64,000 nt of DNA from Methanobrevibacter sp. UBA412 (lineage in GTDB: Archaea; Methanobacteriota; Methanobacteria; Methanobacteriales; Methanobacteriaceae), in the NCBI GenBank assembly GCA_002495685.1, contig DAGJ01000012.1, positions 14,994 through 78,993 of the forward strand, in the 5' to 3' direction. Position 1 is the first letter of the stretch. The number at the start of each line of letters is the position of its first letter. Made by a program: the position numbers and the translations under genes. Below the pieces are notes generated by a model, which was not told where the DNA came from, did not search any database, and was given only the letters and a program-made list of their open reading frames with translations. Below are positions 1 through 64,000 of this stretch, in pieces.

Positions 1-395
1 GACTTTAATACTGCAATAGCACCTTCTGTATTATCACCTTCACCGAAACCACCATGGGAGGCTACAGGCAAAATTATAGAATCTAAATTTAATTTTTCAA
101 TAGGTTCTTTTAAATCTTCCCCAATAATCATACTAGCACAGGTACCAACAATACCTATAAGTTTTGGTTTAAACACTTCATTAACTTCTTTAAGTGTTTG
201 TTCTAACTTTTCTGAAGCACCTAAAATAAAATCATTTTCTGTCATTGCTGTAGTGACTACACGAACACCATCAGTTTCGAGAAGCCTACCAGTTCTAAAA
301 CAGCAGCCATGAGGACCATGCATAATAATAACATCAGCATTTAAATCTCTTAAAGTATATAATGAAGCCGCAATAGGGCTAGGACGTGGATGCAT
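1..395 (-). CDS. cfbD: Ni-sirohydrochlorin a,c-diamide reductive cyclase catalytic subunit (partial, N-terminal part)
   Basis: The reverse strand reads [18 protein letters not shown], then [13 protein letters not shown] and [12 protein letters not shown]. These are hallmarks of CfbD (formerly NflD), the nitrogenase-like component that reduces and cyclises Ni-sirohydrochlorin a,c-diamide on the way to coenzyme F430 of methyl-CoM reductase. About 131 residues are present and the rest lies beyond the left edge. I chose the ATG at 395-393 because family members start MHPRP. It is preceded by GGTGAG (411-406). An in-frame TTG at 398 and a GTG at 410 are alternatives. The gene follows katA in the same direction but has its own TATA-like element near 451-460. 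Cys residues in HGPHGCC and GTCAS are expected iron-sulfur ligands. The identification is confident; partner CfbC is not in view. Confidence 0.9.
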
Positions 396-450
396 CAATT
401 TTTTACTCACCTGATAAAATTTAATCTAATATACTTTATTGAATACAAAA

Positions 451-461
451 GTTATATAAGT
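451..461 (-). promoter_or_regulatory. TATA-like promoter element for cfbD
   Basis: On the minus strand the sequence reads ACTTATATAACTT, preceded by an A-rich stretch suitable as a BRE. A start about 25 bases downstream would give a leader of roughly 40 bases before the cfbD ATG at 395. This suggests that cfbD is transcribed separately from katA. It is a pattern match only. Confidence 0.45.
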
Positions 462-465
462 TTCT

Positions 466-490
466 AAAAAAAGTTTAAAAAAAAAATAAA
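466..490 (-). terminator. Tandem T-tract terminator after katA
   Basis: Just after the katA stop the minus strand carries a T10 run, a short AAAC spacer and a T7 run. Archaeal RNA polymerase terminates at such U-rich tracts without needing a hairpin. It separates katA from cfbD. Confidence 0.5.
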
Positions 491-491
491 T

Positions 492-1994
492 TTAACTTAA
501 AGTTGATTTAATCCTATCTTCTTGAGTCATTGAGGCTAATTTTTCAACTTTATTAATGTTTAAGTTTAAACCATTTGCAATTCTAGTCCCATACTCAATA
601 TCTGCTTTATAAAATAAAGCAACTTGCCTATATTGAATGTTTTCATTAACTCCTGAAATACTATTAAGTATGTTAGAAATTAAATGTGATTTATCTTCCT
701 TATTTAAAACTCTTCTATAAAATTCACCTACTTGTTCAAAATCAACATCTTCTACCTGTTGAGTGTGTCTATCAATTACTGCTTGGACATCAATAGTTGG
801 AGCCTTAAAACATGCTTCAGGTTTAGGACCTTCTAAAGAATTTGGATAATAATTAGGATAATGACTTCCTTTATTTACATTCATCGGCCCATCCATTTGA
901 TAAGTAGAAACTTGATTTTTTGTTTGATTTATGGGTATTTGATGATGATTTGCACCTAATCTCCATCTTTGTGTATCTTCATATGCAAATAAACGTCCTT
1001 GTAATAATTTATCCGGAGATGGACCAATACCTGGCACAAAATTAGAAGGTGCAAATGCAGATTGCTCAACTTCATTAAAATAGTTATTAGGGTTTTTATT
1101 TAATACAAGTTTACCTAATGGTATTAAAGGATAATCAGAATGATACCATACTTTTGTAACATCAAATGGATCAAATTTATAATTTTTAGCTTCTTCATTT
1201 GTCATTATCTGAACAAAAACATTCCATTCCGGATAATTCCCATTTTCTATAGAATTGTATAAATCTTCTGTTGCATAATCCGGATTTTCACCAGCCATTT
1301 TAACAGAATCTTCATCTGTAAAATTTTTTATGCCCTGTTTTGTTAAAAAATGATATTTTACCCATACATATTCTTCATTCTCATTATACCACATATAAGC
1401 ATGTGATGAAAACCCATGCATATGTCTAAAATCTCTCGGTGTTCCCCGATCAGTAAATAAAAATGTTAATTGATGTAATGATTCAGGAGTTAAAGAAAAA
1501 AAATCCCAAACCATATTTGCATCAGACAAATTTGAAGTTGGATGTCTTTTTTGAGTATGAATAAAATCTGGAAATTTAATTGCATCCCTTATAAAAAATA
1601 TTGGAGTATTATTACCCACTAAATCATAATTCCCTTCTTCAGTATAAAATTTAACAGCAAACCCTCGTGGATCCCGTACAGAATCAGCAGACCCTCTTTC
1701 ACCACCTACTGTAGACATTCTAACAAAAACATCTGTTTTTTTACCTACTTCAGATAAAAATTTAGCCCTAGTATATTCAGACAAATCATGAGTAACCTCA
1801 AAATAACCATGAGCTCCAGCACCTTTAGCATGCACCACTCTTTCAGGTATTCTTTCCCTATCAAAATGTGCTAATTTTTCAACAAGATATGTATCTTGTA
1901 ATAAAGCATAACTAGATTTTTTACCTGTAGTAATAGATGATTGATCATTTGCTACAGGGGCACCTTTATTAGTTGTTAATATTTTTTTTACCAT
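492..1994 (-). CDS. katA: Monofunctional haem catalase
   Basis: A 500-residue small-subunit catalase that disproportionates hydrogen peroxide in the cytoplasm. The catalytic His is at about residue 55 (RVVHAKGAGAHG), the distal Asn lies in the VGNNTPIFF segment near 127-128, and the proximal haem-ligand Tyr is at 338 in RLFAYEDTQRWRLG. Length and motifs are complete, so it should be active. A Shine-Dalgarno AAGGTAAT precedes the ATG. No haem-biosynthesis gene occurs in the window. Catalase of Methanobrevibacter arboriphilus is known to need externally supplied haem, so the same may apply here (inference). Haem catalases are patchy among methanogens and resemble bacterial ones, which suggests acquisition by transfer. 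It is the first of several oxygen-defence genes in the window (see fprA and rubrerythrin). Confidence 0.96.
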   Translation of the reverse strand: MVKKILTTNKGAPVANDQSSITTGKKSSYALLQDTYLVEKLAHFDRERIPERVVHAKGAGAHGYFEVTHDLSEYTRAKFLSEVGKKTDVFVRMSTVGGERGSADSVRDPRGFAVKFYTEEGNYDLVGNNTPIFFIRDAIKFPDFIHTQKRHPTSNLSDANMVWDFFSLTPESLHQLTFLFTDRGTPRDFRHMHGFSSHAYMWYNENEEYVWVKYHFLTKQGIKNFTDEDSVKMAGENPDYATEDLYNSIENGNYPEWNVFVQIMTNEEAKNYKFDPFDVTKVWYHSDYPLIPLGKLVLNKNPNNYFNEVEQSAFAPSNFVPGIGPSPDKLLQGRLFAYEDTQRWRLGANHHQIPINQTKNQVSTYQMDGPMNVNKGSHYPNYYPNSLEGPKPEACFKAPTIDVQAVIDRHTQQVEDVDFEQVGEFYRRVLNKEDKSHLISNILNSISGVNENIQYRQVALFYKADIEYGTRIANGLNLNINKVEKLASMTQEDRIKSTLS

Positions 1995-2090
1995 AATATT
2001 ACCTTATAACAATTAATTACTAAAATATAGTATTAAATAGTAAAAAAAGTTTTCGTTTTATAATATTATGAAAAAATAAATATTTTTAAT

Positions 2091-2119
2091 AAAAAAAGTT
2101 CAAAAAAAGAAAATAAAAA
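2091..2119 (-). terminator. Tandem T-tract terminator after ychF
   Basis: Directly after the ychF stop the minus strand has T8, a T-rich stretch and two T7 runs separated by GAAC. The arrangement matches the multi-tract terminators after other minus-strand genes here. Confidence 0.5.
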
Positions 2120-2122
2120 AAA

Positions 2123-3310
2123 TTAATGTGTGGTAATACTAATTATATCTCCATCAATTAATTCATAATCACTAGCTATGCGCATATTTTTTCTAGCATC
2201 AACAGCAAACATGAATTTATCACCAATATCAGAGTGAATTATATATGCTAATTCATGTGGATTAGAACCTTTAGGAACTAAAATACCATCAGGAAGAACA
2301 TTACCCTTTTGATCAGTAAATTTATGTTCATCTTGAACTGGATAAACAACAATCATATTAAGTAATTCGAATATTGCTTTATTTAAAGCTTCTTGAATAC
2401 CGGTACTGCCATATTTTTCTAAAATGTTAGTTCTAATATATTCAAGTGCTTTTATTTGATTAGCATTTAATTTTTCTGGATTTAATATTTCAAAATCAGA
2501 ATCTCCTGAAACATATTTAATTAAACCAGATTCAGCAGCTCTTACTAAAGCAAGTTCAGATTCCGCTGAAGCAGGAACTACATTAGAATATTTTTCTTTA
2601 ATACGTTCAATATTTTTATCAGCACCAGGTAAATCCGCTTTATTAGCAACTATTAACATTGGTTTAGCAATATTTAAAATTTTTCTAGTTAATTCTATTA
2701 AATCTTTTTCTTCCCATTTTGTATAATCCGGTTCAAAACCTCTTAAAGCTTCAATAATATCTTCAAGCATTATACCAGTACCAGATAATTGATCATAAAT
2801 CACTTTTGAAATATCTAAGTGTTCCGCACCAACTTTACGAATTAATCTTGTCCAATTTCTGTTAAGTATTCCATACATCCACATTACTATCTCATTTTCA
2901 AGAAATCCTATATCTTCTAAAGGATCATGTGAACCTAAATCCACGGGATTTCCTTCTTCATCAGTAGACCCTGAAGCATCAATAACATGAAGAAAAACTT
3001 TTGCTTGAGTTAAATCGTCCAAAAATTTATTACCTAAACCTTTACCTTCATGAGCTCCTGGAACTAATCCTGCAACATCAATAAGTTCTATTGGAATAAG
3101 TCTTGTTCCATCTATGCATATAGAATTTCTCGGATTACATGAAACATTTAATTCTTTACATGGGCATTTACATGTAACATGCGCAACTGCTTTGTTTGCA
3201 TCTATAGTAGTGAATGGATAATTAGCCATTTCAACTTTTGATGCTGTTGCTGAATTAAAAAATGATGATTTACCTACATTTGGTTTTCCTGTAACTGCAA
3301 TTTGAATCAT
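2123..3310 (-). CDS. ychF: YchF/OLA1-family GTP/ATP-binding protein
   Basis: A 395-residue Obg-related P-loop protein of the archaeal YchF family, thought to act with ribosomes or in stress control. The P-loop GKPNVGKSS is at residues 8-16, the G3 segment [19 protein letters not shown] at about 75-93, and the G4 motif ANKAD is present. The C-terminal 90 or so residues form a TGS domain. Five cysteines lie between P-loop and G3 (47, 49, 51, 58, 65), where archaeal relatives also carry a Cys-bearing loop. AGGGGTGAT is a strong Shine-Dalgarno before the ATG. The gene is apparently monocistronic, since T-tracts lie on both sides. The substrate nucleotide (ATP or GTP) cannot be read from the sequence. 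Confidence 0.9.
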
Positions 3311-3453
3311 TTAATCACCCCTATAATAATTTTTTTAATATGTGAAAAATTTTTTAAAAATAAAAAAAAATAGTTAAATCTTATTTTATATAAGATAATT
3401 ACTTAAAAAAATTATAATAATTATTTATAAAAATTTAATGATAAATAAAAAAA

Positions 3454-4224
3454 TCAACCTATATATCTGAGATCATCATCAGATTGACCCATGGATTTAT
3501 TTACCATATCTTGTTCCATTTGTTGAGCTTGATTTAATAATTTTCGAGTTTCTTCAGCTCTTTCTTCTAATTCATCAGTATTAATATTAAATTTTAAAAT
3601 TAAAGATAATTTTTGAAGAATAGCCTCAGCAGCTTCAGCATCAATAAAATAGCCTGGAGTTTCGCCCATTAAACAAGCCCCTGACATATTTCTTAATTTT
3701 CCTAATCCTAGAATAAGCCCAGAAGCCCCAACAATTCCACCATCAGCAGAACGTATTTCAATACCTGCTTCTTTAAGAAGTTCTATATTTTCGAGGTTTG
3801 TAGCTGCTCCAAAAACTTTTGTTTCTTCAACCGGTTTGCCTGTTGCTAAACCGCCTAATGTAAATAATTGTTTAACTCCATAACTTTCTATAAAATCTAA
3901 TATTAAGCCACAAAGTTCATATTGACCTTCTGGTGATAATCCTTGAGTATTTCCCACTAATAGAATAAAATCTTGAGAATTTTCTCCTTGAGATTTTAAA
4001 TAGTAAAGTTCATTTACCATACATTCAATAATTCCATCTTCCCCAACAAATACTTGAGGAGGAAAATGAGGAGAATATATTTCGGCAAATTTAGTGGCTC
4101 CTAATTCATCAATCATATGATCTGCAGCTAATTTACCTACATGACCAATTCCAGGAAGTGCTTCTATAAAAATAGGATTATCTAAATTAATCTCTTCAAT
4201 CACATTAATTTGAGTATTTTTCAT
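3454..4224 (-). CDS. PAC2-family protein (proteasome-assembly-chaperone-like)
   Basis: A 256-residue protein of the archaeal PAC2 family, named for eukaryotic proteasome assembly chaperone 2. It opens with the typical [20 protein letters not shown] and contains FTLGGLATG and [10 protein letters not shown]. The C-terminus is a charged, probably coiled-coil tail (residues about 205-256). It is last in the operon L44e-S27e-aIF2alpha-Nop10-PAC2, 23 bases after nop10, and has an excellent AAGGAGGAAT Shine-Dalgarno. Its biochemical role in archaea is not established. A ribosome or translation link is suggested only by the operon context. The family assignment is confident; the function is not. Confidence 0.85.
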
Positions 4225-4247
4225 AATATTCCTCCTTAAAGGAATTT

Positions 4248-4415
4248 TTACTTATTATCCATTTCTTCTTTCAATTTTCGACGATATTTGCCATATTTAT
4301 CTTCAATTGAATATTTAGGTGGATAAACAACTTTTAATTCTCCACCACAATTAGGACAAGTATCTTTTATAGTATAAATGTCACATAAGGGGCATTTACG
4401 CATTTTCATTTTCAT
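4248..4415 (-). CDS. nop10: H/ACA ribonucleoprotein component Nop10
   Basis: A 55-residue protein ([20 protein letters not shown] at its start) with two CxxC pairs, Cys8/Cys11 and Cys20/Cys23, which bind zinc. A basic helix [11 protein letters not shown] follows. This is the Nop10 pattern. Nop10 joins Cbf5, Gar1 and L7Ae in the H/ACA complex that isomerises uridines in rRNA. GTGAT lies 4 bases before the first ATG; the Met at residue 3 or 5 could also start it. It sits in the conserved archaeal order aIF2alpha-Nop10-PAC2. A tandem T-tract (4430-4449) lies between the aIF2alpha stop and this start, so it may be expressed partly by read-through. Confidence 0.93.
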
Positions 4416-4429
4416 GTTAAATCACTACT

Positions 4430-4449
4430 AAAAAAAAGTTAAAAAAAGT
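4430..4449 (-). terminator. Tandem T-tract between aIF2alpha and nop10
   Basis: On the minus strand two T7-8 runs are separated by AAC. The element lies inside what is otherwise a conserved operon, so it may be an attenuator or partial terminator that lowers nop10-PAC2 expression relative to the ribosomal genes. Confidence 0.4.
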
Positions 4450-4474
4450 AAAAATTATAAAATTAAAAATAATT

Positions 4475-5257
4475 TTAATCTAATTCTCGTAAAAATTCGC
4501 CTTTACCATTAGAATCTTCAATGACTTTAATACAATTATCTGCAGCTTTTTTTAGTGTTTTTTCTGCTAAGATATAATCAGTTGATTTAACTGTGATTCT
4601 ATAACGTGGAGCACCAACACATTGAACTTCTACATCTTCAATTTTTTCAGCAGATTCGAGAGCTTTTCTAACTATATCTACACCATTTGATTCATAAGTT
4701 TCTATATCAACATAACCAGTTATATGAACTTCTGGAGGAGTTATATTATTTTTAGCTACTTCTGTGATAGCTTCAGCCCATTCTTCATTGATACCTTCAT
4801 CAGTAAGTGAAGATTTTCCTTCATCAGCAGCAATTTCAAACGCACCATAAACATCACCAAAAATATCCATGATTTCATAACCTACTTCCTTGTAAGCTGT
4901 GTTTAAATCTTTATTTAAAGATTTAGCTGCTAATTCTAAGAATTTTTCAGCTTTTTGTTCAACTTTCCATTGTTGAATCTTTTTTGTTCTTTGATCTTCT
5001 CTTATTCTTTTTAGTGATGCATCAACATGCCCTTTTTTTGGATTAACTCTTAATACTCGAGCAACAATCTTTTGATTTTCTCTTACATGATCTCGAATAT
5101 TTTTAACCCAACCAGATGAAACTTCAGAAATATGAATAAAAGCTTCTTTTCCAGAATATTCCTCAAGTTTTGCGAATGCACCATAATTAAGAACTTTATA
5201 AACTGTACCAACAATTAGTTCTCCTTCTTCTGGCCATTCTTGACTTTTTCTTACCAT
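4475..5257 (-). CDS. eif2a: Translation initiation factor aIF2 subunit alpha
   Basis: A 260-residue protein with an N-terminal S1 RNA-binding domain (about residues 12-86, [20 protein letters not shown]), a central helical domain and a C-terminal alpha-beta domain. This is the layout of archaeal aIF2alpha. With the beta and gamma subunits it delivers initiator Met-tRNA to the small ribosomal subunit. Ser52-type regulation as in eukaryotes is not implied. It lies downstream of L44e and S27e and upstream of nop10, a conserved archaeal gene order. The Shine-Dalgarno AGGTG precedes the ATG. Confidence 0.95.
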
Positions 5258-5387
5258 TTAAACACCTGAATAGTTTTTAAGATTAAAATTAAAAATAAAT
5301 TTTTAATTAAAATCTATATTTTATATAAAATTAAAAAAACTAAAAACCAATTTTTAAAATTTTAATGAAAAAAAATAAAAAAAGAAT

Positions 5388-5567
5388 TTAGTTTAAAACT
5401 TCTTCAATATGAGCTATTATCTTTGCTTTAGAACCACGTGATTTTACAATAGTTTTACCGCAGATAATACATTTTACATCAGAAGCTGCACGATCAAAGA
5501 TAATTTGTTCATTATCACAATCTAAACATTTAACCTTTAAAAAGTTTCCTCTACCTTTACTAGCCAT
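5388..5567 (-). CDS. rps27e: 30S ribosomal protein S27e (eS27)
   Basis: A 59-residue protein with a zinc ribbon formed by Cys14/Cys17 and Cys33/Cys36 (VKCLDCDNEQ and VKCIICGKTI). It is a structural protein of the small subunit. It starts 8 bases after the L44e stop, with AGGTGATAAA as Shine-Dalgarno, so the two are cotranscribed. T-rich stretches follow (about 5361-5380) before aIF2alpha. Confidence 0.95.
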   Translation of the reverse strand: MASKGRGNFLKVKCLDCDNEQIIFDRAASDVKCIICGKTIVKSRGSKAKIIAHIEEVLN

Positions 5568-5575
5568 TTTATCAC

Positions 5576-5854
5576 CTATTTAGATACAAATTCAGGTTTT
5601 CCTGTTCTGAAAGAATTACCGATATGAGATTTACCACATTCTTTACATTTATATCTTAAATCTAATTTTTTAATCGGTTTGTTACCTGCAGGTAAAGGTC
5701 TTGGATAACCTCTGTAACCAGCGGTAACTCTTCTAAATTGTCTTTGACCCCATTTTAATTCACTTGCTTTTCGTTTTTTAGCTGTATGAACTTCATGAAT
5801 TGTATGTTTTTTACAATTAGGACAATATCTTCTTTTTTCTTTTGGTATCTTCAT
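5576..5854 (-). CDS. rpl44e: 50S ribosomal protein L44e (eL42)
   Basis: A 92-residue basic protein with two CxxC pairs (Cys11/Cys14 and Cys70/Cys73) and the segment [18 protein letters not shown]. These identify eL42, which lies near the E-site of the large subunit. It is the first gene of the operon continuing with S27e, aIF2alpha, Nop10 and a PAC2 protein. AGGTGATTAA is the Shine-Dalgarno. The long upstream gap 5855-6243 should hold its promoter. Confidence 0.95.
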
Positions 5855-6243
5855 TTAATCACCTTAATACAATCTGAATTTTTCAGATTTCCTTTTTTCA
5901 TCTATTTTTTCTAAAAATACTATAAAGGAATCAATTAAATTTCCCAATAGCTGATGACATATCTATAAAAATAATTACAATAAACAACACCCAAGAATCT
6001 ATTAAATTTCTTAGTAGCTGAATATTACATTACTAAACTAAAAAGATTTTATTAAATATCTTATTAATTTATAAATGTATTTTTTAAGAATTAACTTAAT
6101 AGAGTTAATCTTAAATTATTTAACAATAAATAAAAATTAATTTATATAAAATTTTTATTACCATAAAATAGATACATATTGTATTTTATAATCAATTAAT
6201 ATTTAAATTTAATGTTTTTTTATTTAAAAAAGTATTAAAAATA
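5855..6243. other. Non-coding gap with an imperfect direct repeat
   Basis: No credible gene is visible in these 389 bases. A minus-strand TATA-like element (TTTTATATAAATT, near 6137-6152) could be the operon promoter for L44e. Two copies of a roughly 27-base element, at 5928-5954 and 5995-6021, share GAATC, ATTAAATTTC and AGCTGA in the same order. They are offset by 67 bases. Confidence 0.4.
5928..6030. repeat. Imperfect direct repeat upstream of the L44e operon
   Basis: Copy one (5928-5960) and copy two (5995-6030) match at about 22 of the first 27 positions: GAATC, one mismatch, ATTAAATTTC, a variable 5-mer, AGCTGA, then a diverging tail ending in ACAT. They might be duplicated regulatory sites for the ribosomal operon or simply a local duplication. 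Confidence 0.45.
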
Positions 6244-7257
6244 TTAAGGAATTTTAATTAATCTTGCTTTCCTATACTTTACAAAAATTTTTGCATTATC
6301 CCTTGGCATTACAACAATGTCTTGAGAAAAAAAAGGACCATAAACTTTTTCATCGACCCCAATTATTGGTTCTACATCTTTGAAAATGAGTAATGTGTCA
6401 TTTATAGAGTTTTGATTAATATTTTTTGAATAATTATTATATTCCTCTTGAGTCTCTTCGTTAAAATCTACAAATTGATTATCAATTCTATTTAAAATAT
6501 CAGATAAATTAGAATTTTCTTGCTGAGTAGATTTATTATTTTTTATTTCATTTTCTTTATTTAAATCAGAATTTTTGGATTGATTTTTTAATAAATTAGA
6601 ATTACTTTTTCGTAATTGCTTTTCAATGGGTTCAAACTTTTCATCAGATAAAACTTTAGCATTTTTAATTTTTTGAAGTTCATCTAAAACTTCATCATTT
6701 TTAAAATTTTTGGAATTTTCTGAATTTTTAAAATCACTGCTTTGTTTATTATTTTCTTTTTCATTTAAAGTATTAATTTCTTTTAAAGATTCACCTGAAG
6801 CTTTTTTTACATTATTAGATTTAAATTCTATATTATCTTCTTTATCTTCTAATTCTTCAGTAAATTTATCCAAAGATATATTTCCCCTATGATCCCTTAA
6901 AGTATCAATTAATGAAAAATATAAAGTTTCTTCTTCTTTAGTTAAATTTAAAGGAGTTGTATCAAGAAAATCAAATTGGGGTTTTCCTTTTTTAAATAAA
7001 TGATATGACCTATGAATATTCATTAATGCAGCTTCAGTTATTTTATGTTCTCTGCGTTCACATATTTCTGTAGCAATTCTTTGAGCATCTTTTAAAAGGT
7101 ATTGTTTATCTGAAAAAGGATCCGGACCTACAGTGGTTTTAAGTTCATTAATATAATTATTAACATTTTTATAAAAATTATCTCCTACTCTAGCTAAAGA
7201 ACTATTATTTCGCTCTTTTTTCTGAATTTGACGTAAAGTTTGAAAAAATTCTTCCAC
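6244..7257 (-). CDS. GINS complex protein, Gins51 type
   Basis: A 337-residue protein with an N-terminal helical A-domain (residues about 1-110). It has a C-terminal beta-rich B-domain (about 285-337: VYGPFFSQDIVVMPRDNAKIFVKYRKARLI). This A-then-B order is that of archaeal Gins51, part of the Cdc45/RecJ-MCM-GINS replicative helicase. The domains are joined by an unusually long linker of some 170 residues rich in Asn, Lys, Glu and Ser (about 112-282). Most archaeal Gins51 proteins are much shorter. Translation starts at a GTG behind GAGAGGATT. It lies 94 bases downstream of PCNA in the same direction, supporting a replication role. Confidence 0.82.
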   Translation of the reverse strand: MEEFFQTLRQIQKKERNNSSLARVGDNFYKNVNNYINELKTTVGPDPFSDKQYLLKDAQRIATEICERREHKITEAALMNIHRSYHLFKKGKPQFDFLDTTPLNLTKEEETLYFSLIDTLRDHRGNISLDKFTEELEDKEDNIEFKSNNVKKASGESLKEINTLNEKENNKQSSDFKNSENSKNFKNDEVLDELQKIKNAKVLSDEKFEPIEKQLRKSNSNLLKNQSKNSDLNKENEIKNNKSTQQENSNLSDILNRIDNQFVDFNEETQEEYNNYSKNINQNSINDTLLIFKDVEPIIGVDEKVYGPFFSQDIVVMPRDNAKIFVKYRKARLIKIP

Positions 7258-7311
7258 TATAATCCTCTCTAATTAATTTATTAAATAAAAAATAATTTTA
7301 TGAAAATATGT

Positions 7312-7340
7312 AAAAAAATAAGTAAAAAAAGTTAAAAAAT
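7312..7340 (-). terminator. Tandem T-tract between pcn and Gins51
   Basis: Three runs of six to seven T on the minus strand, separated by AAC and AC-type spacers, lie immediately after the PCNA stop. Confidence 0.45.
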
Positions 7341-7351
7341 AGAAAACGAAA

Positions 7352-8086
7352 TTAATCGTCCGCTTCTATTCTAGGAGCAAGTAAAAAACTAAGCTCTCCA
7401 TCTTCTGAGACCATTTTAAGACTTAAATGTAAAGGCATATCATTTCCAAGTTTAATGGTTGCAACATCTGAAAATTTATCAGCTTTTAACATTTCTCTTA
7501 TTTTTTCTAATGAAAAAATAGATTTTGCTTCTGTATCAATTTTTTCACCATGTAAATATTCTATGTTTGCATCCCCAAATTCACCTTCAGCTGATGCTCT
7601 AAATTTTTCAGAATCAACAATTAAAGCTATTTTATCAGAAAATATATCCATATCTTGAATAGAATCTTTTAGAAGAGCGAAAGGAATATCAAACTTAGTA
7701 GGGTGCTCTAATTCTGGAGGAGAAGGAGCTTCATACTCCATATCAATTAGTCTAATCTTAAAAGTTCTCTTAGCTTCGCCTTCAAAGGTAATAATAAAAT
7801 TTCCTTCATCTAATGACATTATCACACGATCATTAGATTTAGAACGTTTTAATACCTTCATTAATTCATCAGTATCTATATTAATCTTTTCAGGTTCATC
7901 GCAAACATATTCATCAAATAAACTTGCCTTTAACTCTAAATGCACAAATGTGATATGACTACGATCTAAGGCATCCAAACGGATACCTTCACTATCAGTT
8001 TGTATTTGCACTTCATCAACAATGGAAGATATTGCATCAAAACTTGTTTTTAAAATGTTAGGATCACTTAATTCAGCTTTAAACAT
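7352..8086 (-). CDS. pcn: DNA polymerase sliding clamp (PCNA)
   Basis: A 244-residue archaeal PCNA that forms a trimeric ring tethering DNA polymerases, ligase, FEN1 and RFC clients. The start [13 protein letters not shown] and the segment [15 protein letters not shown] are family signatures, and the C-terminal LAPRIEADD is typical. GAGATGAT is the Shine-Dalgarno. The neighbours TFS and a membrane protein upstream, and Gins51 downstream, run in the same direction. Confidence 0.97.
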
Positions 8087-8238
8087 TCAAAATCATCTCT
8101 CAATTAAAATTCAACAAAAGACCAATTAACTAATTAATTAGTCAACAAATAAGTTAATATTAAAATATAATATTATGATACTATAATTTAGTTTTTCATC
8201 TTATATAAATTTTTAAAAAAATAAAAATATAAAATTTA

Positions 8239-8847
8239 TTATTTTTCATCATCAAAAGATTCAGATTTCTTAACTAAATTATCCACAGAATCTAAAGCTT
8301 CCTCAAATGAAACTGAATTATTATTAACACTTGAATCTTTTTTATCAACACGTTTTTCAGTAAAAGAAACCTTATTTTCTTTTTTAGAAGAATTTGAGTT
8401 AAAATCTATATTTTTATTTATTTTTTCGAAATTAAAAATTGATTTAATATCATTTTTAATTTTTCCATTTTTAGAATTTATAGTATCGTTAGAATCAGAA
8501 GAATTAATATTAGATTTTGGATTAGTAGAAATATCAGATTTTTTAGAATCAGAAAAATCATCTGTCTCCTCAATATTTTTTATATTATCAAAAGTTTTGC
8601 CTAAAGAATTTTTAGACGAAAAATTTATAAAAAATGATATAGCTAAAATGATAAAACCTAAAATAATCAAAAATACAGAAGATGTAGCTGTTTCACCAGA
8701 TAAAACATTATCCACTACTTTATCTGAACTAGTTCCAAAAAGGTAAACACCTAATACAACAAATAGAATACCAATTACTATTGTAATAAATGTTATTAAA
8801 AAAGATTTATTAATATATTTATTAAAAAATTTATTAGAACTTTTCAA
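8239..8847 (-). CDS. Hypothetical two-helix membrane protein with low-complexity tail
   Basis: I do not recognise a family. From the TTG at 8847 the 202-residue product has two hydrophobic helices (about residues 16-38 and 57-79). A long hydrophilic tail rich in Ser, Asn, Lys and Asp follows, probably disordered. The open frame continues upstream, without any ATG or GTG, to a TAA near 8956. It encodes about 35 more residues of similar composition. The TTG lacks a clear Shine-Dalgarno, so the true start may be elsewhere, perhaps a rarer codon. It sits between TFS and PCNA on the same strand. Confidence 0.55.
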   Translation of the reverse strand: MKSSNKFFNKYINKSFLITFITIVIGILFVVLGVYLFGTSSDKVVDNVLSGETATSSVFLIILGFIILAISFFINFSSKNSLGKTFDNIKNIEETDDFSDSKKSDISTNPKSNINSSDSNDTINSKNGKIKNDIKSIFNFEKINKNIDFNSNSSKKENKVSFTEKRVDKKDSSVNNNSVSFEEALDSVDNLVKKSESFDDEK

Positions 8848-8973
8848 GATAGGTATTTCTGTATCTGAATCTTTAAAATTTTCTTCAGATTTAGGATTCT
8901 CTCCTTCATTTAAGTTATTATTGGATTTTTCCTTAATAATATCCCAAGATTATAAATTTAATTAATAAAAATT

Positions 8974-9288
8974 TTAGTCGTATTCTCTCCAAGTATGCTT
9001 ACACTTTAAACATTTGAAAAATCTTGTAGGAGCTTCATCAGCACTACGAGTTTGTTGTAACCACCATTCTGCTTTACCATGTCCACATTCAGGGCATATA
9101 ACATTGGTGGTTGGACGAGTAGTGACATTTCCATCAGTCATGACAACAGTATCTTTAGTATTAATTTCTTCAGACACTTTTTCATATTCATTGCCTTTTT
9201 TTAAAGTTTTTGTTTCGCCACAAGTTTTACATTCAAGTTTATCGCCATTTGGAAGCATCATTCCTCCACATTTCGGACAAAAATCCAT
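8974..9288 (-). CDS. tfs: Transcript cleavage factor S (TFS, TFIIS-like)
   Basis: A 104-residue protein with two zinc ribbons. The first uses Cys4/Cys7/Cys20/Cys23, the second Cys65/Cys68/Cys93/Cys96. The second carries the catalytic acidic pair Asp84-Glu85 in QQTRSADEAPT, which enters the RNA polymerase active site to stimulate cleavage of backtracked RNA. This distinguishes TFS from the RpoM/Rpb9-type subunit lacking the loop. The Shine-Dalgarno is GGAGGTAAA. Confidence 0.95.
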   Translation of the reverse strand: MDFCPKCGGMMLPNGDKLECKTCGETKTLKKGNEYEKVSEEINTKDTVVMTDGNVTTRPTTNVICPECGHGKAEWWLQQTRSADEAPTRFFKCLKCKHTWREYD

Positions 9289-9454
9289 AATTTACCTCCA
9301 ATATAATGATATTAATTAAAAATTTTTGATTTTTATTAAACCTTTAAAGTAAGATTTAATTATATTACTTATTTGTTATAATTACTAATATTTAAAGTTA
9401 ATTTTATTTCATTTTAAAAAAATTAAGAAAAATAAAAAAATTAGTATGAAAAAA

Positions 9455-9868
9455 TTAATTCAAATAATCAAATATATCATGTAAAATTTGTTTATGATCA
9501 AAAGCTAAGTCAATATTACGTAAATCTTCAAATGAAAATATTTTAATTTCCTTAGCATCATCATCTGCACATCGCATATTCATGTCCCCTTCAGCCAAAT
9601 ACACAACCGTGATTGTATGGCCCCTAGGATCTCTTAAAGGATCTGAATAAACTTTAAATTGTTTTTTCAAATTGACATCAATACTAGTTTCTTCTTTAGC
9701 TTCACGAATTGCAGCATTTTCAGTAGTTTCACCATAATCAACAAAACCACCTGGAAATGCCCAACAATCTTTAAAAGGATTATTTTTACGTTTAATAAGA
9801 ATAAAATCTTTATTTTCATTATAAATAAAAATATCAACAGTTATTGATGGTTTTTTATGATAGGACAT
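9455..9868 (-). CDS. Nudix hydrolase (ADP-ribose pyrophosphatase-like)
   Basis: A 137-residue protein with a complete Nudix box, GGFVDYGETTENAAIREA followed by KEETSI, at about residues 41-64. It hydrolyses nucleoside-diphosphate-linked compounds. The segment SDPLRDPRGHTITVVYLA after the box resembles ADP-ribose pyrophosphatase relatives, but the substrate is not decided by sequence. It follows rpoL with 16 bases between them, so it is probably cotranscribed with csl4-rpoL. Confidence 0.85.
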   Translation of the reverse strand: MSYHKKPSITVDIFIYNENKDFILIKRKNNPFKDCWAFPGGFVDYGETTENAAIREAKEETSIDVNLKKQFKVYSDPLRDPRGHTITVVYLAEGDMNMRCADDDAKEIKIFSFEDLRNIDLAFDHKQILHDIFDYLN

Positions 9869-9884
9869 TAAACCATGCCTCAGA

Positions 9885-10157
9885 TTAAATAGATTCTACT
9901 AATGCTTTAAAATCATTAGATTCATCTTTTAAATGATTAGCTGCTTTAACAAGAGAATTTCTAGGTCTTTTAGTTCTTTTAGTTTTAATAGTCATATGTG
10001 GTTCGCCTATTATTGGGTGATCTATTCCATAAACAGCATATTCCACATCATCATCTTCCATTAAATATTTTCTTAGTACATTACAAATAGTATGGTCTTC
10101 ACCATGTATTATAATTTCAAGTTCTAGTGTTTTATCAGTTACAATTTCAATTTCCAT
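9885..10157 (-). CDS. rpoL: DNA-directed RNA polymerase subunit L (Rpo11)
   Basis: A 90-residue protein starting MEIEIVTDKTLELEIIIHGE, with HTICNVLRKYL typical of the alpha-like subunit L. It pairs with subunit D to nucleate polymerase assembly. The open frame extends 32 codons further upstream, into the end of csl4. That stretch is not RpoL-like, so I place the start at the ATG at 10157, where homologues begin. It is preceded by GGAATGAT. It is 28 bases downstream of csl4. Confidence 0.93.
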   Translation of the reverse strand: MEIEIVTDKTLELEIIIHGEDHTICNVLRKYLMEDDDVEYAVYGIDHPIIGEPHMTIKTKRTKRPRNSLVKAANHLKDESNDFKALVESI

Positions 10158-10185
10158 ATTATCATTCCATAAATAAAAATAATTA

Positions 10186-10752
10186 TTATTCAACATAATT
10201 TGAAGATATTTTTCTTTTTTCTTTGTGATTACATCTTTCACAATAAAGTTCATTTCTTTTGGAAGGTTTCATATAATTTCTACAACGTGTACACATTGCT
10301 TTAATTACTCCACAATTATCTTCAATTGTGGTTAAATCCACATTATCTCCCATGACTTTAATTATTTCTGCTTCTATAATATCTCCTATTCTAAATGCTT
10401 CATTTAATCTATCTAAATAACCTTTGGTGACTTGAGATATATGAATAGCAGCTTTATAAGGTAAAGCAAATTCACGAGAACAGCCCTTTTTAGTTTGAAT
10501 ATCAACTAAAGCCCGTTGTCCTCGAAGATCTTTAATCTGTCCAAAAATAATATCTCCTTTTTTTAGTAAAACTGGACCTCCAGATTTAGAAATAACCTCA
10601 ATTTCTTTAGATTTAATATTTATATATACATTTCCTGATGTAGTTGATTTTATAAATCCCTCATCATCATATGCTCCTTGACCAGGCAAAAATTGTTCAC
10701 TAACAGCTAAAAAATCACCAGGCATAACTAAATCTCCAGATTCTATTTTCAT
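10186..10752 (-). CDS. csl4: Archaeal exosome RNA-binding subunit Csl4
   Basis: A 188-residue protein with an N-terminal beta domain (GDLVMPGDFLAVSEQF, about 6-21), a central S1 domain (about 65-145) and a C-terminal zinc ribbon (Cys154/Cys157/Cys171/Cys174). This is the Csl4 cap subunit that binds RNA and recruits DnaG to the Rrp41/Rrp42 exosome core. Shine-Dalgarno AGAGGTG. Followed by rpoL in the same operon. Confidence 0.93.
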   Translation of the reverse strand: MKIESGDLVMPGDFLAVSEQFLPGQGAYDDEGFIKSTTSGNVYINIKSKEIEVISKSGGPVLLKKGDIIFGQIKDLRGQRALVDIQTKKGCSREFALPYKAAIHISQVTKGYLDRLNEAFRIGDIIEAEIIKVMGDNVDLTTIEDNCGVIKAMCTRCRNYMKPSKRNELYCERCNHKEKRKISSNYVE

Positions 10753-10886
10753 AATACACCTCTAAAAAAGTAAGGATTAAATAATTTTTATATACAAAAA
10801 TATATTTTTATAAATTATTTCGACAATTTTATCTTAATAAATATATTTATTAATTTAATCTTATATATTAATTTGTTTATTAAAAT

Positions 10887-11894
10887 TTAATATTTATATT
10901 TTTCATGAAACAATATTTCATCTAACTGATAATTCTCCCAAGTTCTTTTATTTAAAACTATTTCTAGTTCTTTAGGAGTAATTAATGGTTTTTTATACAT
11001 TTGAGAATCATCAATTGCAATTCTAGGACAAGCAGTTACAACAAAACCTTTCAAATCAGTATAAGGCAATAAAACATCAGGATTAATATTATCTAGAACA
11101 ATAATATAACTTTCCATGCCTTCATCTTTTAACATCCCTTTAATTTTTTTAGCTAATTGCATTCGATATTGTCCTTCTTTAGAAGATACTAATATTCCCC
11201 ATTTTTTTACTGATTGTGATTTAATAATTCTAGCAAACCTAATTCTAAGGATTTTATCTGCATATTCAGCCATGTTTCTAATAGTTCCACCATACGGATC
11301 AATAGCCAATACTGGTGATTTAGTAAACAAATAAATCCCTAATGGATGAAAATTTCCACTACCCACAAATAAATATACTTCAGCATCTAAATTTTTAATT
11401 GAAGAAAAATTACAACCTAAAACTTGTCCTTTTCTAGTGCTTTTAGATGATCCAATAACAACTTCTTTTCCATGATCTTCTAAATAATCTTTCATCTCAT
11501 TAAGAACATTCAATTGCTGTGTTGTAGTTGCTAAAGCGATTTTAGAATAATTTTCTAATTGTGGAAGTGCTTCTTCTAAATATTTTTTAACATCCACATC
11601 TGCATACGCTTCAATAAACATAGTGGGAATTTTATAATTAATAGGTAAAGGAGTATGCCCATAATGAATAATTAAATCAACTATTCCAATCATTTTTTTA
11701 TCAGAAACATCACATGCCCCAAAACAGGGATCTCCAGAAATTAAAACTGTAGCATCAGTTAAATCTTCGATTTGTTTAGCAATAGAGACAGCTTGTGTTT
11801 TTAATCCCTCAGGAAATTGAAGACCCACAGTTTTAGCATTAAAAGATTCAATTTTTTTAATTACTTTTTCCAAATCCATATTATAAATAGACAT
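10887..11894 (-). CDS. dph2: 2-(3-amino-3-carboxypropyl)histidine synthase Dph2
   Basis: A 335-residue non-canonical radical-SAM enzyme that transfers the aminocarboxypropyl group of SAM to a histidine of elongation factor 2, the first step of diphthamide synthesis. The three [4Fe-4S] ligands come from separate domains: Cys57 (SGDPCFGAC), Cys161 (VLGCNFSS) and Cys287 ([10 protein letters not shown]). I place the start at the ATG at 11894, preceded by TTTGAT; an in-frame TTG lies 9 bases upstream. It lies 23 bases after the hpt stop. Confidence 0.93.
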
Positions 11895-11917
11895 TTTTAT
11901 CAAACAAACTTAATTTT

Positions 11918-12487
11918 TTAATCATTCACAGATTCTATTACAACGTGACCATTAACAACATCTAATTTAATTAAAGTGAGAATAGACATCCCAATTTCAT
12001 CTTCAACTATTTTTTTCCCTTTGCCTTTTTCAATTACAGCCACAGCAGTATCAACTGTAACTCCCATATCAGTTAAAGCATTAATAACTGCAATTAAAGT
12101 TCCTCCAGTACTTACAACATCATCAATTAATAAAATATTATCGTTTTTATTTAAATCATTGATATAAAGAATTGACTCACCATAACCTGTTTTTTTATGT
12201 ACTTGATGTTCATTTGGTAAACCATAATGTCTTTTCCTTATAACCACAAAGGGAATATTAGTTTTAAGGGATAAAGCTGTAGCTAAATGAATACCCATTG
12301 CTTCAATAGCAACTATCTTATCAATATTCTCAAAATTAATTTTTTGGGTTAATGTATCCGCAATTTCTCTTAATAATTCTGGTTTTACAGCAGGTATACC
12401 ATCAGTAACGGGATGGATAAAATAATTATAATTCCCTTTTTTAACAATCGGAGCTTCTTCTAATGTTTTTTTTAATTCTTCTAGCAT
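11918..12487 (-). CDS. hpt: Hypoxanthine/guanine phosphoribosyltransferase
   Basis: A 189-residue type I phosphoribosyltransferase that salvages hypoxanthine or guanine with PRPP. It starts MLEELKKTLEEAPIVKKG, as do archaeal HGPRTases, and carries the PRPP motif LLIDDVVSTGGT. The frame allows an ATG five codons upstream, at 12502. Neither start has a strong Shine-Dalgarno. A TATA-like ATTTATATTAAAG near 12521-12533 would place transcription initiation close to 12502, so a leaderless mRNA is possible. It is the first gene before dph2 and divergent from SRP54. Confidence 0.9.
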   Translation of the reverse strand: MLEELKKTLEEAPIVKKGNYNYFIHPVTDGIPAVKPELLREIADTLTQKINFENIDKIVAIEAMGIHLATALSLKTNIPFVVIRKRHYGLPNEHQVHKKTGYGESILYINDLNKNDNILLIDDVVSTGGTLIAVINALTDMGVTVDTAVAVIEKGKGKKIVEDEIGMSILTLIKLDVVNGHVVIESVND

Positions 12488-12520
12488 CTTTAACACACAC
12501 ATTAAAACTATAAAAATAAA

Positions 12521-12533
12521 CTTTAATATAAAT
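12521..12533 (-). promoter_or_regulatory. TATA-like element for hpt-dph2
   Basis: On the minus strand ATTTATATTAAAG lies about 25 bases before the first possible hpt ATG, which suggests a very short leader or none. Pattern match only. Confidence 0.35.
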
Positions 12534-12755
12534 TATTTTTAGCAATTTTTTTTTAACAAAATTTTATTAATAATTAAAAAATCAGTTTTTTAACATATTC
12601 TAATTATATAATATTATTTATAATAAATATGATTGTTAAATATAATTATATAATAAAAGATATCTTAATAGTTATATAATATATTAAAAAATTTAACATT
12701 AAATTATTATTTCATTTATTAAAATTTTATCAAAAAAAATAACACAGTGATAAAA

Positions 12756-14090
12756 ATGTTAGGAAATTTAGGAGAAAATCTAACAAATACTATGAAAAAA
12801 TTAGCAGGAATGACTGTTATTGATAAGAAAACTATCAAAGAAGTAGTTAGAGAAATACAAAGAGCATTAATACAGTCCGATGTTAATATAAAATTAGTTC
12901 AATCATTATCAAAAAAAATTGAAGAAAGAGCAATTGAAGAAAAACCTCCAAAAGGAATAACCCCTAGAGAACATGTTATAACAATTATTTACGAAGAAAT
13001 GGTACAATTACTTGGTTCTGAGGCTGTAGATTTAAATATTGACCAAAAACCATTTAAAATATTGTTTTTAGGTTTGCAAGGAAGTGGTAAAACAACCACC
13101 ATAGGTAAATTATGTAAATATTTACAAAAAAAAGGATTTTCACCAGCTATTGTATGTACTGATACATGGAGACCTGCAGCATACGAACAATTAAAACAAT
13201 TAACAGAAGAAATGCAAATCTCATTATATGGAGATCCCAACAATAAAGATGCATTAGATTTAGCTAAAAAAGGACTTAAAGAATTTAAAAATCAAAAGGT
13301 AATAATTTTTGATACAGCTGGAAGACATAAAGAGGAATCTGATTTATTAAAAGAAATGAAAGAATTAGATGAAGTTATAAATCCAACTGAATCCATATTA
13401 GTTATTGATGGAACAATAGGCCAACAGGCAGGAGCTCAAGCAAAAGCATTCTCAGAAGCAACAGAAATTGGATCTATAATCATTTCAAAATTAGATGGTA
13501 CTGCTAAAGGTGGAGGTGCTTTATCTGCAGTTGCAGAAACTGGAGCTCCTATTAAATTTATTGGTACCGGTGAAAGAATTGATGACTTTGAAGCTTTTAA
13601 CCCTGAAAGATTTATTTCCAGATTATTAGGTATGGGGGATATAAAAAGTTTAGTTGAAAAAGCTGAAGAAGTTGTAGATGAAGATGTTGCAACAGAAACT
13701 ATGAATGCAATGTTAAGTGGAAAATTCACCTTGAAAGATATGAAAAATCAATTTGATATGATGAATAAAATGGGACCAATGCAACAAATAATGAACATGA
13801 TCCCCGGAATGGGTGCTAAAATACCTAAAGAAGCTTCAAAAATGACTGAAGACAAAATTGTAATCTATAAAATAATGATGTCTTCCATGACAAATAAAGA
13901 AATGGAAAATCCTAAAATAATTAAACATTCTAGAATAGCTAGAATAGCAAGAGGTGCAGGAGTAGAAGAATCAGAAGTTAAAGATCTTCTAAAATATTAC
14001 AATAACACTAAAAAAGCTATGAAAGGAATTGGAAGAAGAGGAATGGGTGGAGGAGCTATGAATCGTTTAATGGGACAATTCATGAAATAA
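12756..14090 (+). CDS. srp54: Signal recognition particle protein SRP54
   Basis: A 444-residue SRP GTPase that binds 7S RNA and signal sequences and docks with FtsY. The order is the N helical bundle (1-90), the G domain with P-loop GLQGSGKT at 106-113 and DTAGRH, then the Met-rich M domain (from about 310; [19 protein letters not shown]). I place the start at the ATG at 12756; the in-frame GTG at 12747 belongs to the GTGAT Shine-Dalgarno. It is followed 35 bases later by pus10. Confidence 0.96.
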
Positions 14091-14125
14091 ATATAAGATT
14101 TTTAAATTAAAAAAAAGAAGATACA

Positions 14126-15397
14126 ATGGATGAAGAAACTAAAACAAAAATATTAGAACTTATGGAACTTACTGAGGGTAAAATCTGTAATCATTGCTTA
14201 GGTCGTAAATTTTCAGATGTGATTGAGGGTGATGGAAATTTTGAGCGCGGTAAAAAAATCCGTGAAGAATTAAAATTAAACGACTTAGAAGAAAATGATG
14301 AATGTGATATATGTAAAAATTTATTTAAATACTTAGATGAAACAATACTTAAAAAAGTTGAAGCTAAAGTAAAATATTTAAATTTAGAATATGAAACTTT
14401 TGTAGTTGGTTCAAAATTAGAACCTGCGATTACAGAGAAGGATGAATATTTAAATAAAAGATTAGATCTTGATGTAGAACCTATAAAAAAGGAAGTTAAT
14501 AGAACTATTGGGAAACTTTTAGAAAAAAATTTAAATAAAGAAGTCGATTTTATTACTCAAGATATAGTAATTATGGTTGATTTAAAAAATGTATTCAATA
14601 AAGAACCTAAAGTATTAAAAGATGGTACTTTAGATAATATTAAAGTTAGAATACAAATAAATCCAATATTTATTGAAGGCAGATATAATAAATACATTCG
14701 AGGTATTCCACAAACTAAATGGCCATGCCGAAATTGTAAAGGTAAAGGCTGCGAAAAGTGTAATGGAACAGGTAAACAATACCCAGAATCTGTAGAAGAA
14801 TTATTGTCTGAAACTGTATTAAAAGAAAGTAAAGGATATGAAGCTAAATTTCACGGTGCTGGAAGAGAAGACATTGATGTTAGAATGTTAGGAACTGGAA
14901 GACCATTTGTACTAGAAATTAAAGAACCAAAAATAAGAAATTTAGATTTAAAAAAAATAGAAAAAGAAGTAAATATTCTTAATACTAATAAAACTAAATA
15001 CAATGATTTAAAATTTGTTAAACGAAATAGAAAAGCTGAGATAAAAGTTTCATCCTCTGATAATTACAAAGTTTATAGGGCTTTAGTAAAATGTGATGAA
15101 GAAATTAATAAAAATGATTTAGAAAAATTAAATAAATTACATATAATTGAACAAAGAACTCCTATTAGAGTAGCTCATAGAAGAGCAGACAAAATTAGAA
15201 TCAAGGAAGTTAAAAATATTAAAACTAATTACATTGATTTTCATAGCTTTGAAATTATAATAAAAACTCAAGGTGGACTTTATATCAAAGAACTCATTTC
15301 AGGAGATGAAGGTAGAAGCCAACCCAATATAAGTGAATTATTAAATAATAAATCTATTTGCGAAGAATTAGATGTAATTGAAGTAGGAATGGAATGA
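14126..15397 (+). CDS. pus10: tRNA pseudouridine synthase Pus10
   Basis: A 423-residue archaeal Pus10 that makes pseudouridine 54/55 in the tRNA T-loop. An N-terminal zinc site uses Cys21/Cys24 and Cys60/Cys63. A THUMP-like region follows, and the catalytic segment KFHGAGREDIDVRMLGTGRP contains the expected catalytic Asp near residue 251. A second Cys cluster (CRNCKGKGCEKC, about 197-208) is also present. Cotranscribed with SRP54. The Shine-Dalgarno is weak (AAGAAGAT). Confidence 0.94.
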   Translation: MDEETKTKILELMELTEGKICNHCLGRKFSDVIEGDGNFERGKKIREELKLNDLEENDECDICKNLFKYLDETILKKVEAKVKYLNLEYETFVVGSKLEPAITEKDEYLNKRLDLDVEPIKKEVNRTIGKLLEKNLNKEVDFITQDIVIMVDLKNVFNKEPKVLKDGTLDNIKVRIQINPIFIEGRYNKYIRGIPQTKWPCRNCKGKGCEKCNGTGKQYPESVEELLSETVLKESKGYEAKFHGAGREDIDVRMLGTGRPFVLEIKEPKIRNLDLKKIEKEVNILNTNKTKYNDLKFVKRNRKAEIKVSSSDNYKVYRALVKCDEEINKNDLEKLNKLHIIEQRTPIRVAHRRADKIRIKEVKNIKTNYIDFHSFEIIIKTQGGLYIKELISGDEGRSQPNISELLNNKSICEELDVIEVGME

Positions 15398-15433
15398 AAT
15401 AATTTTAAATATTTTCTTAAAAATGAAAAAGTT

Positions 15434-15443
15434 TTTATATAAT
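15434..15443 (+). promoter_or_regulatory. Strong TATA-like element far upstream of L21e
   Basis: TTTATATAAT preceded by GAAAAAGTT, a good archaeal BRE-TATA pattern. Its distance from L21e is unusual. Confidence 0.5.
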
Positions 15444-15479
15444 TTGAACTAAATAAGAAATTGTTAAAATAGTAAACTA

Positions 15480-15495
15480 TATTAACATGTTAATA
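15480..15495. repeat. Perfect 16-base palindrome TATTAACATGTTAATA
   Basis: Both halves match exactly around a central AT step. It lies about 15 bases downstream of the start predicted from the distal TATA element, a position suited to a repressor or transcript hairpin. Confidence 0.5.
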
Positions 15496-15750
15496 ACAAT
15501 AATTTATTATTATCAATTTACTAAAATTTCATTTATTTTAATAATTTTTTTATTCTGAAATATTTTTGAAATTTATCTATTTACTTTATAATTTTAGAAC
15601 TAAATTAATTAACTAAATATATTAGTCTTTTTAATATAAATTAAAATCTGCTGATAATTAATTAAATACTGAAATTATTTAAATTTATAAAAAAGTGATA
15701 ATTTAGCTATAAACCCAATAAAGGGAATTAATATTATCGAGGTATGAAAA

Positions 15751-16041
15751 ATGAAAAGATCAAGAGGATTTAAAAGTAGAAGTAGAAATAAATTAACAAA
15801 AACTGCTAGACCAGGACGTTCTAATCCTATTACAAAAAAAATTCAACAATTTGAAGAAGGAGAAATAGTTCATATTATTATTGATCCAAGTATACAAAAA
15901 GGACAACCACATTCCAGATTTCACGGGAAAACTGCTAAAGTAGTTGGACAAAAAGGTGAAGCTTATATACTTTCTTTAAATGATGGAAATAAAGCTAAAG
16001 AATTAATAGTTAGACCAGACCACTTAAAAGCTCAAGAGTGA
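15751..16041 (+). CDS. rpl21e: 50S ribosomal protein L21e (eL21)
   Basis: A 96-residue basic protein with [17 protein letters not shown] and the KOW-like segment [19 protein letters not shown], diagnostic of eL21. It heads the conserved archaeal cluster L21e-RpoF-DUF655-RsmA-Mtq2. Shine-Dalgarno GAGGTATG. Its TGA stop overlaps the Shine-Dalgarno of rpoF, suggesting translational coupling. Confidence 0.95.
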
Positions 16042-16046
16042 TCTCA

Positions 16047-16385
16047 ATGATTGGGAAAAAAACTTTGGATGTGAATCCAATTCCTGCTGCTGAAGTGAAA
16101 GAAATTTTAGAAGAGTTTAGTGAAAAAAATGAACTTAGCTATGAACAAAATTTAACTTTAGCACATGTAACAAACTTCCAAAAACTTCCTTTAGAAGATA
16201 CAGAAAAATTAATCAAAGAATTAGAATCTATTGTAAAAACAAAATATGCAATACGAATAGCTGATTTAATGCCAAAAGACCTAGCTGATTTAAGATTAAT
16301 ATTTGCTAAAGAAAAATTTCCAATGAAAAAAGATGAAATGGAAGATGTTCTCAAAATTTTAAATAAATATCAAGTAGAAGAGTAA
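16047..16385 (+). CDS. rpoF: DNA-directed RNA polymerase subunit F (Rpo4)
   Basis: A 112-residue Rpb4 homologue (MIGKKTLDVNPIPAAEVKEI) with the C-terminal HRDC-like part PKDLADLRLIFAKEKFP. With subunit E it forms the polymerase stalk, which helps open complex formation and guides RNA. The start at 16047 is 5 bases after the L21e stop. The preceding GTGATCTC is the Shine-Dalgarno rather than a GTG start. Confidence 0.92.
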   Translation: MIGKKTLDVNPIPAAEVKEILEEFSEKNELSYEQNLTLAHVTNFQKLPLEDTEKLIKELESIVKTKYAIRIADLMPKDLADLRLIFAKEKFPMKKDEMEDVLKILNKYQVEE

Positions 16386-16678
16386 AATCTCTACTTAATA
16401 TTACTATTTTTAAATTTTTTTAAAAAAATATTACTATTTTTAAAAATCCAAATTTTTAATAATTTGGTAGTTTTAACCTGCTTTAATAAAAGGACTATTT
16501 TTAAAAGTTTTAGAATTAAATCTTAATCTTCAAGTTTTAAGATTATAATTTAATAAAAAAATCTTAATATAAACAAAAAATAATAAAAGTAAATACAAAA
16601 ATTATTATATTAGGTTAAATAAAAAGTAAATTAATTAAGATTAAAAATAAAGATAAAATATTACACGATGGTGATTAA
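16386..16678. other. Non-coding gap between rpoF and DUF655 gene
   Basis: These 293 bases hold no gene that I can support. The element AATATTACTATTTTTAAA occurs twice (about 16397-16414 and 16427-16444), providing T-rich tracts that may terminate rpoF transcripts. An 8-base inverted repeat, AATCTTAA (16519-16526) and TTAAGATT (16537-16544), could form a small hairpin. Confidence 0.4.
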
Positions 16679-17326
16679 ATGGATATTAATAACCCTAAAA
16701 AAGAAGATGAGGCAATAATACTGGATTATTTGAGTTTAGGTTATGTTAAACCAGATATGACATCTTTCAGAGGAAATGCAGTTGCTCAAGCCATTGGTAC
16801 ACAAAGATTCAATTTATTAGAGTTAAGTCCTAAAAAAGGTGAAGACTTAGAAATTTTAGAAAAAGTTTACATTGGAGCAGGCAAAAGAGAAAAAATTAGC
16901 ACAGTGAAAAGAAAATTAAACTTAGATGACTTAACCGCAACAAGTAGAATTGAAATAGATTTTGCAATTAAAGAAATAATAGAATCACAAGAAGAGAAAT
17001 ATGTAAAATTTTTCAATGAAGCAGGACCAATAAGCACAAGATTGCATAAATTAGAATTAATACCAGGAATTGGAAAAAAACATAGAGAGGAATTATTAAA
17101 AGCAAGAAATGATAGACCATTTGAAAGTTTTGAAGATATAAAAACTAGAGTTCCATTACTAACTGATCCAGTTGGAATGTTAGTAAATAGGGTGAAATTG
17201 GAATTAGATAATACTAAAGTTAAAAGAGGTAAAAATAAGTATTATTTATTCACTCAAATTCCGTCTAAAAATCATGGAAAAAAAAGACACCCAAACAATA
17301 GAAACAGAAAATATAAACAAAGATAA
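16679..17326 (+). CDS. DUF655 family protein with helix-hairpin-helix domain
   Basis: A 215-residue archaeal DUF655 protein. The middle carries an OB-like region. A helix-hairpin-helix segment (LELIPGIGKKHREELL, about 125-140) follows, and the C-terminus is very basic (KNHGKKRHPNNRNRKYKQR). It is always found with L21e, RpoF and RsmA in archaea, which suggests a nucleic-acid-binding role in rRNA or tRNA metabolism, but no reaction is established. Strong GGTGATTAA Shine-Dalgarno. Confidence 0.85.
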   Translation: MDINNPKKEDEAIILDYLSLGYVKPDMTSFRGNAVAQAIGTQRFNLLELSPKKGEDLEILEKVYIGAGKREKISTVKRKLNLDDLTATSRIEIDFAIKEIIESQEEKYVKFFNEAGPISTRLHKLELIPGIGKKHREELLKARNDRPFESFEDIKTRVPLLTDPVGMLVNRVKLELDNTKVKRGKNKYYLFTQIPSKNHGKKRHPNNRNRKYKQR

Positions 17327-17417
17327 ACTTTAATGAAAAAAGAGTACAACCTTTTTTCAACCCCTTTTTCTAATTTTAAATAAAATTTTTCCTTAAAAAT
17401 AAAAATGATGTGATTAA

Positions 17418-18293
17418 TTGAAAATTGAAGAAAACAAATCATCATTAGCTAAAGAAACTAAAAAAATTCTTCAAAAAAATAAAATTCACTTAAATAATAA
17501 TTTAGGACAGAATTATTTAATAGATGAATTCAAAAGAAATCAAATTATATCATTTGCAAACCTAAAAAATGATGACAATATCCTAGAAATCGGTCCGGGT
17601 ATTGGAACTTTAACTATTGAACTAGCTAAAAAAGTTAATAAAGTAACAGCTATTGAACAAGATACTAATATTTTTAAGATTTTAAAAAAAAGATTAAAAA
17701 ATGAGAATATTAATAATGTTGAATTAATTAACGAGGATGCATTAAAAGTCAAATTTCCAGATTTTAATAAAATTGTTTCAAACTTACCTTACCAAATTTC
17801 ATCTCCAATAACATTTAAACTTTTAGATTATTCATTTGACTTAGGTATTTTAATGTACCAAAAAGAATTTGGAGAACGCATGGTTGCTAAATCTGGAAAC
17901 AGAAATTATTCTCGACTTTCAGCAATGTTATATTTTAAAAGTTTGATTGAAATCTTAGATAATGTATCTCCAGAATCATTTATTCCAAAACCAAAAGTTG
18001 AATCAGTTATATTAAAATTAACTCCTAAAAAAAATATAAATTTAAAAATTAGTGATGAAGAATTTAAAAATTATGAAATTGTTTGTAAAACTTTATTTCA
18101 ACACAAAAATAAAAAATGTAAGAATGCTTTAATCGATTCTCGTCAAATATTAGGATATAAAGACAAAAAATTATTGAAATCTAAACTAAATGAAATTGAT
18201 GTTAATGAATTATTTCTAAAACGTGCCGTAAATATGAGTCCGGAAGAAATATTATTATTATCTAAAAAATTAGAAACTGTAATCAAAAAATAA
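17418..18293 (+). CDS. rsmA: 16S rRNA dimethyladenosine transferase RsmA/KsgA
   Basis: A 291-residue SAM-dependent methyltransferase that dimethylates two adjacent adenosines in helix 45 of 16S rRNA. It has NNLGQNYLIDE at the start, motif I EIGPGIGTLT, the catalytic SNLPYQISSP and a C-terminal helical domain. Translation starts at TTG (17418), supported by GATGTGATTAA just upstream. Part of the L21e cluster, 21 bases before the mtq2-like gene. Confidence 0.94.
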   Translation: MKIEENKSSLAKETKKILQKNKIHLNNNLGQNYLIDEFKRNQIISFANLKNDDNILEIGPGIGTLTIELAKKVNKVTAIEQDTNIFKILKKRLKNENINNVELINEDALKVKFPDFNKIVSNLPYQISSPITFKLLDYSFDLGILMYQKEFGERMVAKSGNRNYSRLSAMLYFKSLIEILDNVSPESFIPKPKVESVILKLTPKKNINLKISDEEFKNYEIVCKTLFQHKNKKCKNALIDSRQILGYKDKKLLKSKLNEIDVNELFLKRAVNMSPEEILLLSKKLETVIKK

Positions 18294-18314
18294 TTATTTT
18301 TTAGAGGAATAAAC

Positions 18315-18905
18315 ATGAAAATTGGAGAATTTGAATTGGAAACAGAAGATTTAGTATATATACCGTCAGATGATACTTTTCTTTTAGCTGAAAATCTTGA
18401 TATAAATTATGGTGATACTGTACTCGAAATTGGAACGGGAACAGGATTAGTAGCTATGTATGCGTCCCAATTAACAAATAAAATAACTGTTACGGATATT
18501 AATTTTAATGCATTGCAATTAGCTGAAAAAAATTTTAAAAAAAATAATATTGATAATATTGAAATAATTTTTGGAAATCTATTTGAACCATTGAAAAATA
18601 GAAAGTTTGATGTAATTTTATTCAACACTCCATATTTACCTACTTCTAATGATGAAATTTTAGACAATGATTTAAATTATGCTTTTGATGGTGGACCAGA
18701 TGGAAGAAAAGTCATAGACATATTCTTAAATCAGGTCAAAAATTATTTAAATGAAAATGGAAAATTACAGATGATTCAGTCATCTTTATCTGATATTGAT
18801 AAAACATTGCAAAAATTAGACCATAAAGGATTTATATCTGAAGTAGGTGCTAGTGAAAAATTCTTTTTTGAAGAAATAGTTTTAATAAATGGATACTTAA
18901 TTTAA
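18315..18905 (+). CDS. HemK2/Mtq2-type protein glutamine methyltransferase
   Basis: A 196-residue SAM methyltransferase with motif I EIGTGTGLVAMYA (about 37-49). The catalytic loop is FNTPYLPTS, an NTPY variant of the NPPY motif used by enzymes that methylate glutamine in release-factor GGQ loops. Short archaeal members without the N-terminal domain are the Mtq2 type, presumed to act on aRF1 with Trm112. Downstream of rsmA with GAGGAAT as Shine-Dalgarno. Confidence 0.85.
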   Translation: MKIGEFELETEDLVYIPSDDTFLLAENLDINYGDTVLEIGTGTGLVAMYASQLTNKITVTDINFNALQLAEKNFKKNNIDNIEIIFGNLFEPLKNRKFDVILFNTPYLPTSNDEILDNDLNYAFDGGPDGRKVIDIFLNQVKNYLNENGKLQMIQSSLSDIDKTLQKLDHKGFISEVGASEKFFFEEIVLINGYLI

Positions 18906-18927
18906 AAAAAAAATAAAAAAATAATAT

Positions 18928-19788
18928 TTATTGAATTTCACCATTAAATACTAATTTTGCTGGACCTTCCATGAAAACACCAATTTCATTATCTTCTTCA
19001 TAAATCTTAAATTTAAGATCCCCTCCAGGCAAATGAAGGAGAATATTCTCATTAAAAAAGCCTAATTTATAACCTGCAATAGCTGTAGAAGTTGCACCAG
19101 TACCACAAGCTAAAGTTACTCCTGCTCCTCTTTCCCAAGTTTTCATTTCTCCTTCATTAGGAGAAAAAACTTTAACAAAGTGAACATTTATTTTTTCAGG
19201 AAATACTTTATGACATTCTATAGCTGGACCGAACCTATTGATATCAACATTATTTAAGTCATCAACAAAGATGATTGCATGAGGATTTCCAACATTAATT
19301 GCAGTAACATTAAAATGTTCCCCATCAACAAGCAAATCTTGATTTAAAAATTCTTCCTGATTTGAAATCATTGGAATTTCATTTGTTTTAAATGTTGATA
19401 AGCCCATATTAACTTTAAATGATACAGGCTCATTATTTTCAACTTGAACCTCTAAAGTTAATATATTACACATAGTTTCTATTGTCATGGATTTTTTGTT
19501 GATTATATTATTTCGGTATACATAATCTCCGAAACAACGAATTCCATTTCCACACATTTCTGCCTCAGAACCATCGGGATTAAACATCCGATATCTTAAA
19601 TCTGCCTTTTCAGAGTTTGAAATAAATAGTAACCCATCAGATCCTACACCAAAATGTCTATCACAAAGAAATTTACATGCTTCGGGTTTATTTTGTTCTG
19701 AAATAATTTCTTCTTTTGTTTCATCAATGATTATAAAATCATTACCAATACCATGCATCTTTGAAAATTTTAATCCTTTTAAATCCAT
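18928..19788 (-). CDS. dapF: Diaminopimelate epimerase
   Basis: A 286-residue PLP-independent epimerase interconverting LL- and meso-diaminopimelate in lysine synthesis. The two catalytic cysteines are in EMCGNGIRCFGDY (Cys79) and LACGTGATSTA. The start is the ATG at 19788, preceded by GAGGTTAACA; an in-frame TTG at 19800 is less likely. It lies 15 bases after the lysA stop, forming a lysA-dapF operon. Confidence 0.95.
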   Translation of the reverse strand: MDLKGLKFSKMHGIGNDFIIIDETKEEIISEQNKPEACKFLCDRHFGVGSDGLLFISNSEKADLRYRMFNPDGSEAEMCGNGIRCFGDYVYRNNIINKKSMTIETMCNILTLEVQVENNEPVSFKVNMGLSTFKTNEIPMISNQEEFLNQDLLVDGEHFNVTAINVGNPHAIIFVDDLNNVDINRFGPAIECHKVFPEKINVHFVKVFSPNEGEMKTWERGAGVTLACGTGATSTAIAGYKLGFFNENILLHLPGGDLKFKIYEEDNEIGVFMEGPAKLVFNGEIQ

Positions 19789-19803
19789 TGTTAACCTCAA
19801 ATT

Positions 19804-21090
19804 TTAATTTTTTAAATGATCTGGAATAATCTGTTTATTAAATAAATCATCAAATTTTTCTTCTTCACGAACTAAGATAGGTTTTCCGTTACTTATAAGA
19901 ACTTCTGCAGGTAAAGGTCTAGAATTATAGTTAGATGCCATTGTAAAACCGTAAGCTCCTGCATTTAATATTCCTAATATATCTCCTTCTTGAATTTTTG
20001 GTAAAAATCTATCTCTTGCAAATAAATCTCCAGATTCACATACATTTCCAGCAACATCTACTTTTTCAACTGGGTCTTCATTCATTTTATTAGCTAAAAC
20101 TATATGGTGGTATGAACCGTACATAGTAGGTCTTAATAATGTGTTAAATCCTGCATCAGTTCCAATAAATTTCCTATAACTTTGTTTAACACTGTTAACA
20201 GATACTAATAAAACAGAAGCGTCTCCTACAATATATCTTCCAGGCTCTAAATATAATGTTGGTTCTTTCATATCATATTCTTGGAGTTTTTGTTTAAATA
20301 ACTCTACATTTTCTTTTGCAAAATTATCAATATCTAATAATTTTTCATCAGGTGTATATGGTATTCCTATGCCTCCACCAAAATCTATGAATTCGAAATC
20401 AATATCTGCTTCTTTATGTACTTTACCTGCAATATCCATTGTAGATTTAATTGCTAGTTTAAATGGTTCTGGATCTAAAATTCCAGACCCTATATGAGAA
20501 TGCATACCTACAGGATTAAATCCTAATTTTTTAGCTAATTTATATGCTTCAACTGCTTCAGTTTCCATTATACCAAATTTAGCCATTACTCCACCAGTAA
20601 TACAATGTTTATGATGTCCTGCTTCAACCATTGGATTAACTCTAAAAGATATTTTAGTACCATTAGGATTTATAACTTCAGCTAATCTTTTAAGAGCAGA
20701 CATAGAATCTATATTTAACACAACATCTTCATCTGCAACAAATTTCATTTCTTCATTTTTGATATTGTTTCCAGTGAAAAGAATTTTATCAGAAGAAAAT
20801 CCTAATTTTTTACATGTATAAACTTCACCTGGAGATACAGTATCTATGCAGCAACCTTCATCTTTTAAAATAGACATTACCGCGAGGTTAGTATTCGCTT
20901 TACATGCATAAAATACCTTGAAATCTTTATAATATTTTGAAAATGCATTATAAAATCTTTGATAATTTTCTCTTATTCTGTTTTCATCAATAACATATAA
21001 AGGAGTGCCAAATTCTTTTACTATATCGCAAACATCTGCACCACCAATAGTTAAATGGTTTTTTTCATTAGTTTTAATATTTAAATCCAT
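19804..21090 (-). CDS. lysA: Diaminopimelate decarboxylase
   Basis: A 428-residue fold-III PLP enzyme converting meso-diaminopimelate to lysine. The PLP Lys is at 64 (FYACKANTN). HSHIGSGI, the phosphate-binding GGGIGIPY and the cross-subunit [11 protein letters not shown] are all present. In Methanobacteriales lysine is also used in the pseudomurein peptide. GGAG Shine-Dalgarno. The long upstream region contains a spaced inverted repeat. Confidence 0.96.
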
Positions 21091-21527
21091 GATTTAACTC
21101 CAAAGTGTATTTAAATTAATTATTATTTTTTGAATATTTAACTAGATTCAATATAATATTCATTATTAAAAAAATTTATTGTTATTATTATATATAATTA
21201 ATCTCGGAATAAATTAATAAAATTTATAAAAATTCAATTAACTTTTTCAATACGGTATGTTCTTAAATTTAATTTAAGTCATATTAAATTTCATATTAGA
21301 AATTTATTTCTTTATAATGGTTTAAATATAAATTTAACAAAAAAATATATTTTAGAACATCACGTATAAACTAAATTTTTAATTAATAATAAGTAAAAAT
21401 AAAATATTCTAAAAATTAAAGATAATTTATCTATTTAACGAACAATAAATAAATCAATGAAGAGAATTTTAAAAATAAAATATGTGAATTTTTTTGAAAA
21501 AAAATGAATTATATAGTGTGATAAATT
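21091..21527. other. Divergent non-coding region between lysA and a Nudix gene
   Basis: A 437-base gap without a credible gene. On the minus strand AATTATATATAATAA (about 21189-21203) is a candidate lysA TATA element. TTTAAATATAAAT (about 21320-21332) could serve the plus-strand gene. Two inverted 14-base arms occur at 21250-21263 and 21354-21367. A weakly structured AT-rich stretch fills the rest. Confidence 0.4.
21250..21367. repeat. Long-spaced inverted repeat upstream of lysA
   Basis: ATACGGTATGTTCT (21250-21263) and AGAACATCACGTAT (21354-21367) are inverted copies matching at 12 of 14 positions. The centres are 104 bases apart, about ten helical turns. The ATGTTCT half resembles the arms of the inverted repeat at 31642-31663 before fprA. 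Confidence 0.5.
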
Positions 21528-21929
21528 ATGGTAAAACCTTACGGATTAACAATGAGAGGAATTGTAAAAAAAGACGATGAAATTTTACTCATAAAAAGAC
21601 ATTCTAAATCTAAAACTGGAGCATGTCAATGGGAACTTCCTGGAGGAAAAGTTGAAAAATGTGAATTCTTTGATGAAGCACTAATTAGAGAATTTAAAGA
21701 AGAAACAAATTTAAATGTAAGATTAGGAGATTTTTATGAGGCTATACAACAAGATTTTATCAATAGACGAACTGTACAAATAATTATTTATGTAATTCCT
21801 GAAAATTGGGAAGTTAAAATAAGTAATGAACATGAAGATTATACTTGGGCAGATATAAAAAAAATAAAAACATTAAATATTACAGAAGGATTAAAAAAGT
21901 TATTAGAAAAAAAGAATTGGGTAATTTAA
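21528..21929 (+). CDS. Nudix hydrolase
   Basis: A 133-residue Nudix protein with the box GGKVEKCEFFDEALIREF followed by KEETNL (about residues 39-62). It resembles MutT-type nucleotide pyrophosphohydrolases (MRGIVKKDDEILLIKRHSKS at the N-terminus), but the substrate is not determined by sequence. GTGAT Shine-Dalgarno just before the ATG. It converges on argD. Confidence 0.85.
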   Translation: MVKPYGLTMRGIVKKDDEILLIKRHSKSKTGACQWELPGGKVEKCEFFDEALIREFKEETNLNVRLGDFYEAIQQDFINRRTVQIIIYVIPENWEVKISNEHEDYTWADIKKIKTLNITEGLKKLLEKKNWVI

Positions 21930-21951
21930 AACATTTATATTTTTTTAATGT

Positions 21952-23127
21952 TTAATTAATATTTGAAAATACCTCATCTAATAATGGAATCATTTTATCA
22001 ACATCAGATTTAGAAATTAAAAGTGGTGGAGCAAATCTTAAAACATTACCGGCAGTACAATTAATTAATACTCTTCTTTTTCTCATTTCATCAACAATTT
22101 CTCCACCAGGCATATTTAATTCAATACCTATTAATAATCCTAATCCTCGTACTTCAGTTATAAAATCATATTTAGATTTTAATTCTAAAAATTTATTTTT
22201 TAAGTATTTTCCAACTTCCTCTGCATTTTCAGATAATTTTTTTTCAATAATTTCATCAACTGCAGCATTAGCTGCAGCACAAGATAATGGATTTCCTCCA
22301 AAGGTAGATCCATGATCCCCTGGAACAAAACCTTCAGACACTTTATTTGAGGTTAAAGTTGCACCTATAGGAACTCCTCCACCTAAACCCTTAGCAAGAG
22401 AAATTATATCTGGTTTAATATCAAAGTATTGTGAAGCTAATATTTTTCCAGTTCTTCCTAAACCAGTTTGAACCTCATCAATAATTAATAAAACATCTTT
22501 TTCTTTACAATAAGCATCCAATTCTTCAAAATATCCTTCAGGAGCCATGTTTAACCCGCCTTCACCTTGAATTATTTCAATCAATACAGCTGCAGTATTA
22601 TCATCTATAGCTCCTTTCATCGCATTCATATCACCAAAATTTACATGTTTAAAACCAGGAGGTAATGGTTTAAATGGTAATTTATATTGATCTTGACCAG
22701 TCGCAGTAACTGTTAACATTGTTCTTCCATGAAAAGAATTATAAGTTGCAACAATATCCCCTTTTCCGGTGTATTTTCTTGCTAATTTAATAGCAGCCTC
22801 ATTTGCTTCAGCACCACTATTTGAAAAGAATACTTTATCTAATCCTGAAAATTCTGCAATTTTTTTAGATAAAATAGCTGCAGGTTCATTATAGTATATA
22901 TTAGAACAATGAATCATTTTTTCAGCTTGAGTTTTAATAGCATTTACCACTTTATCATCAGTTTGTCCAACATTATTAACTGCTATACCTGCAAAAAAAT
23001 CTAAATATTCATTCCCGTCTATATCATAAACAAATTGTCCATGACCATGATCTAAGGCTATAGGTTGTCTCCCATAAGTATGCATTATATGTTTATCATA
23101 TGTATCAATAATTTCATCAGTATTCAT
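21952..23127 (-). CDS. argD: Acetylornithine aminotransferase
   Basis: A 391-residue class III PLP aminotransferase. The PLP Lys is at 246 (LAKGLGGGVP); SGAEANEAAIK, LLIIDEVQTGLGRTG and HGSTFGGNPL are the other landmarks. It makes N-acetylornithine for arginine. Since lysine here goes via diaminopimelate, it might also act as succinyl-diaminopimelate aminotransferase, as bifunctional ArgD enzymes do (inference). GAGGAAT Shine-Dalgarno. Confidence 0.92.
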   Translation of the reverse strand: MNTDEIIDTYDKHIMHTYGRQPIALDHGHGQFVYDIDGNEYLDFFAGIAVNNVGQTDDKVVNAIKTQAEKMIHCSNIYYNEPAAILSKKIAEFSGLDKVFFSNSGAEANEAAIKLARKYTGKGDIVATYNSFHGRTMLTVTATGQDQYKLPFKPLPPGFKHVNFGDMNAMKGAIDDNTAAVLIEIIQGEGGLNMAPEGYFEELDAYCKEKDVLLIIDEVQTGLGRTGKILASQYFDIKPDIISLAKGLGGGVPIGATLTSNKVSEGFVPGDHGSTFGGNPLSCAAANAAVDEIIEKKLSENAEEVGKYLKNKFLELKSKYDFITEVRGLGLLIGIELNMPGGEIVDEMRKRRVLINCTAGNVLRFAPPLLISKSDVDKMIPLLDEVFSNIN

Positions 23128-23269
23128 ATTATTCCTCTTAAAATATTTTTTTTAATATTATTAGTAAATCATAAAATTAGTTTATTATAATAAAATGTGA
23201 TTATAAATTATGTTTTTTAAAGTATAAATAAGTACAATTATAAATTTAAATTATGTATGAGTTGATTTT

Positions 23270-24310
23270 ATGGTGAATGTAAGATTAGGTAAATCTGAAA
23301 TAGTAGTAAATAAAAATGGGTTTGGAGCATTACCAATTCAAAGAGTTCCAATGAAAGAAAGTATTAAAATAATTCAAAAAGCTTACGAAGGAGGTATAAA
23401 TTATTATGATACTGCCCGTGCTTATACTGACAGTGAAAAAAAGTTAGGTATAGCTCTTAATAATGTCAGAGATAAAGTTGTAATTGCTTCTAAAACAAGG
23501 GCTTTAAATGTCGAAGATTTTTGGAAAGATTTAAATCAAAGCCTTAAAGAATTACAAACTGATTATATAGATTTATATCAGTTCCATAATCCCCCATTTG
23601 TCCCAAAACTTAATGATAATACTGGTCTTTATGAAGCAATGATTGAAGCTAAAGAAAAAGGATTCATAAAACATATAGGAATTACATTTCATAAGTTGAA
23701 TTTGGCAGATGAAGCTATAAATAGTGGTTTATATGAAACATTACAATTCCCTTTTTCTTATTTAAGTGGAAAAGAAGATTTAAATATAATTAAATCATGC
23801 AAAAAAGAAGATGTAGGATTCATTGCAATGAAAGCTTTTTCAGGTGGATTAATTACCAATGGATATGCTAGTTTTGGATTTATGGAAAAATATGATAATG
23901 TTTTACCAATTTGGGGAATACAAAAGGAAAAAGAATTAGATGAAGCCCTTAATAATTTAAAATCTCCTGTTAAATTAAATAAAAAATTAATCGAAGATAT
24001 AAATAATGATAAAAAAGATTTAATTGGGGAATTTTGTAGAGGATGTGGATATTGTTCTCCTTGTTCTGTTGATATCAAAATATTTATGTGTGCAAGAATG
24101 TCATTATTTTTAAGACGTTTCCCCCCGGAGTTATATTTAACTGAAGATAATCAGAAGATGATGAAACAAATCGAGGAATGTACACATTGTAATAAATGTA
24201 AAGAAAGATGTCCATATGAATTGGATATCCCTACTCTCCTAAAAGAAAATTATGAAGATTACAAAAACATAATAGATGGAAAAACAAAAGTTAGTTATGT
24301 AAAAGAATAA
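23270..24310 (+). CDS. Aldo/keto reductase with C-terminal iron-sulfur domain
   Basis: A 346-residue protein. Residues 1-240 are an aldo/keto reductase barrel (YYDTARAYTDSEKKLG with the catalytic Asp and Tyr, VVIASKTRA with the Lys, YQFHNPP with the His). The remainder carries two Cys groups, CRGCGYCSPC with a later FMCAR and CTHCNKCKERCP, suited to [4Fe-4S] clusters. Such fusions are common in methanogens and clostridia; the substrate is unknown. TTGAT is the probable Shine-Dalgarno. Confidence 0.88.
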   Translation: MVNVRLGKSEIVVNKNGFGALPIQRVPMKESIKIIQKAYEGGINYYDTARAYTDSEKKLGIALNNVRDKVVIASKTRALNVEDFWKDLNQSLKELQTDYIDLYQFHNPPFVPKLNDNTGLYEAMIEAKEKGFIKHIGITFHKLNLADEAINSGLYETLQFPFSYLSGKEDLNIIKSCKKEDVGFIAMKAFSGGLITNGYASFGFMEKYDNVLPIWGIQKEKELDEALNNLKSPVKLNKKLIEDINNDKKDLIGEFCRGCGYCSPCSVDIKIFMCARMSLFLRRFPPELYLTEDNQKMMKQIEECTHCNKCKERCPYELDIPTLLKENYEDYKNIIDGKTKVSYVKE

Positions 24311-24383
24311 AATTAGATTAATTTATATAGATTAATTTAATATATAAAAAATATAATTAAAAAATATTTAAAGAGTTAAAAAA

Positions 24384-24812
24384 ATGAAAACTGCAACTAT
24401 AGAAACAGAAAAAGGAAATATTATATTAGAATTATTTCCCAATGAAGCACCAGGAACCGTAGCAAATTTTGAAAAACTTGCAAATTCAGAATTTTATGAT
24501 GGCTTAACTTTTCATAGAGTTATTCCAGATTTTGTAATACAAGGTGGAGATCCAAATGGTAATGGAACAGGTGGACCTGGATACACAATTAAATGTGAAA
24601 CTGAAGGAAATCCTCATAAACATGGCGTAGGAGCATTATCTATGGCTCATGCAGGTAAAGATACTGGAGGAAGCCAATTTTTCATAACTCATTCTCCTCA
24701 ACCTCATCTTGATGGTGTACACACTGTATTTGGAAAAGTTATTGAAGGTATGGATGTAGTAAATGCTATAGAACAAGGAGATGTCATGAATAAAGTAAGA
24801 GTTAAAGGATAA
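24384..24812 (+). CDS. Cyclophilin-type peptidyl-prolyl cis-trans isomerase
   Basis: A 142-residue single-domain cyclophilin with [21 protein letters not shown] and [21 protein letters not shown], which include the catalytic Arg and the peptide-binding Phe, Gln and His residues. No signal peptide, so cytoplasmic; it assists proline isomerisation in folding. Follows the aldo/keto reductase at 73 bases. No strong Shine-Dalgarno (AAGAGTTAA). Confidence 0.95.
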
Positions 24813-24862
24813 AATCCTTTACAAAACTCTTTTTTATTATAAGATATTTTAAAAAAATATTT

Positions 24863-25627
24863 TTATAAAAAATCTTTTAAATCCATATTAATTAATTTAT
24901 AATAAGTTTTATGTGATCGAACAACATCTTCCATAGTTATATTTTTATCTTCTCTTTTTACTGCACTAGAAGCAGCTAAAAATATTAATAAATAATTTTC
25001 TGTTAAATTAAATCTAGTATTGTACATATCCATATTCTTAGAATTAACATTTGTAATATTATTTCTAATATTTTGAATTTTACTAAAAAGTTTTTTACTT
25101 TTTTTATCCCATTTTATAGTCTTTAATTTGTCATAAAAATTTTGAGTAGGTGGAGTATAATCTAAATCTTGATTAAATTCATCAAATAAAACCATTACTT
25201 TATCCATTAAGTTAAATATTCTTTCAACACGAACTAAGTGAGATGATTTAACATTACAAATAGTAGATAATAATGTAAATGTACTAATAAACATAGTATA
25301 TATTATTAAGTCCCCATGTAATGAGGGCAAATAAATTAAAGGCTTACTTAAAACAGAAGCATAAGTTAATTGAGGATATTTGTTAGAAAATGATTCATTA
25401 TTAGATGAATTTTTATCAACGGAAATATTTAGTCTCTCATAATCTTTTTCTGCAGTATTTTTAGCTTCTTTAAAAATTTTTAAGTAAATCTCACAACCAA
25501 ATAAGTTTTTAGTATGTTCTAAAATATTGGATAATCCTTGAATATTGCCAAATTCCTGTTTAATTTTTTTAATTTGGTTGATAGTATAATTTTTTTCATC
25601 TGAAATGGAGTAATTAATATCTTTCAT
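24863..25627 (-). CDS. Hypothetical protein, third gene of the hisF-ogg operon
   Basis: I do not recognise a family. The product has 254 residues and is largely helical and charged. There is a hydrophobic stretch around 107-127 (LIIYTMFISTFTLLSTICNV), more likely a buried helix than a proven membrane span. The C-terminus contains NLTENYLLIFLAASSAVKRE. No catalytic motif or metal site stands out. It follows the 8-oxoguanine glycosylase gene after only 16 bases, with AGGAAATTAT as Shine-Dalgarno, so it is cotranscribed. The neighbourhood hints at DNA repair but does not prove it. Confidence 0.7.
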   Translation of the reverse strand: MKDINYSISDEKNYTINQIKKIKQEFGNIQGLSNILEHTKNLFGCEIYLKIFKEAKNTAEKDYERLNISVDKNSSNNESFSNKYPQLTYASVLSKPLIYLPSLHGDLIIYTMFISTFTLLSTICNVKSSHLVRVERIFNLMDKVMVLFDEFNQDLDYTPPTQNFYDKLKTIKWDKKSKKLFSKIQNIRNNITNVNSKNMDMYNTRFNLTENYLLIFLAASSAVKREDKNITMEDVVRSHKTYYKLINMDLKDFL

Positions 25628-25643
25628 ATAATTTCCTACTTAA

Positions 25644-26618
25644 TTAAATTTTAGTTAATTTATCCATTAAACCAGATTTACGAGCATAATGAAAAAGGTA
25701 TAATTGTGCATATCCTGCATAATCTCCAAATTTATCCATTCCAAAATCACGAACTTTATTGGCAGAGATATCTTCACCATTAAAGTAAAGATTAGATATT
25801 ATTCTTTTTATCCATACATCAGAAGGAAAAGCTTCTTTAAAACCAAAACCATATAATAAAATACAATCCGCAACTTTAGGGCCAACACCTGGAATTTTTA
25901 TAATAGTTTGAAATGCTTCATCATATTCCATTTTAAATATATCATTATAATTTAGTTGATTTGTAAATATATCTGAAGTTTTTTTCATATATTTAGCCCT
26001 ATAACCCACACCACATGATTTAAGATTATTAACACAACATTCAATCTCTGTATGATGGTTTAATGCTTCATATTCTTCTAAATCATCTTCATAAACTTTA
26101 GATAAAGTTGAGGGAGTAGGAAATGTGAAAAAATTTCCAGAAGGAAATAAGATTTCTTTACCCCATTTGTAATTGATTTGAGAAATAGATTTAGTCCAAC
26201 GATTAATTGAATTATTAGCACTGCAAATAGATGAAATAATACATTCAAAAGGATTTTTAGCTAAAAATAGGCGTAACCCATTACAAAATTTTATAGAATC
26301 AATTAATTTAGAATCCATCATTAAAAACTTGTAAAATTTATCTAAATCAAAATCTAAATTATATATTTTAACAATTTCAGAACATATTTCTTTTTCTAAC
26401 GATTTTTTATTAATGGATGAATCTAAATTTAATGGTAATTCATAATTTAAATTGAATGATTTAAAATTCTTTTGGGATAATTTTATAAGCACAGGAGATT
26501 CTTTTAAAATTAATAAACTTTGATACTCACCTTCCTCATTTATAACCCATGGAGGTTGTGAAGTTTGACCAGATGATTGAGTTAATTCCAAATTTATTAA
26601 TTTATTAAATTTCATCAT
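25644..26618 (-). CDS. ogg: 8-oxoguanine DNA glycosylase/AP lyase (OGG1-like)
   Basis: A 324-residue HhH-GPD glycosylase that removes oxidised guanine from DNA. The hairpin is IPGVGPKVADC with catalytic Lys248, and PSDVWIKRI supplies catalytic Asp267, matching Lys249 and Asp268 of human OGG1. An N-terminal TATA-binding-like domain (about 1-115) is also as in OGG1. It fits the oxygen-exposure theme of the window. It starts 12 bases after hisF, behind GGATGTTAAA. Confidence 0.9.
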   Translation of the reverse strand: MMKFNKLINLELTQSSGQTSQPPWVINEEGEYQSLLILKESPVLIKLSQKNFKSFNLNYELPLNLDSSINKKSLEKEICSEIVKIYNLDFDLDKFYKFLMMDSKLIDSIKFCNGLRLFLAKNPFECIISSICSANNSINRWTKSISQINYKWGKEILFPSGNFFTFPTPSTLSKVYEDDLEEYEALNHHTEIECCVNNLKSCGVGYRAKYMKKTSDIFTNQLNYNDIFKMEYDEAFQTIIKIPGVGPKVADCILLYGFGFKEAFPSDVWIKRIISNLYFNGEDISANKVRDFGMDKFGDYAGYAQLYLFHYARKSGLMDKLTKI

Positions 26619-26630
26619 TTTAACATCCTA

Positions 26631-27455
26631 TTACATACGAACATTAACACCATGTTCTTTTAAATATTTTTTTACAACTGGAACAGGATATTCATTAAAA
26701 TGGAATATACTTGCAGCTAAAGCAGCACTTGCATTAGCAATTGTAAATGCTTCTTTAATATGTTCAGGTGTTCCAACTCCTCCAGAAGCTATTACAGGAA
26801 TATCCACATTATCATTTATAGCTTTTGTAAGATCTAAATCGTAACCATCTTTAGTTCCATCACCATCCATAGAAGTCAATAATATTTCACCTGCCCCTTT
26901 CTCTTGACATTTTTGAGCCCAAGAAATTGCATCAATACCAGTAAATTCTCTACCTCCATATATACTACAATCAAACCAACAAAGACCTTTATCTGTTTCT
27001 ATTACATTCTTATCAAGTGCTTGAGTTTCATCATCAATATATCTTCTTTTAGCATCTATACCTATGACTACTGCTTGGGAACCCACAACTTCAGCAGCTT
27101 CGGTTAAAAGATTAGGATTATGAATAGCTGCAGTATTTGTAGAACATTTATCCGCTCCAGCTTTAAGCATATTTACATAATCTTCTACTTTACGTATTCC
27201 TCCACCTACACATATAGGGATGAAAACATTCTCAGTTAATCTTTCAATAACTTCTTTCATGGTCCCTCTTCTTTCATGAGAAGCTGTTATATCCAGTATA
27301 ACTATTTCATCAGCACCATCTTCATAATAGCGAGTAGCTAATTCTACAGGATTACCTGCATAACGAATTTGTTTAAATTCAACCCCTTTAACAACTCTAC
27401 CTTCTGGAATCTGTAAATCACAATCTAAACATGGAATAATTCTTTTAGTTAACAT
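26631..27455 (-). CDS. hisF: Imidazole glycerol phosphate synthase subunit HisF
   Basis: A 274-residue TIM barrel that cyclises the ammonia supplied by HisH, yielding imidazole glycerol phosphate and AICAR. It starts [15 protein letters not shown], with the first catalytic Asp at 11; [24 protein letters not shown] and IASGGVG are phosphate-binding loops. The ATG at 27455 has an AGGGAGTATTTA Shine-Dalgarno; the longer frame adds 11 unlikely residues. First gene of hisF-ogg-unknown. Confidence 0.95.
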
Positions 27456-27629
27456 TAAATACTCCCTTAATAATATCTTTTTATACATTTAATTTTAAAA
27501 AATTACAATCTTTATAAAAATTACAGTATTATATAATATGTTTTGATATTTAAAAAATACTAAGGATTTATTAATAATAAAAATTAAATTATTTAATAGT
27601 ATTATATTTTTAATATAATATTAAATAAT

Positions 27630-27703
27630 GGTCCTATGGTCTAGCCTGGAATGACGCGGGACTTCGGATCCCGAGATCGGGGGTTCAAATCCCCCTAGGT
27701 CCG
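27630..27703 (+). tRNA. tRNA-Arg (anticodon TCG)
   Basis: A complete cloverleaf is visible. The anticodon stem is CGGGA/TCCCG (27657-27661 and 27669-27673), with loop CTTCGGA and anticodon TCG at 27664-27666, reading CGA and related Arg codons. The T-arm is GGGGG-TTCAAAT-CCCCC and the D-arm GTC...GAC. The acceptor stem GGTCCTA/TAGGTCC has a U-U mismatch at position 3-70. The discriminator is G73; CCA is not encoded. It is followed by T7 (27705-27711) as terminator. Confidence 0.95.
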
Positions 27704-27704
27704 T

Positions 27705-27711
27705 CTTTTTT
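27705..27711 (+). terminator. T7 terminator after tRNA-Arg
   Basis: A run of seven T begins two bases after the tRNA discriminator, typical for archaeal tRNA genes. Confidence 0.6.
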
Positions 27712-27721
27712 TATTAAATAT

Positions 27722-29500
27722 TCAAAAATTATCATCAATGATTATTGCATCTTTAAAAAAGTCAGGAATTAAAGATTTATATAATGGACTTTTAAGTAAC
27801 ATTTTTATATCACTATCAAGGATATAAGTTACACAAGAATCATCTTCAGCTCTCATTCCCCTACCATATGCTTGCATTAATGTCATGACTGTTTTATATG
27901 CATACCAACGTTGATCTCTTTTTCTTCTCATATTAACTTGTTTATCTCCCAAATAAGGAAATGGTATTTTGTATATAACTTGGAATCTACATTTATCATA
28001 TGGTAAATCCACACCCTCACTCATTGATGGAGAAACTAAAACTAATGGCTCCTGATTTTTTTCAAAATATTTTAAAATTCTTTCTCGATTAGTGGAATTA
28101 TGAGAAATCAAACGTGAATTTGGTAAATTACGAGTTATATAATTTTGACATTTATAACTGTTTGTGTGTATTAATCCTTTATCGTTCTCATGTAGTTTAA
28201 GGATTTTATTAAGTATTGGGAGAGTTTTTGGAGCAGTGTGTTTTACTCTATTAGCAGACATTTTTCCAGCTAATTTAAGTTCAATTGGCCTTTTTTCAGG
28301 AGGAAATGGACTATCTGCTTTAATATGGTAAACTTCTTTTGGATTAAGTCCTAACCATTTAGAGAACATTTTATGAGATAAGATAGTAGCACTTAAAAAG
28401 ATTACAACATCCCCATATTTAAATAAATAATCTTCAGCATAGTGATGAATTCTAAGTGGTTTAAAAGAAACTCCTTCATCGGTAGGGTCTATAACCCAAT
28501 TTCGAGGTTCTTTTTGAAGATTTTCTTTCAATTTCTTCAATCTAAATGTAGTAGAATTAATTCTTTCTATTTTATTTTTTGGAAGATCTTTAATATCTAT
28601 ATCTTTATATGCATCATAAATTGCATCTATTTCATTGATCCAATCCTCAATTCCTCCATTATAAAGAGTTTTAGGACTTATAACTTTATGAATATCTTTT
28701 TCTAAACGTTTATTATAAAGATTTAATTCTAAAATTCTCATTAATTTATTTTCTATATTATGGGCTTCATCAAGGATTAATAAACTACGTTGACCGAAAT
28801 GTTTGACATAATTTAATTCTAAAATAGCATAATCGTAATTCATTAAAGTTATTGGAGAATTTATAGCATTTGCTTTTTGTTGCCAATAATTACAATGATT
28901 TTCAGATTGATAAAATAAAACACCTCCATTAGAATCTTCAAAAGCTTCTGTAGCATCAAGAGTTGGATTTTTTACTACTCCAAATGGGCAGGTAAATTTA
29001 GAGGAAGAAGGTGATGTTTTACATGTTCCCATATCACAAGTTGTGTCTAAATTTTCATTCAAACAACCAAAATTGGATCTCCCTTTAACAAGAGGAAAAT
29101 GAAATTCATTCATATATTGAGATTGTAATTGTTTAGTCATTGTTAATATATATGCAGATTCATACATTCTAGCTAATGTTGTGGCAATAGCTGATTTACC
29201 TGTTCCGGTACCTGCTTCTAAAATTATATATTTATAACCCTTAGAAATAGCATCTTCTATATCTTCGATTATTTCAAGTTGACCTGGTCTAGGGTTATTA
29301 AATGGAAAATTTTCTATAATATTTTCATTAATATTGGGATATTTATTTTTTAAAAAATCAATTTGAATTTTAGGTAAAGAATTATCTTCAAATGAATAAG
29401 ATTGAGGTATTTTTACTTCTTCTAATTTTTTTTTAGTTTTAGATTTTTTAAAATTATCTAATTTTATATATTCTGTTTCGGAACTCATATTATTACTCAT
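27722..29500 (-). CDS. XPD/Rad3-family iron-sulfur DNA helicase
   Basis: A 592-residue superfamily 2 helicase. Walker A is GTGTGKSA (97-104) and Walker B is DEAH (244-247). Between them, Cys146, Cys155/160, Cys171 and Cys203 fit the [4Fe-4S] domain of XPD, DinG and FancJ. The C-terminal motif VI region QAYGRGMRAEDD is present. It would unwind DNA 5' to 3' in repair or recombination. The N-terminus is extended by about 60 charged residues, and the ATG at residue 5 could also start. It runs convergently toward the tRNA gene. Confidence 0.87.
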   Translation of the reverse strand: MSNNMSSETEYIKLDNFKKSKTKKKLEEVKIPQSYSFEDNSLPKIQIDFLKNKYPNINENIIENFPFNNPRPGQLEIIEDIEDAISKGYKYIILEAGTGTGKSAIATTLARMYESAYILTMTKQLQSQYMNEFHFPLVKGRSNFGCLNENLDTTCDMGTCKTSPSSSKFTCPFGVVKNPTLDATEAFEDSNGGVLFYQSENHCNYWQQKANAINSPITLMNYDYAILELNYVKHFGQRSLLILDEAHNIENKLMRILELNLYNKRLEKDIHKVISPKTLYNGGIEDWINEIDAIYDAYKDIDIKDLPKNKIERINSTTFRLKKLKENLQKEPRNWVIDPTDEGVSFKPLRIHHYAEDYLFKYGDVVIFLSATILSHKMFSKWLGLNPKEVYHIKADSPFPPEKRPIELKLAGKMSANRVKHTAPKTLPILNKILKLHENDKGLIHTNSYKCQNYITRNLPNSRLISHNSTNRERILKYFEKNQEPLVLVSPSMSEGVDLPYDKCRFQVIYKIPFPYLGDKQVNMRRKRDQRWYAYKTVMTLMQAYGRGMRAEDDSCVTYILDSDIKMLLKSPLYKSLIPDFFKDAIIIDDNF

Positions 29501-29765
29501 ATATGTATTTTTAAAATGTTTAGCTATTTTAATATCTTTTGTTGATTAATTTTGCAACAAATTAACTTTTTTAACATCCACTTAAGACAAAAAATAGAAT
29601 TACTCTTTTACTAAAATATTGAATCTGATAATATAAATAAATAAACCTAGAGTATGTGAAAAGTAATATAAAATTTAATTTAAAATAAAAGATATTTATT
29701 AAATGAAATGTATAATAAAAATTTAATAAGATGAGTAATTTAAAATAATTATTAAAGTGATAAAT

Positions 29766-30476
29766 TTGGTAAAAAAAGGAAAACTAATTGGAATTGGAGT
29801 TGGGCCTGGAGACACAGAATTATTAACTATAAAAGCAGCAAATATTCTATCAAAAATTCCTGTGATATGTTCCCCAAAATCCTCAAAAGAAAAAGATAGT
29901 ATAGCTTTATCAATAATTAAACCTATTATTGAAGATAGAGAAGATAAGGATACATTAAAAATTTTAGATCCTATTTTTCCAATGACTGAAGATAAAAATA
30001 TTCTAGAAAAACATTGGGATGATGCTTCAAGAATAATATCCAATTTTTTAGATAAAGGACTGGACGTAGCATTTATAACATTAGGGGATCCTGCTATTTT
30101 TTCAACATTTTCTTATGTGCAAAAAAGATTATTCACAGATTACACTGTTGAAATGGTTCCAGGAATTACTGCATGTACTGCATGTGCATCAAGTATTGGT
30201 AAGCCATTAGTTGAAAAAAATGAAGTTCTTAGTATAGTCCCTAAAATTGATAATAGAATAGAATCAATATTAACAGAAGGTGATTCTATTGTTTTAATGA
30301 AACCTTCAAGAAATACTGATGAACTTGAAAATATTATTAATTTTAAATCTGAAGAAAAAGAAGTATTTTCTGTTGAAAAATGTAGTATGAAAGATGAGAA
30401 AATTATAAAAGGATTTTCTAAAGATAAACCTTATTTAACTACTACTTTAATCAAATTTAATAAAAAAAGTAATTAA
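29766..30476 (+). CDS. cbiL: Cobalt-precorrin-2 C20-methyltransferase
   Basis: A 236-residue tetrapyrrole methylase acting in anaerobic cobalamin synthesis, needed for the corrinoid of methyltransferase Mtr. GKLIGIGVGPGDTELLTIKA is the family N-terminus, followed by FITLGDPAIFSTFSYV and MVPGITACTACASSIGKPL. I start at the TTG at 29766, because GTGAT at 29757 looks like the Shine-Dalgarno; the GTG itself is the alternative. Divergent from the XPD-like helicase. Confidence 0.9.
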   Translation: MVKKGKLIGIGVGPGDTELLTIKAANILSKIPVICSPKSSKEKDSIALSIIKPIIEDREDKDTLKILDPIFPMTEDKNILEKHWDDASRIISNFLDKGLDVAFITLGDPAIFSTFSYVQKRLFTDYTVEMVPGITACTACASSIGKPLVEKNEVLSIVPKIDNRIESILTEGDSIVLMKPSRNTDELENIINFKSEEKEVFSVEKCSMKDEKIIKGFSKDKPYLTTTLIKFNKKSN

Positions 30477-30505
30477 ATAACTAAAATTTTTAGTTATTTT
30501 AAAAT

Positions 30506-31321
30506 TTATTCTGATTCAACTAAAGGAATGAATTCTTCATCAGTAGGTTCGACTAAGAAAGTACAGCAATTATCTCCCATAGTATAACATTTAATTTCTG
30601 TCACTTCAACTACTTGTTTTAAATAAGATGCTAATAAAGATTCAATTATTCCTGCGTCTAAAAAACATGCAGGTTTTCCGGTTTTTGGAAGTAAACCACA
30701 TTCAAAACAATCAACTGAAGTAATTTCAATTGTATCACCTAATTTAATACTTAATTCTCCAAGACCATTATCTTTCCAGAAATTTATAATATTTTCAGCA
30801 AATACATTAACATCATCATCTTTTAGTTCTTCATATATTGTTTCACCAATATGTCTTCCAGTATCCAATAATATAGGGTCAATATTTATTCCTTCTTGAA
30901 TTAAAGTAGATCTTAAAGTATGGAATAATAAAAAAGAAAATTGAAAATTAGTTTCATTAAGAATGTTATCAATCAAGAAATCTATTTTTCGTTCTTCCAA
31001 TTCTACAGGTTCAGCAGCTTCAATTTCCCCTAAACATCTGGATTTAATATAAAATATTTTTTTTCTATGATCATTTGGATCAAATTTGTAAGATACAATA
31101 CCATCTTCTCTTAATGATTTTAAATGAACGGAAATGGTGGATTTAGATTTTCCTGTGTTTTTAACTATTTCATCAAATTCCATTTCATTATTTTTAAGCA
31201 TTGATAATATTGTAAGTTTTACAGGACTTTTTACAACATTGACTCCAATTTTTCCATCAATTTTTGAAAAAATTTGGATAGGAGGTTCTTTCTCTTCTAA
31301 TTCTAAATTATTATTATCCAT
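30506..31321 (-). CDS. msvR: MsvR-type redox regulator (ArsR-like HTH plus V4R domain)
   Basis: A 271-residue methanogen-specific regulator. A winged helix-turn-helix (about 29-95, SKSTISVHLKSLREDGIV) is followed by a V4R domain. The V4R domain has cysteines at 205, 208, 219, 245, 252 and 253 (SVDCFECGL, GKPACF, GDNCC) that could sense redox state by disulfides. MsvR of Methanothermobacter is known to control the divergent F420H2 oxidase gene and its own gene. Here it is divergent from fprA with the same layout. GAGGCTAAT Shine-Dalgarno. Confidence 0.88.
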   Translation of the reverse strand: MDNNNLELEEKEPPIQIFSKIDGKIGVNVVKSPVKLTILSMLKNNEMEFDEIVKNTGKSKSTISVHLKSLREDGIVSYKFDPNDHRKKIFYIKSRCLGEIEAAEPVELEERKIDFLIDNILNETNFQFSFLLFHTLRSTLIQEGINIDPILLDTGRHIGETIYEELKDDDVNVFAENIINFWKDNGLGELSIKLGDTIEITSVDCFECGLLPKTGKPACFLDAGIIESLLASYLKQVVEVTEIKCYTMGDNCCTFLVEPTDEEFIPLVESE

Positions 31322-31375
31322 TATTAGCCTCTATTTAACGACTTTTATTAATTAATAAAAAAAATTTTAATTTTA

Positions 31376-31395
31376 TAATTATAAGCTTATAATTA
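31376..31395. promoter_or_regulatory. 20-base perfect palindrome near the msvR start site
   Basis: TAATTATAAGCTTATAATTA is self-complementary over its whole length. It is about 25 bases downstream of the msvR TATA-like element, a position suited to autorepression. AT-rich palindromes can arise by chance in this genome, so function is unproven. Confidence 0.45.
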
Positions 31396-31610
31396 ATTTT
31401 AATATTTATAATATTTATACTTGTTCCTATAATTACTAATAGTTTTAGCATATTTTTAATATCAATGAAATCTTATTAAATAGATAGACTTAACTTGAAA
31501 TAATAATTATTTTATTTAATAATATTTTTAATTTTTTTTGGATATTTTTTACTTAATTTTATATTTCATTGAAAAATAATGATATCAAATATTTTATTAA
31601 AACAATACCT

Positions 31611-31623
31611 TTATATATTATAA
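31611..31623 (+). promoter_or_regulatory. TATA box of fprA
   Basis: TTTATATATTATA, preceded by AATACC, predicts initiation near 31640 and a leader of about 60 bases to the fprA ATG at 31702. Confidence 0.55.
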
Positions 31624-31641
31624 ATTAATAAAATAAAACTA

Positions 31642-31663
31642 ATGTTCTAGTAAATACGAACAT
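31642..31663. promoter_or_regulatory. Candidate MsvR operator ATGTTC-N10-GAACAT
   Basis: Two six-base arms are exact inverted copies around a 10-base spacer, placed at the predicted fprA start point. The inner part includes TACGAA, which recalls the TTCG/CGAA elements reported for MsvR targets. Binding would block initiation. Confidence 0.55.
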
Positions 31664-31701
31664 GTTTTTAATAATTTCTAAAAAAATATTAGAGGGAAAA
31701 A

Positions 31702-32934
31702 ATGAAAGCAAAAGCTCAAAAAATCGCTGAAGGAGTATACTGGATAGGTGTACTTGACTGGGACTTAAGATCTTATCATGGATACACATTAGATGGTACT
31801 ACTTACAATGCATACTTAGTATTTGGAAAAGATAAAACTGCATTAATTGATAATGCATATCCAGGAAAAACCGAAGAAATTATGGCACGTATAGATGATG
31901 CATTCGAACAAGAAGGAAAAGATGTAAACATAGATTATATCATACAAAACCATGTTGAAAAAGATCACAGTGGAGTATTAGTAGATCTCCATAAAAGATT
32001 CCCTGAAGCTCCAATATACTGTAGTGAAATAGCTGTAAAAGGATTAGAAAAACATTACCCCGCACTTCAAGGATTAGATTTCCAAACTGTAGGTACTGGA
32101 GATTCATTAGATTTAGGTGGAAGAACCTTTGCATTTTTAGATGCATTTTTACTTCATTGGCCAGACAGTATGTTCACTCTCTTAGTAGAAGATGGAATTT
32201 TATTCCCAAATGATGCATTTGGACAACATTTATGTTTCACCAAAAGATTTGATAAAGATATTCCTGATGAAATACTTATGGATGGGGCAAAAAAATTTTA
32301 TGCAAATTTAATTACTCCTCTTTCTAAAAAAGTTCTAAAAAAATTTGATGAAATTATAGAATTAGATTTATTAGATAAAATTAAAATGATTGCACCATCA
32401 CACGGTCAAATATGGACAGACCCTATGAAAGTTATTAATGCTTACAGTGGATGGGCTACTGGAAAATTAGCAGAAGATAAAATTACTATAGTATATGATA
32501 CAATGCATTACTCAACTCAAACAATGGCACATGAAATTGCAGAAGGTGCAATTGCCGAAGGATATGATGTTGAAATGTTTTATTTACATGAAGATGAAAG
32601 AAGTGAAATTGTTAAAAGTATTTTAACTAGTAAAGCAGTAGCATTCGGTGATCCAACAATAAATGATTACCCATTCCCAAGTATGGGAGATATTTTATTC
32701 TATTTAAAAGGTCTTCATTTCAACAGAACAGGATTTAAAAGACCTGCTGTAACATTTGGATCCATGGGAGGAAAAGGTGGATCACCAGATATATTAGCAG
32801 AATATTTAAATGATTCTGGATTTGATGTAATAGAAAAAGATGAAATTTATTATGTACCTAATGAAGACGAAAAAATAGCAGCATATAAATTAGGTCAAGA
32901 CTTAGTAGCAGCTGCAAAAAAATTAGAATTATAA
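31702..32934 (+). CDS. fprA: F420H2 oxidase (diiron flavoprotein)
   Basis: A 410-residue class A flavodiiron protein that reduces O2 to water with F420H2. The N-terminal beta-lactamase-like domain holds the diiron ligands His84, Glu86, Asp88 and His89 (NHVEKDHSG), with further ligands in [19 protein letters not shown] and SHGQIW. The C-terminal flavodoxin domain begins near 255 ([15 protein letters not shown]). The family was characterised in Methanobrevibacter arboriphilus. It is divergent from msvR and followed by a rubrerythrin gene after 71 bases. GAGGGAAA is the Shine-Dalgarno. Confidence 0.95.
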
Positions 32935-33005
32935 ACATACCCAAAAATTAATATTAATGTAAAATATATATTAAAATGAAAATTTAAATTATTGGAGGAA
33001 AAAAT

Positions 33006-33422
33006 ATGGCAGAATATGAACGTAAAATAGGAACTACAGTTAATACTGATGTAGAAAAAGAAGTAGCAGGAAATTTCAAAGGAGAAACTGCTGAAGTAGG
33101 TATTTATATGGCTATGGCTAGACAAGCATCAAGTGAAGGTTATGGAGAATTAGCTGAAGTATTTAAAAGATTAGCATTTGAAGAAGCTGAACATGCAGCA
33201 AGATTTGCTGAAATGAATGGTGTTATTAAGCCTACTTTAAGTGAAAATATTGATATGATGCTTGATGGTGAATTAAAAGCTAATGTTGAAAAAAGAGAAG
33301 CTTCTGATAAAGCAAAAGAAGCTGGTCTTGAAGATGCAAGCGATTTCTTCCGAGAAAGTTCTAAAGATGAAGGACGCCATTCAAGAATTTTAGAAGGAAT
33401 TAAAGAAAGATATAATTTATAA
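33006..33422 (+). CDS. Rubrerythrin-like diiron protein lacking the rubredoxin domain
   Basis: A 138-residue four-helix ferritin-like protein. The diiron residues lie in [22 protein letters not shown] and KDEGRHSRI. The C-terminal rubredoxin domain of classical rubrerythrins (about 190 residues) is missing, and the protein ends cleanly at RYNL. It probably reduces peroxide using electrons from a separate donor. It lies behind fprA with a good TTGGAGG Shine-Dalgarno and is likely cotranscribed or coregulated. Confidence 0.9.
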
Positions 33423-33669
33423 ATTTCTTTAACCTTTTTTTATTTTTAATAAAAAACTTAAAAATCAATAATCTATTTTTTGAATATAAAATAAAGTCCT
33501 TTAAAATAAAAAAACAATACATTAAAATAAATGATTACAATAATCATATATAAATAATTAATCATTTAACCTTAAATATAAAAGTTACTAATTTTAAATC
33601 ATGATTTCAAACGAATCATGTACATGTAAATTATATTTTATAGAAAAATAAAAAAATTAAAAAATTTTT
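33423..33669. other. Convergent gap with clustered AATCAT/ATGATT motifs
   Basis: Between two converging genes lie 247 bases without a credible gene. ATGATTA-CAA-TAATCAT (33531-33547) is an exact inverted repeat. AATCAT or its complement recurs at 33560, 33597-33606 (palindrome AATCATGATT) and 33614. CATGTACATG (33617-33626) is another palindrome. T-tracts near 33431-33446 may terminate the rubrerythrin transcript. Confidence 0.45.
33531..33626. repeat. Cluster of AATCAT half-sites and palindromes
   Basis: Six occurrences of AATCAT or ATGATT fall within about 90 bases, arranged as two perfect palindromic pairs (33531-33547 and 33597-33606) and single copies. Confidence 0.45.
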
Positions 33670-34827
33670 TTATAATAATGCTGCACTAAAACCATAAATT
33701 AAACTTATTATAATTATCATTAGCATTAAATAAGATGAAAATTTTGTCAACAATTGAACTGTTTTTTCAGACAATTTATAACTTAATAATGTTTCAAACA
33801 TCAAACCCCCATCTAAAGGTTTCATAGGCAATAAATTAAATGAACCTATTGCAAAATTTAGGAAAAAAATCCAATTAAATAATTGAATCATTGGAAATAT
33901 TACCCAAAGAACAGGACTTAATTGATTACTCCCTAAATCATTATTAAAACTATAATGTTTAACTGTTTGAACACCCATATAACCTAAAGTTTTATTATTT
34001 GGATTTTCTCCTAACTTAAAACTATAAATTCCTTGATCCGTCGATACATGAACCGTTTGATATGGTCTAAATGTTTTTATTGTATTTATGTAACCTTGAG
34101 AATTATCAAAACTTTGATTATTTATTGACTCTACAACCATTCCAGATTTTAAAATCCCATCTGCAGGAGCATCAGAAACAACCCTATCAATGCTTACCCC
34201 ATCTTCATGAAAATACATTGGAACAACAGCAGAAGATAAAACCAAAACAATGATTAAAGAAATAACTGCAAGAACCATATTACCCATTGATCCTGCAGCA
34301 TAAATTCTTAACTTACCAGATTTGGACAAATGTTTAATTTCATCTTCATCAGGTTCAACAAAAGCCCCAGGGATTATCGCAAACAATAATAAACCAATAG
34401 AATTAATTTTTACATTTTCTACTCTAGCTAATATTCCATGAGAAAATTCATGAATAATAATCACTGTGATTAAACCAATAATACCATAAAGAAATGGTAT
34501 AAAAATTGGTGATCCTGGGATATCAACTCCAGGAATAACTAGTCCAACTGCAGGAGTTTGAGATATATTGGCAAATGAGTAAATTAAACTTACTGCCATG
34601 AAAATCATTAAACCAAATGAAATAATGATTCCTATATTCATATACCATTTCCAAAACTTTTTAGATTTATTAGCTATTCTGTCTATAAATCCCCTAAGTC
34701 TTTTTGTCTTCCATAATAATACTGGAAATTCAACTTCCACATCATGTTTGACTAAATAATCTTTAAAAATTAGAGCGAATAACCAAATAATAATAAAAGC
34801 TATAACATAATACCAAATTCCATTCAT
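33670..34827 (-). CDS. Site-2-protease-family intramembrane zinc metalloprotease
   Basis: A 385-residue M50 peptidase with six or so hydrophobic segments. The zinc motif HEFSH lies at 126-130 in a membrane helix, and the third ligand lies in NLLPMKPLDGGLM near 335-345. A PDZ-like domain (about 210-275, RVVSDAPADGILKSGMVVESI) is inserted between them. It cleaves membrane-anchored substrates within the bilayer; the target is unknown. Last gene of ileS-purL-moeA-protease. Shine-Dalgarno AAGTGA. Confidence 0.92.
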   Translation of the reverse strand: MNGIWYYVIAFIIIWLFALIFKDYLVKHDVEVEFPVLLWKTKRLRGFIDRIANKSKKFWKWYMNIGIIISFGLMIFMAVSLIYSFANISQTPAVGLVIPGVDIPGSPIFIPFLYGIIGLITVIIIHEFSHGILARVENVKINSIGLLLFAIIPGAFVEPDEDEIKHLSKSGKLRIYAAGSMGNMVLAVISLIIVLVLSSAVVPMYFHEDGVSIDRVVSDAPADGILKSGMVVESINNQSFDNSQGYINTIKTFRPYQTVHVSTDQGIYSFKLGENPNNKTLGYMGVQTVKHYSFNNDLGSNQLSPVLWVIFPMIQLFNWIFFLNFAIGSFNLLPMKPLDGGLMFETLLSYKLSEKTVQLLTKFSSYLMLMIIIISLIYGFSAALL

Positions 34828-34872
34828 GTTTTCACTTACAAAAATTAAATTAATAAATATTAAAAATAGGAA

Positions 34873-36102
34873 TTAATATTTATCCCATATCATTGAATTA
34901 AAAAATACTAAATTTACAAGGTCCCCTTTTTCTATTCCTTCATTATTTTCATCAATGATTATATAACTATTTGCTTCAACCATTGATCTAATAATTCCTG
35001 AACCTCTATTTAATATATGTTTTGCATATTTTTCATCAGCATAAGTTCTAATAAAATCAGTTCTACCTAAATTTGATGGAATTTTTAGTAAGGATTCTCT
35101 TTCAACAATTTTAAAATCAAAATTAAGCCCTTGCATTTGAATTAAATATTTTCTTGCAAAAATATCAAATTGGGCCATAGCTGCAACTGGTTGACCAGAT
35201 AATGTGAAAACAATAGTATCATTAATTATACCAGACCCTACAGGTTTTCCAGGTCTTATAGAAACACCATGAAATAATAATTCTCCAGAATCTTCTACAG
35301 CATCCACAACAACATCCCCTTTACTAATTGCAGTTCCACCTGTAGTTATGATAACATCAAACTCTTTTGAATTTTCAATAAGAATAGATTTAACTTCCTC
35401 AAAATTATCATGAGCATGTTCTACTTCAACAGTAGCGCCTGTACTTTGGATTAAAGAAGAAATTGTATATTTATTTGAATTAATTATTTTAGCTTTATCT
35501 AAAGTAGAAGAAGGTTCAACTAATTCATTACCTGTAACAATTAGTTTTACTTTAGGTTTTTTATAAACTTTTATTTCTTTAAAACCAGCTGAAGCTATCA
35601 AACCTAACTCTTGAGATCTAATAAATGTATTTGAATCTAAAATTTTATCTCCCTTTTTTAAATCCTCACCTAAAGGTGAAATATTATCTTTAGGACTAAC
35701 TTGAGAATGAATATCTAAATCATTACCCTCATGTGAGGTGTACTCTTCCATTAAGACCGCATTAGCCCCTTTTGGAATTGGAGCTCCTGTAGCTATCCTA
35801 ATTGCTTCACCCGATTTTATTGTTTTTTCAGAAAAGTCCCCCGCACCTATAAAATCTATTAATTTAAGATGTTTATGATTATTATTAGATGCTCCAAATG
35901 TATCTTCCGCCAAAACAGCATAACCATCCATAGCAGATTTATCAAATGGTGGAGAATCATGAAAAGAATATATATTTTCAGCCAAAACTCTATTATGAGC
36001 ATCTTTAATATCTATTTTTTCTATATCCATAATTTTTTGAAAATTATCTACTTTTTCTAAAGCATCATCTAATGGCATTAATTTTGAAAAAAAACCTTTC
36101 AT
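34873..36102 (-). CDS. moeA: Molybdopterin molybdenumtransferase MoeA
   Basis: A 409-residue MoeA that inserts molybdenum or tungsten into adenylylated molybdopterin, needed for formylmethanofuran dehydrogenase. SAMDGYAV, ATGAPIPKGANAVLMEEYT and the MPT-binding VIITTGGTAISKGD followed by VSIRPGKPVGSG are all present. The ATG at 36102 has a GGAGAAATTAT Shine-Dalgarno; the longer frame from 36123 is unlikely. It starts 28 bases after purL. Confidence 0.94.
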   Translation of the reverse strand: MKGFFSKLMPLDDALEKVDNFQKIMDIEKIDIKDAHNRVLAENIYSFHDSPPFDKSAMDGYAVLAEDTFGASNNNHKHLKLIDFIGAGDFSEKTIKSGEAIRIATGAPIPKGANAVLMEEYTSHEGNDLDIHSQVSPKDNISPLGEDLKKGDKILDSNTFIRSQELGLIASAGFKEIKVYKKPKVKLIVTGNELVEPSSTLDKAKIINSNKYTISSLIQSTGATVEVEHAHDNFEEVKSILIENSKEFDVIITTGGTAISKGDVVVDAVEDSGELLFHGVSIRPGKPVGSGIINDTIVFTLSGQPVAAMAQFDIFARKYLIQMQGLNFDFKIVERESLLKIPSNLGRTDFIRTYADEKYAKHILNRGSGIIRSMVEANSYIIIDENNEGIEKGDLVNLVFFNSMIWDKY

Positions 36103-36130
36103 ATAATTTCTCCATCTCATCACATATTTA

Positions 36131-38284
36131 TTATGACATATATTGTTCTATTACTCCATTGTAAGAATCATTTAATTTTTTAATTGAGATATTTATATCA
36201 GCTAATATTAATGATTTTCCTTTAACTTCCCCAATACAACTACAAGGAACATTAATTTTTGATAAAATATCATTTAATGCATCTGGTTTTACAGTGATAA
36301 TATATCTTCCATGAGATTCAGAATAAATTAAATTATTAATAGTTAGTTCATCCTCTTTCGGAATTTTTGATACATCAATTTCACAACCATATTCTCCAGA
36401 AATTGCCATTTCAGATAAAGCTACTGCAATTCCTCCTTGAGAACAGTCATGCACTGCAGTGATAAATTCATTTGAATCCTCTTTAATTAAATTTAAAACA
36501 GCATTTGCATTATCAAATTCTTCATCAATTCTAACTTTTGGTGCTTTTCCTTGTTCTATGTTATGAACAGATCTATAATATTCAGAACCTCCAACTTCAT
36601 CATAAGTTTTTCCAATTATGATTATTTTATCATTTTCATTTTTGAAATTCATAGTTCGAATATTCTTTAAGTTTTCAACACCAATAACTCCCACAGCAGG
36701 TGTTGGATTAATTTTTACACCTTCCATTTCATTATAAAAACTAACATTTCCACTAATAACTGGAGATTTAAATTTAGAAGCCATATCAGACATTCCCTTA
36801 ATACATTCTTGGAATTGCCATAAAATTTCAGGATTTTCAGGATTTCCAAAGTTTAAACAATCAACAATAGCATAAGGAGTGGCACCCATAGAAACTACAT
36901 TACGTATTGCTTCAGCAACTGAACCTGCCCCACCATCATAAGGTGATAATTTTGTGTAAATAGGATTTGAATCTGCAGTTAATGTTACAGCTGTATTTTC
37001 ATCTACTTTAAGAACTGCTGCATCATCTCCAGGTTTAACAACTGTTCTTATTTGTACCTCATGGTCATATTGTTTATAAACCCATTTTTTACTTGCAATA
37101 TTTGGAGAAGATAAAATTTTTATTAAAGACTCAGATAATTTTGGATCATTAACTTTAACGCAAACATCATTTTTAATTGGTTCTTTAATCTCACGATTAA
37201 GAGAAGGAGGATCTGCTAACAATAAAGTAGGTAAATTTGCAATTTCTTGATTTTCATCAAAAATAATCATATTATCTCCATCAGTAACTTCTCCAATTAC
37301 TTCTGAAATAATTTCATGTTTATCACAAATAGATTTAGCTTTAGCCACATCATCAGGATTCAATACAAAAACCATTCTTTCCTGTGATTCTGATAACATT
37401 ATTTCATATGGAGTCATTCCAGTTTCACGTAGAGGTATAGAATTTAAATCCACTATAGCTCCATTGTTAGAAGAATCAGCTAATTCTGAAATACAGCAAG
37501 TTAATCCTCCTCCACCTAAATCTTTTACTCCTGAAACATTAATTTTTTCAATTATTTCATAAGAAGCTTCCATTACTCTTTTTTTTGTAAAAGGATCACC
37601 TACTTGTACAGCAGGTCTATCCTCTGTTTCTGAATCAGAAGTTAATTCTTCAGAAGCAAAAGTAACACCATGAATTCCATCTCTACCTGTGCTGCCCCCC
37701 ATCAAAAAGAAGACATCTCCAGGATTAGGTGCAATTCCATAAACTAGTTTATCTTTATCCACTAAACCTGCACAAAGAACATTGACTAATGGATTAGTTC
37801 TAAATGATTCATCAAATTCAACTTCTCCTGCAACAGTAGGTACTCCAACTCTATTACCATAATCAGAAATCCCTTTTACAACATGTTCAAAAAGATATCT
37901 AGATTTTTGATCTTTATCTATTGGACCAAAACGAATAGAATCTAATAAAGCAATCGGTTTTGCACCCATAGATATTATATCTCTAAGAATTCCACCAATT
38001 CCAGTACCTGCACCCCCATACGGTTCAATAGCAGAAGGATGATTATGACTCTCCATTCCAACAGCTAGAGCTAATTTATCAGTTATTGAAACTATACCCG
38101 CATCATCTCCTGGACCTAAAATTATGTTTTCACCTTCAGTCGGAAATGTTTTCAAAATAGGTCTACTACTTTTGTAAGAACAATGCTCTGAAAACATAAC
38201 ATCTAACATACCCTCTTCTAAGGGATTCATTTTTCTCCCAAGAATTCCCTTAATATATTCCATTTCAGAATTTTCCAAAGTCAT
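36131..38284 (-). CDS. purL: Phosphoribosylformylglycinamidine synthase subunit PurL
   Basis: A 717-residue small-type PurL. With PurQ and PurS, encoded elsewhere, it converts FGAR to FGAM in purine synthesis. [13 protein letters not shown] contains the catalytic-loop His, and there are two ATP-binding repeats (GPGDDAGIV and KPGDDAAVL), plus [10 protein letters not shown] and [12 protein letters not shown]. It lies 26 bases after ileS. Shine-Dalgarno TAGGTG. Confidence 0.96.
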
Positions 38285-38310
38285 TTAAACACCTACTAAC
38301 AATAGTTTTC

Positions 38311-41300
38311 TTATTTTTTAACTATAGAAATCATGATTTCTTCATCTTCTATTTTCCATTTCTTTGTATATTCATCTTCAATAGCTTCAGATTCAGGCAC
38401 ACAAACAGATGTATTCCCTTCTACTAATGTAAAAGTAATTGCTCTAACTTCGTTTTTAATTAAATCTGACTGTTTTTGTACTAATTCTTTGAATTTTGAA
38501 CTTGAATAAACTAAAACTCCAATCATAGATTCTACATCCAAATCCATATCTTTTCTCATATCTTGAATTCTTCTAATAAGTTCACGAGACATAGCTTCAG
38601 ATAATATTTCCTGAGTAATTTCTGTATTTACAAAAACATTTCCACCATCAAATTCAGAACTAACTACATTATCAGGGAGTTCAGTATCATATAAAACTTC
38701 TTCAGAAGAAAGTTCTATTTCTTTTAAATTTCCTTCTCTATCTTCAGTCTTTACAATATATTTACCATTAGATTCTAATTCTTTTTTAATAATATTACCA
38801 TCAGCATTAGCAAAGTGTTTTTTTACTAATCCTAAATCTCCTTTAAGTTTAGGGCCTAATATCTTTAAATTTGGTTTAGCTACAAATGATAAATCTTTAA
38901 ACTCTTTTGCTGTTAAAACATTTTTTGTATTAGATTGGTCTTTAATAATATCTTCAAAATAGTTAACTGCATTTATAATTTTTTCATCTTGTGAAACAAT
39001 TGTGATATCATTTACTGGCCATCTTAATTTGTATCTAACTATATCTCTTGCCCTAGCAGATGCTTCAATGATATTTCTTACTGAATCCATCATTTCTTCA
39101 AGATTAGTATCTATAAGATTTTCATCAAATTGCCATTTTTCCATGTGTATACTTTCTTTAGATGTTTGTTTAACATTAACAACTAAATTATGATAAATTT
39201 CTTCACTTAAATGTGGTGTTATAGGAGCCATTACTTTAATTAATATTTCAAGAGCTGTGTAAAGACTGTAATAAGCACCTAATTTATCAGGATCATTACT
39301 TTCAACCCAAGTTCTTCCTCTTATTAATCTTACATACCATCTACTTAAATCTTCTAATATAAAATGGTTGATTTTTCGAGTTGCTAAATGGAAATATAAA
39401 TTATTTAAATCTTCACCTACTTCTTTAGACAAAGTATTAGCTTTAGATATAATCCATTTATCTTCTTTTCTTAAGTTTATATTGTCTTTAGTACAATTTT
39501 CAGGATTAAAATTATCTAATGACATATAAGTAGTTGAAAATACATACACATTCCACAGAATATTAAACATTTTTTTAACATTGTTTAATTCATCCCACAC
39601 AAATTTAAGATCATCCCAAGGTTTACATGCCCAAAGAAGATAAAATCTTAATATATCCGCACCATACTTTTCAATAACTTCTTCAGGTCTAACAACATTA
39701 CCTAAAGATTTACTCATTTTTTTACCATCTTCATCTAATACAAAACCATGCATTAAAACTTTCTTATAGGGTACTTCATCTAAAGATATAACACCTGCAC
39801 CTAATTGAGAATAAAACCATCCTCTAGTTTGATCATGACCTTCTGTTATAAAATCATAAGGATACCATTTTTTAAAGCCTTCTTCTTTTTGAGGATAATA
39901 TAAAGATGCCCATCCAGCAACTCCTGAATCAATCCAAACATCTAAAACATCAGGTATTCTAGTCATCTCATGTCCACAATCACATTTAAATTTTATTTCA
40001 TCAACATAAGGTCTGTGGACTAATTCATCATCATTAGCTTGAATTTCATATATAGATTTATTCTTTAATTCATTTACTGAACCAATTACTTCAATTTTGC
40101 CACAATTTGGGCATTCCCATATAGGAATAGGTATTCCCCAATATCTTTGTCTTGAAATTGTCCAATCTTTAGCATTTTCAACCCAATCTTTAAATCTTTG
40201 TTGTCCTGCCCATTCAGGAATCCAATTAACACGATTTAATTGATTAAGCATTTCTTGTTTTATTTCAGTAACTTTTAAAAACCATTGTTCAGTAGCTAAA
40301 TAGATTATCGGAGTTTTACATCTCCAACAAGTTCCATATCTATGGATTATTGTTTCATTTCTTAATAAAGATCCATTATTTTCCAAATCATTTAATATAT
40401 TTTCATTGAACTTTTTAACAAATCCACCAACATATATTCCTGCATCTTCAGTAAATTTTCCTTCTTCATTTACTGGACAAAATATTGGTAAATCAAATTC
40501 TTTACCAATTTCAAAATCATCAGGCCCATGACCTGGTGCGGTATGTACACAACCTGTCCCTTCTCCTAATTCTACATGATCACCAGGTAATATTTTATGA
40601 ACATTTTCTATTTTATCCATTTCCAATTGTTTTGGGATTTCATTAAATAAGGGATAAACATAATCTAATCCTTCAAGATCTGTACCTTTAACTATTTTGA
40701 TAATTTGATAGTTTATAGTTTCTATAACTTCTTTTTCATATTCAATATCTTCGTTTTCAGCATAATCTTTTTCAATTTTGTGTTTTAAAACTTTTTTAGT
40801 TATAGGTTCTCCAAAAATAGGTTCAACTAAATCTTCAGCTAAAATTAATATTTCATTATTAATTTTCACAAATGCATAATTAAAATCAGAATTAACACAA
40901 ATAGCTAAGTTTGCTGGAAGAGTCCAAGGAGTTGTTGTCCATACTAATACATATTCTTTAAGATTTTCATTATTTTCTTCTTTAGATAAAATGTTATCTT
41001 TTAAAGGGAATTTAACATATATGGAAGGATCTTCTTTTTCTTCATAATCTATTTCAGCTGCTGCTAAAGCTGTTTCACAATGAGGACACCAGCTTATTAC
41101 TCGTAAATCTTTAGTGAGTAAATTTTTTTCATTAGATCTTTTAAGAGTCCACCATGCAGATTCCATATACTTAGGATCCAAAGTCATGTAAGGATTTTTC
41201 CAATCCATCCATACACCTAAACTTTGAAATTGTTTAGTCATAGCTTCTTTATTTTCCATTGCAAATTCTTTACATTTATTTACAAAACTAGCTATTCCAA

Positions 41301-41637
41301 TTTTATTTTCAATTTCTTTTTTACTTTTTATACCCATTAATTCTTCTACTTTATGTTCAATTGGAAGACCATGAGTATCCCATCCTGCTTGTCTTCTTAA
41401 AGAATACCCATTCATAGATTTATATCTTAAATGAGTATCCTTTAAAACTTTATTCCATGCAGTACCTAAATGGATTTTACCACTACAATATGGAGGTCCA
41501 TCTAAAAATGAATATTGTGGACCATTTGCATTTAATTTATTAACTTTAGAAAAAATTTGATTTTGTGACCAAAAATTTTGGACTTTATCCTCAATTTTTG
41601 AATACTGATATGATTTTTCTGCCTCTTTTAATGGCAT
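38311..41637 (-). CDS. ileS: Isoleucyl-tRNA synthetase
   Basis: An 1108-residue class I synthetase. The HIGH-type motif is KIHLGTAW (about 54-61). The editing domain follows ([15 protein letters not shown]), then the zinc site around [19 protein letters not shown] near 640, and the anticodon-binding and C-terminal domains. Length fits the archaeal/eukaryotic type. GGAGATAAT Shine-Dalgarno. First gene of the operon with purL, moeA and the site-2 protease. Confidence 0.97.
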
Positions 41638-41785
41638 GTATTATCTCCTGTAAATGTTATGATAATGTTTTTCTATGATTAAATAAGTGTATTATTTGAA
41701 ATATTAAATAAAAATAATTTATATTCCATCTTTAAATCATGAATAATTATTTTAAAAATAAAAAAATGAAAAAATTAATTAGTGT

Positions 41786-42991
41786 TTAGAAAGTTCTAGC
41801 TTTACCTTTTACAACATCTTCAGTTATAGAAGAAATATTTTCGAGCCAGTCATTCATAATATTTTCAACTTTTTTATCAACATCTTCTAATTTATAACCT
41901 TTATCTAATATAACTTGAGAAGTTGCTGCTTTAGGTTGATCTATAGGTTTACCAATTTGACTTAAAATCATCAAATTAATTTCTTTAATTCCTTCTACAT
42001 TTTCTACAACATCTTCTGCAATTCTATTAGATAATATATTGTAAATTTTTCCAACATGATTTATTGGATTTTTTCCAGAAGTAGCTTCCATAGACATTGG
42101 TCTGCATGGAGTAATTAAACCATTTGCACGGTTACCTCTTCCAACAGAACCATCATCTCCCATTTCAGCAGAAGTACCAGTAACAGTTAAGTAATAACCA
42201 GATTCATCAGTAGCTTCATCATTATCTGCAGTGTTCACAAAAACGTTAATTTCTCTATTAGTGAATTTAGTTGCATAATCTGCAACAATATCTTTTAATT
42301 CTTCACGAATAGATTTGTATTCATCTACATCAGAAATATATTTAGAAACCATTGCACAAGCAATAGTTAAGGTTATTTTTTCTCCTTCTCTTAATCCCAT
42401 TACTTTTATATCTTCACCAATAGCAGGGTGTTGTTTTTTAAATGCTTTTGAATTTAATAATTTTTCAACATTTAAAACAATAGTTTCAGTTTCAGAAAAT
42501 GGAGCATAACCTACACCGAAAGAAGTATCATTAGAAGATGGAGCACCAGCTCTTCCGAAAACATCAACTAAATCTCCAGACCCATGCCCAATTTTACATT
42601 CAACAACAGCATCGGATTCTACATTAAGATTAATAATAGCATCATCAATGAAATCTTTAGCAGATTCAATTGCCACACGATCTAATGGGAGTTTTTCACC
42701 ATCATATTCAGATACACCTCTTCCTGTTAAAAGTATATCTATAGGTTTTAAGATTTCCCCACCACCAAATTGAGGGTCTGATTCTCCAGCAGTAATTTGA
42801 ACTTCATCAGTGTTATGGTGAAGAACACCACCGAATCTATCTAAATATAATTCACAAAGAGCTTCACTAACAGATTCCCCTATACCATCACTGATACTAT
42901 CTGGATGACCAATACCTTTTCTTTCTACAATTTCAATATCAATATTTTCTATATATGTTTGATTTAATTCTTTTACAATTATATTTCTCAT
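41786..42991 (-). CDS. mat: Archaeal S-adenosylmethionine synthetase
   Basis: A 401-residue archaeal-type methionine adenosyltransferase, only distantly similar to bacterial MetK, making SAM from ATP and methionine. [20 protein letters not shown] and [12 protein letters not shown] are diagnostic of the N-terminus; [20 protein letters not shown] is also conserved. The start is the ATG at 42991; the upstream in-frame GTG at 43003 is part of the GTGAGTG Shine-Dalgarno. Confidence 0.95.
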
Positions 42992-43182
42992 AATTACACT
43001 CACATAAATGATTAGTAAATATTAATTAAATTAGGAAATTTATAATAATTTTCCATTTATTAATCTATCAAAAAATTGAGATTAAAGACAAGATTAATAT
43101 TATTTAACATTTTATAATTTATTTATTATTAATTTAGATAAATAAATGTTCTTATTAAAATTTTAAAAAAAACATTTTTCAT

Positions 43183-43215
43183 GAAAAAATAGTTAAAAAA
43201 AGGTAAAAAAAGGTA
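43183..43215 (-). terminator. Triple T-tract terminator after the flavoprotein gene
   Basis: Three T6-7 runs on the minus strand separated by ACC or AAC follow the stop of the flavoprotein gene at 43219, before mat. Confidence 0.5.
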
Positions 43216-43218
43216 AAA

Positions 43219-43926
43219 TTAAGAAATAATATCTTCAATATAAATTAAGACATTTTTTGGTTCTTCTAAAACTGTTATATTATCCATTGTGACTAATTTT
43301 TGAGTGTTTTCTATATCTATTGGTCTCATATGAATAGTAATTATTTTTCCGGATTTTATTGCATTAAATGGACATGCATTTTCACAAGTTCCGCAACCAG
43401 TACATTTTAAAAGATCAATTTCTTGTTTTGGTATTATTGCTTTATTAGGACAAGCTTTATAAGCTTGACATTCATCACAATCTTCACAGGTATTAAGTTC
43501 TAATTTAGCAGGTAGTACTGTTTCCACATCACCCTTTTTAATATCTACAGGAACAATAATCGTTTTTACTCCACCTTTTCCCGCTTGAGAAACAGTGTTA
43601 GTAACTAATGTATCAGATATACCATGAACAATTTTAGCTACAGTATTGGAAGTTGTTGGAGAAACAATTAGCATATCATATTTACCTAAAGAAAATCTTC
43701 CAGAAATAGGGAAACTATATTTTTGATCTGATTCTTTAGTTAATTCTTTATAACGTCCTCCAGTTATAGCTGAAACCCTTTCAAAAAGGCCATACATTTT
43801 TAATACTTCTTCCCCTGCATTAGATAAAAATACGGTAATATCATTAGTTTTAGCTAATTCTTCTAAAACTTCAACACTTTCACTTAATAAATGTCCTGCT
43901 CCAGTAAATGCCCATCCAATTTTCAT
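43219..43926 (-). CDS. Iron-sulfur flavoprotein (archaeoflavoprotein / dihydromethanopterin-reductase-like)
   Basis: A 235-residue protein. Residues 1-145 form a flavoprotein domain of the HFCD/Dfp type, with [20 protein letters not shown] and [21 protein letters not shown] binding FMN. Two Cys groups follow: [15 protein letters not shown] and [12 protein letters not shown], for [4Fe-4S] clusters. This matches archaeoflavoproteins and DmrB-like dihydromethanopterin reductases. It lies 48 bases downstream of glyA, whose product uses tetrahydromethanopterin in methanogens, which makes a pterin role attractive but unproven. Shine-Dalgarno weak. Confidence 0.82.
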
Positions 43927-43974
43927 AAAAAAATCTCAACTTTTTTTTTAATTTATTAAATAAAAATAAAAAAT

Positions 43975-45243
43975 TTAAAATTGGATATATTGATATCCAT
44001 CATCTTCTTTAAAAGCATAATGAACATTAGTAAAATCTTTCATGAATTCAGTAACATCGTCTTTGATTTCTTCATTATCTATAGCTACTCTTTTAATAAA
44101 TTCTGCTACTTCATCCATTTCAGATTCTTTCATACCTCTTCTTGTTAATTCTTGAGTTCCCATTCTTATACCAGATGGATCATCACTATGATTTACATCA
44201 TCCCCAGGTATTAAATTTTTGTTTAATATGACATTGTTAGATTCTAATTCTTTAGCTAAAATAGTAGCTTTTTTTATATTAGAAACATTCATTGCAACTT
44301 GGTGAGATTCTGTAAAACCTAAGTCTTCACACATGACATTAAATCCTCTTTCATATAATGCTTGAGCTAATGCTTGAGCATTTTTAATGGTTTGTTTAGC
44401 ATAGTCTTCTCCAAATTCCATCATTTCTGCAGTTGCTATTCCTAAACCTGCTAAGTGGTGTAAATGATGATTACTTACTATACCTGGGAAAACTGCATTA
44501 TTAATATCATTAGAATATTCTTTTTTAGAAAAAATAATACCTCCTTGAGGTCCAGGGAAAGTTTTATGGGTACTTCCCATTAATGCATCAACTCCATCAC
44601 CTATAGGATCTTGAAATTGACCTCCAGCAATTAAACCAAGTACATGAGCTCCATCATATAAAACTTTTGCTCCAACTTCTTGTGCGGCTTCAACAGCTTC
44701 TTTAACAGGGTGAGGGAAAAGGAATAAACTTCCACCTAATAAAACTACATTTGGTTTTTCTTCTCTAATTTGTTTTTGCATTTTATCTGCATCAATATTC
44801 ATGACTTCTGGGTTAAATGGATAAAATACATTTTTTAATCCACGTATTCCTGCTGCACTAACGTTTTCATGACTAATATGTCCTCCCATTGGAACTGACA
44901 TTGTCATGATTTTATCTCCAGGTTTAGTAAATGCAAAAAATGTTGCTAAATTTGCTGTTACTCCAGAAATTGGTTGAACATTAACAAAATCTGCATTAAA
45001 TAATTTTTTTGAAAGATCAATTGTTTTTTCTTCAATTTCATCAATATATTTACATCCTTCATATAATCTTTGACCTGCTAAACCTTCAGCATATCTATGA
45101 GATAAATCTGACGCTAATGCGGTTTTCACTTGAGAACTGGTTATATTTTCACTTGCTATAAGATTTATACTATTTTTCATCCAGTTTGTATGGTCTTTTA
45201 TTAAATTTTCAAAAGTTTTAACATCCTCTTCATATTGAGACAT
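43975..45243 (-). CDS. glyA: Serine hydroxymethyltransferase
   Basis: A 422-residue PLP enzyme interconverting serine and glycine, using tetrahydromethanopterin as one-carbon carrier in methanogens (family knowledge). The PLP Lys lies in [13 protein letters not shown], and [16 protein letters not shown] and [13 protein letters not shown] are active-site segments. Shine-Dalgarno AGGTGTAAT. The iron-sulfur flavoprotein gene follows. Confidence 0.95.
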
Positions 45244-45458
45244 ATAATTACACCTAATTTATATTTTATATTAATTTTTAATTAAAATTGAAATTTTATT
45301 AAAATAGTTGATTATAAAAAATTTCTTAATTATATATTATTAGTTTTATTTTTTATTAATTTATAGTTTAATATAATTTAATAAAAATAATAATTTTTAT
45401 AAAAATAGTATGAATAAATATTTAAAAAAAATAAAAATTTGGAGAAAAATCTCCAAAA

Positions 45459-47447
45459 TTATTTACCAATATCTTCAAGAGCTGCATCAATTTGTGCCAT
45501 AATTTGTGAAGTTTTAAAGTGATTTTGATCCATAGCTCCGGAAGGACATGCACCTACACAAGTACCGCAACCTTTACATAAAGCTACATTAATTACAGCA
45601 TGAGCTTCTCCTTCTTCACCTTCAATACTAATTGCACCGAATGGACATAATTCAACACATACTTCACAAGCACCACAAACTGTATCATCTGTACTTGCAA
45701 TAATTGGTTCAATTTCAACTTCACCTTTAGCCATAGGAATAGCTGCTCTAGCAGCTGCAGCTGATCCTTGAGCAACAGAATCAGGTATATCTTTAGGTCC
45801 TTGTGCTACACCAGCAATAAAGACACCATCAGTTAAAGTATCAACAGGTCTTAATTTAGGGTGTGCTTCAAGATAGAATCCATCAGCGGATTTAGATATT
45901 CCTAAAGTTTGTCTTAATTCAGTTGAACCTTCAGGTGCTTCTAAACCTACACTTAAAACAACTAAATCATAAGTGAATTCTGTAATTTTTCCAAGTAAAG
46001 TATCTTCTGCTCTAACAGTTAATGTTTTATCATCATTTTCAAATATTTGTGCAGGTCTACCTCTTAAGAATTCAATTCCATATTTTTCTTGTGAATTTTT
46101 ATAAAATTCTTCATATCCTTTACCAAATGCACGAATATCCATATAATAACAAGTTACATCAGTATCAGGTTCGTGATCAATACATAATTGAGCATTCTTC
46201 ATAGAATACATACAACATACTCTAGAACAGTATGGTTTACCGATTTGTTCATCTCTTGAACCTACACAATGGATAAATGCAACACGTTTAGGAGCTTCAC
46301 CATCAGAAGGTTTAACTACATGTCCTTGAGTTGGTCCGGATGCATTAATCATTCTTTCAATTTCCATACCAGTGATAACATTATCAAATCTACCATAACC
46401 ATATTGGTATATTCCAGATGGGTCGAAAGGATCATAACCAGTAGCTGCAATAATAGTACCTACATTAAGTTCAATTTCTTCAGGTTTTTGATCATGATTT
46501 ATTGCTCCACGTTCACAGACTTTATCACAGAGATGACAATCAATACAATAATTTTTATCAATTGTTGCACATAAAGGAACTGCTTGAGGGAATGGAATAT
46601 ATGCTGCTTTTACCATACCTATACCCATATCGTAGTAGTTAGGTATTTCAATTGGACATACTTCAGAACAAGATCCACAACCAGTACATAAATCTTCTTC
46701 TACATATCTAGGTCTCTTTTCTACTTTAACCTTAAAGTTTCCAATATAACCATCGACTTCTTTTACTTCAGCATAAGTAATTAAATCAATATTTGCGTGT
46801 TTATGAGTATCTACCATTTTTGGTGCAAGAATACACATTGAACAATCTAATGTTGGGAAAGTTTTATCTAATTGTCCCATTCTTCCCCCAATGGTAGGGT
46901 TTCTTTCAACTAAATAAGTGTGGTAACCCATATCTCCTAAATCTAAAGCAGATTGAATACCAGTTACTCCTCCACCAATAACTAAAGCAGTTTTTTCAAC
47001 ACTTACTTTATTAGCTTCTAAAGGTTCAAGTAATCTTGCTTTAGCAACTGCCATACGGACTAAATCATTAGCTTTACTAGTAGCTGCTTCAGGTTCATTC
47101 ATATGTACCCAAGAATCTTGTTCTCTTAAGTTAGCAAATTCAAATAAAAATTTATTTAATCCTGCTTCTTCAACACATCTTCTAAATGTTGGTTCGTGAA
47201 GTCTAGGGGAACATGCTGCGACAACAACTCTATTTAATCCATATTCTTTAATATCATTTTGGATTAATTGTTGACCTGGATCAGAACACATATATTTATA
47301 ATCTTTTGCAATAACTACATTAGGTAAAGTACCCGCATATTCTGCAACGGCTTCAACATCGACAACACCTGCAATGTTTACACCACAGTGGCAAACATAA
47401 ACTCCCACTTTTAATTCTTCGTTTTTTATATCTTTTTCTTCTGCCAT
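45459..47447 (-). CDS. hdrA: CoB-CoM heterodisulfide reductase iron-sulfur subunit A
   Basis: A 662-residue HdrA, the FAD subunit that bifurcates electrons between ferredoxin and the CoM-S-S-CoB heterodisulfide, in complex with HdrBC and MvhADG. An N-terminal Cys domain (YVCHCGVNI) is followed by the FAD-binding [14 protein letters not shown]. Four ferredoxin motifs are seen: [35 protein letters not shown] and [12 protein letters not shown]. All positions are Cys; no in-frame TGA suggesting selenocysteine is seen. AGGTGAT Shine-Dalgarno, with a strong minus-strand TATA-like ATCATATATAAAC near 47560-47573. Confidence 0.96.
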
Positions 47448-47559
47448 TAAATCACCTTGTACAAGTTGATGAAATATAATCTAAAATTTATTATAAATGT
47501 TAGATATGATTTTATGTTTATGATATAAATTAATAAAGGTTTCTATTAATGATATGGAG

Positions 47560-47573
47560 TAAAGTTTATATAT
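47560..47573 (-). promoter_or_regulatory. TATA-like element for hdrA
   Basis: The minus strand reads ATCATATATAAAC, about 113-126 bases before the hdrA start. It predicts a leader of around 90 bases. A weaker element lies closer to the gene. Confidence 0.4.
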
Positions 47574-47675
47574 GATAAAAAAAATTTATCTTAAAAAAGA
47601 TTATTATAGAAAAAATATGATTAAAATCAACAAAAAACAAAAATTAAATTATTAATTGGAAATAAAACCCCCCAT

Positions 47676-48581
47676 TTATAGTAATGACACTAAAATGGGT
47701 ATACTAATAAGACTAAGTAAAGTATTTGTAAAAATACAATCTGAAGTTAGTTTGTAATCTAAACCATAAGAGATAGCTAATACCAATGCAAACATTCCTG
47801 AGGGCATAGCTGCCTGAATTAATGAAACATTAAATTCTAAACCATGTAATCCTAATACAGTTAATATAATAAATGTTACAAATGGATAAAAAATTAATTT
47901 AATAATTGAAGTAAGAGTTACAATACTTTTATGGGTCTTAATACCTTCAAATTTTAATGAAAGACCTAATGCCAACATTATTAAAGGAATAGTGACTGCT
48001 GAAAATGATGATATAATATTAGTTGCTACTTCTCCAATTGGAATATTCATCAAATTAAATAGTATACCTAAAATTAAAGCCCATAAAGGAGGTAAAAATA
48101 TTGCTTTTTTAACAGCTTGCTTAAAAGTTCCACCAAACACTAATATTAAAACGATATTCATTATTAAGAAAGTTAAAGTTGTATTAATATCAAAAAATAT
48201 TGCTCTTACAAATCCAGGATTACCAAATGCCCCCAATATTATAGGATAACCCATAAAACCAGTATTACCAATAATTACTGTTAAAAGAATACTCCATAAT
48301 TTTTTTTCCTCAAATTTTTTAATTTTAAGAATAATATAAACAACAGCACCTATAATAAAAGAAGATAATAATCCAACAATTGGTAAAATACTTAGTGTAG
48401 GTAAAAGGTCCATATTAGCAGCATATAAAGCTTTAAAAATCATACAAGGTAAAGCAATATTCATCACGATTTTATTTAAAGTACCTACATCAGTTGATTT
48501 AAGAAAATCTATTCTTTTAAGGAAATAACCTAAAAAAATCATGAAAATAATTGTTATCAGTGTGACAAAAAAGGGATCCAT
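47676..48581 (-). CDS. AEC-family (auxin efflux carrier-like) transporter
   Basis: A 301-residue integral membrane protein with about ten hydrophobic helices from residue 5 to the end. Landmarks are LNKIVMNIALPCMIFKAL, the intramembrane VIIGNTGFMGYPI and MPSGMFALVLAISYGLD, which fit the AEC family. Bacterial and archaeal members export small organic acids or unknown metabolites; the substrate is not clear here. Stands alone between hdrA and radA. Confidence 0.88.
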   Translation of the reverse strand: MDPFFVTLITIIFMIFLGYFLKRIDFLKSTDVGTLNKIVMNIALPCMIFKALYAANMDLLPTLSILPIVGLLSSFIIGAVVYIILKIKKFEEKKLWSILLTVIIGNTGFMGYPIILGAFGNPGFVRAIFFDINTTLTFLIMNIVLILVFGGTFKQAVKKAIFLPPLWALILGILFNLMNIPIGEVATNIISSFSAVTIPLIMLALGLSLKFEGIKTHKSIVTLTSIIKLIFYPFVTFIILTVLGLHGLEFNVSLIQAAMPSGMFALVLAISYGLDYKLTSDCIFTNTLLSLISIPILVSLL

Positions 48582-48752
48582 TATTAAACCTAAAAATTAT
48601 TAAATAAAAAAAATTTTAAAAAAATCAAACCTAAAAATTATAAGAATAAATATCGAATAAATAGCCAAAATAATATAATAAATTGATTTTTAATTAAACT
48701 ATTATAATAAGATAATAATATTATGTTATTCCAATTATTTAAATATTATCAA

Positions 48753-48777
48753 TAAAAAAAAAAAGAAAAAAAGTAGA
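48753..48777 (-). terminator. T-tract terminator after radA
   Basis: T11, T5 and T5-type runs on the minus strand lie within 30 bases after the radA stop. Confidence 0.45.
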
Positions 48778-48781
48778 TTAT

Positions 48782-49723
48782 TTAATCTATAATACCATCA
48801 TTAGTAATTTTAAATACACATTCTCCTTCTGGAAGATGCGGACTATCTACTAATCTTGCAATTCTTTTACCTGCTAAACCTTTTTTAAGCCAAACTCTGT
48901 AAGTTGAAGCATGCCCTAAAACATGCCCACCTATAGCTTTAGTTGGACTACCAAAGAAAGCATCAGGTCTTGCTTGAACTTGATTAGTAATGAAAACAGC
49001 AACATTATATGTATTTGCTATAGTTTGTAAAACATGCAAATGTTGATTAAGTTTTTGTTGTCTTACAGCTAATGATTCTCGTCCAACATATTCTGCTCTG
49101 AAATGTGCCATTAAAGAATCAACAATAACTAACTTAATATTAACTCCACTTTGTATTAATTCATTAATTTTATCAGCCATTAATATTTGATGAGAAGAAT
49201 TAAAAGCTCTAGCAATATGAATTTTTTGTAATGTTTCTTCAGGATCTAAATCAAAAGCATTAGCTATTTGTTCAATTCTTTCAGGTCTAAAAGTGTTTTC
49301 AGTATCAATAAATACACATTCACCATCTAAACCACCTTTATCTTCAGGCAATTGAACTGTTACAGCTAATTCATGAGATATTTGACTTTTACCTGAACCA
49401 AATTCACCAAACACTTCTGTTAATGATTGAGTTTCAATACCCCCACCGATAAGTTCATCAAAACCTGAACTTCCAGTAGTAATACGACCCACATCTTTTC
49501 TTCTTTCCATTACTTCAAATGCAGTTTCAAAATCAATATCTTCAGCTTTACGTGCAGCTTCTATAACTTTTTCTGCAACACCCTCACCAATTTCTGCTTT
49601 TACAGATAATTCCTTTGGAGTAGCAGTTGCTAATCTCATCATATCTGCAAAACCTGCATCCTGTAATTTTTCAGCTGTTTTTTCACCTACACCAGGTAAG
49701 TCCTTAAGTTCTATATCTTCCAT
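48782..49723 (-). CDS. radA: DNA repair and recombination protein RadA
   Basis: A 313-residue archaeal recombinase. The N-terminal helix-hairpin-helix ([17 protein letters not shown]) is followed by the ATPase core, with Walker A GEFGSGKS, Walker [19 protein letters not shown] and the loop segment [12 protein letters not shown]. It forms filaments on single-stranded DNA. The ATG at 49723 is preferred (GGAATGGTAATT upstream); another ATG lies three codons before. It directly follows RPA at 45 bases. Confidence 0.96.
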
Positions 49724-49768
49724 AATTACCATTCCTAATTAATATTTTTATTATTTTAAACTCATAAT

Positions 49769-52150
49769 CTAAAGTGATTTAGATAAAATTTTTTTAGGAT
49801 TTAATCTAATTGATTCATTATATTCATCGAAATTAGCATCTGCAATAATTTCTATTGATATTCCATTTAAATCTTCAATTTTGCTTTCTAAAACACTTAA
49901 ATCTTCACTATTTTCAAAAATTTGAACAATTTCAGATTTTGTCATTTCTAATAATTCCTCAACTAATTCACCAAAGAAAGTTACGGATATTTCACCAGTA
50001 TCATCTGCAATTCTTGCAGGAATCATTAAAAGATATTTTGGTTTTTCTACTTCTTCACCGCAATAATCACATACATATCCTTTATCTTCATTATTTTCTA
50101 AAGTATTATTACAGCTAGGACATTTTAAAAGTACTAATTTATCACCGTAAGGATCTTTTAATGTTCCATTAATTCTTATATTTATATCATCATCTTCTAA
50201 TGATTCTATACTTTTTTCTTGATAAATAATATCTTTTAATTCATCAAATGTAGGTAAATTATCTAATTCTTCCTCATTTGGGGATATTAAATTTGTATTA
50301 TTTCCAATACTTAATATTATTCTATCATCTCTAAAAGATACACGAGGGTTTTCTATTTTAACTGCACTTCCAACATCAAATTCTTGTAAATTTGTTTTAG
50401 CATCCCATAAACTAGCTTTAATTGAACCAGTATCATCAGCTAAATCTATACTTCTAACCATTCCCGGTGTTCCATCTGTTTTTTGAAATTCATGAATATC
50501 TTGTATATCTAAAATTCTTGCTACAACACGAATATTTTTATCATCTTCATTTAATTCATCGATTTTCTTTTTTTCATATAATGTTTCTTCTAATTCTGCA
50601 AATGAAGGTAAATCTGTGACTTCATCTTCTTTAAGTTCAATTACTCTTGCAGTTTTTCCTATATTGAGTTCTATTTCACTCATTCCAAGTTTAGTTCTAG
50701 CATTCTCAAGTTGAAAAGGTTTACCTAATTGAAGATTAGAATTTATTGCTTTATCATCCCAAAAAGAAACACGAACACTACCAGTTCGATCCGCAAAATC
50801 TGCAGATCTAACAGTGCCTACACTTCCATCATCTCTTTGAAATTCTCTAGAATCATTTAATGATATAACTCTTCCTAAAATATCAACTTCTTCACCATCA
50901 TCATCATCAAAACTTTGAACTTGTTCAATTGGTAAAGGTCCAAGTTTTGATTGTGATTCTTTCAAAGTACTAACCAAATCATCATATCCCTTAGGATCTA
51001 TAACAAATCGTGTGTTCCAATTTGTATTAATTCTATAACCAGATTTAGCATAATCATCATATTCAATATTTCCACCAATAATTTCTACAATATCCCCTTT
51101 GTTAAATTCTAAATTAGTATCATCATTCCATAAAGTCACTCTAATAGAACCTGTATCATCAGCTATTTCTATTGATTTAACATGACCCTCACTACTATCT
51201 TTTCTTTGAAAAGAAATTGTATCTTGTATTTTAGTAATTATCCCTAATATTGTAACATCTTTTTGCTCATGAGCTTCCCCTAACTTGAATAATGTTTCTT
51301 CAAATTCTGGAACATCAAAATCGCCTTTAATTGTTCGACCATCCCAATGAGACAATGATACTTCCCCATTTCTTTCTTTAACATGAGCACCTAATATTTT
51401 TATAGTATCATTCTCATTTAAATCAAGAGTTTCTATTAATTTAACATCTTTATTCCATAAGGTATAAGATATTTTACCAGTAGAATCTTGAATTTCAATG
51501 GAAGTAACTTCCCCTTTTTTACCATTACTATTATATTTTCTAATTTGAGGTATTCTTATTATTCTACCTATTATATTAACTGTTTCATTAGGAACTATAT
51601 CCTTAATCATAGTTATAGGTTCTTCATATCTTGGAAAATCTGGGAAATCATCTGAATTTAAAACTTTCATATTGGATCGAGGTTTTAAATGTACTTCTAA
51701 ACCTCTATAACCATCTTTAGATTCAACATTAGTTATTTGTACAACATCCCCTTCCTTAATGTTTTTAAGATGTTTGATATTTTCTGTCCATAAAACAACT
51801 CGTATATTTCCAGTATCATCAGCAAGTTTCAAGTTACATAATTTACCATCATTTCCTTGTCGAGAGGTAAATTGTTTAACATCAGATATTCCCATGATTC
51901 TACCAGTAAGTGTTAAATCATTAATATTTGCTTCTAATTCATTAATTTTATACTTTGCATGTTTTTCATTAGAAATTGGATCATTATTTTCATCAATAAA
52001 TGTTCCTACAACCATTCGTGCCATATCAATGTCTTTAACAAAACTAACATCTTCATATTCTTTTTTTAGTGAGTCCATTTTCTCTAAAAATTCTTTTTCA
52101 GAGACTTGGTCTTTAACTTTTTCATATTCATCTAATATTTCTTGATCCAT
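49769..52150 (-). CDS. rpa: Replication protein A, large multi-OB-fold form
   Basis: A 793-residue single-stranded DNA-binding protein. At least five OB-fold repeats are seen (about 80-170, 185-275, 290-385, 405-500 and 535-625). Each has a conserved ADDTG or related turn followed by a VxLW or VxFW strand. A sixth OB-like segment near the C-terminus contains a zinc finger (CPSCNNTLENNEDKGYVCDYC). Shine-Dalgarno TGAGGG and a TATA-like TTATATAAAAAC near 52188-52199. Upstream of radA, a partner in repair. Confidence 0.93.
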   Translation of the reverse strand: MDQEILDEYEKVKDQVSEKEFLEKMDSLKKEYEDVSFVKDIDMARMVVGTFIDENNDPISNEKHAKYKINELEANINDLTLTGRIMGISDVKQFTSRQGNDGKLCNLKLADDTGNIRVVLWTENIKHLKNIKEGDVVQITNVESKDGYRGLEVHLKPRSNMKVLNSDDFPDFPRYEEPITMIKDIVPNETVNIIGRIIRIPQIRKYNSNGKKGEVTSIEIQDSTGKISYTLWNKDVKLIETLDLNENDTIKILGAHVKERNGEVSLSHWDGRTIKGDFDVPEFEETLFKLGEAHEQKDVTILGIITKIQDTISFQRKDSSEGHVKSIEIADDTGSIRVTLWNDDTNLEFNKGDIVEIIGGNIEYDDYAKSGYRINTNWNTRFVIDPKGYDDLVSTLKESQSKLGPLPIEQVQSFDDDDGEEVDILGRVISLNDSREFQRDDGSVGTVRSADFADRTGSVRVSFWDDKAINSNLQLGKPFQLENARTKLGMSEIELNIGKTARVIELKEDEVTDLPSFAELEETLYEKKKIDELNEDDKNIRVVARILDIQDIHEFQKTDGTPGMVRSIDLADDTGSIKASLWDAKTNLQEFDVGSAVKIENPRVSFRDDRIILSIGNNTNLISPNEEELDNLPTFDELKDIIYQEKSIESLEDDDINIRINGTLKDPYGDKLVLLKCPSCNNTLENNEDKGYVCDYCGEEVEKPKYLLMIPARIADDTGEISVTFFGELVEELLEMTKSEIVQIFENSEDLSVLESKIEDLNGISIEIIADANFDEYNESIRLNPKKILSKSL

Positions 52151-52460
52151 ACCAAACCCTCAATTGTAATTAAACAATAATTTAAAGTTTTTATATAATA
52201 TGTTTTTTCTAAGAGCATTTGAAAAATAATATATTAAATTAATTTTCAATACCTAAAAAAAATATATTCCTATTACAAAATCAATAAAATTACTGTTCCC
52301 TTTTTTTATTAATCTAAAATGAAAACATTTTATAATTAATAAAAAAATTTAATATAAAATATTTAATATTAATTATATTTTTTATATATTTTAATTTTAT
52401 TTATTATTAAAAGTAATCTAAATAAAAAAACTATCCTAAAAAATAGAAGAAAAAAGAAAA
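52151..52460. other. Non-coding gap at the boundary of the surface-polymer cluster
   Basis: A 310-base AT-rich gap without a gene. It contains the RPA promoter-like element near 52188-52199 and T-tracts (minus strand) around 52420-52458 that may terminate the surface-polymer transcripts. It marks the change from replication/repair genes to cell-envelope genes. Confidence 0.45.
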
Positions 52461-53864
52461 TTAATAAGCATTTTTATTACTTTTAAAAACTGTTTTGAAA
52501 AGTATAATTACATCCAAACCAAAATGCCAATTTTCTACATATTCAATATCATATTGTATACGTTTGTTAATAGATGTATTGCCTCTACATCCATGTATTT
52601 GAGCCCAACCTGTTAATCCAGGGCGAACTTGATGTTTAACCATATATTTAGGTATTTCTTTTCTAAATTTATCCACAAAATATGGTCTTTCTGGTCTTGG
52701 ACCCACAACACTCATATCCCCTTTTAATACATTGAAAAACTGTGGAAGTTCATCAATGCTTGTTTTTCTAATAAAATCGCCAACTTTAGTTTTTCTGGAA
52801 TCATTAGGAGTAGTCCATCCAGTTTCTTCATCTTTTTCACTTTGAACTTTCATGCTTCGAAACTTATACATTATAAAAGGTTTTCTTTTATAACCTATTC
52901 TTTCCTGTTTAAAAATAATGGGTCCTGGAGATTCAATTTTAATTGCAATAGCAGTTAATAGCATTATTGGAGAAGTGATAATGATTGCTATTATAGAAAT
53001 CAAAATATCTTCAACAACTTTTAAAAACTTATTAAATGTATCATCTAAAGGAACATAGCGAATATTTATAATTGGTAAATCATCAATCATATCCACAGAA
53101 GGTTTAGCTGGAAGATATTTATAATAATCTGGGAGAATTTCCGCTTTGATTCCAGCATTTTCACATATATCAACTAATTCAGTTAATTTAGGAAAATATT
53201 CTAAAGATATAGCTATAACAACCCTATCAAAATTATGTTTTGTTAATATAGGTTCTAAATCATTGAAAGTTCCAACAAATCTGGTTCCTTCAATTTCTTG
53301 ACCCAAATGTTCTTTTCGACCTAATAATCCTCTAACAGAATATCCTAAATATTTTTTTGCCTTGATTTTTTTAATAAAAGTAAAAGCCAAATCATTATCG
53401 CCAACAACTAGAATATGTTTCAAATTATGATCTTTTGACCTAATCAATCTTAACATTGCACGAATTAATGCTCTTTCAATAATACCATAAATTATACCAA
53501 ATATACCTAAAAGAAATAAGAGTATTCTTGAAAAATCAGGTTGATTAATAAGAAATAAGAAAGCTACTAAGACCATAAAAGACATTAAATTTGCTTTAAT
53601 AATAGATGTTGCTTCTGAAAAAATTGATTTTTGATTTCTAAATGGTTTATATAATCCAAAAAAGTAGAAAAATAAGAGATAAACTGGTATTACTGCAAAT
53701 AAAGTAAATATGAAATAAGATCCAAAACCAAGATATCCTCCAATAGGTCCAAATATGGTTGTTTTAAATCTAATATAAAATGCAGTAAGTAATGCAAATA
53801 AAATTATTACAACATCTGTTAAAACTAATATCGCATTTAAAAATTGTTGATTTTGTTTAATCAT
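52461..53864 (-). CDS. Polyprenyl-phosphate glycosyl-1-phosphate transferase
   Basis: A 467-residue membrane protein of the WcaJ/CpsE type. Four N-terminal membrane helices (about 10-115), a central Rossmann-like domain (HILVVGDNDLAFTFIKKI) and a fifth helix near 285 precede the catalytic bacterial-sugar-transferase domain, with KQERIGYKRKPFIMYKFRSM, TSIDELPQFFNVLKGDMSVVGPRPERP and LTGWAQIHG. It transfers a sugar-1-phosphate to a polyprenyl phosphate and so begins surface-glycan assembly. Last gene of the minus-strand cluster. Shine-Dalgarno AAGTGGAAT. Confidence 0.92.
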   Translation of the reverse strand: MIKQNQQFLNAILVLTDVVIILFALLTAFYIRFKTTIFGPIGGYLGFGSYFIFTLFAVIPVYLLFFYFFGLYKPFRNQKSIFSEATSIIKANLMSFMVLVAFLFLINQPDFSRILLFLLGIFGIIYGIIERALIRAMLRLIRSKDHNLKHILVVGDNDLAFTFIKKIKAKKYLGYSVRGLLGRKEHLGQEIEGTRFVGTFNDLEPILTKHNFDRVVIAISLEYFPKLTELVDICENAGIKAEILPDYYKYLPAKPSVDMIDDLPIINIRYVPLDDTFNKFLKVVEDILISIIAIIITSPIMLLTAIAIKIESPGPIIFKQERIGYKRKPFIMYKFRSMKVQSEKDEETGWTTPNDSRKTKVGDFIRKTSIDELPQFFNVLKGDMSVVGPRPERPYFVDKFRKEIPKYMVKHQVRPGLTGWAQIHGCRGNTSINKRIQYDIEYVENWHFGLDVIILFKTVFKSNKNAY

Positions 53865-53995
53865 TGAATAATTCCACTTTTTTTATAATTTAAATTAAAT
53901 CAATATAAAAGAATTTATTATTTAATTCTATATAAAAACCTTTATTTTAATATATTTATTTATAAAAACCTAAAAATTTTAATTAAAAAAATAGA

Positions 53996-55102
53996 TTAAA
54001 TAGCGCCTGTGAATTTTTTGAAAAATGGAATCTTACTAAGCACTAACATTGCTACCCAAGCTACTAAGAATAAAACTAATGACAATATTGGAATTGAAAT
54101 TAGTGCATTCATAGAAGCAAAATCTACATTCATTACCCATAACAATTTAAATAGCAATAAATGACTTAAATAAATACCAAAAGAGAAAATACTAATAGAT
54201 AATATAATATTTGCTGATTTTCCTTCACTGAAATAAGTTGTAATATTGTTTTTAGTTATTGAATTAAAATTAATATTTTTAAATATTAAAAATAAACTAA
54301 TAGCTTGAAAAACGGTTGTTAAATCATAATAATCTATTCCTTGGAATGAACCTGCAATAAGTGAATTATTATATATCATGAAAACTTTAAGAATTGTTGA
54401 AATAATTAATACACCAACCCATAAATAATTATTTTGGGAAAGTTTAGTTTTTGTATTGTGTAAATAATATCCTAAAATAAAATATCCTAAAGGTCCGGCA
54501 AAATATCTTAAATCTATATTAACATAAGGTAACTTGAATGTTGTAAAAACACATGTTACAAGCCAGATAATTAAAAAGTATTTCACTTCATCAAATGATG
54601 AATTTTTAATCCATTTATTAATAATTGGAGTTATAAGATAAACGCTTAAAATCATCCATACAAACCAAAAGTGATTTAAATAACCAGGTTGTCCTAAAAA
54701 CATGTTAATTATAAATGATATAATTGAAATAATTGAATTATAATCTGGTACTTTACCTTCAGTAAAACCAAAGACGAAACTAAAGATTACATAAACACTT
54801 CCCCAAAATAAAAATGGAATTAATATACGGGAAAATCTTTTTTCAATGAATCCCTTAAAATTATAGTCCCGATTAAGTAGTAATGTTCCAGAAATCATTA
54901 TAAATATAGGTATTGATATTTTTGCAAAAGTACTGTAAAAATCTGCAAATAACCAATTAATATTTACAGGAGAGTGTATTAATGTTTCAGCAGAAACATG
55001 ACCCACAACAACTAAAAATATTGCAAAAGCTTTTAAAAAATCTAAATAAAAAATTCTTTTTGAGCTAACTTTACCTGGTATTAATATATTTTTCAATTGC
55101 AT
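53996..55102 (-). CDS. Membrane acyltransferase, acyltransferase-3 family
   Basis: A 368-residue protein with about ten hydrophobic helices and the family start FYLDFLKAFAIFLVVVGH containing the conserved His. It probably O-acetylates a surface glycan or teichoic-acid-like polymer, which fits its location. No Shine-Dalgarno is evident before the ATG; a TATA-like GTTTATATTATACC near 55166-55178 lies upstream, so it may have its own promoter. Confidence 0.87.
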   Translation of the reverse strand: MQLKNILIPGKVSSKRIFYLDFLKAFAIFLVVVGHVSAETLIHSPVNINWLFADFYSTFAKISIPIFIMISGTLLLNRDYNFKGFIEKRFSRILIPFLFWGSVYVIFSFVFGFTEGKVPDYNSIISIISFIINMFLGQPGYLNHFWFVWMILSVYLITPIINKWIKNSSFDEVKYFLIIWLVTCVFTTFKLPYVNIDLRYFAGPLGYFILGYYLHNTKTKLSQNNYLWVGVLIISTILKVFMIYNNSLIAGSFQGIDYYDLTTVFQAISLFLIFKNINFNSITKNNITTYFSEGKSANIILSISIFSFGIYLSHLLLFKLLWVMNVDFASMNALISIPILSLVLFLVAWVAMLVLSKIPFFKKFTGAI

Positions 55103-55263
55103 GGAAATCGGTTTATTAAAAATTTTAAAAAATTAATTATTCTAATATAACTATTAAATAAGGTATAATATAAACATATCGAATTTATAGCTTGTTAAAA
55201 ATTAGTTAATTACTTATTTATTATTCATTGAAAAAAAATTTAAGGATAAGTAAACATTCCAAA

Positions 55264-56133
55264 TTAATTCGTTTTAAATAAATTTAAAATTAATTTTACA
55301 ATAAATTGAAAAAAAATTCCAAAATATACAATAAAATTTACAATAACAGAATACTTTTTTGTATAATGTTTTTTATAAAATATATACATTGATTTATGAA
55401 ATTCATATACCAATTTAAAACTTTTTTTACTACTAGAACCTTTATAATGTATAATTTCGCTTTTACCAAAATAAATTATTTTCCACCCAGATTCTTTAAT
55501 TCTGTAACACCAATCAATATCTTCACCATACATAAAATAATCTTCATCAAGAAGACCAACTTGATTTATTACTTCCATTTTAACTAACATGAAAGCGCCG
55601 ACTAAACAATCGATTTCATAAACTCCATTGTTATCTAAATCATCTAAGTTATAATTATTTATATCTGAATTTTTATTAGGAATGTGAAATAATTTATAAA
55701 ATGAGTTTATTGGATTTGGAAAACTACGTTTACATGCTTTATCCAACTCTCCATTTGGAAGAGAAACTTTACATCCTAAAGCCCCAACATCAGGATAGCT
55801 TTTAATATAATTTAAACATTGATTTAAAACATCACCCTTAATTATAGTATCAGAATTTAAAAGCAAGACATATTTAGAGCTTGATTTTTTAATAGCTAAA
55901 TTATTTGCATATGCAAATCCCATATTAGAATTATTTTTTATAAAAATTATTTTATGATTTTTTACTTCTTTAAAGAAAGTTTTCTCTAATTTTTCTAAAC
56001 TACCATCATCAGATTTATTATCTACTATTATAATATTATAAGTAAAATTGGGATTACTAAGCAATATTGAATTTATTGAATTTTTTGTTAATTCATATGT
56101 CCTAAAATTAACTATTATTATTGATAAATCCAT
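55264..56133 (-). CDS. GT2-family glycosyltransferase
   Basis: A 289-residue GT-A glycosyltransferase of the rhamnosyl/hexosyl type. DLSIIIVNFRTYELTKNSI opens the nucleotide-binding fold, LLLNSDTI contains the DxD-like motif, and EDIDWCYRIKESGWKIIYFG is conserved. A hydrophobic C-terminal segment (about 268-289) may associate with the membrane. It adds a sugar to the growing polymer or linkage unit. 35 bases after the next GT2 gene; GGATGGGG Shine-Dalgarno. Confidence 0.88.
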   Translation of the reverse strand: MDLSIIIVNFRTYELTKNSINSILLSNPNFTYNIIIVDNKSDDGSLEKLEKTFFKEVKNHKIIFIKNNSNMGFAYANNLAIKKSSSKYVLLLNSDTIIKGDVLNQCLNYIKSYPDVGALGCKVSLPNGELDKACKRSFPNPINSFYKLFHIPNKNSDINNYNLDDLDNNGVYEIDCLVGAFMLVKMEVINQVGLLDEDYFMYGEDIDWCYRIKESGWKIIYFGKSEIIHYKGSSSKKSFKLVYEFHKSMYIFYKKHYTKKYSVIVNFIVYFGIFFQFIVKLILNLFKTN

Positions 56134-56168
56134 TTTTTCCCCATCCTTATAATATTTTTAAAGAAAAT

Positions 56169-57140
56169 TTATTTTTTAAATAATTTAATAGTGTTAACTA
56201 TTAATTTCCACTCAATTTTAAAATAATTTTTAAAATTTTTATTTTGATAATGAACTTTTCTTATTTTACTTTTATCATTTAATCCTTCTTTAATACCAGT
56301 TAAATAGACCTTCCCAAAACCTTTTTTAACAAAAAATAAATATTTTATTAAAAAACCTAAAAAAATAAATGCTATGTTAATTATTTTTTGAGGAATTGGA
56401 AGATTTTTATAAATTACTAAAACATTATTTCGAGCAGATAAACGAATTTTAAATTCATTATATTTAGATCCACTACTTCCACTCCCAATATGATAAACTA
56501 TTGATTCAGGACAATATACATTTTTATATCCATTAATTTGTGCTCTGTAAGCTAAATCAACATCTTCCATGTAAGCAAAAAAATTTTCATCAAAACAGCC
56601 TAATTTTATTACTAAGGATCTTTTATATAAAGCTGCACCTGCACAACTACTAAATGTCTCTCTTTCTTTAGTATATTTATTTATATTTTGACCATTACCT
56701 ACTTTTTTTGTATAAGCTAATAAAGTATATTCATCTCCAGCATCATCTATTAAATTCCTATTATTAAATTGAATCATTTTTGATGCTGATGAAAATATGA
56801 AATCATCTTTTGTAATACAATTTATCAAAGGAGATATAGAGTTATTATTTAATTCAACATCATTATTTAAGAATAATAATAATTCAGATTGTGCTATTTT
56901 TATTCCCTGATTTGTTGCCTTTGCAAAACCTAAATTTTCTTTATTTTGGATTAAAATAATTTGTAAGGGATAATCTAAATTCTTTTGATAGTCTTTTATA
57001 ATGTTCACACTATTATCTGTTGAACCATTATCAACAATGATAACTTCTCTTATATGTTTATTTTGACTGATTAAAGATTCAAAATATATATTTAAAAAAT
57101 TTTCACCATTATAATTTGGGGTTATAATTGAAACTTTCAT
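56169..57140 (-). CDS. GT2-family glycosyltransferase
   Basis: A 323-residue protein with KVSIITPNYNGENFLNIYFESL, a catalytic LLFLNNDVEL and the late YMEDVDLAYRAQINGYKN motif, characteristic of GT2 enzymes. Residues about 250-275 are hydrophobic. Sugar donor and acceptor are not predictable. It is 23 bases downstream of the third GT2 gene, with TAGGTTAAT as Shine-Dalgarno. Confidence 0.88.
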   Translation of the reverse strand: MKVSIITPNYNGENFLNIYFESLISQNKHIREVIIVDNGSTDNSVNIIKDYQKNLDYPLQIILIQNKENLGFAKATNQGIKIAQSELLLFLNNDVELNNNSISPLINCITKDDFIFSSASKMIQFNNRNLIDDAGDEYTLLAYTKKVGNGQNINKYTKERETFSSCAGAALYKRSLVIKLGCFDENFFAYMEDVDLAYRAQINGYKNVYCPESIVYHIGSGSSGSKYNEFKIRLSARNNVLVIYKNLPIPQKIINIAFIFLGFLIKYLFFVKKGFGKVYLTGIKEGLNDKSKIRKVHYQNKNFKNYFKIEWKLIVNTIKLFKK

Positions 57141-57163
57141 TTAATTAACCTAATACTTAAATT

Positions 57164-58192
57164 TTAGATGCTGTTTTTAAATGTTTTCCATAAAATATAA
57201 TAAATTTTAGGACTTATTAAAAATATTTCTGTTTTAAATAAAAACAATAAGTCAGTTTTTTCATAAGGCTTAAAACCTCTAAGTTTTCTAACATAATCTA
57301 TTTCTTTCATTTTATCCATTACTTTATTAAACGGATAATTTTTATAAAATAAATACATTAAATTTCCAAATATAGCTTTGGGTATCCTATAATTAGTGAT
57401 TAAATCTATTAACTCTTCAACATAAGGATAATTAATTAATTCTTCTTTTGGCATATTATAATCATGATAATATATTGCTAAATTTTCTAATATTTTTATA
57501 AAATTAAATCTTTCAAGAAAACTTTGAGATGTTGAAGATGAACTATTTTGTAAATAGAAATAACTTGGTTTAGCAGTATAACCTACTTTTTTAACATGAA
57601 TTAATGATTTTAATGCAAATTCAGTGTCTTCACCATAGGATACATTAGCAGTGAATCTTAAACCATTTTCATCTAAAATTTGTTTATCATACATTATCTG
57701 ACAAAATCTAAATGGGATTTTCATCATTAATTCTTGTTTTATTAAATCATAATTCCCTATAATAGATTTACCCTTAATAGAATCATATGCTGTTGGTTTG
57801 GTTAGTACTACTCCATCTTGACTAATTATTAACATTTGAGTAAAAGAAAAATCGCAATCTTTTTCTATTATTGATTCATATAACCATTTAATATGATTTT
57901 TACCAATATAATCATCCCCATCCAAAAAAACTATATATTTTCCTTTAGCCAAATCTAAACCTTTGTTTCTAGCTGTACTAACTCCTTTATTTTCTTGATA
58001 AAAAATTTGAAAAGGAATATTAGATTGAGATAGTAAATTATCAACTTTTTCTATACTATCATCATATGATCCATCATTAATAATAATAACTTCAAAATCA
58101 TTGAAAGTTTGGTTTATAAGAGATAATAATGTATTTTCTATGTAATTAGAATTGTTAAAAACTGGTATTATAACACTAACTTTTGGATTCAT
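57164..58192 (-). CDS. GT2-family glycosyltransferase, CPS/teichoic-acid type
   Basis: A 342-residue protein starting MNPKVSVIIPVFNNSNYIEN, with VIIINDGSYDDS and the DGDDYIG catalytic motif (about 92-98). The C-terminal part (about 220-342) resembles the helical regions of glycosyltransferases from teichoic-acid and capsule clusters. It follows tarJ at 27 bases, with GGAGATATTTA as Shine-Dalgarno, tying it to polyol-phosphate polymer synthesis. Confidence 0.87.
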   Translation of the reverse strand: MNPKVSVIIPVFNNSNYIENTLLSLINQTFNDFEVIIINDGSYDDSIEKVDNLLSQSNIPFQIFYQENKGVSTARNKGLDLAKGKYIVFLDGDDYIGKNHIKWLYESIIEKDCDFSFTQMLIISQDGVVLTKPTAYDSIKGKSIIGNYDLIKQELMMKIPFRFCQIMYDKQILDENGLRFTANVSYGEDTEFALKSLIHVKKVGYTAKPSYFYLQNSSSSTSQSFLERFNFIKILENLAIYYHDYNMPKEELINYPYVEELIDLITNYRIPKAIFGNLMYLFYKNYPFNKVMDKMKEIDYVRKLRGFKPYEKTDLLFLFKTEIFLISPKIYYILWKTFKNSI

Positions 58193-58219
58193 TAAATATC
58201 TCCTTTTATTTCATGATTT

Positions 58220-59245
58220 TTATTTATTCCAAACTAAAACAGTTTTACCAAAATTTGAATTAAAATCTTTATCAAATGCTTTAGTAATATCATTTAAATT
58301 ATTTATCTCAATTGTTTCATTGATAATATTTTCTAAGTATTCTAATATTTTTGGATTTTCTTTAAATAAATTAATAGCCCCTAAGAAATCTTTTCTACCA
58401 CTACGTGTTGTTCCAAACAATATTAATCCTTTCTCTAAAATCATTCTAGTGTTAATTTGAATAGGATATTCAGATACTCCAAGTATAGAAATAGTGCCTT
58501 CCGGATTTATTAAATCTATAATTTGGGATATTGCGGACTGAGAATTTAATCCCCCTACAGCTTCAAATGCATGATCAATAGTTAAATCCTTTGGTATTTC
58601 ATTGATTTTATAAGTTTTATCAACAAATGAAAACATTTCCAATTTTTCATCATTAACCCCAAAAACTATTATCTTTGAATTGGGAAATATAATTTTTAAG
58701 AGAAGAGAAGTGATATAACCTAAATTACCATCACCCCAAATACCTATAATATTTTTATTTTTATTAGAATGTTTTTTAAATCTCAATATTGCTTGATAAC
58801 TAACTGTAACAAGTTCAGTGAATGCTAAAACATTAAGATTACAATTATTAGGTATTTTAATTAATCTATCTGGTTTTAATGATACATAATCTTCCATGAA
58901 TCCATCATAACCACTAGATCTAAATTTACTAGAAGTTAAATAATTTTCAGCAATAACTTTATCATTTTCTATGGGAATATTAGGAATCATAACCACATTA
59001 TCACCAACATTAAAATGACCAGTCCCATCTTTAATTACTTTACCTACACCTTCATGTATTAAAGCCATTGGAAGTTTATTATTTAATACTTCTGGAACCC
59101 TACTACCTTGATAATATCTTTGATCTGCATTACAAATTGACAAGTGAGTTGGACGAACTATAACCTCATTTTCCAAATCATTTATTTCTCCGTAAACCTC
59201 TTCAAATAACTTTGGAGAAACAAGTCTATATATAATATTAATCAT
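58220..59245 (-). CDS. tarJ: Ribulose-5-phosphate reductase, TarJ-like (ribitol-5-phosphate dehydrogenase)
   Basis: A 341-residue medium-chain zinc alcohol dehydrogenase relative. SICNADQRYYQGS (Cys38), LIHEGVGKV, AENYLTSSKFRSSGYDGFM and GIWGDGNLGYITSLL closely follow bacterial TarJ. TarJ reduces ribulose 5-phosphate to ribitol 5-phosphate with NADPH for CDP-ribitol. I place the start at the ATG at 59245, where homologues begin (MINIIYRLVSPK), preceded by GGTGGTATTTG; the longer frame begins inside tarI. It lies 22 bases after the tarI stop, as in bacterial tarIJ pairs. Confidence 0.88.
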   Translation of the reverse strand: MINIIYRLVSPKLFEEVYGEINDLENEVIVRPTHLSICNADQRYYQGSRVPEVLNNKLPMALIHEGVGKVIKDGTGHFNVGDNVVMIPNIPIENDKVIAENYLTSSKFRSSGYDGFMEDYVSLKPDRLIKIPNNCNLNVLAFTELVTVSYQAILRFKKHSNKNKNIIGIWGDGNLGYITSLLLKIIFPNSKIIVFGVNDEKLEMFSFVDKTYKINEIPKDLTIDHAFEAVGGLNSQSAISQIIDLINPEGTISILGVSEYPIQINTRMILEKGLILFGTTRSGRKDFLGAINLFKENPKILEYLENIINETIEINNLNDITKAFDKDFNSNFGKTVLVWNK

Positions 59246-59267
59246 CAAATACCACCAATATTTTATA

Positions 59268-59972
59268 TTATTCTTCATTAAGAATTGAATTAGCTACTTT
59301 TAAATCATATGGATATGTAATTTTAATATTAGTTACTTCCCCATTAACTAAAAAAACATCCTCATTATTCATGATAAAAATCTTTGCAGCATCAGTTAAA
59401 ATTGATTTTTCATTATTAGATAATTTATTGTAAAGTTCTTTCAATTTGAGAATTTTAAAAGATTGGGGTGTTTGACCTTGATACATATTTATTCTATTTG
59501 GAATATCACTAACAAATTGACCGTTTAAACTTTGAACAATTGTATCAGATGCAGGAATTATAGTATCACACGCACCATACTTAATTACAGCATTAATATT
59601 ATCTTCAATGATCCTATGTGTAACAAATGGTCTTACTGAATCATGAGTAACAATGATATCTTCAGAATTAATTGAAAAATTAGATTCAATGTAATTAATA
59701 GCTTTCATAATAGTTTCATTTCTTACATTTCCTGCTTCAATAACTATTATATTTTGATTATCCTTTATGTATTTATTAATAAGATCTTTAGTATAATTAA
59801 TCCATTGCTTTGGACATAAAACAATGATTTTATTAAAATTAGGATTAATATAAAATTTTTCTATAGTGTGAATTATTATAGGTTTATTTCCTAAGAAAAG
59901 AAATTGTTTAGGTTTATCTACATTTCCCATTCTAATTCCAGTTCCACCTGCTAAAATAGCCGCAAATATCAT
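59268..59972 (-). CDS. tarI: Ribitol-5-phosphate cytidylyltransferase, TarI-like
   Basis: A 234-residue IspD/TarI-family cytidylyltransferase, with MIFAAILAGGTGIRMG and PKQFLFLGNKPIIIHT binding CTP. Archaea make isoprenoids by the mevalonate route, so IspD activity would be out of place. The adjacent TarJ makes CDP-ribitol formation the likely role. The ATG at 59972 is preceded by GGTGAAAAAC. The C-terminal segment (TNIKITYPYDLKVANSIL) is as in bacterial TarI. Confidence 0.9.
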   Translation of the reverse strand: MIFAAILAGGTGIRMGNVDKPKQFLFLGNKPIIIHTIEKFYINPNFNKIIVLCPKQWINYTKDLINKYIKDNQNIIVIEAGNVRNETIMKAINYIESNFSINSEDIIVTHDSVRPFVTHRIIEDNINAVIKYGACDTIIPASDTIVQSLNGQFVSDIPNRINMYQGQTPQSFKILKLKELYNKLSNNEKSILTDAAKIFIMNNEDVFLVNGEVTNIKITYPYDLKVANSILNEE

Positions 59973-60116
59973 GTTTTTCACCATTAAATAAAAAGTTCTT
60001 TAAACTCAAAATAACAAAGTTTATAGAATATATTATCTTAATTATGTTTTTCATTATAAATAATATTTATATTTATTATATTGAATCCTTAAAAATAGGG
60101 TTTTAAAATTTTGTAA

Positions 60117-61232
60117 TTAATTTTTTAATACATAATCAAGAATTCGTTTAGAAGACATATCATCAAAATAATCAAATTGATAGTTTGCAAAACTACCAAT
60201 TTTATCAAAATCAAAATTTAAAGATTTAATTGTATCAATTAATTCTTGTGAATCATAAACGATAGGTCCCGGAACATTTTTTTTATAATTATAATAAAAC
60301 CCTCGTTCTTTAGTTTCATAATCTTCTAAATCAAAACTAAAGAAAATAGATGGCTTTTTCAAGAAACTAAACTCAATCATAATAGAAGAATAATCGGTAA
60401 TTAATATATCTGACAATAACAATAACTCTTGCTCATTTTCATAATGAGTGCAATCTATAACTTCATTTGATTTTAAAATTTTAAATATATTAGAATTTTC
60501 ACTAACAACTTCTCTTATTTTTGGATGTAATCTTACAATTAAAGCATAATCTTTACCTAATTGATTATTAAATTTTTTAACATCGAAAAAATTAAAAATA
60601 TTAGCATATTTCTCATTTTCCCTAAATGTAGGGGCATAAAGTATAATTTTCTTATTTTTAATTTCTGGATGTTCTTTTTCAAAATTAATTCGTATTTTAT
60701 TTAAATTTTTTTCAGACAAATTTTCCTTTGAATAAAAATCAGTTTTAGGAATTCCAAGAGGTAAAATTTTATTTTTATTAATATTAAAAGCATTTTTGTA
60801 AAAATCAATTATATTATGAGAAGTAACTATAAGATATGTTGTTTTTCTAGATATTTCACTTAATAATTCTTTTCTAGATTCATCTTTTAGTATAGAATAA
60901 CCAAATTTCTTAAAAGCCCCTGGTGCATGCCATAATTGGATTATTTTAACATCCCTATTAAAATTCATAAATGCCATTGGAAAAAAGTTATCATTTAAAA
61001 AAATATATTTAGAAGTTGCTAAATTATAAAAATTTAATAATGAAATTTTATCTTTTTTAAAAAAAGTATAATCATAATCAGATTCTTCTTTATTTAATTC
61101 CTTGATAATATATTTAAAATTATCTTCAAATGACTTATTTTTATCTGTTATGAAAGTTATTTTATTTGATTTTAATGGAAAAATTCTACAAATATTAAAA
61201 AAAAATCCCATTAGCTTGTGTTTAAAGTACAT
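60117..61232 (-). CDS. CDP-glycerol/CDP-ribitol polyol-phosphate transferase (TagF/TarL-like)
   Basis: A 371-residue member of the CDP-glycerol:poly(glycerophosphate) glycerophosphotransferase family. The typical IQLWHAPGAFKKFGYS and ILITDYSSIMIEFSFLKKPSIFF are present. Such enzymes transfer polyol phosphate from CDP-polyol to a teichoic-acid chain. Next to tarIJ, CDP-ribitol is the likely donor, but sequence cannot separate primase from polymerase or glycerol from ribitol. The start at 61232 has AGGTCATTGT; an upstream in-frame TTG is less likely. Confidence 0.87.
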   Translation of the reverse strand: MYFKHKLMGFFFNICRIFPLKSNKITFITDKNKSFEDNFKYIIKELNKEESDYDYTFFKKDKISLLNFYNLATSKYIFLNDNFFPMAFMNFNRDVKIIQLWHAPGAFKKFGYSILKDESRKELLSEISRKTTYLIVTSHNIIDFYKNAFNINKNKILPLGIPKTDFYSKENLSEKNLNKIRINFEKEHPEIKNKKIILYAPTFRENEKYANIFNFFDVKKFNNQLGKDYALIVRLHPKIREVVSENSNIFKILKSNEVIDCTHYENEQELLLLSDILITDYSSIMIEFSFLKKPSIFFSFDLEDYETKERGFYYNYKKNVPGPIVYDSQELIDTIKSLNFDFDKIGSFANYQFDYFDDMSSKRILDYVLKN

Positions 61233-61266
61233 ACAATGACCTAAAAGTTTTAACAAAAATTTTTAA

Positions 61267-62301
61267 TTAATATAATTCAATATTATGTAACTCCTCTGCT
61301 GATGCTTCTTTAGCTGTTTCAATATAAGCATCACAAACTTCATCAACATCCCCGTCCATAACAAGATTACCGTGATCCAACCATAAAACTCTTTTACATA
61401 ATTGTCTAATTTGATCAACAGAATGTGAAACTAAAAATACGGTTACTCCAGAACCCATCATAGATTTAAGTTTATCTCCACTTTTTTTCTTAAATTTTAC
61501 ATCCCCAACAGATAAGACTTCATCTAAAATTAAAATATCTGGTTCAACTATAGTTGCAACTGAAAAACCTAATTTAGATAGCATACCTGAAGAATAATTT
61601 TTAATTGGAACTTGAATAAATTCACCTAACTCGGAAAAATCAACTATTTCATCATATTTTGATTGTAAAAAATCTTTTTGATATCCTAAAATTGCACCAT
61701 TTAAAAAAATATTTTCTTCACCAGTATAATTATAATCAAAACCTGCACCTAATTCAAGTAAAGGTGCAATTCTACCATGAGACTCAACATTACCTTTAGT
61801 TGGTTTCATAACCCCTGCTAAAATTTTCAATAATGTACTTTTTCCAGCTCCATTAAATCCTATTATACCTACTCTTTCACCTTTATGAACTGTGAAAGAA
61901 AGATTATTTAATGCTAAAAAATGTGTTTTAGGTTTAATCTCGTGTTTAATCCTTTTTATAACATATTCTTTTAGATTATCTACTTTTTCTTGATTTAAAT
62001 TAAATTCCATTGTTAAATTTTCTACTTTTATGGCTATTTCATTAGAAATATTATAAGGAAGTGATTGAAATTCATTATCTTCTTCTTTAGTGTTTATATC
62101 ATTAATTGTGCTTCCTAAACCTTGTTCATCTAAAAAATTATCAGAATGATTTTTATCCCTTTCTATTAATTGACCAGAGGTTTTAGAGAGACTATAATTT
62201 TTATTTACTTTAATAAGATTTTTATCTTTCTCAGCTTTTTTCTTTGCATCTTCAATAGATTTTTCTATGATCTCATTATTTGATTCAATATCAGCACCCA
62301 T
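61267..62301 (-). CDS. tagH: ABC exporter ATP-binding protein, TagH-like
   Basis: A 344-residue ATPase of the polysaccharide/teichoic-acid export type. Walker A is GFNGAGKST (148-156), the signature YSSGM lies at 236-240, and Walker B ILILDEVLS at 256-264. About 90 charged residues precede the conserved domain (1-89), an unusual extension. The core (LALNNLSFTVHKGERVGIIG) matches TagH, RfbE and KpsT relatives. AGGAGGT is the best Shine-Dalgarno in the cluster. It pairs with the permease 32 bases upstream. Confidence 0.9.
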   Translation of the reverse strand: MGADIESNNEIIEKSIEDAKKKAEKDKNLIKVNKNYSLSKTSGQLIERDKNHSDNFLDEQGLGSTINDINTKEEDNEFQSLPYNISNEIAIKVENLTMEFNLNQEKVDNLKEYVIKRIKHEIKPKTHFLALNNLSFTVHKGERVGIIGFNGAGKSTLLKILAGVMKPTKGNVESHGRIAPLLELGAGFDYNYTGEENIFLNGAILGYQKDFLQSKYDEIVDFSELGEFIQVPIKNYSSGMLSKLGFSVATIVEPDILILDEVLSVGDVKFKKKSGDKLKSMMGSGVTVFLVSHSVDQIRQLCKRVLWLDHGNLVMDGDVDEVCDAYIETAKEASAEELHNIELY

Positions 62302-62333
62302 TATTTAACCTCCTCTTTAATTTTGTCATTTTT

Positions 62334-63116
62334 TTATAAATATAATATGAATTTATCTTGGTATTTGTAAAAAATATACATTCCTATAAATAATAATACA
62401 AATGCAACTATTCCCAATACAATCATGTATTTTATATTAGGAAATATTCCTCCTAGAATAGCATCCCGTGCTCCAGCAATAGCTAAATAAACAGGATTTA
62501 ATTCGAATAAAAATTGATATTGTTGAGGTAATACTTCAACAGGATAAAATATTGCTGATGCATACATTAAAGTCATAGTGAAAACACCATACAAATATCT
62601 AATATCTGTGAAAAATGTTGTTAAAGTAGCTAAGATTAAACCTACACCAATCGCCATTATAACTAATAAGAATACTGGAATTATTGTAAATATTATAGTA
62701 GGATGGAATGGTGCATTTGTAACAAGCATTACTAAAACTAGTACTACTAAAGATATTAAAAAATTAACTAATTCCGAACAGGTTGTCCCAAGTGCAAACA
62801 TATACTTTGGAAGGTAAATTTTTTTAATTATGCCAGCATTCCCTTTAATTGATTCCATTGCACCATTAGTAGCAGCATTAAATAAGTTAAATATTAAAAA
62901 TCCTGTTAAAAAATAAACTGGGAAATTATCAATTGACATTTTAAAGACATAAGAAAAAATAAAGGTTAATACAACCATAGTTAATAATGGATTTAAAAAA
63001 CTCCATAATAAACCTAAAACAGAATCCTTATATTTACCTTTTATATCTCTTTTCACAAGTTCTACTAACAAAAATTTATATTTAGTAAAATTTGAAATAA
63101 AACGTTTATCAAACAT
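62334..63116 (-). CDS. tagG: ABC exporter permease, TagG-like
   Basis: A 260-residue ABC-2 permease with six hydrophobic helices (first about 35-60, last about 230-250). LVKRDIKGKYKDSVLGLLWSF leads the family motif. Together with TagH it would flip or export a lipid-linked teichoic-acid-like chain across the membrane. AGGTATTG precedes the ATG. Confidence 0.9.
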   Translation of the reverse strand: MFDKRFISNFTKYKFLLVELVKRDIKGKYKDSVLGLLWSFLNPLLTMVVLTFIFSYVFKMSIDNFPVYFLTGFLIFNLFNAATNGAMESIKGNAGIIKKIYLPKYMFALGTTCSELVNFLISLVVLVLVMLVTNAPFHPTIIFTIIPVFLLVIMAIGVGLILATLTTFFTDIRYLYGVFTMTLMYASAIFYPVEVLPQQYQFLFELNPVYLAIAGARDAILGGIFPNIKYMIVLGIVAFVLLFIGMYIFYKYQDKFILYL

Positions 63117-63280
63117 TGCAATACCTAATTAGTTTTTAATATTCTTTCTTAAGATTTTAAAATTAGATTAAATAAAATTAGTAATCTAAATATTAAATTA
63201 TTAATTTTATTATTTATTTCTTCTTTTATAAAAATTACCATTTAAAATAAAAAAAATATGAAATATTATAAAGTATAAAA

Positions 63281-64000
63281 TTAAATTTTAAGTTTATGAA
63301 TAAAATTCTTAATTTTCATTCTTCTTTTTCTGGATTTTTTGATATTATTAGAAGCTTTTACAAATTCATCAAAATTTTTATTTTTAAGGGGTTTAACTAA
63401 TGGAATATAAATTGTTTCACCAAAATCCGGAGTATATTTTAATTGTTCGGTTAATATAGGCCCCATTCTTTTTGCAAGATCTTTTTTATCCATATTTGAA
63501 ATATCACTAGCAATGAAACTTGTTAACCAAAATACTAAATGAGCCCTAAATACATTTGAAAAATATTTCTCTTGATTTAAATTTATTAGCATGTCCCATG
63601 TTTCATAATAGCCTGAAATCATAGCATCTAAATATTTTTTATTTCTAACATGAATAGTTGATTTATCTTCATCGGTATCACGTATCTTATAATTATAACC
63701 AAAGTAATTATCCAAATAAACAATAGAATTAGATTGTAATAATACATTTATGAAAAAATTTAAATCTTCAGCTAACATTCCTTCTAAGAATCGTATATTA
63801 TGTTCATTAAGAAAAGATTTTCTAAACAATTTTATCCATATGGCAGGACCTATGTCAAAAAATCTTAAATCTTCATCTATTGAACTAATCTTTATTTTAT
63901 CAAAATCAGGACCGAAAATATATGTATGTTTTTCTTTTATGTTCTTATATTCTTCAAAATAATTTGAAGATACCATATCTGCATTTTCTTTAGTTATGGT
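63281..64000 (-). CDS. Glycosyltransferase-like protein, C-terminal part (cut by window edge)
   Basis: The open frame runs off the right edge, and the first complete ATG inside it (63976) is not the real start, since coding sequence continues upstream (TKENADM). The visible C-terminal part, about 240 residues, has FFDIGPAIWIKLFRKSFLN, FLEGMLAEDLNFFINVLLQ and a basic tail. These are typical of GT2 enzymes in capsule and teichoic-acid clusters. It is upstream of tagG and probably part of the same cluster; the catalytic domain is outside the window. Confidence 0.75.
   Translation of the reverse strand, partial: TITKENADMVSSNYFEEYKNIKEKHTYIFGPDFDKIKISSIDEDLRFFDIGPAIWIKLFRKSFLNEHNIRFLEGMLAEDLNFFINVLLQSNSIVYLDNYFGYNYKIRDTDEDKSTIHVRNKKYLDAMISGYYETWDMLINLNQEKYFSNVFRAHLVFWLTSFIASDISNMDKKDLAKRMGPILTEQLKYTPDFGETIYIPLVKPLKNKNFDEFVKASNNIKKSRKRRMKIKNFIHKLKI

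What the first reader, a model, noticed from the sequence alone, without database searches (positions are those of the whole stretch)
52461..64000. Teichoic-acid-like surface-polymer system in a methanogen
The minus-strand cluster encodes the parts of a bacterial wall-teichoic-acid pathway. These are CDP-ribitol synthesis (TarI 59268-59972, TarJ 58220-59245), a CDP-polyol phosphotransferase (60117-61232), a TagG/TagH exporter (61267-63116), GT2 enzymes, a lipid-phosphate glycosyltransferase and an O-acyltransferase. Archaea lack peptidoglycan and use mevalonate-derived dolichyl-type lipids, so the carrier, linkage unit and attachment point (pseudomurein?) must differ from the bacterial ones. 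I know of annotations of such genes in Methanobrevibacter genomes but not of a solved polymer structure.
Basis: partly seen in the sequence, partly recalled or inferred. Interest (0 to 1): 0.78.

Follow-up and report, generated by a model that had tools for sequence, protein, structure and literature searches.

The report
Ribitol-phosphate wall-glycan cluster in a methanogen
This methane-producing archaeon carries bacterial-type genes, shared by much of its genus, that most likely build and export a sugar chain bearing ribitol phosphate and rhamnose onto its cell surface; the idea is partly in print, but the papers I found give no structure of the polymer and its anchor is open.

Summary
The cluster is real and correctly placed. 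TarI, TarJ and a TarL-type phosphotransferase are supported by family models, solved relatives and, for TarL, a confident predicted fold; catalytic residues are conserved. It is native: RadA and RPA flank it, and close relatives of the phosphotransferase (E at most 1e-60) occur in 91 of 138 Methanobacteriaceae genomes, within 20 kb of the HdrA-like gene in 52 of 75 checked. The core is a WcaJ-type primer, GT2 enzymes, TarL and often TagH-TagG; TarI lies within 15 kb of it in only 6 of 76 genomes. New here: rmlC (dTDP-rhamnose) lies within 25 kb of the phosphotransferase in 57 of 87 genomes, while TagA is absent (0 of 138 over cut-off) and LCP rare (8 of 138). So it is not the textbook wall-teichoic-acid pathway. 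Best reading: a polyprenyl-diphosphate-linked, rhamnose-containing glycan carrying ribitol phosphate, comparable to the enterococcal polysaccharide antigen, exported by a TarGH/Wzm-Wzt transporter. The anchor is unknown. Teichoic-acid gene homologues and high wall phosphate in M. ruminantium were published in 2010, so the discovery is partial.

The parts
52461..53864 (-). WcaJ-type polyprenyl-phosphate hexose-1-phosphate transferase (primer of the lipid-linked glycan)
   Evidence: TIGR03023 475.9 bits over cut-off 410.75; PF02397; PDB relatives 8g1n (diNAcBac-1-phosphate transferase) and 8t53 (Und-P Gal phosphotransferase)
53996..55102 (-). membrane O-acyltransferase (Acyl_transf_3), probably a decoration enzyme; not part of the conserved core
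   Evidence: PF01757 115.8 bits; one weak relative in the 20 fetched stretches (L130, 24%)
55264..56133 (-). GT2 glycosyltransferase a; rhamnosyltransferase-like only below cut-off
   Evidence: PF00535; TIGR01556 66.5 bits, cut-off 200.55; conserved neighbour of TarL
56169..57140 (-). GT2 glycosyltransferase b
   Evidence: PF00535 102.7 bits; conserved neighbour
57164..58192 (-). GT2 glycosyltransferase c
   Evidence: PF00535 110.4 bits; neighbour of TarL in several relatives
58220..59245 (-). TarJ, ribulose-5-phosphate reductase
   Evidence: PDB 6xh9 424 bits, 2.9e-126; Cys38 and His64-Glu65 identical in the alignment
59268..59972 (-). TarI, D-ribitol-5-phosphate cytidylyltransferase
   Evidence: NF001183 372.7 bits, cut-off 166; PDB 4jis and 6xhp
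60117..61232 (-). single-domain TarL/TagF-type CDP-ribitol phosphotransferase
   Evidence: PF04464 258.8 bits; NF041713 TarL 198.4 > TarF 150.9 > TarB 126.5, none at cut-off; model pLDDT 91.3, best PDB hit TarL with CDP-ribitol 8va1
61267..62301 (-). TagH/Wzt-type exporter ATPase with about 90 extra N-terminal residues
   Evidence: PF00005; PDB 6jbh TarH 189 bits over residues 89-334
62334..63116 (-). TagG/Wzm-type exporter permease
   Evidence: PF01061 75.4 bits; PDB 6m96 76 bits, 6jbh TarG 59 bits
63281..64000 (-). C-terminal part of a fourth GT2 glycosyltransferase, cut by the window edge
   Evidence: 57% identical to an ORF of L114; full-length relatives in L125 are Glycos_transf_2
49769..52150 (-). 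RPA, flanking archaeal gene (anchors the locus, not part of the pathway)
   Evidence: NF009030 1128.3 bits, just under its cut-off of 1147; same flank in 11 of 17 relatives' loci
48782..49732 (-). RadA, flanking archaeal gene (anchors the locus, not part of the pathway)
   Evidence: TIGR02236 517.5 bits, cut-off 361.15; 85-90% identical in the 11 relatives' loci that hold it with RPA

Best explanation
The genes make a surface phosphoglycan. The WcaJ-type enzyme puts a hexose-1-phosphate on a polyprenyl phosphate. The GT2 enzymes lengthen the chain, using dTDP-L-rhamnose among other donors. TarJ reduces ribulose 5-phosphate to ribitol 5-phosphate, TarI activates it to CDP-ribitol, and the TarL-type enzyme transfers ribitol phosphate to the lipid-linked glycan. 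An acyltransferase may esterify it. TagG/TagH moves the finished chain to the outer face, where it is displayed on or in the pseudomurein wall. It works like a teichoic acid made as part of a rhamnose glycan (as in the enterococcal polysaccharide antigen), not like the classical TagO/TagA/TagB wall-teichoic-acid route. Shown by sequence: the enzyme families, the conserved cluster, the rhamnose linkage in relatives, the missing TagA and rare LCP. Inferred: substrates, chain order, chain length, export and attachment. The ligase is unknown.
For: TarI, TarJ and TarL-type assignments. H102 (equivalent of TarL H300 and TagF H444), H236 (equivalent of TagF H584 by my counting in the alignment) and D280-Y-S-S have at most one exception each in 44 aligned rows, window included. 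WcaJ, GT2a and GT2b stand with TarL in 12 of the 17 fetched loci that hold the core TarL, TagH-TagG next to TarL in 12 of 17. TarI and core TarL occur together: 76 both, 8 TarI only, 15 TarL only, 39 neither, of 138 (Fisher p 2e-14, kinship not corrected). RmlC within 25 kb of TarL in 57 of 87 genomes with both, 46 of them within 8 kb, against about 2.5% by chance in a 2-Mb genome. M. ruminantium walls are reported to hold rhamnose, galactose and high phosphate (passage in PMC2812497).
Against: No chemistry of this organism. 15 of 91 TarL-positive genomes lack TarI over cut-off, so the phosphotransferase may use another polyol there. TarI is near TarL (15 kb) in only 6 of 76 genomes with both, on one contig but farther in 7, on other contigs in 63, so TarIJ may also feed other polymers. 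The TarL-type protein lacks TarL's N-terminal part and scores under the TarL, TarF and TarB cut-offs, so it may add one unit and not a chain. No rml gene lies in the window itself. GT2a scores far under the rhamnosyltransferase cut-off. No ligase was found: LCP 8 of 138 over cut-off, WaaL-type Wzy_C 4 of 138. A review passage says methanogen walls lack teichoic acid (PMC7830786).
Confidence: 0.6

Rival explanations
1. A classical bacterial wall teichoic acid: TagO/TagA/TagB linkage unit, poly(ribitol phosphate) chain, covalent attachment by LCP enzymes.
For: TarI, TarJ, TarL-type and TarGH-type components.
Against: TagA/WecG over cut-off in 0 of 138 genomes (3 weak matches under it) while the control rings in 7 of 14 known genomes; LCP over cut-off in 8 of 138 (9 more under it; control 7 of 14), one of which looks like a bacterial contaminant; WcaJ-type primer in the cluster; one PF04464 gene only among the eleven cluster genes scanned.
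Confidence: 0.08
2. A capsule or secreted exopolysaccharide with ribitol phosphate, not attached to the wall, comparable to the Hib capsule.
For: WcaJ-type primer and Wzm/Wzt-like exporter occur in capsule and O-antigen systems (model and PDB names); no wall ligase found; M. ruminantium was described with a capsule (PMC2812497 passage).
Against: The phosphate and rhamnose are reported for cell walls of M. ruminantium (same passage).
Confidence: 0.2
3. The phosphotransferase adds a single or few ribitol-phosphate groups to a protein-linked or lipid-linked glycan, as a decoration and not a polymer.
For: Single catalytic domain; open frames of the close relatives are mostly 360-400 residues, the size of the TarB and TarF models (362 and 388 positions); TarL cut-off not reached.
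Against: Of the three Tar models the TarL polymerase scores best (198 against 151 and 127 bits), and the best PDB match is TarL.
Confidence: 0.2
4. The polyol is not ribitol: TarI/TarJ homologues act on another pentulose phosphate, or the chain carries glycerol phosphate.
For: 15 of 91 TarL-positive genomes lack TarI; TagD-like matches at 1e-8 occur in 77 of 138 genomes, though over the TagD cut-off in only 1.
Against: TarI passes the ribitol model and TarJ matches a ribulose-5-phosphate reductase far better than any other solved chain; both genes sit side by side as in Bacillota.
Confidence: 0.1
5. Bacterial contamination or a misassembled contig.
For: Genes of bacterial type; lower GC (23.5% against 27.1%).
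Against: RadA and RPA flank the cluster in the window and in 11 of 17 relatives' loci; archaeal TarI-TarJ pairs form one clade apart from the bacterial rows (99/98).
Confidence: 0.01

Closest known systems
Poly(ribitol-phosphate) wall teichoic acid of Staphylococcus aureus / Bacillus (TarI, TarJ, TarL, TarGH)
   Same: CDP-ribitol enzymes, TarL-type catalytic domain with the same catalytic histidine, ABC exporter of the TarGH/Wzm-Wzt kind
   Different: WcaJ-type primer in the cluster, no TagA/WecG over cut-off in 138 family genomes, LCP in 8 of 138, phosphotransferase lacks the N-terminal part; the wall of this order is pseudomurein
Enterococcal polysaccharide antigen (EPA), teichoic-acid decorations on a rhamnan
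   Same: rhamnose and ribitol phosphate in one polymer; the authors' model names an undecaprenyl-phosphate glucose phosphotransferase (EF2177) (passages in PMC7188991; that EPA is exported by an ABC transporter is recalled)
   Different: EPA is modelled with LicD homologues for ribitol phosphate and with TagA and TagB steps; here a TarL-type enzyme and no TagA
Hib-type polyribosyl-ribitol-phosphate capsule
   Same: CDP-ribitol-fed phosphoglycan at the surface (recalled; PMC10299916 seen in a search listing only)
   Different: Gram-negative capsule export and polymerase architecture (recalled)
Teichoic-acid gene homologues and high wall phosphate of Methanobrevibacter ruminantium M1 (2010)
   Different: no gene cluster, no tie between ribitol and rhamnose genes and no test for TagA or LCP in the passages that I read

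Membership tests
Ribitol wall teichoic acid (TagO-A-B / TarIJL pathway) | CDP-ribitol synthesis by TarI and TarJ | tested here: met
   By sequence: NF001183 372.7 bits over cut-off 166; TarJ to PDB 6xh9 424 bits
Ribitol wall teichoic acid (TagO-A-B / TarIJL pathway) | TarL/TarK polymerase | tested here: inconclusive
   PF04464 domain, TarL fold and catalytic residues, but TarL model cut-off not reached (198.4 of 1000) and N-terminal region absent
Ribitol wall teichoic acid (TagO-A-B / TarIJL pathway) | TagA/TarA (WecG family) linkage-unit transferase | tested here: not met
   0 of 138 Methanobacteriaceae genomes over cut-off; the window's own genome is not held, so this rests on relatives
Ribitol wall teichoic acid (TagO-A-B / TarIJL pathway) | LCP enzyme for attachment | tested here: not met
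   8 of 138 over cut-off, no match in the five nearest held genomes G008, G009, G012, G014, G015; the window's own genome is not held
Ribitol wall teichoic acid (TagO-A-B / TarIJL pathway) | TagO-type GlcNAc-1-phosphate primer | not tested
   PF00953 was not searched; the cluster holds a WcaJ-type primer
Ribitol wall teichoic acid (TagO-A-B / TarIJL pathway) | covalent attachment to the wall | not testable with these tools
   needs wall chemistry
EPA-like rhamnan with teichoic decoration | dTDP-L-rhamnose genes with the cluster | tested here: inconclusive
   RmlC within 25 kb of TarL in 57 of 87 relatives; none in the window, which is cut at 64000
EPA-like rhamnan with teichoic decoration | rhamnan chain carrying ribitol phosphate | not testable with these tools
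   needs NMR of the polymer
TarGH / Wzm-Wzt polymer exporters | paired ABC-2 permease and ATPase of this family | tested here: met
   PDB TarH 189 bits, Wzm-type permease 76 bits, TarG 59 bits

The most novel reading that the evidence does not exclude
Methanobrevibacter took a ribitol-phosphate module from gut Bacillota and built it into its own rhamnose-containing wall glycan, which is fixed to pseudomurein by a ligase unrelated to LCP and WaaL. That would be the first defined archaeal teichoic-type polymer known to me, with a new attachment chemistry.
Probability: 0.33. Interest if true: 0.78.

Novelty: new variant of a known kind. Interest (0 to 1): 0.52.

Why it matters
Methanobrevibacter is a main methane producer in the gut of people and livestock (recalled). 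A charged, widely conserved surface polymer would be a possible target for vaccines and phages against methanogens, a likely contact point with host immunity and partner bacteria, and a case of a bacterial-type wall polymer working on a wall without peptidoglycan. The high wall phosphate reported for M. ruminantium has no structural explanation in the passages that I read; this cluster gives specific genes and products to test.

Tried and rejected
Bacterial contamination: rejected by archaeal flanks and conservation in the genus. Plain wall teichoic acid: rejected on TagA and LCP. Glycerol-phosphate route by TagD: one of 138 genomes over cut-off, so not the general answer, though 15 TarL-positive genomes without TarI remain unexplained. 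WaaL-type ligase as the anchor: 4 of 138, control 9 of 14. A single clean transfer of TarI: the TarI-TarJ tree gives one archaeal clade among 30 archaeal rows (window included) and 25 bacterial rows (99/98), but the TarI-only tree of 70 rows leaves the main archaeal rows unresolved, puts seven second copies into two groups (three rows far from the rest, four beside archaeal rows) and puts G129 with Bacillus, Exiguobacterium and Oxalobacter rows; so one origin of the main pair is likely, not proven, and further transfers are probable. Folding the TagH of Methanobrevibacter relatives to name its N-terminal domain led nowhere: the 50 rows listed are ABC-type ATPases, and the sequence had no credible PDB relative (best E 0.53).

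Full report
What is there. The minus-strand genes between 52461 and the window edge are open frames with gaps of 22-164 bp and are correctly named in the main. TarI passes the NCBIfam ribitol-5-phosphate cytidylyltransferase model with 372.7 bits against a cut-off of 166, and stays under the IspD model's cut-off. TarJ aligns end to end with the solved ribulose-5-phosphate reductase 6xh9 (424 bits), with Cys38 and His64-Glu65 identical (that these are zinc positions is recalled). The phosphotransferase is a PF04464 protein whose best solved relative is TarL (8va1) by sequence and by predicted fold (pLDDT 91.3, TM-score on the query 0.77-0.83 for three chains). It corresponds to residues 197-556 of TarL.

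Active site. H102 aligns with the residue changed in the TarL H300N and TagF H444N structures; H236 aligns with a histidine of TagF that I count as H584 in the alignment. In 44 distinct rows (window included) at 45% identity or more, these and the motif D280-Y-S-S have at most one exception each.

The rest of the machine. The exporter ATPase matches TarH best and the permease matches an O-antigen-type permease better than TarG, so the exporter belongs to the wider TarGH/Wzm-Wzt group. The primer passes the WcaJ model (475.9 bits, cut-off 410.75). Three GT2 enzymes and the end of a fourth, and an acyltransferase, complete the set.

Is it native? Yes. The flank is RadA (517.5 bits, cut-off 361.15) and RPA (1128.3, just under the cut-off of 1147); the gene I used as a further marker is HdrA-like (974.7 bits, cut-off 1100). 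No genome is held for the window; the nearest held genomes are 83-85% identical over the HdrA-like gene. With the window's phosphotransferase, 103 of 138 Methanobacteriaceae genomes have a match at 1e-20 and 91 at 1e-60 (listed; some are contig-edge pieces). It lies within 20 kb of the HdrA-like gene in 52 of the 75 genomes for which I entered both places. In 20 stretches fetched, 17 hold the core phosphotransferase; 12 of these show WcaJ, GT2a, GT2b and the phosphotransferase together, and 11 also show the RadA-RPA flank. TarI lies within 15 kb of the phosphotransferase in 6 of 76 genomes with both (G016, G018, G022, G106, G108, G138), farther on the same contig in 7, on another contig in 63; so the window's arrangement is uncommon.

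Where the ribitol genes came from. TarI over the cut-off is present in 84 of 138 family members and in none of the 13 further genomes of the phylum search (84 of 151). The nearest non-archaeal relatives are bacteria at up to 65% identity, most of them Bacillota by record title and several from rumen assemblies. In a tree of joined TarI-TarJ, 30 archaeal rows form one clade against 25 bacterial rows (99/98). The rows were the best-scoring archaeal copies and the nearest bacterial ones, so sampling is narrow. With TarI alone and 70 rows the main archaeal rows are unresolved, and second copies and G129 fall elsewhere.

The rhamnose link. RmlC passes its cut-off in 125 of 138 genomes. Of 91 genomes with the core phosphotransferase, 87 have RmlC, and in 57 it lies within 25 kb, in 46 within 8 kb; about 2.5% would be expected by chance in a 2-Mb genome. 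In 25 of the 87 the two are on different contigs, which in draft genomes does not speak for or against, and in 5 they are farther apart on one contig. Related genomes share the arrangement, so these are not independent cases. rmlA, rmlB and rmlC were checked by NCBIfam in L120 and L127, and rmlC in L130 and L131, the others in the fetched stretches by similarity. No rml gene is in the window, which ends inside the cluster. This fits the wall analysis quoted in the M. [quoted passage not shown]

What is missing. TagA/WecG: 0 of 138 over cut-off, 3 weak matches, with the control ringing in 7 of 14 known genomes. LCP: 8 of 138 over cut-off and 9 more under it, control 7 of 14; the one in G004 comes with a long basic N-terminus and looks like a bacterial contaminant by eye, the one in G083 is an edge fragment of 33.6 bits. 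WaaL-type Wzy_C: 4 of 138, control 9 of 14. So neither the bacterial linkage unit nor the usual attachment enzymes are at hand in nearly all relatives, and the anchor is open. TagO-type enzymes were not searched.

Against my reading. 15 of 91 phosphotransferase-bearing genomes have no TarI over cut-off; draft genomes may explain some but hardly all. Eight genomes have TarI without a phosphotransferase match at 1e-60. TarI is seldom next to the core. The phosphotransferase misses the TarL, TarF and TarB cut-offs. The co-occurrence test ignores kinship. A review passage says methanogen walls contain no teichoic acid (PMC7830786).

Literature. Searches: 'teichoic acid'+Methanobrevibacter+ribitol, 0 papers; teichoic+pseudomurein+methanogen, 5; CDP-ribitol+archaea, 6; teichoic acid+Methanobrevibacter, 37, of which 20 listed; Methanobrevibacter smithii+teichoic+surface, 15. 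Passages seen: PMC2812497; PMC5816558, where mru_1079, a CDP-glycerol glycerophosphotransferase, is filed under teichoic acid biosynthesis; PMC12820599; PMC4302986; PMC7188991; PMC8428557; PMC7830786. No paper was read whole. None of the passages on methanogens gives a polymer structure. The library lacks most subscription journals, so older wall chemistry was not seen.

Verdict. A real, native system found in much of the genus; the general idea was in print in 2010; what is added here is the conserved cluster, the tie to rhamnose genes, the absence or rarity of the bacterial linkage and attachment enzymes, and the likely shared origin of the main TarI-TarJ pair.

Noticed in passing
window 61267-62301; L125, L118, L115, L130: The exporter ATPase has extra residues before its ATPase domain whose nature differs between relatives: about 90 in the window, a confidently predicted beta-rich module of about 300 residues in M. 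smithii-like proteins, about 770 in L118, none in L130. Wzt proteins carry their glycan-binding domain at the other end (recalled), so this may be a substrate-recognition module placed at the N-terminus.
   Followed up: partly
G013, G014, G023, G024, G026, G027, G028, G030, G032, G034, G035, G037, G038, G046, G073: Fifteen genomes have the core phosphotransferase but no TarI over cut-off; the polyol used there is unknown.
   Followed up: partly
L187-L191, L193, L194: Second TarI copies, 35-48% identical to the window's and without a TarJ found in the fetched stretch, in seven genomes examined.
   Followed up: partly
L135, L137 and others: Proteins of about 440 residues with an N-terminal TagD-like cytidylyltransferase domain under the TagD cut-off and an oxidoreductase-like remainder (by eye).
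   Followed up: no
L146-L150, L152: LCP-family matches, open frames of about 280 residues where complete, in six genomes (G010, G122, G135, G136, G138, G139); if not contamination, LCP attachment enzymes in archaea.
   Followed up: no
G025, G030, G055, G062, G100 and others: Very large open frames (over 1100 residues) with PF04464-like regions besides the core copy; perhaps variable capsule-type polymerases.
   Followed up: no
window 52461-64000: The cluster is lower in GC than the rest of the window (23.5% against 27.1%).
   Followed up: yes
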